DNA of 47,344 nucleotides, from the IMG/VR virus record IMGVR_UViG_3300026557_000021, positions 1-47,344 of that record, one strand, 5' to 3'. A program made the translations under genes and the position numbers. How positions within the stretch are numbered: position 1 is the stretch's first letter; each line of letters opens with the position of its first letter. The notes below the pieces were generated by a model that worked only from the letters and a program-made list of their open reading frames with translations, was not told the DNA's origin and made no database searches. The stretch is from a virus. Shown here one piece after another: positions 1 through 47,344 of the stretch.

Positions 1-406
1 CTTCATTTGTCAAGACACTAAATACAGGCACGGAGGACACCTACACCACAACCCCTTGTGTTAACTACTTTACAAACACAAGACACTACGTCACGGAGGT
101 ACTGTTTACCTTTTTGCTATCGGTGGGAAATTCCAGGTAGGGGACTCTCTGCTCCCGCTGGTCGCATGATCGATTGAAGTTATTCATTCATCAAAACCTA
201 AAGGCAAGATAGCACGACATTTGCCAAACTTTAACGGAGCGGATCTTGTTTTTTCGCCGGCGACTCATTTTAAACCGCGCAATCATTGAGAAACCTTCCA
301 TTCACACCCTGTACAGTATTCCCTTGACACAAGCCCTAGTGGTGGATAGATACGGTACCACACAAGATGTAGTGCTAGTAGTTCCAGTACACAAGTAATA
401 GTGTCT
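1..406. other. Non-coding, repeat-rich left end
   Basis: No convincing gene is seen here. The stretch holds a spaced direct repeat: CAAGACACTA followed by CACGGAGG at 11-36 and again at 79-99, with the inner gap shortened from 8 to 3 bases. A perfect 8-bp inverted repeat, CTTGTGTT (55-62) and AACACAAG (75-82), overlaps the second copy. ACACAAG recurs near 327, 362 and 392. TTGACA at 324-329 with TAGATA at 347-352 is a weak rightward promoter candidate. A long imperfect hairpin (about 371-385 with 416-435) could end leftward transcription from the gene that stops at 407. Confidence 0.45.
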
Positions 407-907
407 CTAATCACGGAACATACTACTGGTAGTGGGAGCCACGGATTTCTGAACTACATTTTGTGGTGGCGCACTCTTGACCCCCGTGAAAACATATTCA
501 CAAAACGAGATAATTCGCTCCGCGCTCAGACGTTGGCCATCCCAATCCCCGCTGAATTCAGGGCCGAGGCCACGCGAGGGGTTGTGAAATGAACACTGAC
601 CGTATCCGTCTGGGAGTTCGACGTAGAGAACCCATTCGTAGCCAGGTGTTTTCGGATCGCGCTTCCACCCCCAATTTATTTTTGTCTCCAAGAGTAGGCG
701 GCAGAGTTCTCCGATGGACCAATTCTTAACATCGTAGGCAGCACGCTTCCATTTTCCGCGCCGATAGTCCTTCGCTCGCTTGGAACGTTTCTGTGCGCGG
801 AAGAGTGCGACCGCGATTGGACCGAGAGGTTTCTTGTTCGACAGTTCGGCGTAGTAATTTTTTGTCACGTCGCCGTTATTTTGGTAGAAAACTTCGTGCG
901 CTCTCAT
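407..907 (-). CDS. Hypothetical phage protein (166 aa)
   Basis: I do not recognise this protein. It is basic in its first third (many K/R around residues 35-60) and aromatic-rich in the middle (W, Y and F around residues 75-125). The start is the ATG at 907, which overlaps the stop of the upstream ASCH gene as ATGA, so the two are probably co-translated. It is the last gene of this leftward unit. No transmembrane segment or catalytic motif was seen. A DNA-linked role is possible from charge and neighbour only. Confidence 0.6.
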   Translation of the reverse strand: MRAHEVFYQNNGDVTKNYYAELSNKKPLGPIAVALFRAQKRSKRAKDYRRGKWKRAAYDVKNWSIGELCRLLLETKINWGWKRDPKTPGYEWVLYVELPDGYGQCSFHNPSRGLGPEFSGDWDGQRLSAERIISFCEYVFTGVKSAPPQNVVQKSVAPTTSSMFRD

Positions 908-1341
908 GGTCGCTCCCAATTCCAAAGCATCCGATTTCCTTTTGCCGGGATTGGCGGCTCGAAAACTTCCATCAGTTCAAGATGCCAAGCGTAGCGACCA
1001 TCATCGTAGTTTCCGAAAATGCGTTCACGCTCACAAAGTATTTCGCGCAAATCCCGCGTCTCTTGAATGTCAACGAGGTTAACGATGCAGAGCACACAGC
1101 CGAGTGGCAATTTCTTTGCCGCGTATACGTCATATTCACGCCTGACATTGAACACGTCCGACAATTCATTCCTGAATATTTCAGTGTTCCGAGATGCTCC
1201 TAACCAGTACGGCGGCATCTTTGCCGTAGCGTGAATCGCTAAGGGGCCGCGATAATTCGTAGCCCAATCCCGCGTCTCATAGCGTTTCTCGCGGAGAGCT
1301 ACCAATGTCGCCCACGGCTGCCAGAGACTAAGTGCTTTCAT
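904..1341 (-). CDS. ASCH domain protein
   Basis: The N-terminus reads MKALSLWQPWATLVALREK, the classic start of small phage ASCH proteins (ASC-1 homology, PUA-like RNA/nucleic-acid-binding beta-barrel). Further ASCH hallmarks follow: RYETRDW, then GPLAIHATAK, then LGCVLCIVNLVDI, and a terminal aromatic/proline tail. At 145 aa it has the usual length. Start ATG 1341 is preceded by GGAGG. It overlaps the next leftward gene by ATGA. A second, diverged ASCH gene opens at 47012. The substrate is unknown; ASCH proteins are inferred to bind RNA or modified nucleosides. Confidence 0.85.
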   Translation of the reverse strand: MKALSLWQPWATLVALREKRYETRDWATNYRGPLAIHATAKMPPYWLGASRNTEIFRNELSDVFNVRREYDVYAAKKLPLGCVLCIVNLVDIQETRDLREILCERERIFGNYDDGRYAWHLELMEVFEPPIPAKGNRMLWNWERP

Positions 1342-1352
1342 AAAACCTCCGC

Positions 1353-1380
1353 TTGACAACGTGATTACAACGTGTAACAC
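1353..1380 (+). promoter_or_regulatory. Rightward promoter with tandem operator-like repeats
   Basis: TTGACA (1353-1358), a 16-base spacer and TAACAC (1375-1380) form a plausible sigma70-type promoter. The -10 ends 7 bases before the GTG at 1388, so the transcript would begin at or next to the start codon. The octamer ACAACGTG occurs twice (1356-1363 and 1367-1374), 11 bases apart, one helical turn, between the two boxes. This is the arrangement expected for a regulator site. Confidence 0.45.
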
Positions 1381-1387
1381 TCTGCCC

Positions 1388-1543
1388 GTGAAAGTACAAG
1401 TTCAAATTAGAGTTGAGCCGAAAGACCTGAGGCTCTGGAAGAAAACAGCGAAAGAATTGCGACTTACCCTCTCCCAGTTCATCCGTACTCAGGTGCATCG
1501 GTTCTTCAGGAAGCCGATACCTGACGAAGAGGAACTGGGATGA
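1388..1543 (+). CDS. Likely ribbon-helix-helix (Arc/CopG-like) protein
   Basis: A 51-aa basic protein. A short beta-prone stretch (VKVQVQIRVEP) is followed by two helices around KDLRLWKKTAKELRL and TLSQFIRTQVHRFF, the order seen in Arc/CopG DNA-binding proteins. GTG 1388 is preferred over the in-frame GTG at 1361, because 1361 lies inside the promoter and repeat elements. No Shine-Dalgarno is visible for either start. Its stop overlaps the next ATG as ATGA. It may regulate the divergent 1353-1380 region; that is inference. Confidence 0.55.
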   Translation: MKVQVQIRVEPKDLRLWKKTAKELRLTLSQFIRTQVHRFFRKPIPDEEELG

Positions 1544-1644
1544 TTTGGTTCTATCTCTTTCTCTACTACGTGGGACCGCTGGCGGCGGGGCTTGCGATTT
1601 TGTGGTGCGGCGTGCGGATCGTGCGACATGCGTGGAAGGCGTGA
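1540..1644 (+). CDS. Small membrane protein (34 aa)
   Basis: A very short gene with an ATGA overlap to the upstream stop and a one-base gap to the next start. It encodes one hydrophobic helix (about residues 2-24, MIWFYLFLYYVGPLAAGLAI) followed by a basic tail (RIVRHAWKA), so it should sit in the inner membrane with the tail in the cytoplasm. No function is recognised. Coupling at both ends is the main support. Confidence 0.5.
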   Translation: MIWFYLFLYYVGPLAAGLAILWCGVRIVRHAWKA

Positions 1645-1645
1645 G

Positions 1646-2209
1646 ATGAACAACCTACCAAAGTATGCAGGTGGATTCTTGGAAGTGGGAACCACTGGCG
1701 CGGGCGAAGTGATTGTCAATCACCCTGACCTAAAGCCCGATGAGAACGGAGTCGGCCACATCGTATTTTCGATAGACGAAGCGCGTAACCTGGCGCGTCT
1801 CTTGAACGAAAAAGCGAGTGATGCTTACGACGAGGTGCGCGACCTAAAAGAAAAAGAATGGCGAGCGCAACAGGAAGCAACCGTTCCTCCGGTTGACAGG
1901 TCTGCGCGAGTCCTCGCTGATGGCAGCCCGGAAACAGACGACCACCGAGAAATTAATCCTTCCACCGGGCAGCAAAAGGGCTACATCGTTCTCAGTGCCG
2001 AGGAGCGCGCAAAAGGATTCATCCGCCCGGTTCGCAGGACGTACCGGCACAAAACCTGCAACACAATCACGACTTGCTCTCTTTCAATAGCGGAGACGTA
2101 TGCGCGTGACCCATTTTTCTACAGCGGAACTTTCTGCTGTACTTGCTTGAAGCATTTCCCGCTGACAGAGTTTATTTGGGAAGGAAGCGACGAACAGGTG
2201 GGCACATGA
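1646..2209 (+). CDS. Conserved phage protein with C-terminal Cys cluster (187 aa)
   Basis: The C-terminal half, from about residue 110 (GYIVLSAEERAKGFIRPVRR), resembles a family of phage proteins of unknown function. In these, a basic segment RPVRRTYRHKTC is followed by AETYARDPFFYSGTFCCTC and KHFPLTEF, with cysteines likely to bind zinc. The N-terminal half is acidic and charged with a helical segment near residues 45-75. Start ATG 1646 follows GGAAGG. Function is unknown; the family resemblance is from memory of phage genomes. Confidence 0.7.
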   Translation: MNNLPKYAGGFLEVGTTGAGEVIVNHPDLKPDENGVGHIVFSIDEARNLARLLNEKASDAYDEVRDLKEKEWRAQQEATVPPVDRSARVLADGSPETDDHREINPSTGQQKGYIVLSAEERAKGFIRPVRRTYRHKTCNTITTCSLSIAETYARDPFFYSGTFCCTCLKHFPLTEFIWEGSDEQVGT

Positions 2210-2460
2210 TTCCGATGTCGCTGTTGATGGACGTTGAGCAGTCGCCAATTATTCGGCCAGAGGAACCGCGACTCTATCCCGAGCAACTTCTCGCAGTGAA
2301 CGCGATGGGAGTCTTGACCGCTGGAACTGAGGAAGGCAATCCAGTTTTTATCGTTCGCATCGACCTTCCGACTGGCGAGGCGATTCTCGCGCAAACGACT
2401 CTGCGACTTTTGCAACTTGCGGTAAAAGCGTTCAGTGCGCGGTACGGAGAAATAGAATAG
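2206..2460 (+). CDS. Hypothetical protein (84 aa)
   Basis: Starts at ATG 2206, overlapping the upstream stop by four bases (ATGA), and ends at TAG 2460, whose last base is the first of the next GTG. The sequence is mixed alpha/beta (PVFIVRIDLPTGEAILAQT, then an alpha segment rich in L and A). No motif is recognised. It is probably translated as part of the coupled block leading to the packaging genes. Confidence 0.55.
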   Translation: MIPMSLLMDVEQSPIIRPEEPRLYPEQLLAVNAMGVLTAGTEEGNPVFIVRIDLPTGEAILAQTTLRLLQLAVKAFSARYGEIE

Positions 2461-2801
2461 TGGACACCTACGTTATTCGCTGCGACGGTTCCGAAGTAGG
2501 CCGCGTATCCGGTGAGGGGTTGTCATGCGGACAAAGGTTGACCGGGCCGGAACTCATGGGTGGTGAGCTTATAGACGACCCCAAATTGCTCCGCATGAAG
2601 CGCGAAGGAAAAACCATCGCCGTGTTCTACGTGAGTGCAGAGGAAAATGTTACAGTGGAGAAGGTGGCAATGTCGGAGCGTGGTGCAACCATCGAAGAGA
2701 TTCGTAATCGCTATATTAATACGCCCGACATGCCGCAGCGTGGAGGTCCGGTAGAGTTTGGATTGTGGCTAGAACAACTGAGGAATGAGGTGGGCGCGTG
2801 A
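2460..2801 (+). CDS. Hypothetical protein (113 aa)
   Basis: GTG start sharing a base with the upstream TAG. The protein has a beta-rich N-terminus (MDTYVIRCDGSEVGRV) and a helical C-terminus (PVEFGLWLEQLRNEVGA). No recognised domain. Its end overlaps the next GTG as GTGA. Confidence 0.55.
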   Translation: MDTYVIRCDGSEVGRVSGEGLSCGQRLTGPELMGGELIDDPKLLRMKREGKTIAVFYVSAEENVTVEKVAMSERGATIEEIRNRYINTPDMPQRGGPVEFGLWLEQLRNEVGA

Positions 2802-3085
2802 GAGACATGCTTGGGAATGAACTGAATCTTGGTGACTTGGTGCACGTCAAGTACGGAACCGAGTGGGTTGGCGGCGTGCTCGTCAAAGTGCAGAACGGTG
2901 GATTGTCGCTCGGGATTGCTAATCCCACGATGAAAAACGCTCCGGCGCAACTCAGCGCTGACGTGATCGTGTTGCAGGTTACGATTCCACTTGGCGGGAA
3001 TCCTGGCCAACCGCAGCCACTTCTCGTCCGATTGGACTCCAAGAGCATGACGGAAAAGATTGTTGAATCTGCTATCAAGATGTGA
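2798..3085 (+). CDS. Hypothetical beta-rich protein (95 aa)
   Basis: GTG start overlapping the preceding stop. The sequence suggests a small barrel of SH3-like type: GNELNLGDLVHVKYGTEWVG at residues 6-25, followed by repeated short strands. That is inference from pattern only. It sits immediately before the chimeric co-chaperonin and is separated from it by a strong ribosome site (GAGGAGG). Confidence 0.5.
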   Translation: MRDMLGNELNLGDLVHVKYGTEWVGGVLVKVQNGGLSLGIANPTMKNAPAQLSADVIVLQVTIPLGGNPGQPQPLLVRLDSKSMTEKIVESAIKM

Positions 3086-3094
3086 GGAGGCTTC

Positions 3095-3706
3095 GTGCCG
3101 GAAACTGAAACAAAAGTTCAAGTGATCGACCTTGTACGCCAAGAAGGAAATGTGTTCTGGGTGGGAGCCACCGGGTTCGCGGCCAGAGGAGAGCGAATTA
3201 TTATACGTGAGGACGAACACAAGTCCGGCTACGAGTGCTTGCGCTGCATGGACAAAGAGCACCGCACGTTGGAGGGGAAAGAAGTTTCAATCCTCACCTG
3301 CGATGCGTGCGCCGGCGAAGGGAAGCGACTAAAGGCCGGAAACGACGCGCTGACCGTGAAGTGCTCTGACTGCGAGGGGCGCGGATTTATTCCCTGTCCC
3401 GACTGCGATGGCAAGGGAACACCAAAAGGCGGCGTGATTATTCCCGACTCGCAGAAGAGTGAGCCAATGACCGGCGAAGTGGTAAGCGTAGGGCCGGAAG
3501 CAAAAGTGTACTCGCTTGGGGACCGCGTGATGTTCCCTTCCTACTCAGGCCATCGGTCAAAGGTTACAGCAAAAGAAAAAAATACTGATCGAGAAGAGGA
3601 AGTAGCCCTTCGTTTTATCCAAGAAGGCGACGTGATCGCGCAACTGTACGGAGAGTTGGAACTGCGCTCGTTCAAGGGAACGCAGGCGTTGTATACGAAT
3701 GAGTGA
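3095..3706 (+). CDS. Co-chaperonin GroES fold with inserted DnaJ-type zinc domain
   Basis: GTG start five bases after GAGGAGG. Residues 31-45 (RGERIIIREDEHKSG) match the first strand of GroES. Residues 111-188 match the remainder: GGVIIPD (the IVL-type mobile-loop tripeptide), PMTGEVVSVGP (the conserved GEVVAVG segment), LGDRVMF, then EEVALRFIQEGDVIAQL (the C-terminal strand). Between them lies a DnaJ-like cysteine-rich domain with four CxxC pairs (48/51, 69/72, 90/93, 101/104), three of them as CxxCxGxG. This is enough for two zinc sites. The two GroES parts sum to about 93 residues, close to a normal GroES (about 97). Located just before terL, it may help fold capsid proteins as T4 gp31 does. 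The joint architecture is unusual. Confidence 0.8.
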   Translation: MPETETKVQVIDLVRQEGNVFWVGATGFAARGERIIIREDEHKSGYECLRCMDKEHRTLEGKEVSILTCDACAGEGKRLKAGNDALTVKCSDCEGRGFIPCPDCDGKGTPKGGVIIPDSQKSEPMTGEVVSVGPEAKVYSLGDRVMFPSYSGHRSKVTAKEKNTDREEEVALRFIQEGDVIAQLYGELELRSFKGTQALYTNE

Positions 3707-3709
3707 GCG

Positions 3710-3907
3710 ATGGAACGGAAACTTAAAATCTATCGCCAGAGATTCATTGATGTTCCAAACGACGGAATACTCATCAACGTGTGGGTTGTTGAATTTCCGG
3801 TCCTAATGTTTATGACGTTCCCCACTTGGACCGATGCGGTAGACTACTGTCGAACTTACTGGGAAATGAGGCGCAAACTTGAAGTGGCGATTACTTCCAG
3901 TACCTGA
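3710..3907 (+). CDS. Hypothetical protein (65 aa)
   Basis: A short basic and aromatic protein. It lies between the co-chaperonin and terL and overlaps the terL start by 29 bases. No recognised motif. It occupies the position where many phages encode the small terminase, but it is too short and shows no helix-turn-helix, so I do not call it TerS. Confidence 0.5.
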   Translation: MERKLKIYRQRFIDVPNDGILINVWVVEFPVLMFMTFPTWTDAVDYCRTYWEMRRKLEVAITSST

Positions 3908-5576
3908 AGTTGGAGACGACTACGAAACACACTTCCGCAACACGCGTCTCAACAGTCTCGGATCACTCTACTGGTTTGCAAAATACTGCGTCGGATACTC
4001 TCGCCTGACCACTCTCCACAAACTCTTGTGTAAGAGCCTGGAGAAAGAACATCTCTTTCTTGTCATGGAAGTTCCGATGTCGCACTTCAAGACGCGGCTC
4101 GGTATCGCGCTGTCTATCTGGTGGGCACTTCCATTTTCCGAGTTCGATGAAAAGCACATGCGCGAGTTGGGTTACGGTGATGAGTGGATTCGCTACATGC
4201 GAAACGTCCACGACCAGAACCACCGCACGCTTATCACTCACGAAATCGCTGGACAGGCAACCAACATCGGGCGTGACGTTGACGACTGCTACCGGAACAA
4301 CGACGTGTTCCGAGCAACCTTCCGAGAAGTAATTCCCGATAAAGAGTGCACATGGAACAATGCGGAAAAGTTCCAGAAGCGAGTGAAGGGAGGAGACGCC
4401 TCCACGGGAACATTCGTGTACCGCGGAGTCGGTCAAGCGTTGCAGGGTATCCACGCAAACTCTATCATCCAAGACGACAACTTTGGAAAAGAGGCGCAGG
4501 ACTCGCTAATGAAAGGCGACGGGCGAGTAGCGGAAGATTTAATCAAGTGGCACAAACAAGTAGGCACGCGCTTCGATCCGAAGGTTAAGAAAGATCGCCG
4601 GCAGGTCGTGATTGGAAACAAGTGGGCCGCGCTGGACCTGAACGGATGGATCAAGAAAAACCAAAAAGAATTTAAGTTCGAGACGCATAGCGCAGAAGGT
4701 GGATGCTGCAAACTGCACCCGGCAGGGAAACCGATTCTAGCGTCCGAGTGGACGATGGAACTCTTGCAGAAAGAAAGCGACCGACTCGGCCATCTGGACT
4801 ACGCGCACTTCTACCTGAATATCGCTACGCTCCCAGAGGAGCAACTATTCGGCAAGGATTGGCTGCGAGTGTTCCGGCACAAGGAAGCGGACCCAAGATT
4901 CTCGAAAGACGATTTGCGAAACGCACTGATGATCGAGCACGCCGTCTACGAAGGGAACGCCCTGAAGGACATCATGGCCGGGATACTCGAAATTACGATC
5001 ATCGTGGACCCGATGCACGCTCGAAAGGTGAAGCGGGAGAAGCACGTCATCTGGAGCATCGGCTTTGACCCGGAGAGTTCGCGCATCTACCTACTCGGAT
5101 TGTGGCAGAAAGACTCCACCTACTCGACGCTCGTAGAGGAGATGTACAAACAATACGGAAACTGGACGATGCGAAATGGATTAAAGCAGGTAAAGACGCC
5201 GACCGTATACATGGGAAAGACCGCGCACGAATTGTTAAGGTTCTACTTAGCCGAGCGCGACAAGCGGGAAAAGATTCTTCACCTAGATCCCATCGAATTT
5301 GAGGACGACGACTCACTGGCGGCGATGAAGAACAGGATCGAATCACTGGAGCCAACTTTCAAGAGTCACCAGATTTGGTGTAATCCCGAGCAGGGGCAGC
5401 AAGCAGAATTTGTGGAGGACTACGAGAACTATCCAGCGGGGAAACTGGATGCGCTAGACGTTCTGGGACGCTACTCCGGGATCGTAGAGATTGCGGACAA
5501 CAAACAGGCGAGAGAATTTCTGCGCCAACAGATGGCAGACTTCCAGAGCAGGCAATCAGGGATTGCGGGGTACTGA
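3879..5576 (+). CDS. terL: Terminase large subunit
   Basis: DNA packaging motor with ATPase and nuclease domains, acting at the prohead portal. A degenerate Walker A-like segment is at residues 63-74 (MEVPMSHFKTRL). Walker B is ANSIIQDD at 193-200. The start of the RNase H-like nuclease is ITIIVDPMH near 372-380, with FDPESSRIYLLGLW after it, and a late acidic cluster AGKLDALDVLGRY completes the nuclease site. At 565 aa it has a typical length. Start TTG 3879 follows GAGG and lies within the upstream gene. The usual GxGKT/S of the P-loop is replaced by SHFKT, as in some divergent terminases. No small subunit was identified. Confidence 0.85.
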   Translation: MKWRLLPVPEVGDDYETHFRNTRLNSLGSLYWFAKYCVGYSRLTTLHKLLCKSLEKEHLFLVMEVPMSHFKTRLGIALSIWWALPFSEFDEKHMRELGYGDEWIRYMRNVHDQNHRTLITHEIAGQATNIGRDVDDCYRNNDVFRATFREVIPDKECTWNNAEKFQKRVKGGDASTGTFVYRGVGQALQGIHANSIIQDDNFGKEAQDSLMKGDGRVAEDLIKWHKQVGTRFDPKVKKDRRQVVIGNKWAALDLNGWIKKNQKEFKFETHSAEGGCCKLHPAGKPILASEWTMELLQKESDRLGHLDYAHFYLNIATLPEEQLFGKDWLRVFRHKEADPRFSKDDLRNALMIEHAVYEGNALKDIMAGILEITIIVDPMHARKVKREKHVIWSIGFDPESSRIYLLGLWQKDSTYSTLVEEMYKQYGNWTMRNGLKQVKTPTVYMGKTAHELLRFYLAERDKREKILHLDPIEFEDDDSLAAMKNRIESLEPTFKSHQIWCNPEQGQQAEFVEDYENYPAGKLDALDVLGRYSGIVEIADNKQAREFLRQQMADFQSRQSGIAGY

Positions 5577-5577
5577 G

Positions 5578-5796
5578 ATGCTTCCACCGGAACCGGAATG
5601 GCACAAGAAGTGGCCGACAACAGACACGGAGTGGTGGCAGAGGTCCCCGTTATTTGAGGCAGGTGTTAAGCATGTAAGCGACGAAAGGCTTATAGAACTA
5701 ATTGATAGAGTAAAACAAAGCACCGATGATTCGTGGAAACATTTCGCTCTCCCAATCGTAGAAAGAGAATTAAGGCGGAGGGGACATTTGTGGTAG
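5578..5796 (+). CDS. Hypothetical protein (72 aa)
   Basis: Small tryptophan-rich acidic N-terminus (PEPEWHKKWPTTDTEWWQR) followed by a helical, charged region (ERLIELIDRVKQ). It is one base after the terL stop and ten before the portal start. The family is not recognised. A role next to the packaging motor is suggested by position only. Confidence 0.55.
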   Translation: MLPPEPEWHKKWPTTDTEWWQRSPLFEAGVKHVSDERLIELIDRVKQSTDDSWKHFALPIVERELRRRGHLW

Positions 5797-5805
5797 TATC
5801 CCCTC

Positions 5806-7779
5806 ATGGCCGCACCCGCAGTAACCACCAGCATCGAGGATGTTAAGCCGGATTCTTTCGAGCCATGCACTATCGAGTTCGGCGCCGATGTTGAAAAAGA
5901 AATAAACCGATTTCTCGAACGCCACATCAACTCCCGCATCGCCCAACTCCGCAACATCCACACCTCCAACCTGCCAAAGTGGAAGCGCATCGCTGAGGGC
6001 AGGCCGCTCCAGAAAAGCCGCTCGTTCCCGTTCGAGGGAGCTTCTAATCTAGTTCATCAAACTGCCGGCGAAGCGATTGACGACCTTGCGGCCCGCGTGT
6101 TGCAGCTTACGTGGATGACTTCGCCCATCGTCCTTTACCGCTACTTCACGGGAAAGGTTAAGCAGGAGCAGGCGCAGATATTTTCGGAACGCGCAAAGAC
6201 GCTGATGCAGTTCATGGACTACGCGGCGTATGACCCGCGAGAACTGAATCTCTATCCACGAGAAAACAAGTGGTGGTACGACGGTGCGGTGTGCGGGCGG
6301 TCATGGCTGATCGTGGCGCCAGAGAGCAGAATCGAAGCGGTCTACACCGGGTACAACAACAAGAAGAAAGCGACGTTTGAAAACAAAACACTCTACGAAG
6401 GGCCGAAGGTAATCAACGCGGACTACGAAGATATTCTGTACGACCCGAACGTGAAGGTATTCGAGGAGACAGATCCGCTACCGCGCCGCTGCACGCTGAC
6501 CGTGCGGAAGATTCGAGAGCGCGTATTCAACGGTACCTATCGCAAGGAGGATGCGGAAGAAGTGCTGAAGCATCCCGACCGCTACGGACCCACCGACGTA
6601 AAAAAGCGCGAGAACCAAAAGAAGGGAGTTGTGGACACCACCGATGACACGATGGCAGAGTGGGATATTTACGAAACCTACTTCTCGTGGTGGCACAACA
6701 AAAAGAAGCATCGCCTCATCGCGTGGTACCATCTGGCGACCAAGAAAATTCTGAACTGCGTTTACAACTTCATTCCCGACAACCAGATTCCGATTGTGGA
6801 AACACGGTTGACGGTGGAGGGCCGCGGCTTCCCCGATATTCTGGAGCACTACCAGGAAGAAATATCCACGGCGAAAAACCAGCGCAACGACACGATCACG
6901 GTGTCCATGTGGGGAATCAATACTGTGGACCCGCAGAACAAAAATCTAGGTCCCAACTTCCGCCTCGCGCCAAACGTATTCCTGCCCGTGAAGAAAGATC
7001 AGTTCATGCACTACGACGTTGGCAACGCCGCCTTCGCTGGCCTCTCGCTGCAAAACGAACAGGCGATGATTATGCAGTCGAAGGAACGCGCTGGCGTGGG
7101 ACCGGCAATCTCGGGAGCGGGCGCGGGTGGAACGAACAAGAAGGGCGCGTACTCAGCGATGGGCACGCTGTCCGTGGTGCAGGATGGAAACTCCCGCAAC
7201 GATCACCGCACATCCGATTTCCGCCACTCGCACGTTGCTCTGATGTCGCTGCTCACGGACTTCTACGGATTCCTGGGACTGGGCAGGAAGGGGAATTCTT
7301 TCGGATTAGACGACGATGTTTTGGAAAAAGCGTTGGACGATTACGTGACCCGCAAGATGCGGATTCCCACACGCGCAGCCTCGGCAAGCCTAAACCGGGA
7401 AATCAGCAAGCAAAACCAAATCATTTTGAAGCAGGCGCACTCCGCTTATGTCAAGGAAATCAGTTCGCAGTTACAGGCGGTGATGAACGAAACACTCCCG
7501 ATGGATTACCGGAAGTGGCTGCTAGGTGTTGTCAAGTCGAGCACAATGCTGATGCAGCAAATCTTCAAAGACTTTCAGGTGTCCGACAACCCGATGGAGT
7601 ACGTTCCCGATATTGAAATCAAATTAGCGGAACCGGAAGGAAAGCAAAATGCCGCGGCGCAAGGACAACAACCCCAACCAATCTCTGCGATGGCCAGTGC
7701 TCTTCAAAGACCCGGAGAAGGCGGAATCCCTGTTCTCGGCGGAGGGATGGACGGAACTGCTGGCGGACCTGCGCGCTAG
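5806..7779 (+). CDS. Portal protein
   Basis: Dodecameric head-vertex channel, inferred from size (657 aa), position directly after terL and before scaffold and capsid genes, and composition. There is a helical, charged N-terminus with KSRSFPFEGASNLVHQTAGEA, a stem/wing region with many aromatic residues, FPDILEHYQEEISTAKNQRND (a typical portal helix), and a helical C-terminus. The start ATG 5806 has no clear Shine-Dalgarno. TAGTAT lies six bases upstream, which could be a -10 for a leaderless transcript, but no good -35 is seen. Its last 131 bases overlap the next gene. Confidence 0.8.
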   Translation: MAAPAVTTSIEDVKPDSFEPCTIEFGADVEKEINRFLERHINSRIAQLRNIHTSNLPKWKRIAEGRPLQKSRSFPFEGASNLVHQTAGEAIDDLAARVLQLTWMTSPIVLYRYFTGKVKQEQAQIFSERAKTLMQFMDYAAYDPRELNLYPRENKWWYDGAVCGRSWLIVAPESRIEAVYTGYNNKKKATFENKTLYEGPKVINADYEDILYDPNVKVFEETDPLPRRCTLTVRKIRERVFNGTYRKEDAEEVLKHPDRYGPTDVKKRENQKKGVVDTTDDTMAEWDIYETYFSWWHNKKKHRLIAWYHLATKKILNCVYNFIPDNQIPIVETRLTVEGRGFPDILEHYQEEISTAKNQRNDTITVSMWGINTVDPQNKNLGPNFRLAPNVFLPVKKDQFMHYDVGNAAFAGLSLQNEQAMIMQSKERAGVGPAISGAGAGGTNKKGAYSAMGTLSVVQDGNSRNDHRTSDFRHSHVALMSLLTDFYGFLGLGRKGNSFGLDDDVLEKALDDYVTRKMRIPTRAASASLNREISKQNQIILKQAHSAYVKEISSQLQAVMNETLPMDYRKWLLGVVKSSTMLMQQIFKDFQVSDNPMEYVPDIEIKLAEPEGKQNAAAQGQQPQPISAMASALQRPGEGGIPVLGGGMDGTAGGPAR

Positions 7780-7936
7780 GAAAGAGGAGTTGAGCGCAGG
7801 GATTGTTCACGACATCCCGCACACCCCGGAGAATGTGGCGCTGCAAAACTTTGATCGCGGATGCGTTTCAGTTTTAGAAGATTTACTTGAACTCGCAGAA
7901 GAGTACCGCAAGTGGAAGGAGCAGATGCGAAAATGA
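7649..7936 (+). CDS. Hypothetical protein (95 aa) overlapping portal end
   Basis: Starts inside the portal gene in another frame, with GGAAGGAAAG just upstream as ribosome site, and ends in ATGA overlap with the next gene. It is charged and helical (KAESLFSAEGWTELLADLRA, then LLELAEEYRKWKEQMRK). The sequence beyond the portal stop (7780-7936) is coding only in this frame, which supports it. Function unknown. Confidence 0.6.
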   Translation: MPRRKDNNPNQSLRWPVLFKDPEKAESLFSAEGWTELLADLRARKEELSAGIVHDIPHTPENVALQNFDRGCVSVLEDLLELAEEYRKWKEQMRK

Positions 7937-8190
7937 TTATCTATAAGCATGTGAACATTGCTAAGGGACGACGCGAATGCTATGGCGACCTTGTTCGCCT
8001 AAGAGTGCCAAACGGGGACCTTCACCTAGTAACCATAGGTTGGTGGAACCGTTTCCTCGATAACCAAATAAAAGACTTGACAGCCAGTGCGAATGGTCTA
8101 ACATTCGGTACTAGAGGTAACGGTACCTATGTCCATTTGGAACCGCGAGAAGAAGCCGGGCGAAGAGGAATCCAAAACGCCGCAGGATGA
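7933..8190 (+). CDS. Hypothetical protein (85 aa)
   Basis: ATG 7933 overlaps the previous stop (ATGA). It is a small mixed protein with beta strands (VRLRVPNGDLHLVTIGWWNR). It overlaps the start of the scaffold-like gene by 62 bases, so the C-terminus may be less constrained. No motif recognised. Confidence 0.5.
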   Translation: MIIYKHVNIAKGRRECYGDLVRLRVPNGDLHLVTIGWWNRFLDNQIKDLTASANGLTFGTRGNGTYVHLEPREEAGRRGIQNAAG

Positions 8191-8818
8191 TTTAATCGCA
8201 AAGTTCAGTGCCGCACTTGATGAGAAGTTGGCTCCGATCAAGCAGCAAGTCGAACAGCAGGGCACCGCAATAACAACCATCACAACGAAGTGGACCGCAC
8301 TCGAAAGTGAAGGCACTCGCGCCGCAGAAGAAGAAGCCGCTCGCCGCCGCGCCGCCGAAGAAGGCGAACTCACTCCTGAACAAAAAGCAGAGAAAGAGCG
8401 CCAAGGACTTTTCGCTCAGAGCGTGTTGACGAACGCACGCATCACGGAAAATGAATGCGCGGTAACGCTGGAGCGGGACTTTCCGAAACTGGTCCCCGAG
8501 TTCCGCCAAATGTGCGCGAACACAAACTGGCAAACGAAGGCACTGCCAAACTACCAGCAACAGTGCATGCGTGCGATTGAAGGACTGATTGGCCGTGAAG
8601 CCCTCAAGAGTGGCCTACGTTACCAGCCCAAGACGGAAAAGTTTGTGATCGAGGACGGTGGCGGGCGCAACAACGGCGAACGCGATCCACTGGTCGGCGG
8701 AGACTACGACTGGACCGATGAGCGCAGCGGTCGAACACTCACCGGGACCGAGCAGCTTTCCAAGATGGGTCTGAACGCCAAAGACCTTGCCGAAATGCAG
8801 AAGAGGGGGATGGTCTAA
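8129..8818 (+). CDS. Probable scaffolding protein
   Basis: A 229-aa acidic, highly charged protein. It has a predicted coiled coil at about residues 20-95 (long run of E, A, R and K, including RAAEEEAARRRAAEEG and KAEKERQG) and a Gly/Asp-rich linker. This is the pattern of phage scaffold proteins, which assemble inside the prohead. It is placed between portal and capsid genes, the expected location. No protease domain is visible, so scaffold release is unexplained. Confidence 0.6.
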   Translation: MSIWNREKKPGEEESKTPQDDLIAKFSAALDEKLAPIKQQVEQQGTAITTITTKWTALESEGTRAAEEEAARRRAAEEGELTPEQKAEKERQGLFAQSVLTNARITENECAVTLERDFPKLVPEFRQMCANTNWQTKALPNYQQQCMRAIEGLIGREALKSGLRYQPKTEKFVIEDGGGRNNGERDPLVGGDYDWTDERSGRTLTGTEQLSKMGLNAKDLAEMQKRGMV

Positions 8819-9414
8819 TGCCAGTTTCGATGAAGGGCATCCCTCGAAAGTTAGTGGAGACGATTGTAGAGAACAACGGCAATGATCCTTCACGGTGGAA
8901 TCAGGAACTCCGCGATTTGTTCGACACCACCATCGAGCCGGAACTTTGCTCCACCCCGATCTCCGGCAAGGTTGACAAGTTCTTAAATCCCGACTTTCAC
9001 TACTACTGGGCGTTTGACCGAGCCGAAAGGCACGAGCGTGTGGAAGAGTTGCGCTACGCTGGGTGGGAATTTGCCACCACCAACGACGTGAAGATGTGCG
9101 CTGAGTCCAGCGTCGTGAGCCGCAAGAAAGAAAAACAGTCCAGAGATGGCGGTGAAGGATTCTCCGATGAAATCCGCAGCGGGGATCGCCGCTTGATGAA
9201 GTTGCCGATGAACGTCTGGCGCAAGCACAAGAAGGCGCAGAACATGGCCGCGTGGCAGCAGACCTACCCCCAGGCATTCGGCACCAACGGGCAGCAAATG
9301 GACGCAGCTTCGTTGATTCCCGGATTCAGAACGGAAATTATGGACCCCGCTGCCATTGAGCAGACGCGGCAACGGGCAACGTCAACCAATTCCGTAATGG
9401 CAAAGGAGCGATAA
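8818..9414 (+). CDS. Hypothetical head-region protein (198 aa)
   Basis: Its ATG shares the last A of the upstream TAA. The protein is basic, with many K/R/E and a middle region (RYAGWEFATTNDVKMC) suggesting a mixed fold. It lies between the scaffold and the decoration protein. A head-assembly role is inferred from position only. Confidence 0.55.
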   Translation: MPVSMKGIPRKLVETIVENNGNDPSRWNQELRDLFDTTIEPELCSTPISGKVDKFLNPDFHYYWAFDRAERHERVEELRYAGWEFATTNDVKMCAESSVVSRKKEKQSRDGGEGFSDEIRSGDRRLMKLPMNVWRKHKKAQNMAAWQQTYPQAFGTNGQQMDAASLIPGFRTEIMDPAAIEQTRQRATSTNSVMAKER

Positions 9415-9418
9415 ACAC

Positions 9419-10048
9419 ATGCCAGCTTTCGCAGACGCAATCGAAGCATACGGCGACACCGGGGGAGCAACCTCTTACGACATCGAATGGCTCCCGGAAG
9501 AGTCCGGGCAAACCTTTCCCATTGGCGTGCCGGTTCAGGTGAACGCTGCGGACGGCGGCATTCAGCTTTGGGATGGCGCGACACTGACGGCAGGGATCGC
9601 GGGATTCTCTGTCGTGCAGGCACAGAATCTTGGGACCACCGGACTTGGGGCAGCGGCACCATTCGGCCCGATTACAGGGCCGGGTTCCAACATCGGCAGT
9701 TACGCACCAAACTCAACTCAGGCGCTAGCGGTAATCTCGCCTCCCGGCGTCCCCATTTCCATCGGCCTTTCCGGTTACGCGGTCGCCGCGCCCATCACCA
9801 GATTCATCGCAAAAGTTGGAAGCAGCGCCGGTACACCGAATGCCGTGGCCACAACCAACCAGCAGGTCGGTGCCGCTTTCGGACTCACGAAAGACGCCAT
9901 CAGCGGATTCTGGTACGTGGACACAAACAAGACCGGAGCGAGCGCGGCAGTTCGCATCGTCGGACTTGGCCAACTGGAAGCAGTCGGCACGGTTGGGGGG
10001 CACGTACTTTTTGTTGTACTGGCCTCGGTCGCTCAACTTTTTGAGTAA
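9419..10048 (+). CDS. Probable head decoration protein
   Basis: A 209-aa small-residue-rich (A, G, T, V) beta-type protein directly before the major capsid gene. The pattern (FPIGVPVQVNAADGGIQLWDG, then TAGIAGFSVVQAQNLG) resembles phage head-stabilising or decoration proteins. No Cys residues and few charges. Assigned by composition and order. Confidence 0.55.
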   Translation: MPAFADAIEAYGDTGGATSYDIEWLPEESGQTFPIGVPVQVNAADGGIQLWDGATLTAGIAGFSVVQAQNLGTTGLGAAAPFGPITGPGSNIGSYAPNSTQALAVISPPGVPISIGLSGYAVAAPITRFIAKVGSSAGTPNAVATTNQQVGAAFGLTKDAISGFWYVDTNKTGASAAVRIVGLGQLEAVGTVGGHVLFVVLASVAQLFE

Positions 10049-10082
10049 CGAATTGCACGAACAGTGCGTGGAGGATCGTTAA

Positions 10083-11045
10083 ATGCCTGGAAATATTTTG
10101 CTGAGAAACAATTTCCCGCCGCTTCTTGCGGCAGGGCTTCGATACATTTTCTGGCAAGCTACCGACCTCAAGGAGCATACTCCGCAGTTCACGCACTACA
10201 TCAACGAGATGACATCGGAAGATGCCTACGAGATCGACTACGAACTCTCGGGCACCGGGCCAATGCCGATGATGCAGGAAGGCTCCGCGCCGGCTGCTGA
10301 CGGTATCATTCAGGGCGGCACCCGGAAGTACGTGCACATCCAGTACGGACTTTTGACGGAAGCCACACGGCAACTGGTTGCGGATGACAAGTACGGCATC
10401 ATCAACAACGTGCCAAAGTCTCATGCACGCTCCGCTCTTTACGCAGAGGAGGCGGTTTGCGCGTCACTGTTCAACTTAGGCGGAACCTCCATTACCACCA
10501 CGAACGGAGTTTCGCTGTTCAACACCGCACAGCCTTTGATGGGAGGGTCGCAGGCAACCGCCCTGGCGCCGAACATTTCCACGATCATCAACTCAGCGGG
10601 AACCTATCCAAATCGGCCAACACCCGATTCCGACTTGACCAACACCGCATTGCAGCAAGCAACTACGATGCTAGCGTTGCAGCCGGATGATCGCGGTATT
10701 CCGATTCACGTCAAGCCAAAGTACCTTGTACACGCTGAGCAGAACCGCCGCAACGTGCGCGAGCTTTTGGGATCTGGTGGCGTACCGGGTTCGAGCAACA
10801 ATGAATTGAACTGGATTCAGGGCGAGCACTTCGTCGGCCTTGAATTGAACTATCTGACCACGCCGTTTGGGTGGGGCCTGCTGGCCGAAAAAGAAGGGCA
10901 CCAGTTGAAGAAGTATAACCGCGAACCGTTGATGGCCGCGACGGACGACGATTTCAAAACGGAAGTTTTGCTGTTCAAGTCCACGATGCGCTTCAGTGTC
11001 GGTGCAACGACGTGGCGTGGTACATTTTGGTCTTACGGAACGTAA
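10083..11045 (+). CDS. Major capsid protein
   Basis: A 320-aa protein with GGAGG seven bases before ATG 10083. It has features of the Mu gpT / HK97-fold capsid group: an N-terminal arm, a long helix region (THYINEMTSEDAYEIDYEL), a central YLVHAEQNRRNVRELL segment similar to the capsid spine region, and a beta-rich C-terminus ending RFSVGATTWRGTFWSYGT. Placement after scaffold and decoration proteins fits. Lengths near 300 aa are usual for this family. Confidence 0.75.
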   Translation: MPGNILLRNNFPPLLAAGLRYIFWQATDLKEHTPQFTHYINEMTSEDAYEIDYELSGTGPMPMMQEGSAPAADGIIQGGTRKYVHIQYGLLTEATRQLVADDKYGIINNVPKSHARSALYAEEAVCASLFNLGGTSITTTNGVSLFNTAQPLMGGSQATALAPNISTIINSAGTYPNRPTPDSDLTNTALQQATTMLALQPDDRGIPIHVKPKYLVHAEQNRRNVRELLGSGGVPGSSNNELNWIQGEHFVGLELNYLTTPFGWGLLAEKEGHQLKKYNREPLMAATDDDFKTEVLLFKSTMRFSVGATTWRGTFWSYGT

Positions 11046-11057
11046 ACAGGTGAACTG

Positions 11058-11624
11058 ATGCCGCCACCGCCATTTCAAAGTAACGCGCTCGGGATTTCGC
11101 CAGAGACACTGAACCAGTTCTGGGCGCAGTTCCTTTTCTCCGGTAATCCTAACGGCGCGGTAATGGGAACAGTCGCTTCTGATATTGGCGTGAGCGCACT
11201 ACTGACCACCGCGCAACTGCTTGCCTTGCAGACTACGGCGGTGCAACTTGTGGCCGCTCCCGTAATAACGGGCGGAACAATTTCACTTCCTCCAGGTGGA
11301 TTTCTCTACGTCCCAACGGCGCTTACCGCCGATTACGACTTCGAGGGAACCGCTTTCACGATTGGGAACGCGGACAACGCCTTCCAGATCGAATACACTG
11401 GGAAAACTACAAACCTGCTCTCAATGGCCGTGACTGGACTTGTGGACCAGGCGGCAGACACCGTGGCAACAAATTTCGCGGCTGCAACGGGAACCAAATT
11501 CTCTGCTGCCAATTCTGCAAACTTGGGTTTGGAAGTGAAGTTGACGGGCACCACTCCAGCACTCACGCTCGGAAACGGGAATGTGACGCTGAACTTGCTG
11601 TACAATGTGTACTGTCTCTCCTGA
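11058..11624 (+). CDS. Capsid/tail accessory protein, paralogue A
   Basis: A 188-aa beta-rich protein. It shares long near-identical blocks with the next gene (TTAQLLALQTTAVQLV near residue 50; FTIGNADNAFQIEYTGKTT; SMAVTGLVDQAA; LTGTTPALTLGNG), so the two arose by tandem duplication. No hydrophobic helix. A decoration, cement or head-completion role is likely, but the family is not recognised. Confidence 0.6.
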   Translation: MPPPPFQSNALGISPETLNQFWAQFLFSGNPNGAVMGTVASDIGVSALLTTAQLLALQTTAVQLVAAPVITGGTISLPPGGFLYVPTALTADYDFEGTAFTIGNADNAFQIEYTGKTTNLLSMAVTGLVDQAADTVATNFAAATGTKFSAANSANLGLEVKLTGTTPALTLGNGNVTLNLLYNVYCLS

Positions 11625-11634
11625 GGAGGGTTTA

Positions 11635-12129
11635 ATGGACTCGATGTTTCCACTGGATTTCGCGGACAAGTATCCGCAAGGGAAGTACAAATCCCTCCCC
11701 GGAGCGGCTGGCGGGTTGGTAGCGCTGCAACTTACGAGCGCGCAGTTGCTTGCGTTGCAGACAACCGCCGTGCAGCTCGTTCCGGCGCCAGTGATTGGAC
11801 CTGGCTACCAGTTGTATCCCACTTCGCTCTACGCTGAATACGTTTTCAACTCCACCGCGTACACCATCGGCAACGCGGACAACGCCTTTCAGATCGAGTA
11901 CACCGGGAAAACCACGTCTCTGCTTTCGATGACAGTCACCGGACTGGTGGACCAGGCGGCTTCCACCTGTTGCGTTTTCCAGCCAGTTCTCGCCGGCGCG
12001 AAGATCGCCAAGACGAACTGCAACGGCCTCGGCCTCGAAGTTAAACTGGCCGGCACCACGCCGGCGCTGACGCTCGGGAACGGCGTTGTGAACCTCGTTC
12101 TTGGATACGACATTGTTACACTCTTCTGA
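11635..12129 (+). CDS. Capsid/tail accessory protein, paralogue B
   Basis: A 164-aa paralogue of the preceding gene (shared TSAQLLALQTTAVQLV, YTIGNADNAFQIEYTGKTT and GTTPALTLGNG). The start ATG 11635 sits six bases after GAGGAGG and is preferred over an upstream in-frame start. Unlike its partner it has paired cysteines (CC around residue 115), so the second copy has diverged in its middle region. Confidence 0.6.
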   Translation: MDSMFPLDFADKYPQGKYKSLPGAAGGLVALQLTSAQLLALQTTAVQLVPAPVIGPGYQLYPTSLYAEYVFNSTAYTIGNADNAFQIEYTGKTTSLLSMTVTGLVDQAASTCCVFQPVLAGAKIAKTNCNGLGLEVKLAGTTPALTLGNGVVNLVLGYDIVTLF

Positions 12130-12137
12130 GGTGAGCG

Positions 12138-12455
12138 ATGCAGCATTTGGCGAAACTGACTGTCGGACGGTTCGAGGCACGCCCTGTCCACATCGAATGC
12201 TCCTGCGGTCCAGCGGGAGACTTCGATAGCGAAGAGGCTGCCCGTTCATGGATGCAGCATCGCCATTTCGACGGACTCACCGGACTTTTTGAAACGGAGA
12301 TCATTTCGTTTTTGCCAGATCCCAATGTAGTTCCGGAAGAAGCTCCACTACCGAATTTCGTTGATTCTGCCACCCCCACGCCTCCCTCTCCTGCTCCGGT
12401 TTCGCCACCGGAGTCGGGAGCGGAGGTGCACTCAGAAACTGTCGGTGACGCATGA
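12138..12455 (+). CDS. Hypothetical protein with Pro/Ser-rich tail (105 aa)
   Basis: The N-terminal half has a possible small zinc-ribbon-like element (HIECSCG with later aromatics). The C-terminus is proline- and serine-rich (TPTPPSPAPVSPPES), typical of a linker. Ends with ATGA overlap to the next gene. Function unknown. Confidence 0.55.
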   Translation: MQHLAKLTVGRFEARPVHIECSCGPAGDFDSEEAARSWMQHRHFDGLTGLFETEIISFLPDPNVVPEEAPLPNFVDSATPTPPSPAPVSPPESGAEVHSETVGDA

Positions 12456-12718
12456 TCTGGAGAGGCGCGGGAGACTACACATATTTCACTTGCATGCGTA
12501 CAAACTACAAGTGGCCAGTCGAGGATATGTCGTGGGACAACGGCCTGTTGGTCTGTAACTGGGCAAAAGACGGAGCAATCAACGGATCGTTCGAGTTCAG
12601 GGTAGCGATTGAGGCATCGCGTGACCGACGAGAATTGGTACCCGATCCGAAGATCATCAATCCGAATGACCCGAGCCAGCAACTTTTCGGTTTGTCCGCA
12701 AGCGCTGGAGGGCTGTAA
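12452..12718 (+). CDS. Hypothetical protein (88 aa)
   Basis: Starts at the coupled ATG. It has aromatic and acidic content (WPVEDMSWDNGLLVCNWAK) and could be a small beta protein. It lies within the head/tail module. No recognised family. Confidence 0.5.
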   Translation: MIWRGAGDYTYFTCMRTNYKWPVEDMSWDNGLLVCNWAKDGAINGSFEFRVAIEASRDRRELVPDPKIINPNDPSQQLFGLSASAGGL

Positions 12719-12721
12719 CCC

Positions 12722-13219
12722 GTGTCCGATATTTCCGGAAACCCTTGGAACTTCACAAGCGCTGACGCGGCTACGTCCAGCGCAATCACTTCGATTGTGC
12801 GGAACAATCAAGGCTCTGCGCTAATTACCGTGGCCAGTACTGCTGGCATCGCGGTGGACGCATACATTTCCGTGCAGGGCACAACGGTAATTGGATGGCG
12901 CGGCGGGTATCGCGTGCTAACCGTACCGAGCGCAACCACCCTGCTGGTGGCCATTACTCCGCAGCAAGCTACGCTGGCCAACAACGGAGCGAACGGAAAC
13001 GTGCTCACCGCGGCGTACATGCAACTCATAGAAGTTACGCAAATGCTCTGGGATGGGGCGACCACGGGAAGTCTTTTGATAACCGACCTTACCGGAAGAA
13101 TTGTCTGGAACCCAACCTCTCCAGCACTCAGCGGAACACTCACATACATGAAAGCGTTTCCTGTTTTTGGTTTGGTCATCAACACGCTGGGTGCGGGCAC
13201 GTTGCAGATTTCGGTATGA
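12722..13219 (+). CDS. Probable structural beta protein (165 aa)
   Basis: GTG start with GGAGGG upstream. Repetitive small-residue, beta-rich sequence (ALITVASTAGIAVDAYISVQ, then GYRVLTVPSATTLLVAI) as in phage virion proteins. No charge clusters. Position between accessory head genes and the tail-hub candidate suggests a virion component. Confidence 0.5.
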   Translation: MSDISGNPWNFTSADAATSSAITSIVRNNQGSALITVASTAGIAVDAYISVQGTTVIGWRGGYRVLTVPSATTLLVAITPQQATLANNGANGNVLTAAYMQLIEVTQMLWDGATTGSLLITDLTGRIVWNPTSPALSGTLTYMKAFPVFGLVINTLGAGTLQISV

Positions 13220-13228
13220 GGACGTGAT

Positions 13229-14533
13229 GTGGCGATCCAGATCAAGGGCGACGGAACGTTTGCTATCGAGTATGAAGGACCATTCCAGGGCCTAGACGTA
13301 AGCAAGCCAGAAACACTTATCTCCGATAAAGCCTCTCCAAATCAAAACAACTTCATGCTCCGCAACGCGGAGTTGCGGTCACGTCCTGCGTTAGTACAAC
13401 CATTTGGGGCGTTCGGTCCATTCCAACTCGGTGTCACTTCTTTTCTCGACCTCAACGGAACCTACCACACGGTCGGATGGGCGGGAACGGAACTGTTCCA
13501 ATTTAGCCCCGGACTACTTCCAGGAAATCCGTGGGTAGACATGGGAGCAGCGGCGCCTGGCAATATGGAAACAAACCCTGTCGCTTACCGAACTTTTGCA
13601 AACACCGTCTACTACACCTGCATTGGATTCATTGCTGGTGCCCCGCACAGAAACATTGCCGGAGGTGGCGGTGGTGGACGGCCCCCTACGACCCTTCCGT
13701 TCATGGGGTACTGGGATGGGATTCTGGCAGCCCCGGTTTTCAGCACCACATTTTCAGATACGTCTGTCGCGCTATCCGCTGCTGGAATTTCAAGAACCAA
13801 TTCTCCTACGGTTGGCGGATCGCTTCCTGGTGGACCAACAATGGTCGGTCCCCTAGCCATCGGAGCGGGGTTTATCGGTGAACTGAATAACCAACTTATC
13901 CTCGCCAACGTCGTCGTCAAAGACCAGGGAACGGGAACTATTTTCAACTTCCCGAACTTAATCTGGTGGAGTGCGAACGGTCTGCCTTTGCAGTGGGACC
14001 CGACAGTAAACACAAGCGACGGATTCAATCCTTTTCTGGATGTGCCTGACCTGATTACCGGAATGGCCACACTCGGAATTGCTGGCTACATTTTCCGCAC
14101 GAATGGAATCACGCAGTTCGCGCCGACAGGTAGCGCGGTGACGCCTTTTGCATTCGATCATATGTGGTCGTCAGAGCATGGGATTGGAAACGTGCAACCG
14201 TGGTCTATTGCCCAATATGGGCCAAGCGCTGCGTTCGTTGCGGAGGACAACATTTACACTCTCAGCGTGACCAACGCACAGCCTATCGGTGGAACAGCGC
14301 GTGACGCGATCTATGCTGACATTGCAAATGCGGTTGCGGCACCGTTCGCAAACATCACGCCGATTTTCAAAGCCGGATACGTGTACCTGACGTATGTGAT
14401 CCTGATCCCAATGAACGGTTTCGTGAGAAAGTATATTTACTCGTTTGAGGAAAAGAATTGGTCAACTTGGGACTTACAGATTACCGGGAACCCCGTGCAG
14501 TACGCACTGACATGCGCTCCGAATCTAGTGTGA
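13229..14533 (+). CDS. Tail hub/gatekeeper-like beta-propeller candidate
   Basis: A 434-aa beta-rich protein starting at GTG 13229. Its start (MAIQIKGDG, then GPFQGLDVSKPET, ASPNQNNFMLRNAELRSRPA) matches the pattern of podovirus propeller-type tail-completion proteins, which begin with a sentence of the form 'GLDLS...pxnQNxxL...LRxRPG'. Strand repeats such as YHTVGWAGTELFQF and GYVYLTYVILIP recur at regular spacing. The role would be closing the head-tail channel. Assigned by pattern, without a search. Confidence 0.6.
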   Translation: MAIQIKGDGTFAIEYEGPFQGLDVSKPETLISDKASPNQNNFMLRNAELRSRPALVQPFGAFGPFQLGVTSFLDLNGTYHTVGWAGTELFQFSPGLLPGNPWVDMGAAAPGNMETNPVAYRTFANTVYYTCIGFIAGAPHRNIAGGGGGGRPPTTLPFMGYWDGILAAPVFSTTFSDTSVALSAAGISRTNSPTVGGSLPGGPTMVGPLAIGAGFIGELNNQLILANVVVKDQGTGTIFNFPNLIWWSANGLPLQWDPTVNTSDGFNPFLDVPDLITGMATLGIAGYIFRTNGITQFAPTGSAVTPFAFDHMWSSEHGIGNVQPWSIAQYGPSAAFVAEDNIYTLSVTNAQPIGGTARDAIYADIANAVAAPFANITPIFKAGYVYLTYVILIPMNGFVRKYIYSFEEKNWSTWDLQITGNPVQYALTCAPNLV

Positions 14534-14540
14534 TGAATAT

Positions 14541-15497
14541 ATGCCCGCGCCCATCATCGTCTCACTGACCCCGAACTCAGGACCAGTAGGTTCAACTTTC
14601 CGTATCTTCGGAAGTAATTTCTTTATCCCGAGCCACCCAGACCAAGTTCCCGAAGTTCAAATAGGAAGCGTTGGCGCCATCGTTCTTTCTTATAACGGCA
14701 GCAATATCTTTGTCCAGGTTGCACCCGGAACGAGCACGGGGAATGTGGTTGTCTTTGCGATTGGCGGTTCGAGCAACGGAGTTCTGTTCACCGTAACGCC
14801 ATCTGCGCCTCCAACCATCACTTCGCTGACTCCAAATCACGGAACAGCGGGAACGCCTATAACAATCGCCGGGACGAACTTTGGAGCCTCGCAAGGATCG
14901 AGTACAGTGAAATTCAACGGAGCGGCTGCAACCGTTTCCAGTTGGAGCGATACTTCCATTGTTGCGGCGGTTCCCGGAACAGCGACGACAGGGAATGTTG
15001 TAGTTACGGTTGCGGGAGTAGCCAGCAACGGAGTTGCATTTACCGTTGGCTCTCCATCAAACGGCGGAACTCAGCAACCCCTGAACTTATTCTTAGTTCT
15101 CGGCATGAACTTCGGAACCCCGGCAATCTGGACGTTTGACCCTACGAACTTTGACGATCCGGGAATAGGGGGATTCTACTTCTGGAAAATGGAAGATGTG
15201 ATTGCGGGGCGCACGCCAACGCTGAGCCGTTTCATAGTGTCTTACCGCAATCTTGGAGTAACCACCTTTACGCTGACAATTACAGGGACGAATGACAATG
15301 GGGACATCGTAACGAAATCAAAGCAGGTCACTGTGGGGACTGTTGCGGCGACAGGACGTATTGCATCCAAACTGATTGGATTGGCTCTCTCCGCGCAGAA
15401 CCTACAAGCATCTATTTCTCGTGACCCTGGCTCTGGACCGCTTTCCATCACGAAATTAAGAATTGAAGGAAGGGTAGAAACTACGGTGCTGGCATGA
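14541..15497 (+). CDS. Protein with two IPT/TIG domains
   Basis: Two Ig-like plexin transcription-factor (IPT/TIG) repeats. The first, near residues 3-86, begins PIIVSLTPNSGPVGSTFRIFG; the second, near 93-170, begins PTITSLTPNHGTAGTPITIAG. Both have the conserved SLTPNxGxxG start and a GNVVV(F/T)V closing strand. The C-terminal 150 residues form a further beta-rich region ending in YxFWKMEDV and a TGTNDNGD segment. Such domains on phage virions usually bind host-surface glycans. Similar domains are frequent in Acidobacteriota surface proteins. Confidence 0.7.
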   Translation: MPAPIIVSLTPNSGPVGSTFRIFGSNFFIPSHPDQVPEVQIGSVGAIVLSYNGSNIFVQVAPGTSTGNVVVFAIGGSSNGVLFTVTPSAPPTITSLTPNHGTAGTPITIAGTNFGASQGSSTVKFNGAAATVSSWSDTSIVAAVPGTATTGNVVVTVAGVASNGVAFTVGSPSNGGTQQPLNLFLVLGMNFGTPAIWTFDPTNFDDPGIGGFYFWKMEDVIAGRTPTLSRFIVSYRNLGVTTFTLTITGTNDNGDIVTKSKQVTVGTVAATGRIASKLIGLALSAQNLQASISRDPGSGPLSITKLRIEGRVETTVLA

Positions 15498-15847
15498 GAC
15501 CACAAACGACTTGCTTGGGAGATGAGAAGAATCCGCGCAACCTGGCGAGGTGGAGCGAGCGCCACGCGAAGGTGCTACTCGGAAACGTGAACTACGGTTC
15601 AACGATGTCGAATGCCGACAAAGACAGCAACATGCAGTGCTGGAAAGCGAAAGGGACGACACCGGGGACGCCGAATACAGACTTCACGATTCAACACTCG
15701 CTCCAGCGCGTGCCTCTGACGATCAACGCGCAGGACACGAATAACGGCGGAGTAATTTACCGCAGTCCGGCAACGCCGTGGACTAAAAATACTGCGACAT
15801 TTCGCTGTACGAGCGCATCGGCAGCGTATAATCTCATTTTGATCTAG
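15494..15847 (+). CDS. Hypothetical virion protein (117 aa)
   Basis: ATG 15494 overlaps the previous stop (ATGA). The N-terminal part is charged and then beta-rich (NTDFTIQHSLQRVPLTINAQ). The position between the IPT protein and a small beta protein suggests a tail or baseplate-associated component. No domain recognised. Confidence 0.5.
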   Translation: MRPQTTCLGDEKNPRNLARWSERHAKVLLGNVNYGSTMSNADKDSNMQCWKAKGTTPGTPNTDFTIQHSLQRVPLTINAQDTNNGGVIYRSPATPWTKNTATFRCTSASAAYNLILI

Positions 15848-15855
15848 GAGGAAGA

Positions 15856-16251
15856 GTGTCCACGCCGAACCTAAACGTACTCCTGAACGCCTCCATAGCG
15901 ACTTACGACAATCTCGCTCCAAATACCCCCCTGCTTTCCAACGTCAATCCGGGGAGTCTGCCATTCGGCGCGGCTGCGAGCTTCCGGGATGATTACCTGT
16001 TGGCATTAACTGGTTCAACTTCCATTCCTCTTCCCGCTGCGACTTCCTATGTTGTTTGGGTTCGTAATCGGGACGCCGCAAACACTGTGGGGGTTTCGGT
16101 TACTTTTCTTGTTGTCGGAGTGCAACAGGTATTCATCGGACCTGGAGATGTTTTTCTATATTTCAACGCCAGCAAGACGAGCGGGTTCACGGCTCTGGCT
16201 TTGACGGCACTGGTAGGCAATGCAGTGTGCGAAGTGTACGTGGCGGGGTGA
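15856..16251 (+). CDS. Small beta-rich virion protein (131 aa)
   Basis: GTG start after AGGAGGAAGAG. The sequence is hydrophobic with alternating strands (SYVVWVRNRDAANTVGVSVT, then FYFNASKTSGFTALALTALV). No charge pattern typical of enzymes. Probably a tail or decoration component, by position. Confidence 0.5.
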   Translation: MSTPNLNVLLNASIATYDNLAPNTPLLSNVNPGSLPFGAAASFRDDYLLALTGSTSIPLPAATSYVVWVRNRDAANTVGVSVTFLVVGVQQVFIGPGDVFLYFNASKTSGFTALALTALVGNAVCEVYVAG

Positions 16252-16255
16252 TTTA

Positions 16256-17041
16256 ATGACAGCACCTCCAGCATCAACGAACATCACTATCAACAGCCTC
16301 ATTCCTGAGGTGCAAGGTTGGTTGCAGAATAGTTCGGATGCAGACGAATCGAATACCAACGTCACCATGCGGCCTTCGTTCTGGCTAAAGCGTGCGCTGC
16401 AAGAATTGACCGCCAACTACGAATTTGAAGAACTGAAAGTCAGCGGCCCAATCGTGAACATCGGTCCCGGATTGGGATACAGAGGATCGAACTATGCGTA
16501 TCCCGTTGCGTACTTTATGAATCCGGGAGACGACGTAACGCTCACATTTGACCCAGTGATTTTCCTGACGCCGGGACAAGCACAGCAAGCGGGTTTGGCA
16601 GTGACAAACACGAACAGCGGCGGCGCTTATCCAATGGATTACATGGATGAGAAGGCTATCCAGACAATCCTCTTCGTGCCGGGTGGAGTCCCATTCAAAT
16701 ACACGCGGCATGGGAACCAGTTCTGGTTCGGAACGCAGCCTGGAAGCATCTACCAAGTCTATTTGCCGTACCAACTGCGGCATCCCTTCATCGAAGGGAA
16801 TTTAACTACTACGCCAGTGCTACTTCCTTCGGACTGGCATGAGATTGCTTCGGTGGCGGCCGCCGAGCGCGGCGCGGCGAAATTGCGGTGGAACGATCAA
16901 GCAGCTTTCTTGCACAACCTGCTCCACGGCGACCCGGAGCAACCTGAGAGTCTCGGCCTCATCGCAAAGCATTTGCTGCAACCAGAGCGAGACAGAAGGC
17001 TTTCCCCCATGACTTTACAAGTGGGGTATGATAGGTACTGA
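16256..17041 (+). CDS. Tail adaptor-like protein
   Basis: A 261-aa protein starting at ATG 16256, preferred over the longer upstream in-frame start because that region belongs to the preceding gene. An N-terminal helix (SLIPEVQGWLQNSSDADES) is followed by a beta-rich core. A C-terminal helical region (PSDWHEIASVAAAERGAAKL) matches the shape of head-tail adaptor proteins in podoviruses. Order before the ejection proteins supports this. Without a search the family assignment is tentative. Confidence 0.55.
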   Translation: MTAPPASTNITINSLIPEVQGWLQNSSDADESNTNVTMRPSFWLKRALQELTANYEFEELKVSGPIVNIGPGLGYRGSNYAYPVAYFMNPGDDVTLTFDPVIFLTPGQAQQAGLAVTNTNSGGAYPMDYMDEKAIQTILFVPGGVPFKYTRHGNQFWFGTQPGSIYQVYLPYQLRHPFIEGNLTTTPVLLPSDWHEIASVAAAERGAAKLRWNDQAAFLHNLLHGDPEQPESLGLIAKHLLQPERDRRLSPMTLQVGYDRY

Positions 17042-17043
17042 TT

Positions 17044-17865
17044 ATGGCATCCATTGGCAATCCGGTGATGGCGATGGACTCGAACTGGTCGAGTCTTTTG
17101 CCTGGGCGCAACCCTACGGGTAGCACAGGGAGCGGAGTATCGAGCGTTCCGTCCACTGGTTCTAAGAGTGGACAGAATCCCATTATTCCACCCGCAAACC
17201 TGCCACCTGGAGCACCCGCACCGAATCCTTATGGTGGAGGTTCGATACCAGCATTTGGAGCGAACTCGGGAGGATACACGCCGACAAGTTTAGTTGGCGG
17301 TGGCGGAACATCGGCGCCTGGAAGTAATCCGCTAGGCGGTATCGCTAACATGTCACCAGCCGACACGAAACGGTTGCACGACGAGCTTGGAGCCACGTAC
17401 GGGAACGGCGTAGCGGCTGCGATCATGAGTTTTCTGCAAGGCGGAGCAGGGTTCAATCAGAGCGCGATTAACAATATCTTCGCCGCTTTGCAGCCTGGAA
17501 TTGAGCGCGGGACGGAATCTCTGGCCGAACAGTTCTCGACAAGCGGGAATCGCTTTGGTAGCGGAGCGCAAATTGGAATGGCGGACTACCTTTCGCAAGT
17601 GCAGCTAAACGAGGGACAAATTGAAGCGCAGATGTACGAAACGTCTGTCTCCGATTACATCAACACCTTGATGGGAATTACGGGATCGACGAAAGAGCAC
17701 TTAGCGAACAGTCCTAGCTTATTTGAGCAAATCACAAGCCCGCTTGCAGACATTTCCGGTTCGCACACCCTTCCTGGTTTTGGAGGAGGAGGTAGCGGGG
17801 GAGGCAGTGGCGGTGGGATTGGCCAGCAACTCATGCAACTACTTTCCACGGCGGCGCTAGCGTAA
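17044..17865 (+). CDS. Probable internal virion/ejection protein (273 aa)
   Basis: The N-terminal half is low-complexity (G, S, P, N and T rich). A helical middle (about residues 110-215) carries AAAIMSFLQGGAGFNQSAIN and GIERGTESLAEQFSTSGNR. The C-terminus is a Gly-Ser linker (GGGGSGGGSGGG) and a short hydrophobic end. It is the first of three large proteins of this type. Such helical proteins are commonly injected with the DNA in podoviruses. The TAA stop shares its last base with the next ATG. Confidence 0.55.
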   Translation: MASIGNPVMAMDSNWSSLLPGRNPTGSTGSGVSSVPSTGSKSGQNPIIPPANLPPGAPAPNPYGGGSIPAFGANSGGYTPTSLVGGGGTSAPGSNPLGGIANMSPADTKRLHDELGATYGNGVAAAIMSFLQGGAGFNQSAINNIFAALQPGIERGTESLAEQFSTSGNRFGSGAQIGMADYLSQVQLNEGQIEAQMYETSVSDYINTLMGITGSTKEHLANSPSLFEQITSPLADISGSHTLPGFGGGGSGGGSGGGIGQQLMQLLSTAALA

Positions 17866-19682
17866 TGGCTACAACTCCTCCATTCATGCCGGGACAGATA
17901 CCGGGAATCGGTAGCGGTGGAGGCGTGCCAGGAATCCCACCTGCCCCACAGGGAGGCTCGCCAGCGCCGCAAACGGGCGACCCGAACGAGAAGGCGAAGC
18001 AAATTCTTGCGACTCTCCTGCAAGCCGCAGGGCGCAAACAGATGGCAAACACGGCTGTCCCTGGAGCTATGTCCCCCGTAGACAACTCGCAATCCTACCG
18101 GCAGATCGGCATGAACACGGCGAATCCGGCAGGGTGGAGTACGGCGCGTGGGCTGGGAGCGATAACCACAGCGATTAAAAACGGTGTCTCCCTACAAAAG
18201 AATCAGCAGTTGCTCAAAGCGGAAGGTGACTGGACGTACCTGCAATCGGCGCTTAACGAACTCTACACGGCACAGCAATCTGGCGACCCCGCCGCGATCA
18301 AAGCAGCGCAAGCCAAAGTCGATGTCACGATGGGCGATCCGAAGAAGCTAAAGAACATGGCGAAGGCGTTGAATCAGGATTGGCTCAACCCGGAAAAGAC
18401 GACGGCATACGGTGAAGCACTGAAGAAAGTGACCGCGAAGCAGCAGCAAGAGGATGCGACCAACAAGAAAAAGCAGGGCGCCGCGCAAAATCTAAAACAG
18501 ATGTTCCAGCACCTTATCCAGAAGGCGCAGGGTGGGCCGAAGCCACAACTCAGCGACGAACAGCGCACGGCGATGGGACGCGAGATTCAGGAGAAAGCTC
18601 CGACTACACAGGGAGTCACGGATCCAAAGGCAGCGGCGGAAATCATGCGTGCGGAAGCGGAATTGATTCGAGCGCAGAAGAGTTCCCCTGAAAAATACGA
18701 GTTCAAAACGCAGAAGCAAGCCGATGGTTCCGAAATCATCGTTGCGCTCGACAAGACAGACCCCACTAAGCCGGCCATCGAAGTGAAGTCGCACATGGGC
18801 GAGAACGTGAAACCGGGAGGCAGGAAATTCGTAGACGACGGCAAGCTCGAAGTGGTAAGTGGGGTTCCAACCGGGCGTGTAAAGCGGGAAGGAAACTGGA
18901 TTGCTCCCGGACAGGCAGGTTATACCAAGCAAGACGAAGAGGCCGTGAAGCTAGGACTGAACGCGCAAGGATTCTCGGACAAGCAAAAGGAAAAACTCGC
19001 CGCAATTCGCGGTGAATCTTATGCGCGTGGCCGTGCACTCTACAGTTTCAAGGATGTCACTGACACGAAAACCGGAGAAGTACGAGAAGTCAGCGCGATG
19101 GATATGGCGCGTGAACCGGGACGGTACACTGGCGCATCCGAACAGGAGAAAGTATCAGCACGCGACGCCGTGCATGAGAGTTTGACCACTAACTTTAAGG
19201 CGCTAGAAAAGTCCCTCGACAAGTTACCAAATGGATTGGACGCAGAGACGCAAGCCACTCTGAAACTGGCCATGCACTCGAACGATCCCGGCCTATTTGA
19301 AACTCTCATTGTGAACAAAATTAAGCAGGGCGCTCCCGATGAAGTCCTGCAATACCTGACGAACATGAAGGCGATGCAAGAGGACGTGATGGTGTTGCGC
19401 TCCGTTGGCGGAATGGGCACGGGTTCCGACACCATGCGGAATGCGATGGTTGCTCTAATTCCCGGACCTGGTACGAGTTCTGTCAAGGAAGCGAAGATGC
19501 AGATCGGCGCGGCGAAGCGCACGACGGAAGCACTGTTCAGTCGCAGACCGCAGTCGAAGCTCCCCGACAACACCGGAACCGTGACATTCAAGGAAGGAAA
19601 GACGACCTACCAGATTCCCGCTGACCAAGTGAAAGAATTTATGAAAGACAAGCCCAAAGCCCAGCGCGTACAGGTGCAATAG
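17865..19682 (+). CDS. Large internal virion protein (605 aa)
   Basis: The N-terminus is Pro/Gly-rich (GSGGGVPGIPPAP). The rest is mostly charged helix with many K, E, A and Q residues (for example PEKTTAYGEALKKVTAKQQQ) and coiled-coil character. No transglycosylase or other enzyme motif was found by eye. It sits between two other probable ejection proteins, so I infer it is a virion-internal protein, possibly part of a trans-envelope tunnel. Confidence 0.5.
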   Translation: MATTPPFMPGQIPGIGSGGGVPGIPPAPQGGSPAPQTGDPNEKAKQILATLLQAAGRKQMANTAVPGAMSPVDNSQSYRQIGMNTANPAGWSTARGLGAITTAIKNGVSLQKNQQLLKAEGDWTYLQSALNELYTAQQSGDPAAIKAAQAKVDVTMGDPKKLKNMAKALNQDWLNPEKTTAYGEALKKVTAKQQQEDATNKKKQGAAQNLKQMFQHLIQKAQGGPKPQLSDEQRTAMGREIQEKAPTTQGVTDPKAAAEIMRAEAELIRAQKSSPEKYEFKTQKQADGSEIIVALDKTDPTKPAIEVKSHMGENVKPGGRKFVDDGKLEVVSGVPTGRVKREGNWIAPGQAGYTKQDEEAVKLGLNAQGFSDKQKEKLAAIRGESYARGRALYSFKDVTDTKTGEVREVSAMDMAREPGRYTGASEQEKVSARDAVHESLTTNFKALEKSLDKLPNGLDAETQATLKLAMHSNDPGLFETLIVNKIKQGAPDEVLQYLTNMKAMQEDVMVLRSVGGMGTGSDTMRNAMVALIPGPGTSSVKEAKMQIGAAKRTTEALFSRRPQSKLPDNTGTVTFKEGKTTYQIPADQVKEFMKDKPKAQRVQVQ

Positions 19683-21322
19683 TGCCGGATGACAAGTGGG
19701 CAAAATACGCGAGCACGGACAGCGGCGGCGATAAGTGGGCGAAGTACGCTACAACGGTTGACACGCCAGACCCGACAAAACCGGACCCAACGGCGGCAGG
19801 GTTAGTTCGAGAAGCTGGAAGCAAGGTTGCCACTCCCTACGAGATGGGCCAATGGTTCGCACCCGGTCTTGGTGGTCCACGCCCCAACATGCCGCCAGAC
19901 GCGAAATTCACGAGTCAGGGGCGGCAAGATTTCATCGAGAGGCAGTTGCCGAAGGTTGAGCCATTCATCCACGATGTTCGCAGGAACGTAGCGGAAGCTG
20001 GTGGAGCGATGGCCGGAGGAGAATTCTTCGCCGGAGCATCGAAAGGATTGCCGTGGTTGATGCGGTTGCTGGCTTCTTCTTCTGGTGCTGGGGCTGGAAT
20101 GGGGGTTGGAGCATTGGGAACTGGTGCTAAACCCAAAGAAGCACTGGAAGAATCCGCACTGGGAACGATGTTCACTGGCGCGGCGGAGGGTGGAACAGCG
20201 GCACTATTCAAGACGATAGACAAAATCGCTGGTTCAAAACTGGGGCAGCAAATACTCAAGAGCAAGGTTACGGAATTAGAAGAAAAGCACGCAGCGGAAA
20301 CGGCGGCACAGGAGGCACAACACCAAAAGGAACTCACGGCGCACAGGGAGAAAGTTCAACAGGTCAAGGATGATTACGCGAAAGAGATTCAGGCTCATTC
20401 GGAAAAGGCAAAAGATGTTTCCGCTCGTCAATCTGCCGTTGAGGCGAAGCAGGGAGCGGCAGTAAAACATCAAGAGGACTTGGCCGGGCTGCTGAAAGAG
20501 AATCTAACCCTTGCTGACAAAAAGATTGGCTCAGAACTTGGGAAGGAATTCGATGCAGTGAACGAGGCCGTGCAAGCCAAGAACCCTAAAGTAAAAGTGA
20601 ACGATGCGGAGCGCGAAGCACGCGGACACCTCTACAATCCAGACAGTGTGGCATCCTTCAACAACATCATGGAGAACGTCTCTGGCAAACTGAAAATGTC
20701 GGATTTCTCCGTTCTAAGAAAGACGTATTCAAATTTGAACGACCTGTTGTACGGCGGCGGTGAAATGCCGGCCGACTTGTACCAGGCCGTTAAGACAGTC
20801 CGCGATTCCCTCGGCAAGGATTTACAGGCGGCAGCTAACAAGGTTGGACTCGGAGGGAAATATAGCAAGGTCATGCGGGATTACGGGGAGTACAAAGATG
20901 CGTGGGCCGATACCTCATCCATCGCAAAGGGCGGTTCTCCGATTCGTCGTATTCTTGACGCCGAAGATCCTGCTTTTGTAATCGACCAGTTGAAATGGAA
21001 AGCAGGAGATCGTCTCATTGAGCAGATTGGAAAGTACCAAAAATACGGAGCGGACAAAGCTCTTGCCGGGAGATTGAAAGGCTTCATTGAGCAGGTGAAA
21101 GGGATGCCTTCCACTGCTGGAGAGATTCCCGCCGCGCCAGAACGTCCGAAACTGCCAAAGGCTCCAGAGCGGGAAACATTGCAGCCGTTTGACCGTGAGG
21201 CGGTTGCGCGAGCGATTCTTGCCGACCGTATCAAGAAAGCGTTAATGTACGGAGGCGCGGCGGCAGGCGGAGGATACCTGTACGAGAAGTTCGGCGGAAA
21301 AGGCGCTACCCCTGTTCCATGA
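19682..21322 (+). CDS. Large internal virion protein with DKWAKYA repeat (546 aa)
   Basis: GTG overlaps the previous TAG by a base. The N-terminus carries a tandem DKWAKYA motif (residues 4-10 and about 17-23). A hydrophobic Gly/Ala/Met stretch near residues 105-160 (GLPWLMRLLASSSGAGAGMG) could cross a membrane. It is followed by a long coiled coil (residues ~180-270, KSKVTELEEKHAAETAAQEA). This set (anchor-like hydrophobic part plus coiled coil) fits podovirus ejection proteins that insert into the cell envelope. Function is inferred from layout and composition. Confidence 0.55.
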   Translation: MPDDKWAKYASTDSGGDKWAKYATTVDTPDPTKPDPTAAGLVREAGSKVATPYEMGQWFAPGLGGPRPNMPPDAKFTSQGRQDFIERQLPKVEPFIHDVRRNVAEAGGAMAGGEFFAGASKGLPWLMRLLASSSGAGAGMGVGALGTGAKPKEALEESALGTMFTGAAEGGTAALFKTIDKIAGSKLGQQILKSKVTELEEKHAAETAAQEAQHQKELTAHREKVQQVKDDYAKEIQAHSEKAKDVSARQSAVEAKQGAAVKHQEDLAGLLKENLTLADKKIGSELGKEFDAVNEAVQAKNPKVKVNDAEREARGHLYNPDSVASFNNIMENVSGKLKMSDFSVLRKTYSNLNDLLYGGGEMPADLYQAVKTVRDSLGKDLQAAANKVGLGGKYSKVMRDYGEYKDAWADTSSIAKGGSPIRRILDAEDPAFVIDQLKWKAGDRLIEQIGKYQKYGADKALAGRLKGFIEQVKGMPSTAGEIPAAPERPKLPKAPERETLQPFDREAVARAILADRIKKALMYGGAAAGGGYLYEKFGGKGATPVP

Positions 21323-21355
21323 TTTGATGTAGAGTAGCAACTGCGAGGAGGCTCT

Positions 21356-21595
21356 ATGAGCTACTATGGTCGCAAAAAGGATGCCGCTGCGGATTGCGCG
21401 GAAGCGGACATTCAGATCGACGGAAACGAAACATCGAACACCAGTCCCGTGCTGCACGGTTCCAACACCGCGGGGATGGCACCGATGAGCGGATCGCATG
21501 AATTTACTCACCAGCGGACGCGGCCTGCGTGGAAAACTCCGGTGAAAACCACGCGCCGGTCGTACCCCTCCGAAGGCGTGAGCGGCGGGAGTTAA
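21356..21595 (+). CDS. Hypothetical small protein (79 aa)
   Basis: ATG after GAGGAGG. Polar sequence with no hydrophobic core (ADCAEADIQIDGNETSNTSP, then basic TRPAWKTPVKTTRRSYPSEG), so probably a flexible or disordered protein. It lies eight bases before the ATP-grasp gene. A role as a peptide substrate or partner of that enzyme is only a guess. Confidence 0.5.
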   Translation: MSYYGRKKDAAADCAEADIQIDGNETSNTSPVLHGSNTAGMAPMSGSHEFTHQRTRPAWKTPVKTTRRSYPSEGVSGGS

Positions 21596-21603
21596 TTTCC
21601 TTC

Positions 21604-22872
21604 ATGCGAATCAGCCTCGCCAGCCAATTTGGGGAAGGCGCATGGCTGGCCTGGCTGATGTCGCAAGAAGGCCACGATGTCAGCGCAGTGGTCAGTGAGG
21701 AGCGGTACGCGGAAGCGCTGAAGGGCATGGTTACGATGATGCCCGGCTCAGAAAAATATTACCCGGAGCGCTATGAGTGCGTGGTTTTCGACGCTACGGG
21801 GATGGGCGAGGATGCCGACGAAGCTCGCGAAAAAGTTCCTACCATTGGTGACAGTTCCCTTGCAGACCAGTTAGAAGAAGATCGAATCTTTGGCCTGGAA
21901 TTCATGCAGCAGTGCGGATTGAAAGTCAGTCCGTGGGAAGCGTTCGATAATCCCGCAGACGCAATCAGACTTATCAAGAAAACAAAAAAGAGATATTGCT
22001 TCAAGCCTGTCGGAGAACAGTCCGACAAATCCACCACCTATGTTTCGTGTAACGCGGAGGACATGCTTCGGTACTTTGATGTCCTGTTTAGAACCGCTAA
22101 AGTGAAAGACTTTATCCTGCAAGAATACGTGGCAGGTGTGGAAGTCAGTACGGAAGTGTACCTGAATTCCACTGGGTTCTACGCACTCAACGGAACGGTT
22201 GAAACAAAAAAGTTCCTCAACAACGAACTAGGTCCGAACACAGGTTGCTCTGGATCACTGTGTTGGATGATGCCGAGAGAAAATGCTCTCTTTCAAAAAG
22301 GATTAAAGAAATGCCTCGGGCCGTTGCAAGAAATGGGGTACGTTGGCCCGATAGATTTAAACACAATTTGCAACGCGGAAGGTGTATGGGCATTAGAGTT
22401 CACGCCTAGATTTGGCTATGACGCCACAGCGCTACTCACGCGCATGTTGCCTATCGGATTCGGGGATTTTCTATTCGCAATCGCTTCCGAGCAGATACCC
22501 CCTGACCTGACTTCGCGGCACCCGTTCTGTGCTAGCGTGCGCCTATCAATCCCCCCATATCCAACCGACAATTTACCGGACAAGTTCTATCGCTCTGGCG
22601 TCCCCATCGAAGGACTCACGGAAAAAGACCTCGACAAGTTCTACGTTTACGATGTGCGGAAGCGCGGAGAATCGGACGAACTGGAAACGGCAGGACTCTG
22701 CGGCTGGATCGGCTCACCGCTGGCGACCGGCGAGACGCCTGGCGCGGCGTTCGATGACGCCTACGAAATGCTCAAGCATGTGCGCGTGCCAAATGGCCAG
22801 TACCGCACCGATGTTTGCGAGGCAGCGTGTAAGCGGTACTGGGTGCTGCGGGAGCAGGGGTTGCTGAAATGA
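21604..22872 (+). CDS. PurD-like ATP-grasp enzyme
   Basis: A 422-aa protein, the length of phosphoribosylamine-glycine ligase. An N-terminal sub-domain (MRISLASQFGEGAWLAWLMS) replaces the usual GxGGREHAL start. The ATP-grasp core has FKPVGEQSDKSTTYV (lysine at 134), FILQEYVAGVEVSTEVYL at 170-187, NNELGPNTGCSG at 206-217 (PurD signature GPNTG) and EFTPRFGYD at 265-273 (PurD-like EFNxRFGD). The PurD QDHK segment is changed to VETKK, so substrate and product may differ. ATP-grasp enzymes join a carboxylate to an amine. In a structural module it could modify a small molecule, peptide or nucleotide. Not a standard phage gene. Confidence 0.7.
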   Translation: MRISLASQFGEGAWLAWLMSQEGHDVSAVVSEERYAEALKGMVTMMPGSEKYYPERYECVVFDATGMGEDADEAREKVPTIGDSSLADQLEEDRIFGLEFMQQCGLKVSPWEAFDNPADAIRLIKKTKKRYCFKPVGEQSDKSTTYVSCNAEDMLRYFDVLFRTAKVKDFILQEYVAGVEVSTEVYLNSTGFYALNGTVETKKFLNNELGPNTGCSGSLCWMMPRENALFQKGLKKCLGPLQEMGYVGPIDLNTICNAEGVWALEFTPRFGYDATALLTRMLPIGFGDFLFAIASEQIPPDLTSRHPFCASVRLSIPPYPTDNLPDKFYRSGVPIEGLTEKDLDKFYVYDVRKRGESDELETAGLCGWIGSPLATGETPGAAFDDAYEMLKHVRVPNGQYRTDVCEAACKRYWVLREQGLLK

Positions 22873-22927
22873 CCGCGTGGATTGCAGAATGGGACTGGTA
22901 ATTCTACGGTTCCGAGGAGTTCTATTC

Positions 22928-23326
22928 TTGATTCAGCAGGTTAACGTCGAAATTGTCCCCGCAAAGTGTATGCGCTATAGAACGGTAGGAGACTGGCTCT
23001 TTCTTTCTCCCGGCTGCTTGATGATCCGTGTTGCCGACACTGGAAACTGGAAATACAACATCCTCGTTGCCATCCATGAACTCATCGAAGTGGTTCTTTG
23101 TCGAGACGCTGGCGTAACAGAAAAGCAGGTAGACCGCTTCGACCTTGCGCACCAAGACGAAGAAGATCCTGGCACCCACCCAAAGGCCCCGTACCGAATC
23201 CAGCATCTTACAGCGATGGGCGTAGAGATGATTCTGGCAGCGTGCATGGGCGTGAACTGGCGAGTTTATGAGGACGCGCTGGACGCCATCTACTACAAAA
23301 TACCGAAGCGCAAAAAGCCTCTTTGA
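22928..23326 (+). CDS. Conserved phage protein with HELIE motif (132 aa)
   Basis: TTG at 22928 is preferred because GAGGAG lies eight bases upstream. Longer in-frame starts exist at 22877 and 22889. Resembles a conserved phage family of unknown function with RYRTVGDW, IRVADTGNWKYNILVAIHEL, IEVVLCRDAGVTE and FD plus a helical end. HELIE recalls a zincin HExxH with E instead of the second H, so activity is unclear. Family membership is from memory of similar phage sequences. Confidence 0.65.
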   Translation: MIQQVNVEIVPAKCMRYRTVGDWLFLSPGCLMIRVADTGNWKYNILVAIHELIEVVLCRDAGVTEKQVDRFDLAHQDEEDPGTHPKAPYRIQHLTAMGVEMILAACMGVNWRVYEDALDAIYYKIPKRKKPL

Positions 23327-23350
23327 TACTGAGAGTAACGGTACTATGAT
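23323..23350 (+). promoter_or_regulatory. Strong promoter-like site for the spike gene
   Basis: TTGATA at 23323-23328 (five of six consensus bases), 16-base spacer, TATGAT at 23345-23350 (five of six). The first gene after it starts seven bases after the -10 box at 23358. No Shine-Dalgarno is visible, so transcription start and start codon probably coincide. The -35 box overlaps the end of the upstream gene. Confidence 0.6.
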
Positions 23351-23357
23351 GTAGTCC

Positions 23358-26300
23358 ATGTGGCGCTTACCATCCCTCGTCTTACTAACCCTCCTGCTTT
23401 GCGCTTCCGCCTTCGGGCAGTCAACGACCGTGAGCGGTTCGATCCAAGATTCTCCAGATGGGCAGTTGTGGTTCGGAGGCACCTACAGTTTCGTTTTCCG
23501 CGTTAGCCCCACAAGCCCCACGGGAGCATACTTCTGGCAAGGCGCGCCATTCTCCACCCAGCAAACGATTGCAGGGGCGCTGGACGGCTCCGGCCACTAC
23601 TCCGTAAGTATTCCCTCGAATACCGCGATCACGCCGGCAGGAAGCACCTGGGACTTGACGCTGTGCCCGCTGGCGACATCGCCGTGCTTCACGGTTCAAA
23701 AGATTACGATCACGGGAGGGACGCAGACAGTTGCTCCGGCGCCGCCGAGCGTGAGAATCAACATGGGAAGTCCTGCCCCCAATACTCGCGCTTACAGAGA
23801 TGGCGAGTTGGTCGCAGGATCGCTGGGGCAAACATATTTCAATGTCACGGACGGACTGGTGCACGTCTGCAATTTAGTTCCCTGCACGGTATGGAATCCC
23901 ATCGGAGGTGTCATCAACGTGGCCGTGGCTCCGACTGGAGCGTGTACGCCTGGCTCGATCCCGGAACAAGTTATCAGCACGGGTGTCATCTATACGTGCC
24001 AAGCGTCCGTATGGGCACCGATCGCTTCAAGTGCTTCTGCGGCCGGATCGCCAGGCCAATATCAATTAAACAGTGGAGGAGTACTCGGAATAGGTGGACT
24101 CTCCGAATCTGGGGGATCGGTCACGAATGCCTTGGACTTAACCAGCCGCGGCCCAAATCCTGGTGGTGTGGACGTGCGATTCTTTGGAGCGGTAGCGTTG
24201 AATCCCAATTCAGTGCCCGCTCCCACAGGCACCATCACGTCAGGCACAAACTCGCTGGTAGTGTCTGCTGTATCGGGCGTATGGGCTAAAGGGATGGGTA
24301 TTGCGGTTGCTGGAGCTGGAACGACGCATTCAATGGTCACGCCTGCTGCGCCAACGGTGACACCATCGTGCAGCACTTCCGAGACGCACATGGACTACAC
24401 CACCCCGGCTGGGGCTGGGTCCACGGCTTACCAATATCAGCTCGCTCTGTGGAATCCGTCTGGAGGGTATACCGCTGCGTCCACCACTGGCACCACATCC
24501 ACGGGGAACGCTTCGCTTGGCGAGAATACTCTGACCATCACGAGTATCTCTACTGGAACTGGACAGCAGAAAACTGCCCTCGTTTCCGGATCTACCGCTA
24601 ACTTGGCGGTAGGTTGCGTTGTGCACATCGCGGGCACGTCAGACGACGGCGAATACGGCGGAACGCAAATTGTCGATGGCCTACCCGATGGGACGCACTT
24701 CACCTACACGAACGGCACAGACGTAGCGCATGGTATCTCGACCACGACCGCAACGGGCGGAACGGGATTCTACTGGCTCTGCAACCACATCACAGTTCCA
24801 GCTCCAAACGCTGACGGGCATCAGTACATGGTTTTCGGGCGCACTTCCGGCTCGAATGTGTTTCTTGATTTCACAAAAGTAATCAACCTCGGCTACACCG
24901 ACGCCACCTATCTAAGTTGGGATGACTACGGCCCAACCATGATGGCCTCGCCACCGACTTCGTGGTTTGTTCCAACTTCGCCTCCGGTCTCAGCGGTGCA
25001 GAATACGCTTTTGGCATTCGTTGGAAATATCGCTGGAACCACATTCACGCTCGTAGACAAGACAGGTGCGGCGGTGAATGCTTCCAACTCTGTCACCTCC
25101 ACGCCGACGCGGTTCGACAACATGCCTGCCATCATCGCAGCGGAAGCGGCCACGGGATTTGTCACCAACGGTGGCGGCGGAACGATTCGCTTCCCGGCAT
25201 TCGAGAACGCATCCGGGAATTTCTGCTTTGTGACCAGCACCTATTTCTTGGTGACTGTGAAAGCGGTCATTCAGGACGGCCCAGTGTGTAATGCGGCCAC
25301 GATTCAACTCGCTCCTTCGGGCGTATGGCGTGGAACACTTTTCGATGCTCCACGATTGTCACTTCCACAATTCGCGTCTCAGCCCCTCATCCCGATTATC
25401 AGTCAGGGGGCTAACCCGGTAATCCTGCTCAAAGGCGGCGGCTCGCTCAGCAACCTCACTGTCACGCTTAGCGGCAACGGCGGCATCGGCGTGTTCAAGG
25501 TTGCCGACGCTGGCTCATTCTATTACGAGAACCTCAACCTCGCCTCCACGGGCGCTGGCGATTACATGAGTATCCCCTGGTATGACTATCAAGATAAAAC
25601 CAGCGGGTCATTCGGCGGCGTGATGGACAAAATCACCTGCACCACTGGCCCCAATCAGACGACAGGCGTAACGCTCACGCCTTGTATGGCGTTCAAGTAC
25701 AATAATCAATATATTCTATCGAACATCGCGCAGAATCGCAGAGGGATTTTCATCGTTCCTTTCAACGGAGCAGGCTACGACATTTCCATGAATGCCGACT
25801 CGCAAGGAATGATTACTCCGCTAGTTGCGGTTTCGCAGGAAATCAGCGGCAATGTTCCGGGACACCTGAAGCTCCACAATCTCAATCCCGATACGACCGC
25901 ATTTCCGGTATTGGCCAATCTGTCTCCGGCATCTGGCTCGATTGGTTTCTCCGTGCTGATTGATGGATGGAACAACCCATCTTCCAACGGCCCGGTTGTC
26001 AGCGGCAAGCCATTCACCTCCGGCCTCACGATGCAGCGCGGAGTGCTCCAAAGCGTAAACGAAAAGAACATCGGACAAAACGTAGGCGTGAACTGGGAAG
26101 GCGGCAACAGCGGCAACAACCCCGGCTACAACATCACAGCCTTGCGCCAGATGGTTGTCCACTACTCCGGCAATCACACGACGCTGGCCAACGAAGCGGC
26201 AGTAGTGTCAGATGCGACGGGCACCATCACGATTGACTGCACGATCAACGGAGCGGTCTGGGACGTTTACTCGCAGGCAGGAACGACAACGGTTGCGCCC

Positions 26301-28280
26301 AGCGCGGGATGCACGCTGTACGCGAAAGGAGCCACAGGAAGTTTCATATTGTCGAACAGTCAGGGCATTCGCATTCAGGTAGACAATCAGGGCGGCGCGG
26401 CTAGAGCGCAGGGTGGTGGCAGCACTGGTGGGTCATCTGCTGGAAGCGTCCATGCACTGCAAGGCGGCGATGGCGGCGGTGGATTTGAAGGCACAAACAC
26501 ACCTACGGGGCCGGGGATATTTAGTCCTGTCTACGACGAACCGACTTCTGCTGGTGTCGCGGCTGCCATCCGACTCCCCGGCGTTCTCATCAACCCGCAG
26601 ACCGGAACAACCTACATTATCGGCTCAGCAAATTATTGGTGTGACCGTGGCACAGTCATCACAGCCAGCAATGCCGGTGCTCAGACCTACACGTTAGTAA
26701 ATCCATCCACTACGTGCTTTGGATTCAACCACTTCTTCATAATCAAGAATATCGGCCCAGGCACGGTCACGGCAGTGTCTAGCGGATTCAAAATTAATGG
26801 AGCCGACCCTGCCTCCTTGCTAATTGCTCCGAGTTGGACTGCATTTTTCTGGTCTAATGGCGTGGATTACTTCGCCTCTAGGCTTCCTGACTTTGGAGCC
26901 TTCCCGAATTGCGTCGGCGGCGGCAACGCGCTCCAGTTCACGACAGCCACGGGGATATTCAGTTGCGGCTCGTCATCGGCGGGAGTGTCCAGCATCACGG
27001 GAGATGGAATCATAATTAGCAATTCAGGCTCAACAGGTGCGGTCACTCTTACGCAGGCCAGCATCGCCGCCCACAAGTTCATAATGAACAACACGGCTGG
27101 CTCGGCAGCTCCCGGCGCACAGACCCCCGGCAAGGCGGACTTGCTTGGCACTCTCGTCTACAACGACCAAATTAATACGTATGGTGCATTCAATCAGAAC
27201 TTCTCGGCGGCAACGTGGGAAATCCCTGCTGCGGGCGGATTCGCTGTAAGCGCATCTTCCAACTTTGGCCTAGACACCACAGCCAAGACAATCAAATGTT
27301 ATGTCAACAACGCGGATTCTACCTGCATGGCGACAACGGCCACGGATACTACGACAACCCACGCAGCCTTTGCATCGGCAACACCCGGCCTATATACGAC
27401 TCGCGCTATCGTCCTAGGTGACCTTCCCACCCCATCTTTCCCTCTCACAGTAGCGGGCACAGTAACATCAGGTGGAATCCCCTGCTTCACATCCACCACG
27501 CAAGAGAGTTCGTCTGCCTTGATGACCGTGAACGTCTACATGAAGGGTGGAGGAGCGGGAGTCTGTCCGTCGCCCGGACTGACGACGGATGATGGCACAA
27601 CCTCCACTTACACAGGAACGGGAGGAACAAAGTCGCCTGCATTCACCTCGACAGGAACCACCGCTGGCTTCGTGGATTATCCGCAAGGGACAACCAGTGC
27701 CGCAGTTGCGCCGTGCAACGTAGCGAATTCCATCTGCGAACAAGCTCCCGCTTCCGTGACAGCGTACGTGCTCAATAAACCGGGAGCGGCTCCGGTCAAT
27801 AACAATTCCGCTGCTCTCTGCTCAAACGCCTCTCCTTCGGTTTGCGCGTTTACGAAGATGTCGCAGACGGCCTTCCTGACGAGCAACTATACGAACGCTA
27901 CGACTACGTTTTCCAATGTCACTGGTATATCGTTCTCGGTGGAAGCCAGCACCAATTACAAAGTTACCTGCGACCTCGACTACCAGACCTCTGCGACAAC
28001 GGCGGACATCAAAATCCAGTGGACTGGCCCTGCTTCGCCCACGGCGGTAACTTACGATTTGGCAACTGAAGTCACGGCATCCACATTGAGCGCGTCGGTG
28101 GCGACGGCCTTCTCTACGGCGCTATCTGAAGCGGGCACGCCAACGATAACTACCAACTTCCCGCTACGGACTACTCTAACCCTCATCAACGGAGCGAACG
28201 CAGGAACTATTCAGCTTCAAGCAGCGGCAACAGGGACGGGGACAATCACGGTTGTTCCGGGGAGTTGTTCCGCACAATGA
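23358..28280 (+). CDS. Giant exported fibre/spike-like protein (1640 aa)
   Basis: N-terminal signal peptide: MWRL, a run of Leu/Val and a cleavage-like CASAFGQ (residues 15-21). Next, about residues 22-130, comes a beta domain of the carboxypeptidase-like Ig type common in acidobacterial secreted proteins. Near residue 270, VDVRFFGA resembles the start of a pectate-lyase-like beta-helix. Later regions are Thr/Ser/Gly/Ala-rich, low in charge, as in receptor-binding spikes. No catalytic site is recognised. It starts a coupled group of four genes with signal peptides or anchors and lies after its own strong promoter, without a Shine-Dalgarno. A signal peptide on a tail-fibre-like protein is unusual. 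Confidence 0.65.
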   Translation: MWRLPSLVLLTLLLCASAFGQSTTVSGSIQDSPDGQLWFGGTYSFVFRVSPTSPTGAYFWQGAPFSTQQTIAGALDGSGHYSVSIPSNTAITPAGSTWDLTLCPLATSPCFTVQKITITGGTQTVAPAPPSVRINMGSPAPNTRAYRDGELVAGSLGQTYFNVTDGLVHVCNLVPCTVWNPIGGVINVAVAPTGACTPGSIPEQVISTGVIYTCQASVWAPIASSASAAGSPGQYQLNSGGVLGIGGLSESGGSVTNALDLTSRGPNPGGVDVRFFGAVALNPNSVPAPTGTITSGTNSLVVSAVSGVWAKGMGIAVAGAGTTHSMVTPAAPTVTPSCSTSETHMDYTTPAGAGSTAYQYQLALWNPSGGYTAASTTGTTSTGNASLGENTLTITSISTGTGQQKTALVSGSTANLAVGCVVHIAGTSDDGEYGGTQIVDGLPDGTHFTYTNGTDVAHGISTTTATGGTGFYWLCNHITVPAPNADGHQYMVFGRTSGSNVFLDFTKVINLGYTDATYLSWDDYGPTMMASPPTSWFVPTSPPVSAVQNTLLAFVGNIAGTTFTLVDKTGAAVNASNSVTSTPTRFDNMPAIIAAEAATGFVTNGGGGTIRFPAFENASGNFCFVTSTYFLVTVKAVIQDGPVCNAATIQLAPSGVWRGTLFDAPRLSLPQFASQPLIPIISQGANPVILLKGGGSLSNLTVTLSGNGGIGVFKVADAGSFYYENLNLASTGAGDYMSIPWYDYQDKTSGSFGGVMDKITCTTGPNQTTGVTLTPCMAFKYNNQYILSNIAQNRRGIFIVPFNGAGYDISMNADSQGMITPLVAVSQEISGNVPGHLKLHNLNPDTTAFPVLANLSPASGSIGFSVLIDGWNNPSSNGPVVSGKPFTSGLTMQRGVLQSVNEKNIGQNVGVNWEGGNSGNNPGYNITALRQMVVHYSGNHTTLANEAAVVSDATGTITIDCTINGAVWDVYSQAGTTTVAPSAGCTLYAKGATGSFILSNSQGIRIQVDNQGGAARAQGGGSTGGSSAGSVHALQGGDGGGGFEGTNTPTGPGIFSPVYDEPTSAGVAAAIRLPGVLINPQTGTTYIIGSANYWCDRGTVITASNAGAQTYTLVNPSTTCFGFNHFFIIKNIGPGTVTAVSSGFKINGADPASLLIAPSWTAFFWSNGVDYFASRLPDFGAFPNCVGGGNALQFTTATGIFSCGSSSAGVSSITGDGIIISNSGSTGAVTLTQASIAAHKFIMNNTAGSAAPGAQTPGKADLLGTLVYNDQINTYGAFNQNFSAATWEIPAAGGFAVSASSNFGLDTTAKTIKCYVNNADSTCMATTATDTTTTHAAFASATPGLYTTRAIVLGDLPTPSFPLTVAGTVTSGGIPCFTSTTQESSSALMTVNVYMKGGGAGVCPSPGLTTDDGTTSTYTGTGGTKSPAFTSTGTTAGFVDYPQGTTSAAVAPCNVANSICEQAPASVTAYVLNKPGAAPVNNNSAALCSNASPSVCAFTKMSQTAFLTSNYTNATTTFSNVTGISFSVEASTNYKVTCDLDYQTSATTADIKIQWTGPASPTAVTYDLATEVTASTLSASVATAFSTALSEAGTPTITTNFPLRTTLTLINGANAGTIQLQAAATGTGTITVVPGSCSAQ

Positions 28281-29044
28281 TTCTCAGATTCATACTTGCG
28301 TACGCGCTTGCGATTCTTCCCTTTCAAGGTGTGGGTGGGAAGGCTGGAATAGGCGGGACGGCTGGGACGGGCGGCGGCGCGTCCGCTGGCACCACATGGT
28401 CTATCCCTCACTCAGCGCTGGTTTCCAATGCTCAACCACAAGGGGTCGCCAGGTCGCTCACATATACAACCACAGCAGCGGCGACAACGATTGAAGTAGC
28501 TGTCATATGCGAAGCGGGAGGGACTGGTGCATCAAACAATGTTTCTTCGATAACAGACAACGCTACGGGCGGCTCAAGCACATGGCAAACTGCCGGTGCG
28601 GGCGCACGAGGAAGCGACGTTACGACAGCCGTCGTTTGCGAGACTTGGTATTCCTATATCAAGAGCGGCGCGACGACGATTACCGTCAATACGGCAGGCG
28701 GGAACGTTTACGTTTACGTTTACGAAGTGAATGGGATTAAAACGTCAGCCCCAGTAGACGTAGTGGGCAACGTGACGACGGGCGTAGGCAGCGGATTCAA
28801 TAACGTTGGAGCTAGCCTTACCACCACGGTCAGCGGAGATTTCATTGTCGGAGCAGATGCCCCTAACGCAGGGACCATCACGGCTTGCAGCTCGGGTTAC
28901 ACAGCGGACAACACGGCATCTGGAATTGGCTTCTGCCACTTCACGAGCACGGCCGCGTCCGCAGGAGCGCATCAGGTTACGTACACGAACAGTTCAAGTG
29001 GAGACAATTATCTAACAACCGATGCGACTTTCAAACACAATTAG
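28277..29044 (+). CDS. Exported fibre-like protein (255 aa)
   Basis: ATG at 28277 overlaps the previous stop (ATGA). A hydrophobic signal segment ILRFILAYALAILPF is followed by Gly-rich linker and small-residue beta-rich sequence (T, S, A, G and V), with few charges. The hexamer CGTTTA occurs three times in a row at 28705-28722, encoding VYVYVY, and is in frame. Unknown function; the position in the spike block suggests a virion or secreted receptor component. Confidence 0.55.
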   Translation: MILRFILAYALAILPFQGVGGKAGIGGTAGTGGGASAGTTWSIPHSALVSNAQPQGVARSLTYTTTAAATTIEVAVICEAGGTGASNNVSSITDNATGGSSTWQTAGAGARGSDVTTAVVCETWYSYIKSGATTITVNTAGGNVYVYVYEVNGIKTSAPVDVVGNVTTGVGSGFNNVGASLTTTVSGDFIVGADAPNAGTITACSSGYTADNTASGIGFCHFTSTAASAGAHQVTYTNSSSGDNYLTTDATFKHN

Positions 29045-31838
29045 ACTACTCGTGCTGCTTGCTTGCGCTCGCGGCATCTCCGCGCAGACCTACACCACCA
29101 CCTTCCCGCTCACCGAGAATCCCATCTCTGAGAGTGGCAAGTGGATTAACGGTGGCGTGACGGGCCTCGACTGGGGGAATGTCCGTACGACGACGAATCT
29201 GGCCTTTGGCGCGTCAACGAGCGTTGGCTGCCCTGGAACAGTAGCTCTGTGCAATGACCCCAGCGCGGTTCTGTCCGGGACTTGGCCATCAGCACAGGCT
29301 GCACAGGCAACTGTTTTCGTAGACGCCACGCTCGGCACAAACTGCTGCCACGAGGTAGAACTACGGCTGAACGTGACAATTACGGCCCATAGCATCACAG
29401 GCTACGAGATAAATTGCAGCACCTCACAGAATAACTATTTTCAGCTTGTCCGCTGGAACGGTCCGCTGGGTAGCTTCACCCAACTTGCTTCCGTTAGTCC
29501 GGGCTGCGCCCAAGGCGATGTCATCACAGCAACTCACTCAGCTACGGGCGTGATAACCGCCTACAAAAATGGGGTCCAGCAATTTCAAATTACAGATACC
29601 ACTTACATGGGCGGCTCTCCAGGAATGGGGTTCTTTGATAATCTCGCAGATGGCAAGCTAGCTTTATCCGGTTTCACCAAATACTCGGCCTACGTGCCGA
29701 ACGCCTGCCCTTCGGCAGCGAACTACACGAGTCCCACGAATCCTACCGGCTCTCTGGTGACGCTAGCTAGCTTGGGTATCACCAAATGCTCGTTCATCGC
29801 TGCGAATGGATCGAACTCAAACGATGGGGCAAGTGAAGTTACCCCGTGGCTATTCTCGCCGGGGATGAACGCTTGCTCAGTGGATTGCACAAACTCGGCT
29901 ATTACAGCGGGAGCGGGCTTCATCTTCCGTGGCGGCGACACGTGGCACTTCGGCAATTCAGGAGCCTCTCCCTACGCTGGAGTCGTCACGGCCTGCGCGA
30001 CCAATGGAACGGTTGCAGGCGGCTTGTGCATGGCAGGGAGTTCGAGAAAAGGCACATCGGCGAATCCGATATACATCGGCGTAGACAAGTCATGGTTCAC
30101 TGGCGGTTCTTGGGCGCGGCCCATCCTGACCGCCGACAACCCGGCTTGCAATGCTTTACTCGTCAACGGCACGACCTGCCTGACCTCTGGAATCACCGGC
30201 CTCAGCGGAGCAATACAGTATTACGTCAACGCCTGCACCTACCAGGTCGGAACCGCGAACATCCTCACCAATTTCAACGATGCTGGATTCCAGATATTCG
30301 ACAACTTGGAGCTGTCCGGGCTGTGCGCTCAGGCCGTGGGGCAACCGAACGGAGCCAATACCTTCGTGCGGTATTCAACCCTTGCCGGACCAAACTCGTT
30401 TCTGAATCTCTACATCCACAACGCCACGCATCTTCAGTTCGCCGGGTTCAATGGTGGCCCGAACTGCACCGTGTCAACGGTGTGCTTCAACCTTTTTGCG
30501 TTTCAAGGCCGCGCCGCCACGGCAAATCCGGGAGAGAATATCCTCCTCAACGCGGTCGACTTCTCAGATTCCGATGGTTCTGGGGCAGGTCTGCTGTCCA
30601 GCGGCGGGTATAACGTAGCCTACAATTACATTGGGAGCACATCTCAGGCGCTTCCCAACACCGCTCACCTGTTCCACGACAACCTCTATGAGAACTTCTT
30701 CGAGAATGGCCACTCGAACATGATTGAGTCCGCCGAAGTGGCGGGGACAAATGCGATTTACAACAACGTGTTCAGGCACGTCGATACCACGGGCGCAACC
30801 GGCTCCGTCATGCTCTGGCCCGGCCCCGTGGCCAACACCGACACCGATTATATTTTCAACAATCTCGGCTACGACGTGGCGAGCGTCCAGTATCTGAACA
30901 ACGGCGGCGTGGGAATCACCACCAACAACGGGAACTACAAGTATTTCAATAACACCTGGCAGTCAAATGTGAACCAGCCGATTTTACGCATCAACGGCAC
31001 ACCGCTCGGCACTGTGACGGATACAAACAACCACTACATCACGGACGGCTCACCCTATAATCTCGGTTCGCCGGGTAGTTGGACGGCGGCTAAACCGCTC
31101 TTGATGACCAATTCCGTGGCAACCGCGACGGGATACACAAGCTCACAGACGTTTGCCTTCGCTCCTACGTCGGGAGGTTCTCCTACGGTCGGCGTTGGCA
31201 ATAACGTGACCTCCACGTTGTGCGCTGCCCTTACGACAGCAGCCGGAAGCGATGCCACGCTTGCAGATGCAGCGGCAGCTTGCGGCAAAGACACCCGCTA
31301 CGCCTGCACCTACAACTCAACCACCCATACAAACACATGCCCCGCAAGAACTACCGTGGCGCGGCCGGTCAGCACGCCGTGGGACATCGGCGCCTACGAG
31401 TCTCCGGTCGTTAATGGGCCGATAGCTACGTTCTGCTCTCCCACGGTGAGTCTCGGGCTGGCCCCGTTTGGCCTAGCAGGGAATCCGGTAGCGTGCTCGC
31501 TCACAAACACAGGCGCTTCCAACCTCGTTAACACGCAAATAGCCCTGTCATCGAACTCGTTTTTCGTTTCCAGCAATACCTGCGGCTCACCTGCCACGAT
31601 TACGACCGTTATTCCCGGCACGGGCTTTACGCTCACCCCCGGTCAGTCCTGCACGTTCAACGTGGTGTTCCAGCCGCAAGCCGTTGGTTTCCAGTCAGGA
31701 GTTTTGGGATTCACAGAGAACACGATAGGGCTGGTGGATTTCTTGGCGCTCAATGGCACAGGAACAGGCACCCCGGCTCCTTGCGCCAACTGTTTTGCGG
31801 GCACGATGACTTCACAAGGAACGGTGAAATTGAAATGA
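29022..31838 (+). CDS. Exported beta-helix protein with choice-of-anchor-like end (938 aa)
   Basis: Signal peptide with IRLLVLLACARGISAQ, cleavage near residue 22. The first region (residues ~30-225) is LamG-like (NVTITAHSITGYEIN, then FQLVRWNGPLGSFTQLASV). Then comes a long parallel beta-helix-type stretch (about 250-760) with NxFxN-like turns (NNVFRHVD, YKYFNNTWQSNV). The last ~115 residues (SPTVSLGLAPFGLAGNP, FNVVFQPQAVG) match the choice-of-anchor-D / ASPM-SPD2-Hydin type repeat often seen in Acidobacteriota exported proteins. Together this is a plausible host-surface or polysaccharide-binding spike. The start overlaps the upstream gene by 23 bases. Confidence 0.6.
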   Translation: MRLSNTIRLLVLLACARGISAQTYTTTFPLTENPISESGKWINGGVTGLDWGNVRTTTNLAFGASTSVGCPGTVALCNDPSAVLSGTWPSAQAAQATVFVDATLGTNCCHEVELRLNVTITAHSITGYEINCSTSQNNYFQLVRWNGPLGSFTQLASVSPGCAQGDVITATHSATGVITAYKNGVQQFQITDTTYMGGSPGMGFFDNLADGKLALSGFTKYSAYVPNACPSAANYTSPTNPTGSLVTLASLGITKCSFIAANGSNSNDGASEVTPWLFSPGMNACSVDCTNSAITAGAGFIFRGGDTWHFGNSGASPYAGVVTACATNGTVAGGLCMAGSSRKGTSANPIYIGVDKSWFTGGSWARPILTADNPACNALLVNGTTCLTSGITGLSGAIQYYVNACTYQVGTANILTNFNDAGFQIFDNLELSGLCAQAVGQPNGANTFVRYSTLAGPNSFLNLYIHNATHLQFAGFNGGPNCTVSTVCFNLFAFQGRAATANPGENILLNAVDFSDSDGSGAGLLSSGGYNVAYNYIGSTSQALPNTAHLFHDNLYENFFENGHSNMIESAEVAGTNAIYNNVFRHVDTTGATGSVMLWPGPVANTDTDYIFNNLGYDVASVQYLNNGGVGITTNNGNYKYFNNTWQSNVNQPILRINGTPLGTVTDTNNHYITDGSPYNLGSPGSWTAAKPLLMTNSVATATGYTSSQTFAFAPTSGGSPTVGVGNNVTSTLCAALTTAAGSDATLADAAAACGKDTRYACTYNSTTHTNTCPARTTVARPVSTPWDIGAYESPVVNGPIATFCSPTVSLGLAPFGLAGNPVACSLTNTGASNLVNTQIALSSNSFFVSSNTCGSPATITTVIPGTGFTLTPGQSCTFNVVFQPQAVGFQSGVLGFTENTIGLVDFLALNGTGTGTPAPCANCFAGTMTSQGTVKLK

Positions 31839-32185
31839 AAAAGTACATCATTGCAGGAATATTCCTACTGATCGCGTTTCTTGTTGGCCGTGCCAGCAAC
31901 ACTGCGAAGGTAGAGGCTCAGGCACTTGCTCCCTCCGCGTGGACAATCATCGGCGGCGGGCCCGTCTCCACTTGCTCGAAACCCGCCGGAGTTACCTATA
32001 TTTGCGTTGGCACGGATGATGTTATTGGCAGCAAGAACGGAGCCGCCCCGGTGTCTCTTTTTCCTAACCCAGTAGTAGCCGGCGTGATTGATGTCTCGGT
32101 AAACGGCGTGGTGCAAACCGGGCACGTTGTTGTGCCTCCGATTCCTACGAAGGCGACTTCGAGTACGACAACTACGATTCAATAG
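31835..32185 (+). CDS. Small signal-anchored protein (116 aa)
   Basis: ATG 31835 overlaps the previous stop by four bases. The N-terminus MKKYIIAGIFLLIAFLVGRA is a classic signal or membrane anchor, followed by a beta-rich, low-charge domain with two cysteines (STCSKPAGVTYIC) and a Thr-rich tail. Fourth consecutive protein of this type. Function unknown. Confidence 0.55.
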   Translation: MKKYIIAGIFLLIAFLVGRASNTAKVEAQALAPSAWTIIGGGPVSTCSKPAGVTYICVGTDDVIGSKNGAAPVSLFPNPVVAGVIDVSVNGVVQTGHVVVPPIPTKATSSTTTTIQ

Positions 32186-32193
32186 GAGGAACG

Positions 32194-32424
32194 ATGCACA
32201 TTCTAATTGCAACACTCACGTTCGCGGCGTTATGGGCTTGGGCGTTCGCGCATCAACTTATTATCAAGTGGGTGTGGGATAGTCTCGTTGAGCGCCTACC
32301 TCCACCGGACGAGAATTCCAGCAAGGTGTATGCCTATATCTACAGCGTGCTTCAGTTCTTCTCTGCGAACACTAAACGCACGCAGGACGCCGTAACTGTG
32401 GTCCGCGCACCAAAGACCACTTAA
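32194..32424 (+). CDS. Small membrane protein, holin candidate (76 aa)
   Basis: Hydrophobic N-terminus (HILIATLTFAALWAWAFAHQ), then a charged helix containing LPPPDENSSK. AGGAGG is upstream of the ATG. One transmembrane helix. It lies next to another small membrane protein and at the end of the late block, a common place for holins, but the charge pattern is not diagnostic. Confidence 0.5.
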   Translation: MHILIATLTFAALWAWAFAHQLIIKWVWDSLVERLPPPDENSSKVYAYIYSVLQFFSANTKRTQDAVTVVRAPKTT

Positions 32425-32438
32425 CGCGATAAAACTAA

Positions 32439-32795
32439 ATGCTCGGGGGACTCTCAGCGCTCGCTCAAATTAGCTTCGCACTGGCCGCGCTGGTGATGAT
32501 TTACTTGATTCTGAGACTATTCATCCCGTTGCTTGACCGCTTGGCCTCTTCCAAGAAGAATGGCAACGGGCACAGCAACGGGCGCGACAAAGCCGGCGAA
32601 CTGAGCGCGCAGGATTGGGAGGGCCGCATGACGCGAATGCACCAGGAGTCCGAAGAACGCCTGATGGGAGACATGCGGCTGCTGATGGAAGCAAGGACAA
32701 TGACTCTTGTTGAGAAAGTGACAGATCCGATTGTGAAGGAACTTCGTGGATTGCGCGACGATATGGCTAGAGGTCGCCAGCAGTCAAATCGCTAG
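32439..32795 (+). CDS. Holin-like membrane protein with coiled-coil tail (118 aa)
   Basis: A transmembrane helix near residues 9-30 (QISFALAALVMIYLILRLF) is followed by a Lys/Asn/Gly-rich hinge and a charged, coiled-coil tail (QESEERLMGDMRLLMEARTM). This one-helix plus cytoplasmic tail shape is typical of several holin or antiholin families. The last 29 bases overlap the end of the convergent endolysin gene. Confidence 0.5.
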   Translation: MLGGLSALAQISFALAALVMIYLILRLFIPLLDRLASSKKNGNGHSNGRDKAGELSAQDWEGRMTRMHQESEERLMGDMRLLMEARTMTLVEKVTDPIVKELRGLRDDMARGRQQSNR

Positions 32796-33336
32796 AAGTT
32801 GGATGAATGTACTGAAAGTGCCCCGGATCGCCCTTGCCGTTATTGATGTGAGTCCAGCGCCCGCCCCAGAGTAGCCCCAGTTGCTCGCCAATCGCCCCTA
32901 ATTTAGCCCACAGAGGCCCGCCAGGGTTCCACCCCTTCATAGGTAGGTATTCCTTTGGGCACACGTCGAAAGCCTCGCTTTTCCCCTCTGGCGGCTGCGG
33001 TAGGTGCTTGCTGTGGGTTGTCCACGACACGCCATCGGCCAGTTTTTGCTCTTGCTCGGTGGGCGTCCGTCCGGTGTCCACCAAAAGGCAAGGGATACCT
33101 GCGGCTTGTGCGAGATTGAGGAACTGTTGGCAGGGATGTTGCATGTAGGAAGCTAATTCTGTGATCGAGTTGCCCATAAATTGGAGTGAAGAGGAGCCAG
33201 CGAAGCCCTCCAGCCCTGGAGTCGTTCCCCCGCTGGCCCCAACGTGACTACTCCACCTTTCCCCAGCTATCCGTGCGGCTGGTAAAACTTTACCGCTCCC
33301 TTGTAGCTCTCGCCTAGCGGCATCAGCGAGCCTCAC
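32767..33336 (-). CDS. M15 peptidase-type endolysin
   Basis: Peptidoglycan hydrolase of the L-Ala-D-Glu / D-Ala-D-Ala (VanY-like) M15 group: H111 in THSKH, D124 in SEAFDV, and H173 in PGHFQYIH, with a W/G-rich tail. The catalytic domain is about residues 54-180. The first ~53 residues are low-complexity and could be a linker. GTG 33336 overlaps the previous stop as GTGA. A shorter in-frame start is ATG 33177. No Shine-Dalgarno is clear. It is the last gene of the long leftward operon and ends convergent with the holin-like gene. Confidence 0.75.
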   Translation of the reverse strand: MRLADAARRELQGSGKVLPAARIAGERWSSHVGASGGTTPGLEGFAGSSSLQFMGNSITELASYMQHPCQQFLNLAQAAGIPCLLVDTGRTPTEQEQKLADGVSWTTHSKHLPQPPEGKSEAFDVCPKEYLPMKGWNPGGPLWAKLGAIGEQLGLLWGGRWTHINNGKGDPGHFQYIHPTSSDLTAGDL

Positions 33337-33439
33337 GATTCTGAGCCGATAGAGGAAACGCAAACAGGCTTAGAAGGGAAAGGGTACATCTCCATAGTGA
33401 TAATCCCGCTACTCCATGCAGGATTGTTTGGCCAAGCAT
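33323..33439 (-). CDS. Embedded signal-peptide-like ORF (38 codons)
   Basis: In another frame over the gene at 33333-33533 there is an ATG-initiated stretch ending in SLLSLFAFPLSAQ plus NREAR and a stop. It looks like a Sec signal peptide, but nothing follows it. Its stop lies 14 bases inside the endolysin gene. A one-base frame change would join it to the endolysin frame. It could be a remnant, a frameshift product or chance. Confidence 0.25.
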   Translation of the reverse strand: MLGQTILHGVAGLSLWRCTLSLLSLFAFPLSAQNREAR

Positions 33440-33533
33440 ACATAGTCCCCGATGGACATGACCAAGCACCTTCGTTCGGATTCGGCTGTCTTTGATTCCA
33501 CGTTGGCTCAGATTGTCTGTTTTCAAGTGGCAT
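33333..33533 (-). CDS. Hypothetical protein (66 aa)
   Basis: Starts at ATG 33533 and overlaps the endolysin start as GTGA. The composition is odd (many N, P, W and S: NPNEGAWSCPSGTMYAWPNN). No motif is recognised. It competes with the embedded signal-peptide ORF in another frame, so one of the two may not be real. Confidence 0.4.
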   Translation of the reverse strand: MPLENRQSEPTWNQRQPNPNEGAWSCPSGTMYAWPNNPAWSSGIITMEMYPFPSKPVCVSSIGSES

Positions 33534-33562
33534 CACCCCGCTTCCAAGCCCTCGTTGGGCAA

Positions 33563-34288
33563 TCAAACTGCGTTCAAATCCTGCAACAGTCCTGCGAGGT
33601 CGAGGCCGCTGGGCGACACGCCAGATGCCTTGATCCACTCCGTTGAAACCCACGCATAAGCCTCGTCAACGTACTGCGACCAGAACTCCCAGTTTGCTGT
33701 GTACGTCTGTCCCCACGAAACAACGCGGAATCCCGTCCTGCCGTAGCCGCACGCGAGAACGGCGTGGCCACCTTCAATGCTTTTGTCGCCGCCGTTGTCT
33801 GACCATGACCCACCAGCAGGAACGTCCATGATGTAGGCTGGGACATTGAATCCCAAGTCCACGCCACCGAAGAGGTACAACGCGGCTTGAATCTGGCTCA
33901 GGTTGCCAGCGTCGAGTGTTACGAATCCCTGAACAGGGAAGTTCGCTTTGCAGTAGTTCTGCACGTCGAGCATGACCGCGCCTTGATCGCTGGACGGGTC
34001 ACCAGGATTGTAGCCACCGACTTTCTCATAGAGCGCGATGGCATCGGCATCGGAGAATGTAAGTGGCGAGCCAGCGTGCGCGACTGATGCTTGGAGCATC
34101 CTGTGATGGAGCACGTCCGCGCAGGTGCAGTCACCGAGTACGTCGTTCCCGAGCATGTTCCATTCTATCTCTCGCTCCCACGCGCATACCGGAGGGTAGG
34201 CGACGGCGCCCATGTGGAGGTAGTTCGACAGTGGAAGGGATTTAAGACTGCGCTTCGCTGGACGCCTTCCGAGCTTCATTGATGCCAT
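33563..34288 (-). CDS. Papain/C39-like cysteine protease
   Basis: A 241-aa protein with GGAGG nine bases before ATG 34288. Catalytic pattern: Cys54 in VLGDCT after an Asn/Asp-rich turn (GNDVLGDC), His175 in EGGHAV, and SWGQ (191-194) where papains have NSWG, with Gln replacing Asn. Conserved glycine and aromatic positions (YGRTGFRVVSWG) fit this fold. Similar proteases are seen in phages and may cleave peptide bonds of the envelope or virion. It lies one gene from the endolysin, so a role in lysis or envelope processing is possible. Confidence 0.65.
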   Translation of the reverse strand: MASMKLGRRPAKRSLKSLPLSNYLHMGAVAYPPVCAWEREIEWNMLGNDVLGDCTCADVLHHRMLQASVAHAGSPLTFSDADAIALYEKVGGYNPGDPSSDQGAVMLDVQNYCKANFPVQGFVTLDAGNLSQIQAALYLFGGVDLGFNVPAYIMDVPAGGSWSDNGGDKSIEGGHAVLACGYGRTGFRVVSWGQTYTANWEFWSQYVDEAYAWVSTEWIKASGVSPSGLDLAGLLQDLNAV

Positions 34289-34454
34289 TTTCTATTTCCT
34301 CCACTGACTCTTTCACGTTGATTGACGTTCCCGAATCCATGACTACGACTGTGTATATCGCTGGCCCGGAGGATACGGCGTAGAGAAGTTCTACCGCATC
34401 CTCACGAACCGAAGCAAGGTCATCGTTCAAAGCGACAAGGTGTAACCGGAGCAT
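34242..34454 (-). CDS. Hypothetical protein (70 aa)
   Basis: ATG 34454 overlaps the upstream lipoprotein stop (TGATG). Hydrophobic N-terminal part (LRLHLVALNDDLASVRED) and acidic helical C-terminus (EEIENGINEARKASSEAQS). It overlaps the protease start by 47 bases. Function unknown. Confidence 0.5.
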   Translation of the reverse strand: MLRLHLVALNDDLASVREDAVELLYAVSSGPAIYTVVVMDSGTSINVKESVEEIENGINEARKASSEAQS

Positions 34455-35041
34455 CAGATACCGAACTTCGATGCTCCAGCGGCCGCGAGAGCCATGTTGT
34501 AGCCCACACGGATGGAATTGCTGGAGTTCGCCGCGCTGAGAGCCTTGCGAGCGGCCGGCGCCGGCGTGGGAGCGGGAATGATGGTCTGGAGTGCGACGAC
34601 GATGACGAGCGCCGCCGAGATAGCCGCGGAGATGGTTGCTTGCGTGGCTGGATTCGAGATGTGCAGCGCCCCTTCGATGCCGGAGAGGTTGGTCTGAACG
34701 TCGAGCAGTGCGGTGTCAACCTGCTGCAGTACGCCATTTTTGGAAGTGCTTGCGTTGTACCCGGCGAGGAGTGTTTGAACGAGAGTGAGGTCAACCTTTG
34801 CCTGGTCAGCAGCTTTCTGTGCGAGAGCCAGGGCTGCGGGATCTGACGCCCCGCCGACAGCCCCGACAATCGAAATGATGGACGTTGCGATCTGGAGGAT
34901 AAGTGGGAGGTCGTTGATGGCGGTCTGAAGCCAATCGGAAGTATTGCAGCCTTCGAGTGAGACTCCGCCGACCGCGACCACAGCGCCACCGACTGCCGCG
35001 CCTTTCAGGATAGCCCTGCGAGTGAGAGTTGGATTAATCAT
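34454..35041 (-). CDS. Tat-type lipoprotein candidate (195 aa)
   Basis: The N-terminus has the twin-arginine motif TRRAILKG (residues 7-14), a Gly/Ala/Val hydrophobic stretch, and a lipobox-like SLEGC (about residues 28-32), so it may be exported folded and lipidated. The rest is helical, Ala/Leu/Ile-rich, with a second hydrophobic stretch near 120-150. AAGGAG precedes ATG 35041. Phage lipoproteins often block superinfection or disturb the outer membrane. No domain recognised. Confidence 0.6.
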   Translation of the reverse strand: MINPTLTRRAILKGAAVGGAVVAVGGVSLEGCNTSDWLQTAINDLPLILQIATSIISIVGAVGGASDPAALALAQKAADQAKVDLTLVQTLLAGYNASTSKNGVLQQVDTALLDVQTNLSGIEGALHISNPATQATISAAISAALVIVVALQTIIPAPTPAPAARKALSAANSSNSIRVGYNMALAAAGASKFGI

Positions 35042-35142
35042 TGATTCTCCTTTGAATTGAAGTTACTACTTTGAACGTGGCCTAACAACCGTAAACTTTT
35101 GGCGATCCCCGCCACCAGCAACAGCCATTGTAGAAACTTCAT
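35038..35142 (-). CDS. Tiny membrane-type protein (34 aa)
   Basis: Coupled at both ends by ATGA overlaps: ATG 35142 with the upstream gene's stop, and its own TGA with ATG 35041. The sequence begins MKFLQWLLLVAGIAKSL, a short hydrophobic helix, then a polar tail. Too short for many gene callers; the double overlap supports it. Function unknown. Confidence 0.5.
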   Translation of the reverse strand: MKFLQWLLLVAGIAKSLRLLGHVQSSNFNSKENQ

Positions 35143-35348
35143 GGCTGGCCACGCTCTCGTAATGTAAGTGGGCGTAAGCAATTCTCGCTATAACAGCTTT
35201 TCTTTTCATCATCCTCGTAGTACCAATGCCCATTATCCCAAGCTGCAACGCGGTCAGTCGGGTCGTAGACGTGCTTGCGAATCTTCAAGTAGTGCCCATT
35301 GACGCGCACTACCTGCCCCACCCTAAATTTAGCTCGTTTCTTGCTCAT
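35139..35348 (-). CDS. Small KOW/SH3-like protein (69 aa)
   Basis: The sequence MSKKRAKFRVGQVVRVNGHY begins a small beta barrel-like pattern (RVGQVVRVNG resembles a KOW motif), followed by a charged C-terminus with WDNGHWYYEDD. It overlaps its neighbours at both ends by ATGA, and the ribosome site GGAG is just upstream of ATG 35348. Function unknown. Confidence 0.5.
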   Translation of the reverse strand: MSKKRAKFRVGQVVRVNGHYLKIRKHVYDPTDRVAAWDNGHWYYEDDEKKSCYSENCLRPLTLRERGQP

Positions 35349-36058
35349 GGCTTCTCCGGTGGCACCGCCGACTTGAACATAGTGCACTCTCCCGCTCCAT
35401 CTGCACTTTTCAGTGTCCACGCGAAACCGCTTTGCAGGCAATTATCCGCGATTGTTTTCCATTCAGCCATAGAAGTGGGATTGAAAAGCCTACGCAGCGT
35501 TTCCTCGCTGAATATGAATTGCGGCTGCTCCAGCATTGGCACATCCTGTCCGTGAGGCTGGGCGGGAAAGGTAATCATTGGTTGACCTCCTGAATCACCT
35601 TCCCAATGCATATTCATGCGGTGGCGCTTTCTCGCTGGCCTAGCAGAAAATTCTGAGCATGGCCTATCCCCGCAGTAAATGACGTTTGGCTTCACCAAGG
35701 ACACGCCGGGCGTTGGTGCGGCGGGTGGAGCGGGCGCGGGCGATTCGTTGATTGGCGTGACAACCACTTTCCAATCGTAGCCCATCGCAGACTTAATCTG
35801 GATTTGGCGCGGGTCTTTCCCGCCATGCTCCCCGCAGAGGGTTGACCTCGACTGGTCGTTGGCGGAACCGTGCTCCCATATTACAAAGCCGTCATCGCAA
35901 ATGACCCAATAGGTGGTCAGCGGCGGAACTTCCTTCACCGCTGCATCGACCTTCTTCTGCTCGGCGCGGCCCTGCATGTGGCCAGCGACATATGCCGCCA
36001 CTAATATTGGAAGTCCAATCATCACGAGAGCTAATAAAGTTTGCTTACGTTCGCTCAT
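35345..36058 (-). CDS. Membrane-anchored hypothetical protein (237 aa)
   Basis: Transmembrane helix at residues 7-26 (TLLALVMIGLPILVAAYVAG), then a mixed region with cysteines (YWVICDDG, TLCGEHGG, VIYCGDRPCSEF), a proline-rich linker (PAPAPPAAPTPG), and a helical, acidic C-terminus. Likely anchored in the inner membrane. The architecture is not recognised. The next gene's ATG overlaps its stop. Confidence 0.5.
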   Translation of the reverse strand: MSERKQTLLALVMIGLPILVAAYVAGHMQGRAEQKKVDAAVKEVPPLTTYWVICDDGFVIWEHGSANDQSRSTLCGEHGGKDPRQIQIKSAMGYDWKVVVTPINESPAPAPPAAPTPGVSLVKPNVIYCGDRPCSEFSARPARKRHRMNMHWEGDSGGQPMITFPAQPHGQDVPMLEQPQFIFSEETLRRLFNPTSMAEWKTIADNCLQSGFAWTLKSADGAGECTMFKSAVPPEKP

Positions 36059-36234
36059 TTTCCACCTTCCTTCGCCGGCTGGGCGGTGTAATAGCTTTCC
36101 GCTTTGTGCAAGAGCATGTTGAGTTCTGCGCGTATCAGGGTAAGGTCTGCGAAACCATCGTGGCCCTCAGCGGATTCTATGGCAAAGCCAACTTCTATGG
36201 CAGCTTCGCGCAAATGTTGAATCAGGTATTTCAT
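36055..36234 (-). CDS. Hypothetical protein (59 aa)
   Basis: A short helical protein (KYLIQHLREAAIEVGFAIES, then EGHDGFADLTLIRAELNMLL). Its C-terminus QPAKEGGK is identical to that of the upstream gene, because a 27-base sequence spanning the stop, ribosome site and next start is repeated (36055-36081 and 36231-36257). ATGA overlaps at both ends. Function unknown. Confidence 0.55.
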   Translation of the reverse strand: MKYLIQHLREAAIEVGFAIESAEGHDGFADLTLIRAELNMLLHKAESYYTAQPAKEGGK

Positions 36235-36257
36235 TTGCCACCTTCCTTCGCCGGCTG
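36055..36257 (-). repeat. Duplicated gene-junction cassette
   Basis: The 27-base segments 36055-36081 and 36231-36257 differ at one base. Each encodes a C-terminal QPAKEGGK, contains the Shine-Dalgarno-like AAGGAAGGTGG for the next gene, and includes the ATGA stop-start junction. So the translational coupling element itself is duplicated, with the 59-aa gene lying between the copies. Confidence 0.7.
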
Positions 36258-36572
36258 CTGCTCGGGCCTGCTCTTAGTAATCGTTACTTTGATTGTGCCG
36301 TACCGTTGCAGGAGTTCAAAGAAGTCGCCCGCATACCTGAGTCCTGCCATTGTCAAGGCTCCGCGAAAAAACTCACCGTGCTCCTTGAACGTAAAGACTT
36401 TTTCAAAGGTGAATGCTTCGTGCTTATTGATCCACACAGGGTCGTCTTTTCGTTCAGCAAAGCCACGCACAATTGCGCGTTGGAGTTCCGCACCATTTAC
36501 CTCGCAATTGTTCTCTATAGTCCACACGGGAACGATAGGTTCCGCCACCATTCTCAGTTTCCAATCGCTCAC
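36231..36572 (-). CDS. Hypothetical protein (113 aa)
   Basis: GTG 36572 overlaps the upstream stop as GTGA. Mixed alpha/beta with a basic C-terminus (TITKSRPEQQPAKEGGK). No motif recognised, though the middle stretch ELQRAIVRGFAERKDDPVWI is helical and basic. Part of the coupled leftward set. Confidence 0.5.
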   Translation of the reverse strand: MSDWKLRMVAEPIVPVWTIENNCEVNGAELQRAIVRGFAERKDDPVWINKHEAFTFEKVFTFKEHGEFFRGALTMAGLRYAGDFFELLQRYGTIKVTITKSRPEQQPAKEGGK

Positions 36573-37426
36573 TTCGTCTCCTTCTGCTGCTCGGGCTGGG
36601 CCGCGAGGGCTACCCATGCACGAATCGCATTAGCGTTCACGTCGCCATGCGTGCAGAGCTTGGTAACGAAATCAGCGCACTCCAATTTCGCCCCTTCTTT
36701 CGCTTGCCTACGAATAACTGCAACGCAATCTCGCACCTCCTTTCCAGCGAAATAATCATCCGGCTTGCCGATAGCGCGGCTGCATTCCAATAGAGTTGCT
36801 GCTTCGGCTTGCTTGGCGGCAGTGGCCAGCAACGCCCGCAACGAATCAACGCAAGCATCCTGACTCGGATGCAACTTCCGCTTTCTGTCCCATTCGATTA
36901 GCCACGTTAGCGCCTCACTGGCTTTCTGAACTCCCGCGGCCGCTTCCAAACATTCCGCCTCGCAGCAAAATCCTTCGATGGGCAGAGGCTTTCCGCACAT
37001 CACACAGCAATCGTCTGGACTGTCATTCTCATCTGCAACGTGAAGGTCGTCATCCCAGTCGCTCGCGGGATTGTTTGGCATATCGTCGTGGTGTTCACCT
37101 GTCAACGCTGTCTCCCGCTCCTGCACGGGTGGCGTACACGCTGGGCATAAAGCGGGAAAGTGGTCTTTGTTGAGGGTGGCGTGCGGCTCCTGCACGGGTG
37201 GGGCGGGTGACGGCAAAATTGGGCCTGCTACTCCGCTATGCTCGTTGCCGACGACTAAATATTGCGGCGGCTGCTCTCCGGGCGCTAGGGGTGGCGCGGC
37301 CTCGCCAGAGCTTCTTAGAATATTCCCAACGATTCCCTTACGTTCAAGGTATTCACTCGCTTGCTTTGCCCACTTTTCGTCTTTATGTTTGTGGATTCCA
37401 CGGCGCAGATGACTGACAAGATTCAT
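36569..37426 (-). CDS. Hypothetical protein with Cys cluster (285 aa)
   Basis: ATG 37426 is coupled to the upstream stop (TGATG). Features: a helical N-terminus (MNLVSHLRRG), repeated PPVQE (PAPPVQEP and CTPPVQER), a Cys-rich element near residue 150 (CCVMCGKPLPIEGFCCEAEC, possible zinc binding), and a helical C-terminal half. No recognised domain. The zinc-like element resembles short treble-clef cysteine patterns. Confidence 0.5.
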   Translation of the reverse strand: MNLVSHLRRGIHKHKDEKWAKQASEYLERKGIVGNILRSSGEAAPPLAPGEQPPQYLVVGNEHSGVAGPILPSPAPPVQEPHATLNKDHFPALCPACTPPVQERETALTGEHHDDMPNNPASDWDDDLHVADENDSPDDCCVMCGKPLPIEGFCCEAECLEAAAGVQKASEALTWLIEWDRKRKLHPSQDACVDSLRALLATAAKQAEAATLLECSRAIGKPDDYFAGKEVRDCVAVIRRQAKEGAKLECADFVTKLCTHGDVNANAIRAWVALAAQPEQQKETK

Positions 37427-37680
37427 CAAAAGCAGTTCATCTTTCGGCAAATCATAGCGTTGGGCGGGGGCGCTAGGGGTGGCATGGCGAAAGCGCCTAA
37501 ATCTTCCAGTTTTTGCTGGTCCATCTGCAATGCTTTACGCATTTCTCGATCTTCATCCCACATCATGTATCCTGCTAGGTGCTTACCTTCATGGCCCTTC
37601 GTTAACTCACATTGGCCCGTTTCGGGATGTTGCATCTGGCATCGCAATCGCTTGTTCTTTTCGCTGCCTTGTGTGCTCAC
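37426..37680 (-). CDS. Small zinc-binding-like protein (84 aa)
   Basis: GTG 37680 is preferred because GGAG lies six bases upstream. It contains CQMQHPETGQCELTKGHEGK, the pattern of small phage proteins with conserved Cys and His at regular spacing, so zinc binding is likely. The C-terminus is acidic and Pro-rich. The stop overlaps the next ATG. Confidence 0.55.
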   Translation of the reverse strand: MSTQGSEKNKRLRCQMQHPETGQCELTKGHEGKHLAGYMMWDEDREMRKALQMDQQKLEDLGAFAMPPLAPPPNAMICRKMNCF

Positions 37681-37704
37681 GACTGTCTCCAATTTGGTGA
37701 GGGC

Positions 37705-38007
37705 CTAAGCCCCCACCCCCGGCCACACTTCCTTCTTCACGCCACACGACGATATAATTTCACAGCAGAACAATCCCAACATGGAAACCATCTGGTCAGA
37801 ATGAACGACGTGACCGCCGCCACGTTTCCATTTACGCTCAATCCCTCTCTTGCCGCACGTTGGGCAATCTATGACTTCGCCCTTACCCTTCAGCATCCCA
37901 AGAGGTTTGTTGGTGTAGTCCTGCAATTCACCGCGTCCGCAAAAGGGGTCGCCTAGTCCATGCTTCTCAATCGGGCCGTTGGGCGTGTGCTTCATTTGTC
38001 GTTTCAT
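37705..38007 (-). CDS. Hypothetical protein with CxxC (100 aa)
   Basis: ATG 38007 follows AAAGGAG. Basic protein with DCPTCGKRG, a single CxxC, and later CCEIISSCG. Possibly a small zinc-ribbon-like protein. Function unknown. It overlaps the upstream gene's stop (ATGA). Confidence 0.55.
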   Translation of the reverse strand: MKRQMKHTPNGPIEKHGLGDPFCGRGELQDYTNKPLGMLKGKGEVIDCPTCGKRGIERKWKRGGGHVVHSDQMVSMLGLFCCEIISSCGVKKEVWPGVGA

Positions 38008-38147
38008 AGACCGCTCTCCTTTGAGCGTGCCATGATTATATCAAACGCACTTTTACCATTTGAGAAACATGGGGCGAAGGCTGACGCAATCAAAAGACTT
38101 GCACCGACAAACGCCCCGATTTGACACGCACTATCGTCAGTGTTCAT
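38004..38147 (-). CDS. Small membrane protein (47 aa)
   Basis: Hydrophobic helix GAFVGASLLIASAFAP follows MNTDDSACQI. GAAAGG lies just before ATG 38147; a longer in-frame ATG exists at 38201 but has no ribosome site. Ends in ATGA overlap with the next gene. Function unknown. Confidence 0.45.
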   Translation of the reverse strand: MNTDDSACQIGAFVGASLLIASAFAPCFSNGKSAFDIIMARSKESGL

Positions 38148-38222
38148 GCGGCCTTTCGCCTCGCCGTTTGGCAGTGACGCGAAATTAAGCGATGCAATCA
38201 TTGGAGATAAAATATTCCCTTT

Positions 38223-38717
38223 CTACTTTTGTGGCGGCGTCGGTCTACCACAAGCGGTACACTTTCCATCCACATCGTAATGGAGGTCTTGGTCACACAA
38301 ATAATCCCTGTCAGCCTCATCCCTTTGCGGCGGCGCTGGCGCTACCGGGGCGGCGAGCAGGGCGGCAATTTCAGCGAATGCTCGATGGCGTCCCAGTAAT
38401 TCTGCTGCATCACAGTGAGCATTGAGTTCTATCGCACCAAACTTGCCCTCTTTCAGTTTCTGCTCGTGACCCAAGCATTCATCGCGGCGCATTTGGTCGA
38501 TGTAGTCGCAATACGCTCGGCTGGACATTCCGCGCACCTTATCCACAGTCACCTGCGGCCCGGCTACCGCGTGCGCCAATGCTTCTCGGCAATCAATCAG
38601 CAATTTACTTACGTTTTCGTGTCGGGCCATATCTGGATTGAATAGCCCACCAGCAGTTAGATAGTTCGTGATCCGCTCCACCAGTCCTGCCAGGTCTTTG
38701 AATAGAGTCTCCGTCAT
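38223..38717 (-). CDS. Hypothetical protein (164 aa)
   Basis: Helical, acidic protein with a C-terminal zinc-like CTACGRPTPP and an Ala/Pro-rich linker (LLAAPVAPAPPQRDEADRD). The central part (CDYIDQMRRDECLGHEQKL) is helical. ATGA overlap with the upstream gene. No family recognised. Confidence 0.5.
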   Translation of the reverse strand: MTETLFKDLAGLVERITNYLTAGGLFNPDMARHENVSKLLIDCREALAHAVAGPQVTVDKVRGMSSRAYCDYIDQMRRDECLGHEQKLKEGKFGAIELNAHCDAAELLGRHRAFAEIAALLAAPVAPAPPQRDEADRDYLCDQDLHYDVDGKCTACGRPTPPQK

Positions 38718-38941
38718 TGCTGCGCTTTACCCTTTTCCGCTGGCCGCGACAACTCGGTGATGCGACAAGTCTTGTAATTATTCGGTTGTCCAGCAGATAG
38801 ACCTCCTGGCATACGCTCAACCTCATCCAGCCGCACAGTCCGCTCCCAGTCGGTCAGCAGGGCCAGCGCTTGATTGTCATTCGTGCCGTCACTTCGCAAT
38901 TTCAGCATCAATTCAAATCGTTTACGCTCGTTCGCTTTCAT
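38714..38941 (-). CDS. Hypothetical protein (75 aa)
   Basis: A small basic, helical protein (NERKRFELMLKLRSDGTNDN) with overlaps to both neighbours. The C-terminus RPAEKGKAQQ embeds the ribosome site of the next gene, as elsewhere in this operon. Function unknown. Confidence 0.5.
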   Translation of the reverse strand: MKANERKRFELMLKLRSDGTNDNQALALLTDWERTVRLDEVERMPGGLSAGQPNNYKTCRITELSRPAEKGKAQQ

Positions 38942-39198
38942 CGAGGCTCCTTCCTTCCTGCTGCTTGTTCATCTACGAAAGTCTTGAATAGCGGATCGCT
39001 GGTGAACAGGCTCCTAATCCGCCACCTCCACTTGCGCCACATGAAGCCCGTGATCCGGTTGCACGTCCGGCATTGCGAATACAGACAGTCCGGCCCTGAG
39101 CAATACACCTGCACGTTCCACGCGAAGCAATCATGCTCGGGATATGCCCTCGCCGTGCTTTCGTTCGCTACCTCCCGCGCCCGCTCGTCAGAGTGCAT
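38938..39198 (-). CDS. Hypothetical Cys-rich protein (86 aa)
   Basis: Has CSGPDCLYSQCRTCNRITGF, which suggests a zinc-binding knuckle, and basic WRKWRWRIRS. ATG 39198 follows GGGGGA. Possibly nucleic-acid-associated. No family recognised. Confidence 0.5.
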   Translation of the reverse strand: MHSDERAREVANESTARAYPEHDCFAWNVQVYCSGPDCLYSQCRTCNRITGFMWRKWRWRIRSLFTSDPLFKTFVDEQAAGRKEPR

Positions 39199-39227
39199 GG
39201 CCTGCTCCCCCGCCAGTCAAATGCTTT

Positions 39228-39269
39228 TCACACAGCTCGGGGCCGCATCAGCTTTTGGCTATCGCCCAT
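39228..39269 (-). CDS. 13-codon micro-ORF with strong ribosome site
   Basis: ATG 39269 lies six bases after GAGGAGG and opens a 13-codon frame (MGDSQKLMRPRAV). The following 29 bases to the next ATG (39198) carry no gene. Either a true micro-peptide, a leader controlling the next gene, or the remnant of a decayed gene. Confidence 0.3.
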   Translation of the reverse strand: MGDSQKLMRPRAV

Positions 39270-39280
39270 CGGCAACCTCC

Positions 39281-39544
39281 TCACCGTTCAATTTCAGGCA
39301 AGCGCTGACACGCCTTGAGTGCCGCATCTATTTGCTCGGGCGTCAGTTTTACGCTGCGCTCTACCCGCTCGCCGCTCAGTACGTCCAACTTGACGCCAAG
39401 ATGCTCAGCGAATTTTTGTAGATCAGGCGTGAAACAGACCAAATTTCCGTTTATGTGCATCGGCCTGCCTTGATTGAGCCGAGCGAGATTCCCCGGCTCA
39501 ATCACATTCAGTGTTTTGCCATCAGGCAGCGGAAAAGTAATCAT
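39281..39544 (-). CDS. Hypothetical protein (87 aa)
   Basis: ATG 39544 overlaps the HAD gene's stop (ATGA). Beta-rich N-terminus (MITFPLPDGKTLNVIEPGNL) and helical C-terminus. No motif recognised. Confidence 0.5.
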   Translation of the reverse strand: MITFPLPDGKTLNVIEPGNLARLNQGRPMHINGNLVCFTPDLQKFAEHLGVKLDVLSGERVERSVKLTPEQIDAALKACQRLPEIER

Positions 39545-39933
39545 ATCTTGCTCGCTTTGTTCCACGGCTGGAGCGCGGCGACTTCACGCGGGTCGGGGAA
39601 CTTCCCATCGAATCGTACGGCGCGGTCATCAATCGTAACGACTGCTGGCGGCTTCCAGCGAGTGAACCGCACGTTTTCTAGCCCAACTTGGAAGGTGTCA
39701 TACCAGAGCATTCCAGAAACCTGCTTGAGCCATTGACGCATGGCTCGAATCCCGCCCCAATATCGCGCTCGGCTGGAATGAATCACCACGTCATATCCCA
39801 AAGTCAAAGCTCTGTCCATGAACTCAATCGCGCCTTCTACGGGCGGGTCAGGAATATTTCTCGCACCCTGCCAACCACTGGTATAGCTGTGAACAACACC
39901 ATCGAAATCTAGACAAATTATCGGCTTGCTCAT
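39541..39933 (-). CDS. HAD-superfamily phosphatase-like protein (130 aa)
   Basis: GGGAGGAG precedes ATG 39933. Motif I is CLDFDGVVHSYTSGW (nucleophile Asp in DFDGV). Motif II is likely VVIHSSRA. Motif IV may be TIDDRAVRFDG. The length and GWQG pattern match short phage HAD proteins. They often act on nucleotides or DNA 3' ends, but the substrate is unknown. Confidence 0.7.
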   Translation of the reverse strand: MSKPIICLDFDGVVHSYTSGWQGARNIPDPPVEGAIEFMDRALTLGYDVVIHSSRARYWGGIRAMRQWLKQVSGMLWYDTFQVGLENVRFTRWKPPAVVTIDDRAVRFDGKFPDPREVAALQPWNKASKI

Positions 39934-40002
39934 AACTCTCCTCCCAAATTCTTGATGCGGTCGCCACCCAACGTCAGTCAAGCTCGGTGGTCGCAAAGTC
40001 CC

Positions 40003-40713
40003 CTACAAGCTCTTTTTGCCCTCGCTGGCCCCAACTTTTTGCTCTAAGATTCTTTCCGCATAATCCGCTACACAGTTGGCTAGTTCGGGAGGGATGGTGG
40101 CCGCCTTTGCTGTCGCTTCCTTCCGCTCCTTAGACTTCGAGGAGTTCCACGTAAGGTCAAATTGACGACGATATTTCTTGACTGCTTCGCGGTCGCCGTT
40201 GCGCTTGAGTTCGTTCACCAGCTTGCTATTTCCCATCACCATGTTTTTACGAATTCCCTGTGGAAGCAGGGGTGGGACAAGGCTTCCCCACAAGTAGAAC
40301 GGCCCGCAGTGGTCAGTCGCTCGACCTACAAAGTCCTGTGCATGGCGCACATTTTCCATGATGTACGGAACGCCGGCCGCTTCTGCTAGGGCGCGGGCGT
40401 GATTAAACAGCTTGATTCCGGCTTCCGGATATGGTGGTTCAGCATGAAAATGCCGCATCCCAAACAAAGAAAAACCTTCACATGGGGAACTGCTCGCAAG
40501 CGCATCAATGCGAATCCATCCATACACCGGAATCCAAATATGTCGCGGCTTCGCCTTGAGCAACAGCACGTCGCATAGTCTGAAGTGGAAACGCTGGGGC
40601 GCTCCCGGAGGGTCCGGTGGTTCCACCAAATCCACGCCCACGCATTCCCATCCTCGCGCAGCGAAAGCGCGTGACCATCCCCAGCGACCGCAGAATAAAT
40701 CAAGCAATCTCAT
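40003..40713 (-). CDS. DNA cytosine-C5 methyltransferase
   Basis: A 236-aa protein. Motif I is LDLFCGRWGWSRAFAARGWE (SAM binding), followed by VGVDLVEPP. Motif IV is ASSSPCEGFS (PC with catalytic Cys). Motif VI is IMENVRHA (ENV). Late motifs are less clear, so the C-terminal target-recognition part is short compared with full-size enzymes (about 330+ aa). A phage solitary methylase may protect its DNA from host restriction. Start ATG 40713 overlaps the upstream gene by 14 bases. Confidence 0.8.
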   Translation of the reverse strand: MRLLDLFCGRWGWSRAFAARGWECVGVDLVEPPDPPGAPQRFHFRLCDVLLLKAKPRHIWIPVYGWIRIDALASSSPCEGFSLFGMRHFHAEPPYPEAGIKLFNHARALAEAAGVPYIMENVRHAQDFVGRATDHCGPFYLWGSLVPPLLPQGIRKNMVMGNSKLVNELKRNGDREAVKKYRRQFDLTWNSSKSKERKEATAKAATIPPELANCVADYAERILEQKVGASEGKKSL

Positions 40714-40972
40714 CGCGTTTTGCCTCGCTGGCTACGGCTTTGGCTGCGGCATGTGCCTTAACCGCGAAGCACTTTTCGCAGTTGTAATCCTTGTCCTCGG
40801 GGTGGTCGCCGCTCAGAAGATGAGCACATTTCGCGCCCGCTTCGAGCAACCCGAGCAAGCGCCGCTCCAGCACGGCCAGCACTTTATCTCGCTGGGCAAA
40901 CGTCATCTCAACGTCGCCGTCCCAAATTTCTTCAATCGTTTCCGCCAGCAAAGTTTTCGCCCAGTCGCTCAC
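40700..40972 (-). CDS. Hypothetical acidic helical protein (90 aa)
   Basis: GTG 40972 overlaps the upstream membrane gene stop (GTGA) and has AAAGGTGG upstream. A longer in-frame start exists at 41041. The protein is helical with a possible zinc knuckle (DYNCEKCF and a His nearby) close to the C-terminus. No family recognised. Confidence 0.5.
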   Translation of the reverse strand: MSDWAKTLLAETIEEIWDGDVEMTFAQRDKVLAVLERRLLGLLEAGAKCAHLLSGDHPEDKDYNCEKCFAVKAHAAAKAVASEAKRDEIA

Positions 40973-41076
40973 CGCTTTCCACCTTTCGGCTTCATCACCA
41001 ATATCAGCAGCAAGATCGCCAGCATCACCCACTGCCACCACTGCACCGCGCCCAGAAGTTCCATCATCGTGTTCAC
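40969..41076 (-). CDS. Small membrane protein (35 aa)
   Basis: GTG 41076 overlaps the stop of the upstream gene (GTGA), and its TGA overlaps the next GTG. One hydrophobic helix, WWQWVMLAILLLILVM (about residues 13-28), with the basic tail KPKGGKR. The tail sequence embeds the ribosome site of the next gene. Function unknown. Confidence 0.5.
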   Translation of the reverse strand: MNTMMELLGAVQWWQWVMLAILLLILVMKPKGGKR

Positions 41077-41282
41077 CAGTCCACCCGGACGCCGGTTAGA
41101 AACCAGACCGCGATCCCTACGATAGCCAAGCAGCAAAGTACGATGCCCCAGGCGAGAAGGCTGTGTGGGCGCACAGGGGCGGGCGCTGGCGGGCGAACGG
41201 CTACCGGGATGGCTTCGGAGTCCAGGTTTACGTGCTGGCGGCTCCGGTGGGCATCTTTGAGTAGTTCGTCAATCCAGGTCAT
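41073..41282 (-). CDS. Membrane protein with C-terminal anchor (69 aa)
   Basis: ATG 41282 overlaps the nuclease stop (ATGA). The N-terminal part is basic (DELLKDAHRSRQ) with a proline-rich linker (RPPAPAPVRP). A C-terminal transmembrane helix is AWGIVLCCLAIVGIAVWFL, followed by a short basic end. Probably tail-anchored in the inner membrane. Function unknown. Confidence 0.5.
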   Translation of the reverse strand: MTWIDELLKDAHRSRQHVNLDSEAIPVAVRPPAPAPVRPHSLLAWGIVLCCLAIVGIAVWFLTGVRVDW

Positions 41283-41620
41283 AGTTTTGCCCTCATGTAG
41301 CCCATCCACGACTGCAAAAACGCCTTCGCCTCGCCTCGGGATACCTGCTCATTCGAGAAGCGGAGCAGTTTGTAACCCAACATTTGCGCCACATTTTGCT
41401 TGATGTAATCATCTTCCAGCGCCGCGCCGCGCTTGTGCCCGCCTCGATGTAGTCCACCGTCGCACTCAATCAGAACTCTCACGTCCGGCAAGTAGACATC
41501 GGCTTTCCACTGGCGTTGTTCGTGGAAACGAAATTCGTATTCAATGCGGAGATCCTTGCGAATCTCTCGGATGTGGATGCCGAGCAATATCTGCGCGTCG
41601 CTGCGCTTGTCTTTCTTCAT
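41279..41620 (-). CDS. PD-(D/E)XK nuclease, DUF559/VSR-like
   Basis: A 113-aa protein starting at ATG 41620 (coupled to the zinc-ribbon stop; a longer start is 41665). Core: ADVYLPDVRVLIECDGGLHR, a PD-(D/E)XK motif with Asp in DVYLPD and Glu/Asp in LIECDG, then DDYIKQNVAQMLGYKLLRF, the conserved end of DUF559-type nucleases. DUF559 proteins resemble the Vsr fold. The substrate is unknown. It is near a C5-methylase gene, so a link to methylated DNA is a possibility. Confidence 0.7.
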   Translation of the reverse strand: MKKDKRSDAQILLGIHIREIRKDLRIEYEFRFHEQRQWKADVYLPDVRVLIECDGGLHRGGHKRGAALEDDYIKQNVAQMLGYKLLRFSNEQVSRGEAKAFLQSWMGYMRAKL

Positions 41621-41754
41621 GCTGCCCTTCTCAATTCGTTGTGGCGTTTGCGGCACTTTGGGCACATCGTCTTTCCGTTGCTCTTACGTTTACCGCATCG
41701 AATGCAGTATCCTTGCGCCTGTTTGTCGAGTTGCCAGCGTCTCCTTCTGTCCAT
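41617..41754 (-). CDS. Zinc-ribbon protein, first gene of leftward operon (45 aa)
   Basis: The sequence GYCIRCGKRKSNGKTMCPKC carries two CxxC knuckles, flanked by a basic RRRRW start and RHNELRRAA end. Its stop overlaps the next gene's ATG. No Shine-Dalgarno is seen. GAGAAT eight bases upstream could be a -10 box, so it may be leaderless. Probably nucleic-acid-binding. Confidence 0.6.
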   Translation of the reverse strand: MDRRRRWQLDKQAQGYCIRCGKRKSNGKTMCPKCRKRHNELRRAA

Positions 41755-41783
41755 GCGCGTACATTCTCAGCTTGTTTCGTGAA

Positions 41784-41839
41784 AGTCAAGTACTGATTTA
41801 ACTTTGGTACTTGACAGCGAATCCGCTACCTATTACAGT
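41784..41839. promoter_or_regulatory. Divergent control region with perfect palindrome
   Basis: A 9-bp inverted repeat, GTCAAGTAC (41785-41793) and GTACTTGAC (41807-41815), with a 13-base spacer. On the minus strand the left arm contributes TTGACT at 41784-41789, with GAGAAT further leftward. On the plus strand the right arm forms TTGACA at 41811-41816, with TACAGT 17 bases later (41834-41839). A repressor bound to the palindrome could block both operons. Confidence 0.6.
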
Positions 41840-41860
41840 GCGCGTGGAGGAACAAACCAG

Positions 41861-42163
41861 ATGGAATCTTTCTATAAAGAAGTTGAATGCGCGCTGATTC
41901 ACGGCATCCCGGTGGAAGAACACCTTGCCGACCTACGGCTCCAGCCAGTCAAGGAAGGCTCACGGCTCACCAACGACCCGCTGCAAATCGCCCTGGCGCA
42001 ACATTTCAACGAGCACCAGCGAGAGATCGAGCACGTGGGCGCGGTGGCGCAAGAGAAGGCAGCCTACGTCTTGGTGAAGTCAATCGAAAAGACGCTTGCC
42101 GATGCGGTTGACCACTGGAACGCCTGCCAAACGCGGATGCACGCGACAGCAACGAGGAACTGA
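41861..42163 (+). CDS. Hypothetical early protein (100 aa)
   Basis: ATG 41861 follows GGAGG by ten bases and is preferred over an upstream in-frame start that lies in the promoter. Acidic, helical (ESFYKEVECALIHGIPVEEH, then REIEHVGAVAQEKAAYVLVK). No motif recognised. First gene of the rightward early operon. Confidence 0.6.
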   Translation: MESFYKEVECALIHGIPVEEHLADLRLQPVKEGSRLTNDPLQIALAQHFNEHQREIEHVGAVAQEKAAYVLVKSIEKTLADAVDHWNACQTRMHATATRN

Positions 42164-42165
42164 TT

Positions 42166-42672
42166 TTGTTCACATTCCGCCGAATACCACCAATAACTAA
42201 ATACCAAAAGATTCATTTCTGGTCGTCCGTCGAGGTTGGTAGTGAGCACGCGTGTTGGCCTTGGAGGGGGCATTCTAGAAATAACGGGTACGGAATAACT
42301 AGTATAAAAAGGAGGACTTTCGTATCGCATCGAATAGCTTATGCTCTATGGCATGGGCGTCCTCCTCGGGTTGATCGTCCTATTGACCACCTGTGCAGAA
42401 ACAAACTGTGCTGCAATCCGCGTCATTTAGAAGTTGTCACTAAGCGGGAAAACGAACGTCGCATTCCCAAAAAGACACACTGCCCAAGTGGACATCCGTA
42501 CTCAGTGACAAATACTAGATTTAGGTGGAGAAGTCAGACATATGTCGATGGAACAATCCATCGTACCAGATGCAGGGAGTGTATTAAATGCCTGAACACA
42601 CAGAAGCAACAAAGACGGGAACGCAATTACGCCTCAAAGGACTCGAACGCGCTGCCTCTCACCACAGCGTAG
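42166..42672 (+). CDS. HNH endonuclease (homing-type)
   Basis: TTG 42166, seven bases after GAGGA. Core VSHRIAYALWHGRPP, then DHLCRNKLCCNPRHLEVVTK, matches HNH_3-type phage nucleases (His of DHLC, Asn of CCNPRHL, and later Cys pairs HCPSGHPYS and CRECIKC for zinc). Upstream NNGYGITSIKRRT fits the linker of these enzymes. Base composition looks slightly more A/T-rich than neighbours, consistent with a mobile homing gene. Its end overlaps the next gene by 85 bases. Confidence 0.75.
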   Translation: MFTFRRIPPITKYQKIHFWSSVEVGSEHACWPWRGHSRNNGYGITSIKRRTFVSHRIAYALWHGRPPRVDRPIDHLCRNKLCCNPRHLEVVTKRENERRIPKKTHCPSGHPYSVTNTRFRWRSQTYVDGTIHRTRCRECIKCLNTQKQQRRERNYASKDSNALPLTTA

Positions 42673-43007
42673 ACCTGCGCCGTGCCCAGCAGATAGCAGA
42701 ACTCATGGCCGGGATGGGGCGAATCATAACCGCTGACGATGTGCGCGAGTTGTTTGAAGTTCAGCACGGCAGACCGCTGGAGATCGGCAACGCGATAGGC
42801 AGCTTGTTTACGAACAAAAAGAAGTGGGAGTACGTTGGGCGCGTACGCTCAAAGCGTCCAAGTTCGCACACCCGCTACGTGTCCCAGTGGCAACTCAAGC
42901 AAGCCTATCGGCCGGCGCCGGCTAAGTTCGAGGTCGGCGTGGAGAACGGCGTGAGGTTCTGCCTCACCTGCTCGTTGGAAACAGAGGCTTGCACATGCCC
43001 GAAATAA
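42588..43007 (+). CDS. Hypothetical winged-helix-like protein (139 aa)
   Basis: ATG 42588 with GGGAG upstream. Contains ELMAGMGRIITADDVRELFE, then GRPLEIGNAIGSLFTNKKKW and YVGRVRSKRPS, a pattern seen in phage replication-associated DNA-binding proteins. A C-terminal zinc-like CLTCSLETEACTC follows. The placement before an ERF gene fits a DNA-metabolism role. Confidence 0.55.
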   Translation: MPEHTEATKTGTQLRLKGLERAASHHSVDLRRAQQIAELMAGMGRIITADDVRELFEVQHGRPLEIGNAIGSLFTNKKKWEYVGRVRSKRPSSHTRYVSQWQLKQAYRPAPAKFEVGVENGVRFCLTCSLETEACTCPK

Positions 43008-43165
43008 AACTTCGTGGTCCGCGAAAAGTTCATTTCAACTTCTTCGGGAAGCCCTTTTGCCAAAGTAAAAACTGGCGAGGAACTTCTCAATGGTTCCCGT
43101 TGGCGAAACCTGGACAGCGCGTGACCTGTAAGAACTGCGCGAAGTTGGCGGAGGTAGGCCGTTGA
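42995..43165 (+). CDS. Small zinc/basic protein (56 aa)
   Basis: ATG 42995 inside the end of the previous gene; its TGA overlaps the TTG start of the ERF gene. Basic sequence with TCKNCAK near the C-terminus. It shares the embedded-coupling style of this operon. Function unknown. Confidence 0.5.
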   Translation: MPEIKLRGPRKVHFNFFGKPFCQSKNWRGTSQWFPLAKPGQRVTCKNCAKLAEVGR

Positions 43166-43620
43166 AAAAGAAACTCACCCTTAGCGAGAAGATATTCGCC
43201 ATCGCAAACGCCTGCTCTACGATCCAGCGCAACGGCATCGGCGAAAGCAGTAATTTGGAAAAGCCACTATTCGCCTACGCGAAGATCGAGGACGTGCTTG
43301 CGGTCGTGAATCCTCTGCTGAAACGTCACAAACTCATCCTCACCGGGAACGTGGCGAGGGAGCCGGTAACTCACGTTGGAAAAACATTCGCCAGCACTGA
43401 AGTACTCGTAGACTGGCTGCTGACGGACGTGGAAACGAATCAAAACGTAACAGTCCGCGTACCTGGCGCCGGAGTTGACGATCAGGGCAAGGGAATTTAT
43501 AAGGCGCTTACGGGCTCCCGAAAGTACGCAATGGTGATGCTATTCAATCTCAAGTTTGGCGATGAGCCAGAAGAGGTGCGACATGCCCAAAATGAAAGTT
43601 CTCCAACTGCCGGAAACTAA
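43162..43620 (+). CDS. ERF-family single-strand annealing protein
   Basis: A 152-aa protein starting at TTG 43162. The ERF pattern is present: LEKPLFAYAKIEDVLAVVNP at about residues 31-50, LLKRHKLILTG, VLVDWLLTDVE, then GVDDQGKGIYKALTGSRKYA and LFNLKFGDEPEE. ERF proteins anneal single strands in phage recombination and recombine ends. A lone short ERF without visible exonuclease nearby is common in phages. Confidence 0.75.
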   Translation: MKKKLTLSEKIFAIANACSTIQRNGIGESSNLEKPLFAYAKIEDVLAVVNPLLKRHKLILTGNVAREPVTHVGKTFASTEVLVDWLLTDVETNQNVTVRVPGAGVDDQGKGIYKALTGSRKYAMVMLFNLKFGDEPEEVRHAQNESSPTAGN

Positions 43621-43762
43621 ATATGCCATCGCCACTGAGCATCGCATTCCTGAGGACGGGTTTAGCCACAAACTATTCGAGTGTCCCTGTGATCCGGATT
43701 ACCAGCGTCAAGGTAACAAAGTAATAGTCTTGCACATTGAAGTGGCGGACAAGCGATGCTGA
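43583..43762 (+). CDS. Hypothetical protein (59 aa)
   Basis: ATG 43583 within the ERF end, overlapping the HNH start. Mixed beta/alpha (MKVLQLPETKYAIATEHRIP) with ECPCDPDY. No function recognised. Confidence 0.5.
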   Translation: MPKMKVLQLPETKYAIATEHRIPEDGFSHKLFECPCDPDYQRQGNKVIVLHIEVADKRC

Positions 43763-44088
43763 ATAAGGACGCCGAGCTAAAAGAGCAGCGCGGGTACACG
43801 AACCCCAAGTCATTCGTCCGCAACGATGGAAGCGAAGTGCTCAAAGGCGAGGACTGGAAGCGCAGAAAGATGGAATTGTCAAAACGCAGCGCCGGTATGT
43901 GCGAACGCTCGGTTGTGATCGGCAGACCTCACGATGATTCCTGCTACGGAAGAGGACAAGAGCCGCACCATATCAAAAAGCGGAGTCAGGGGCGTGATGA
44001 CAGATTGAGCAATCTAGCGAATCTCTCGCACGCCTGCCACAAAGCAGAGGACCCGCGCAAGCCACGCTTCGGAGAGCACGCGAGATGA
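43756..44088 (+). CDS. HNH nuclease-like protein (110 aa)
   Basis: Residues near 65-100: QEPHHIKKRSQGRDDRLSNL, then ANLSHACHKAED, form the HHx..N..H core of HNH nucleases. GMCERSVV and DDSCYGRG give Cys for a zinc finger. The location next to ERF and the phage type suggest a recombination-linked resolvase or homing relative. Start ATG 43756, with end coupled to the next gene. Confidence 0.7.
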   Translation: MLNKDAELKEQRGYTNPKSFVRNDGSEVLKGEDWKRRKMELSKRSAGMCERSVVIGRPHDDSCYGRGQEPHHIKKRSQGRDDRLSNLANLSHACHKAEDPRKPRFGEHAR

Positions 44089-44291
44089 GCCTGACCGACT
44101 ACCGCGAGAAGTACAAAGCATTAGGCATGTGCGTAAGCCACCCACACACAAAGGCGATGCCAGGACACGTTCACTGCGAGACGTGCGTGCTATCCAAGCG
44201 TAAAGGTGGAGGGTGGTACAACTCCGGGAACAGGACGGCCATGATTCTAGGTGTACGAGTGAGACTGGGACTGTTGAGGAGAGTGCTGTGA
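44085..44291 (+). CDS. Small Cys/His protein (68 aa)
   Basis: ATG overlaps the HNH stop. Contains CVSHPHTKAMPGHVHCETC with flanking basics, a likely zinc-binding fold. TGATG coupling to the next gene. Function unknown. Confidence 0.5.
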   Translation: MSLTDYREKYKALGMCVSHPHTKAMPGHVHCETCVLSKRKGGGWYNSGNRTAMILGVRVRLGLLRRVL

Positions 44292-44467
44292 TGCGCTGGA
44301 AAATAACTGATGCGGGAGACGTTGCACGATTACTTCTCTCGCTCGGAGACTGGCTACGTTCGGATTGCATATGCAGTTGCGCTGCCTGCGAAAAGTTTCG
44401 CGCTGCATGTGAGAAATTCAGGAAGGCGCAAGCGAGAACTGACGCATTCGAGAAGAGGAAGGCGTGA
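44291..44467 (+). CDS. Small helical protein with internal repeat (58 aa)
   Basis: Contains CEKFRAACEKFRKA, a doubled CEKFR motif seven residues apart, and a charged, helical C-terminus. The stop overlaps the next GTG. Function unknown. Confidence 0.5.
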   Translation: MRWKITDAGDVARLLLSLGDWLRSDCICSCAACEKFRAACEKFRKAQARTDAFEKRKA

Positions 44468-44771
44468 GCGAAAAGGACAGGACAGGACAGGACAGGACGC
44501 CTTAGAGGTTTCCGTTCCTCGCTGGAATGAAATTCAGCGCATTCTAATTTCACGTCCAATCGGCGTTACTCCGTTCGATGGTCACAAAGTTCCACGGCCT
44601 CACCTGCAAGACGGTTCGCTTGTCCAGGTGAACGCCTATGTGAGCGACACCGGCGAGATCGTAGAACGCTGGTTATTGAGCGAGACTGACGAACGATGGT
44701 ACAAACTGGAAGCATGGCGCGACAAATGGGTGACGTTGAAGATGGCGAAACGGGTAGCGATTAGCGGGTGA
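44464..44771 (+). pseudogene. Frame-broken gene at a pentanucleotide repeat
   Basis: GTG 44464 is the natural coupled start (GTGA) but ends after 13 codons at TAG 44503. The intact downstream frame (about 85 aa: EVSVPRWNEIQRILISRPIG and later WLLSETDERWYKLEAW, ending 44771) cannot be reached from that start. Between them are four copies of GGACA plus GGAC. Removing one 5-base unit joins the GTG to the downstream frame (VSEKDRTGQD then ALEVSV). It is either a phase-variable gene now off, a frameshifted gene or an error. Confidence 0.6.
44475..44498 (+). repeat. (GGACA)4 pentanucleotide repeat
   Basis: Four GGACA units plus GGAC at 44475-44498. Slipped-strand changes of one unit would alter the reading frame by two bases. 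This makes it a candidate contingency locus for the gene around it. Confidence 0.8.
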
Positions 44772-44775
44772 GACT

Positions 44776-44797
44776 GGGCCAGCTTGCCTACTGGCCC
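44776..44797. terminator. Hairpin between convergent operons
   Basis: GGGCCAG (44776-44782) and CTGGCCC (44791-44797), perfect 7-bp stem with an 8-base loop, between the ends of convergent units (44771 plus strand and 44870 minus strand). There is no T-run, so it is a tentative terminator. Confidence 0.4.
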
Positions 44798-44869
44798 GTG
44801 ACCGTTGATTAGACGGAAGGCTTGCGCCCGGAGAGCCACGCAGGACGCGAGGCAGAGGGGCAGCGAAGA

Positions 44870-45145
44870 TTAAGATTGCGTACCATTCATATCCGCAATA
44901 AAGGCTTCGATATTCACTTCCTCGAAAACGGATGGTAACGCCCAACCACTCTTAGACTCGGCGGGAATCTCATGCTGGTCTAGCCATAGGCGGTATTCGC
45001 CAAGCATGTCGAAACGATGCCGTGGCAAGTTTGTACGCTCAAACAAATAATCGGTGAGCGCATCGCAATCTGCAAGGCATACGAGACAGCGAGTGTCCTT
45101 GCAATCGGGGTGGTGTTGAGTTGGAATTAATCCTGTCATGTTCAT
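44870..45145 (-). CDS. Hypothetical protein with Cys cluster (91 aa)
   Basis: ATG 45145 overlaps the upstream stop (ATGA). The next ATG at 45139 has better spacing from AAGGAG and may be the true start. Contains DCKDTRCLVCLADC (zinc-like) and acidic, helical sequence. Last gene of the short leftward operon. Function unknown. Confidence 0.5.
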   Translation of the reverse strand: MNMTGLIPTQHHPDCKDTRCLVCLADCDALTDYLFERTNLPRHRFDMLGEYRLWLDQHEIPAESKSGWALPSVFEEVNIEAFIADMNGTQS

Positions 45146-45333
45146 TTCTCCTTCCACTTGGCTTCTTCGAGGGCAGAATACTCGCCAATGTCGAACGGAT
45201 TATCGTCCTTGCGTTCGCGTGCTAGCCACCAGTTCAGTGCCCACTCAGCACCGAACAGCATGGAGAGCAAGCCACAGCAGGCGAGGTAGCAGACCGCGAT
45301 CCTGGCGGCGAGGGGAAGAGTGTTCCAGTCCAT
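45142..45333 (-). CDS. Small membrane protein (63 aa)
   Basis: Transmembrane helix about residues 10-30 (ARIAVCYLACCGLLSMLFGA), then a polar acidic tail. ATG 45333 is preferred over GTG 45336 because of its spacing from AAAGG. It ends KWKEK, embedding the next ribosome site. Function unknown. Confidence 0.5.
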   Translation of the reverse strand: MDWNTLPLAARIAVCYLACCGLLSMLFGAEWALNWWLARERKDDNPFDIGEYSALEEAKWKEK

Positions 45334-45497
45334 CACGCTGGCCTTTCGATTTGAAGCAATTTACCGCTGCGCTTGAGCCAATCCCACATCTTGCGGCATG
45401 TGGTAGCGTGCTCCACTTTGGCGTTGGCGTACTGACCTCGCGTGCGCTTTCTACGCGTGATTGTCAAACCGCATTCACATTGGCATCCGTATTTCAT
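45333..45497 (-). CDS. Small zinc-like basic protein (54 aa)
   Basis: MKYGCQCECGLTITRRKRTR starts a basic protein with CxCxC and a later Cys; ATG 45497 follows AAAGGTGG. Likely nucleic-acid-associated, by charge. A longer in-frame start (45563) is less likely as it lacks a ribosome site. Confidence 0.5.
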   Translation of the reverse strand: MKYGCQCECGLTITRRKRTRGQYANAKVEHATTCRKMWDWLKRSGKLLQIERPA

Positions 45498-45568
45498 CGT
45501 AAGCCACCTTTCGTTTTTTGCTGCGTACTTCGCGCTGCCCACTGTCACCAGGGCAGAGCGCAATACGC

Positions 45569-46057
45569 TCAGTAAATCTTGAATCCGCCAGAGTTTTCAG
45601 CGAACTCCGCGAACTCTAGCACGTTCTCTGCCTCGAAATGATAGTACGTCTCTGACGGCCGCACAGTTCCTTTGCCGTGGCATCCGTTGCAGCCATTGCA
45701 GGAAGCGAACCATACCGCGCCAAACTGTTCTTTGCCACCTGGCCGGATGCCCGTCCCGTTGCACTGGCGGCAGGGTTCATCGGGAATGCTATCCATGTGG
45801 CGAACGTACTCGCGTTCAAAGTCGAGCACGCGGCCACTTTCACACAACTCGCGCAGACGTTTTGCGATTCGCTCGGCGCGTTGCTTCTCGATCAGGTAGC
45901 CATCGTTATAGTGACCGGCGTTGTGGTCCTTCTCGGTGAGCACGTCATTGCAATACTCACAAACGAAGTCCCACAGCGGTCGCCATGACCAGCAGCTATT
46001 GCGGAAATACTTCCCGCGTTCGTCCTTTGGTGCTTCTCCGTAAACGTCCATGCCCAT
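45569..46057 (-). CDS. Conserved MGMDVYG-type protein with DnaJ-like zinc motif (162 aa)
   Basis: Starts MGMDVYGEAPKDERGKYFRN and then WSWRPLWDFV, the hallmark of a conserved bacterial and phage family of unknown function. Around residues 95-130 it holds CRQCNGTG and CNGCHGKG, DnaJ-type CxxCxGxG motifs. GGAG is nine bases before ATG 46057. A zinc-binding role is likely; the enzymatic role is unknown. Confidence 0.7.
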   Translation of the reverse strand: MGMDVYGEAPKDERGKYFRNSCWSWRPLWDFVCEYCNDVLTEKDHNAGHYNDGYLIEKQRAERIAKRLRELCESGRVLDFEREYVRHMDSIPDEPCRQCNGTGIRPGGKEQFGAVWFASCNGCNGCHGKGTVRPSETYYHFEAENVLEFAEFAENSGGFKIY

Positions 46058-46077
46058 GATTAGTTTCTCCTTTTTGT

Positions 46078-46112
46078 CCGAGTATCACTCGGCTGTGAGG
46101 CAAAACTGCCTC
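46078..46112. promoter_or_regulatory. Two perfect hairpins upstream of the MGMDVYG gene
   Basis: CCGAGT (46078-46083) with ACTCGG (46087-46092), 3-base loop; and GAGGCA (46097-46102) with TGCCTC (46107-46112), 4-base loop. They lie in the leader of the leftward gene at 46057, just before its ribosome site. No T-run follows in either direction, so an RNA element or processing site is as likely as a terminator. The remaining bases to 46157 hold no gene. Confidence 0.45.
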
Positions 46113-46157
46113 TGCGGAGATTGGCGGCTGTGCGCGGCCAACCCCCGAAGAGGGAGT

Positions 46158-46331
46158 CTAACGAAAACTCCCCGCTGCCACAAAGCCTAGAAAGTGAACG
46201 CAGTAGTGATAGCGCTTGTCGTTCACGCCACGGAACCCGTGGAAGAAGAAACGGCGAAACGACTTGTCAGATGACCAAATTAGAAAGTAGCCGTTTGGTT
46301 GTGGGGTTTTGTTCCAAAAGGTGAGGTGCAT
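46158..46331 (-). CDS. Hypothetical protein (57 aa)
   Basis: ATG 46331, one base after the upstream stop, with AAGGAAGGG upstream. Aromatic and basic (KTPQPNGYFLIWSSDKSFRR). No family recognised. Confidence 0.45.
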   Translation of the reverse strand: MHLTFWNKTPQPNGYFLIWSSDKSFRRFFFHGFRGVNDKRYHYCVHFLGFVAAGSFR

Positions 46332-46332
46332 G

Positions 46333-46440
46333 TTAGCGGCCCTTCCTTTCTCCAAAGATAACGAACAGCAATCCAAAGAACGGAGAGATTAAGCCGAGGG
46401 CCATCACCGCGATTATCACGATTGCGCCAGTGTTTGTCAT
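46333..46440 (-). CDS. Small membrane protein (35 aa)
   Basis: ATG 46440 with GGAG upstream. A hydrophobic helix (GAIVIIAVMALGLISPFFGL and onward) fills residues 5-29, and the tail GERKGR is basic. First gene of the leftward operon after the promoter at 46485-46513. Function unknown. Confidence 0.5.
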   Translation of the reverse strand: MTNTGAIVIIAVMALGLISPFFGLLFVIFGERKGR

Positions 46441-46484
46441 TGGTTTCTCCAGTTGTCGGCGGTCATCATCCGCGACTGGATGCC

Positions 46485-46550
46485 ACGATAGCGCCAAGCT
46501 GGGAGCGTGTCAAGATAAATCTTGTGTCGGTGAGAGAATTGTGCTTTACT
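46485..46550. promoter_or_regulatory. Divergent promoters sharing a palindrome
   Basis: Minus strand: TTGACA (46508-46513), 17-base spacer, TATCGT (46485-46490), directing the leftward operon. Plus strand: TTGTGT (46522-46527), 17-base spacer, TTTACT (46545-46550), seven bases before ATG 46558. The perfect palindrome CAAGAT-AA-ATCTTG (46511-46524) overlaps both -35 boxes, an operator-like layout. Confidence 0.6.
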
Positions 46551-46557
46551 GGTCAGC

Positions 46558-46716
46558 ATGAGAGCAGCGAGAATCACAGTATACCTTTGCCAGTGTAGGC
46601 GTTGCGGGCACAAATGGCGTTCGTTCAAGAAGCCAAAGCTCTGTGCTCGATGCCGCACAACCTGGTGGAATCGAGAGCAGATGAAGCGAGGTCGTCCACG
46701 AAAGGTTAGGAAATGA
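46558..46716 (+). CDS. Zinc-ribbon protein with AT-hook-like tail (52 aa)
   Basis: CQCRRCGHKWRSF, then KLCARCRTTW: two CxxC pairs as in small phage zinc ribbons, followed by MKRGRPRKVRK, an AT-hook-type RGRPRK tail. Likely binds DNA, perhaps as an early regulator. No Shine-Dalgarno; the -10 box is seven bases upstream. Overlaps the next gene by ATGA. Confidence 0.6.
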   Translation: MRAARITVYLCQCRRCGHKWRSFKKPKLCARCRTTWWNREQMKRGRPRKVRK

Positions 46717-47015
46717 CCCGCGAAGATGTTGAGAAGGCATACATAAATTGGACTGGCTGTGCTCAACAGAAAGCATGGTCAATGGTCTGCACCGCTGTGG
46801 CTTGGGGCGTTTTAGTGCGACCGAAAAAATGTTCAAGATGCGGATATGCTGGAGGAATAGAGGGACATCATCCTAGTTACGATAAGCCGCTCGATGTAAT
46901 TTGGTTGTGCTTGTGGTGTCATCAGCAGGAGCACAAGAGCAGATTTTTTATAACGCCGATGTTCAAACTCACTAAGCGGCAAAGGGAACTAATTATGAGG
47001 AGCACGGACCTATGA
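46713..47015 (+). CDS. HNH-like zinc protein (100 aa)
   Basis: CSRCGYAGGIEGHHPSYDKP, then LDVIWLCLWCHQQEH: the GHH and WLCxxCHxxxH pattern of a common phage HNH-like family. The N-terminal half is helical. A nuclease or DNA-binding role is likely, but the catalytic status is uncertain. ATGA overlaps at both ends. Confidence 0.65.
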   Translation: MTREDVEKAYINWTGCAQQKAWSMVCTAVAWGVLVRPKKCSRCGYAGGIEGHHPSYDKPLDVIWLCLWCHQQEHKSRFFITPMFKLTKRQRELIMRSTDL

Positions 47016-47344
47016 AAGCCATTTCTTTGCAGCAACCGTGGGCGCAGCTTGTCGCGGATCGTCGTAGGCGCGTTATTGTGAAGGACTGGCCGGCAGAGCC
47101 AGGTGAACGCTTTGCCCTGCACGCTTCACACGTTAGGAATGTAGAGAAGTGCAGGGAGTTCGGATACCAAATCGATGAGGATACGCCGATAAATGCGGTT
47201 CTGGGCGTCATAGAGGTACGTAAGTGCATGGATAGGGGTTTGGCTCGCCAGAGTAAGTTTGATGTCTCTAATAGCCCCGTGAAGCGAAAGTATGCTATCG
47301 TAGTGCGAACCATAGAGAAGTATCGCAATCCTCAGCAATTCAAG
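47012..47344 (+). CDS. Second ASCH domain protein, runs off the window
   Basis: ATG 47012 overlaps the previous stop. The sequence starts MKAISLQQPWAQLVADRRRR (ASCH-type start) and continues with RFALHASHVR and INAVLGVIEV, as in the family. The frame is open to the last base (111 codons). It resembles the ASCH gene at 904-1341 but has lost the RYETRDW segment, with a KDWPAEP instead. If the window were circular, the frame would end at 19-21. Confidence 0.7.
   Translation, partial: MKAISLQQPWAQLVADRRRRVIVKDWPAEPGERFALHASHVRNVEKCREFGYQIDEDTPINAVLGVIEVRKCMDRGLARQSKFDVSNSPVKRKYAIVVRTIEKYRNPQQFK

Follow-up and report, generated by a model that had tools for sequence, protein, structure and literature searches.

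What does a phage do with a chaperonin lid that carries a zinc domain inside the very loop by which GroES grips GroEL? The question is raised by a gene in the linear virus record IMGVR_UViG_3300026557_000021, whose 47,344 bp were analysed at full length and are called the window here (Table 1). Judged by its sequence, the product is a GroES/Cpn10 homologue with a DnaJ-type cysteine-rich (CR) domain set between GroES strand 1 and the mobile-loop segment GGVIIP, and it is referred to below as CR-GroES. Its closest homologues are 79–82% (L001/L005) and 67% (L003) identical. An earlier note, made from the letters of the DNA, had seen GroES similarity in residues 31–45 and 111–188 and had proposed profile searches with both parent families. 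That for GroES succeeded, with Pfam Cpn10 (PF00166) matching residues 110–162 at 40.7 bits (cut-off 21.1), whereas DnaJ_CXXCXGXG (PF00684) matched residues 62–108 at 21.1 bits, under its cut-off of 32.7, though a profile of the whole family does find the DnaJ domain (see below). Searches of PHROGs and NCBIfam were consistent with the Pfam result.

Table 1. Features of the CR-GroES gene and of the neighbouring head genes in the window
Feature	Position	Strand	Details and basis
Shine-Dalgarno-like AGGAGG	3085..3090	+	4 nt 5′ of the GTG start; from sequence
CR-GroES gene	3095..3706	+	203 aa plus stop; GTG start; open, uninterrupted reading frame
GroES strand-1 region	3185..3235	+	residues 31–47 (RGERIIIREDEHKSGYE); hhalign to E. 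coli GroES 1–16; AF2 strand 34–39
Inserted DnaJ-type cysteine-rich (CR), predicted two-zinc domain	3236..3418	+	residues 48–108; DnaJ alignment, 1exk profile match, conserved cysteines, AF2 pLDDT 88–97 (residues 51–110)
GroES beta-barrel body	3425..3658	+	residues 111–188, without roof hairpin; Cpn10 E 2.4e-10; profile vs GroES probability 98.5%
Remaining GroES mobile loop, predicted GroEL-contact tripeptide	3428..3445	+	residues 112–117 (GGVIIP); aligned to GroES GGIVL
C-terminal tail	3659..3703	+	residues 189–203; low confidence in AF2 model
Terminase large subunit (TerL)	3879..5576	+	phrog_38 E 1.5e-24
Portal-like protein (SU10 portal)	5806..7779	+	PF23899 E 2.9e-5, below Pfam cut-off; phrog_332 E 2.6e-5
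Major capsid protein, ~319 aa (~35 kDa)	10083..11042	+	PF25209 E 3.9e-11; phrog_371 E 8e-9

The family was collected from IMG/VR by scanning with three degenerate DNA patterns and by an HMM search over all open reading frames, which yielded about 50 distinct full-length CR-GroES proteins on different contigs, and 43 representatives below 88% identity were aligned. Cpn10 was matched independently by 42 of the 43 (E ≤ 1e-3), and all eight cysteines are likewise kept in 42. Residues D40, C48, C51, C90, C93, G127, S131 and G133 are found in every member, and C69, C72, C101, C104 and G106 in all except one; two of the three patterns themselves require C101/C104, and C48/C51, D40 and Y46, so the invariance of those residues is partly built in. 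No pattern requires C69/C72/C90/C93, which are kept in 42–43 of the 43. The third pattern uses residues of the GroES body only and is a fair test of the presence of the insert, which was found in 28 of its 30 matches (27 with four CxxC motifs, and L035 with two); the remaining two were a plain GroES (L066) and a protein cut by its contig end (L075). A subgroup (L012, L014, L017, L019, L020, L023–L026, L029, L030 and L032) bears an extra N-terminal region of ~100–150 aa with the motif ‘LGN.A.EQG....GADF.GIN.S’, N-terminal to the GroES strand.

The GroES parts on the two sides of the insert were compared with a four-member GroES alignment using hhalign. The C-terminal part of the family profile scored 90.7, with a gap of nine residues at the GroES roof. 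The N-terminal stretch is too short for Pfam and is supported by profile comparison: its family columns alone match E. coli GroES 1–16 in register, with a score of 23.1 (highest of 200 column shuffles, 15.0). When the insert columns were omitted, the score rose to 103.6 and the alignment covered the whole of GroES, beginning at residue 1, which puts the insertion point directly before G-G-I-V-L in the E. coli mobile loop. Against the PDB the best match of the family profile was chloroplast Cpn20 (E 1.9e-19), followed by bacterial GroES, with Cpn23 also among the best; nearly all co-chaperonin matches begin at profile column 94–95, and the Cpn20 stretch ‘KPVGDRVLVKVDKEE’, which lies opposite columns 26–40, immediately N-terminal to the insert, is not significant as a piece alone. 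The IVL-type tripeptide by which GroES contacts GroEL is kept as VII after GG, as had been noted before; position 114 is hydrophobic in all 43 aligned members, and at least two of the three positions are hydrophobic in 41. In L057 and L067 the tripeptide is eroded to ISH and LAH, respectively, and GroEL binding may be changed or lost in these two. Strand 1, the GG-hydrophobic tripeptide, the beta-barrel body, the FAG/YAG motif and the C-terminal strand are common to CR-GroES and GroES/Cpn10 (including Cpn20), from which CR-GroES differs by its cysteine-rich mobile-loop insert of 29–74 residues, the missing roof hairpin and extra N- and C-terminal extensions. An ordinary GroES has a short, unbroken mobile loop (~16 residues); in the window protein the insert amounts to ~60 residues, for which reason the protein is regarded as a variant GroES and not as an ordinary member.

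The insert carries four CxxC motifs (C48/C51, C69/C72, C90/C93 and C101/C104), of which the last three have the form CxxCxGxG and the first, in the window protein, lacks GxG; the motifs and their location at the mobile loop, both pointed out in the earlier note, were confirmed. Taken by itself, the insert can be aligned, motif for motif, with residues 144–204 of E. coli DnaJ (PF00684; structure 1exk), sharing with this domain the four CxxC, the CxxCxGxG pattern, their order and the hairpin spacing, whereas the spacing between motifs 3 and 4 is 11 instead of 14. PF00684 was matched at E ≤ 1e-3 by only 14 of the 43 members, and columns 44–95 of the family profile match 1exk (E 4.5e-6). The insert is probably a two-zinc domain. 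Its ends are tightly fixed in the family alignment, the spacing from D40 to C48 being constant, and in many members the last CxxCxGxG continues directly into GG[IVL]3P, so that the final glycines are common to both motifs. Member L035 (L035:872-1324), with two CxxC only and a shorter insert, is a natural half-size zinc domain. The term ‘Hsp40-like’, used for the protein earlier, proved too strong: the CR module is all that it has in common with DnaJ, since both the J-domain and the C-terminal substrate domain are absent, and a search for the J-domain (PF00226) gave no match in the protein or anywhere on its contig.

An AF2 model of the single chain became usable with the 43-row alignment (pLDDT 86.7, pTM 0.71), as compared with a pLDDT of 32 when only four close homologues were supplied. 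It has a strand at residues 34–39, two hairpins in the insert (56–68 and 77–89) and the GroES strands thereafter; the segment GGVIIPDSQK is a weak spot within the fold (pLDDT ~61), as would be expected of a mobile loop. A predicted fold unlike GroES, or a lack of profile similarity to GroES in residues 111–188, had been named beforehand as an outcome that would speak against the assignment, and neither was seen; the top three matches of Foldseek in the PDB were all co-chaperonins, namely GroES (8wuw), M. tuberculosis Cpn10 and T4 gp31 (1g31), and the top fold matches in BFVD were viral Cpn10/GroES (best E 6e-6). The PDB matches reached E-values of only 2e-3 to 7e-3 and low TM-scores by target (0.47–0.59), because the insert and the loop inflate the comparison. 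The model thus appears to give moderate support for the GroES fold, and the sequence evidence is the stronger.

Comparison of the window gene with its four closest relatives gave a dN/dS of ~0.1 for the zinc part and ~0.1–0.2 for the GroES body, where dS was unsaturated, which indicates that CR-GroES is under purifying selection. In a tree of the GroES body a single branch (support 99/95) sets apart the 43 insert-bearing proteins, among which L035 is nested; as the tree holds only five plain rows and long branches meet at the key branch, the reading that the insert was gained once, and that two motifs were later lost in L035, is suggestive. An informative insert-free comparison is provided by a related phage, L066 (contig region L086), where a 92-aa plain GroES is encoded upstream of homologues of TerL and of the portal protein, two open reading frames lying between; its TerL is 21–23% identical to those of CR-GroES phages. 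In comparison with this plain GroES, the split N-terminus was placed by profile alignment, whereas a pairwise global alignment did not place it.

In the window, the CR-GroES gene is followed by one short open reading frame, then by TerL and the portal gene, with the capsid gene further on; the major capsid protein would be a candidate folding client. TerL homologues lie no more than six genes from CR-GroES in 29 of the 38 loci, portal homologues in 24; the gene is usually placed with head genes. The earlier description of the protein as a phage co-chaperonin holds at the level of homology. In a minority (L042, L074, L079) the gene is preceded instead by a conserved pair of genes with no assigned function; the six-gene neighbourhood yielded no terminase in these three, nor in L039 and L051. 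The placement of gp31 in T4 differs from the usual position of CR-GroES upstream of the terminase. Exactly one Cpn10 match was present in 15 of 16 relatives’ records of ~40–100 kb, and the sixteenth record (that of L057) holds a CR-GroES member that the Cpn10 profile misses. GroEL was not found in the window or in 35 other phage records (36 in total, which may be incomplete), and the partner must therefore be the host GroEL, if it is GroEL at all.

Several known proteins bear on what such a lid might do. The T4 co-chaperonin gp31 caps the host GroEL for the folding of gp23, and its lengthened 22-residue mobile loop and missing roof loops enlarge the folding cage by 8% (PMC6318259). Like gp31 and other phage GroES proteins, CR-GroES is phage-encoded, has a long mobile loop and lacks the roof loops, with no phage GroEL in the records tested; it differs in that the loop of gp31 holds no domain (PMC6318259), and no close sequence kinship between the two was detected. 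In DnaJ, substrate binding involves the CR, whose zinc centres contribute to contacts with substrate and DnaK (PMC4428491). The chloroplast zinc chaperones ZnJ2 and BSD2 show that a DnaJ-type CR can occur with no J-domain attached; ZnJ2 holds unfolded proteins and BSD2 acts on Rubisco, a chaperonin client (PMC5818400). These are separate proteins, whereas the CR of CR-GroES sits inside the lid. A metal-binding addition to GroES is also found in Helicobacter pylori HspA (PMC5116745, PMC8779794). CR-GroES and HspA are alike in being a GroES with such an added segment. That of HspA is histidine-rich, binds nickel and lies at the C-terminus, unlike the mobile-loop CR of the phage protein.

Following the precedents of gp31, the DnaJ CR and ZnJ2 (PMC6318259, PMC4428491, PMC5818400), the favoured reading, to which we give somewhat better than an even chance, is that of a lid with a client-holding domain: a GroES homologue with a built-in CR that most likely caps the host GroEL and holds or passes on phage head proteins. 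With the CR domain lodged in the N-terminal arm of its mobile loop, CR-GroES would form a GroES-like ring that caps the host GroEL through the retained GG[IVL][IVL][IVL]P segment, and up to seven zinc domains would then be displayed at the rim between GroEL and lid. Their most likely use there would be to keep or orient non-native proteins of the head (capsid, portal, terminase) where the folding chamber opens or, alternatively, to pass them in from DnaK. The role would resemble that of gp31 for gp23, plus a holding module of the ZnJ2/BSD2 kind, and the job is probably that of helping to fold phage head proteins. A further proposal, held tentatively and at rather less than even chances, is that the zinc module at the GroEL grip selects clients and so biases the host chamber toward phage head proteins. 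Several observations temper the favoured reading, among them the modest Foldseek E-values, the PF00684 match under its cut-off, the eroded tripeptides of L057 and L067 and the loci with no terminase found within six genes. In addition, the capsid protein of the window has only ~319 aa, which makes no obvious case for special folding help, and two family phages encode a separate small protein with a C-terminal J-domain that has HPD (PF00226 over the cut-off; L087:1245-1874 (−), G034, in the L079 phage, and L088:1033-1521 (+), G032, in the L074 phage), so holding or hand-off may occur elsewhere in those phages, possibly through recruitment of DnaK.

The main rival, which we consider unlikely, holds that the zinc domain serves the mobile loop only as a rigid spacer or stabiliser, lengthening it, raising the dome or setting the affinity, and touches no client. 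The enlarged cage of gp31 (PMC6318259) offers it a precedent, and the tightly fixed ends of an insert placed within the loop, with CxGxGG running into GGxxxP in many of the proteins, would suit it, as would the wide range of insert lengths and the nested L035 with its two CxxC. Mere spacing has no need, however, of a near-invariant CxxCxGxG surface, and a ~35 kDa capsid protein fits the ordinary cage. More doubtful still is the idea that the GroES-fold ring has become independent of GroEL and serves as a direct head-assembly chaperone (scaffold or portal/terminase), with the zinc domain as a protein–protein contact. The synteny with the head module, a weak match to phrog_931 (‘head morphogenesis’), the size of the insert in the GroEL-contact loop and the eroded tripeptides of L057 and L067 all point that way, but the GG-hydrophobic-P segment kept in most members would make little sense without GroEL, and in the related phage it is a plain GroES gene that precedes the terminase. 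We think it very improbable that the lid is switched by redox or zinc, i.e., that zinc release or disulfides at the CxxC motifs toggle GroEL binding, or that it acts as a thiol reductase on clients: the DnaJ CR does have weak thiol-reductase activity, but its CxxCxGxG-type centres bind zinc tightly (PMC4428491), all members keep centres of this type, and CR-GroES has no other redox signature. Chance or mis-assembly, whether as a GroES fragment beside an unrelated zinc ribbon or as a ‘GroES-like’ domain of the alcohol-dehydrogenase type suggested by a weak ADH_N match (E 0.008), is excluded for practical purposes by ~50 distinct relatives with the same architecture on different contigs and a dN/dS of ~0.1. 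The alcohol-dehydrogenase domain was rejected in its own right, Cpn10 being far stronger than ADH_N and a Rossmann domain being absent.

GroES and the DnaJ CR are each well known; their combination, and the position of the one within the mobile loop of the other, were not found described in the open-access papers searched, in agreement with the earlier note, which was not aware of such a system. Among 50,697 named phage records, tblastn found no full-length relative, only GroES matches or zinc matches, each on its own. With the window protein as query, partial matches turned up in 1,204 plasmid records, mostly annotated as GroES among the matches listed, and a GKGG-type query gave none. None of 84,980 species genomes matched a DNA pattern; since this pattern requires three residues to separate GxG from G and fits only the subgroups that have them, other subgroups may yet occur in prophages. 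A search with the alignment of close homologues brought up nothing further among viral contigs, and genome contigs yielded no relative. The family has thus been seen so far in metagenomes only, i.e., in uncultured phages, for a group of which it adds a likely head-folding factor. A folded domain kept inside the GroEL-gripping loop across diverse phages changes the view of what is tolerable there, and CR-GroES is a natural tool for asking if the choice of clients can lie with a chaperonin lid.

Other genes of the window also deserve mention. The frames at 23358-28277 and 29022-31835 encode proteins of 1640 and 938 aa with signal-peptide-like starts, which is unusual for phage tail-region genes; similar proteins occur in L051, L039 and L074. 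Several relatives have a long protein with a signal-peptide-like start encoded close to CR-GroES. An ASCH-domain protein (PF04266 over the cut-off) is encoded at 907-1380 on the minus strand.
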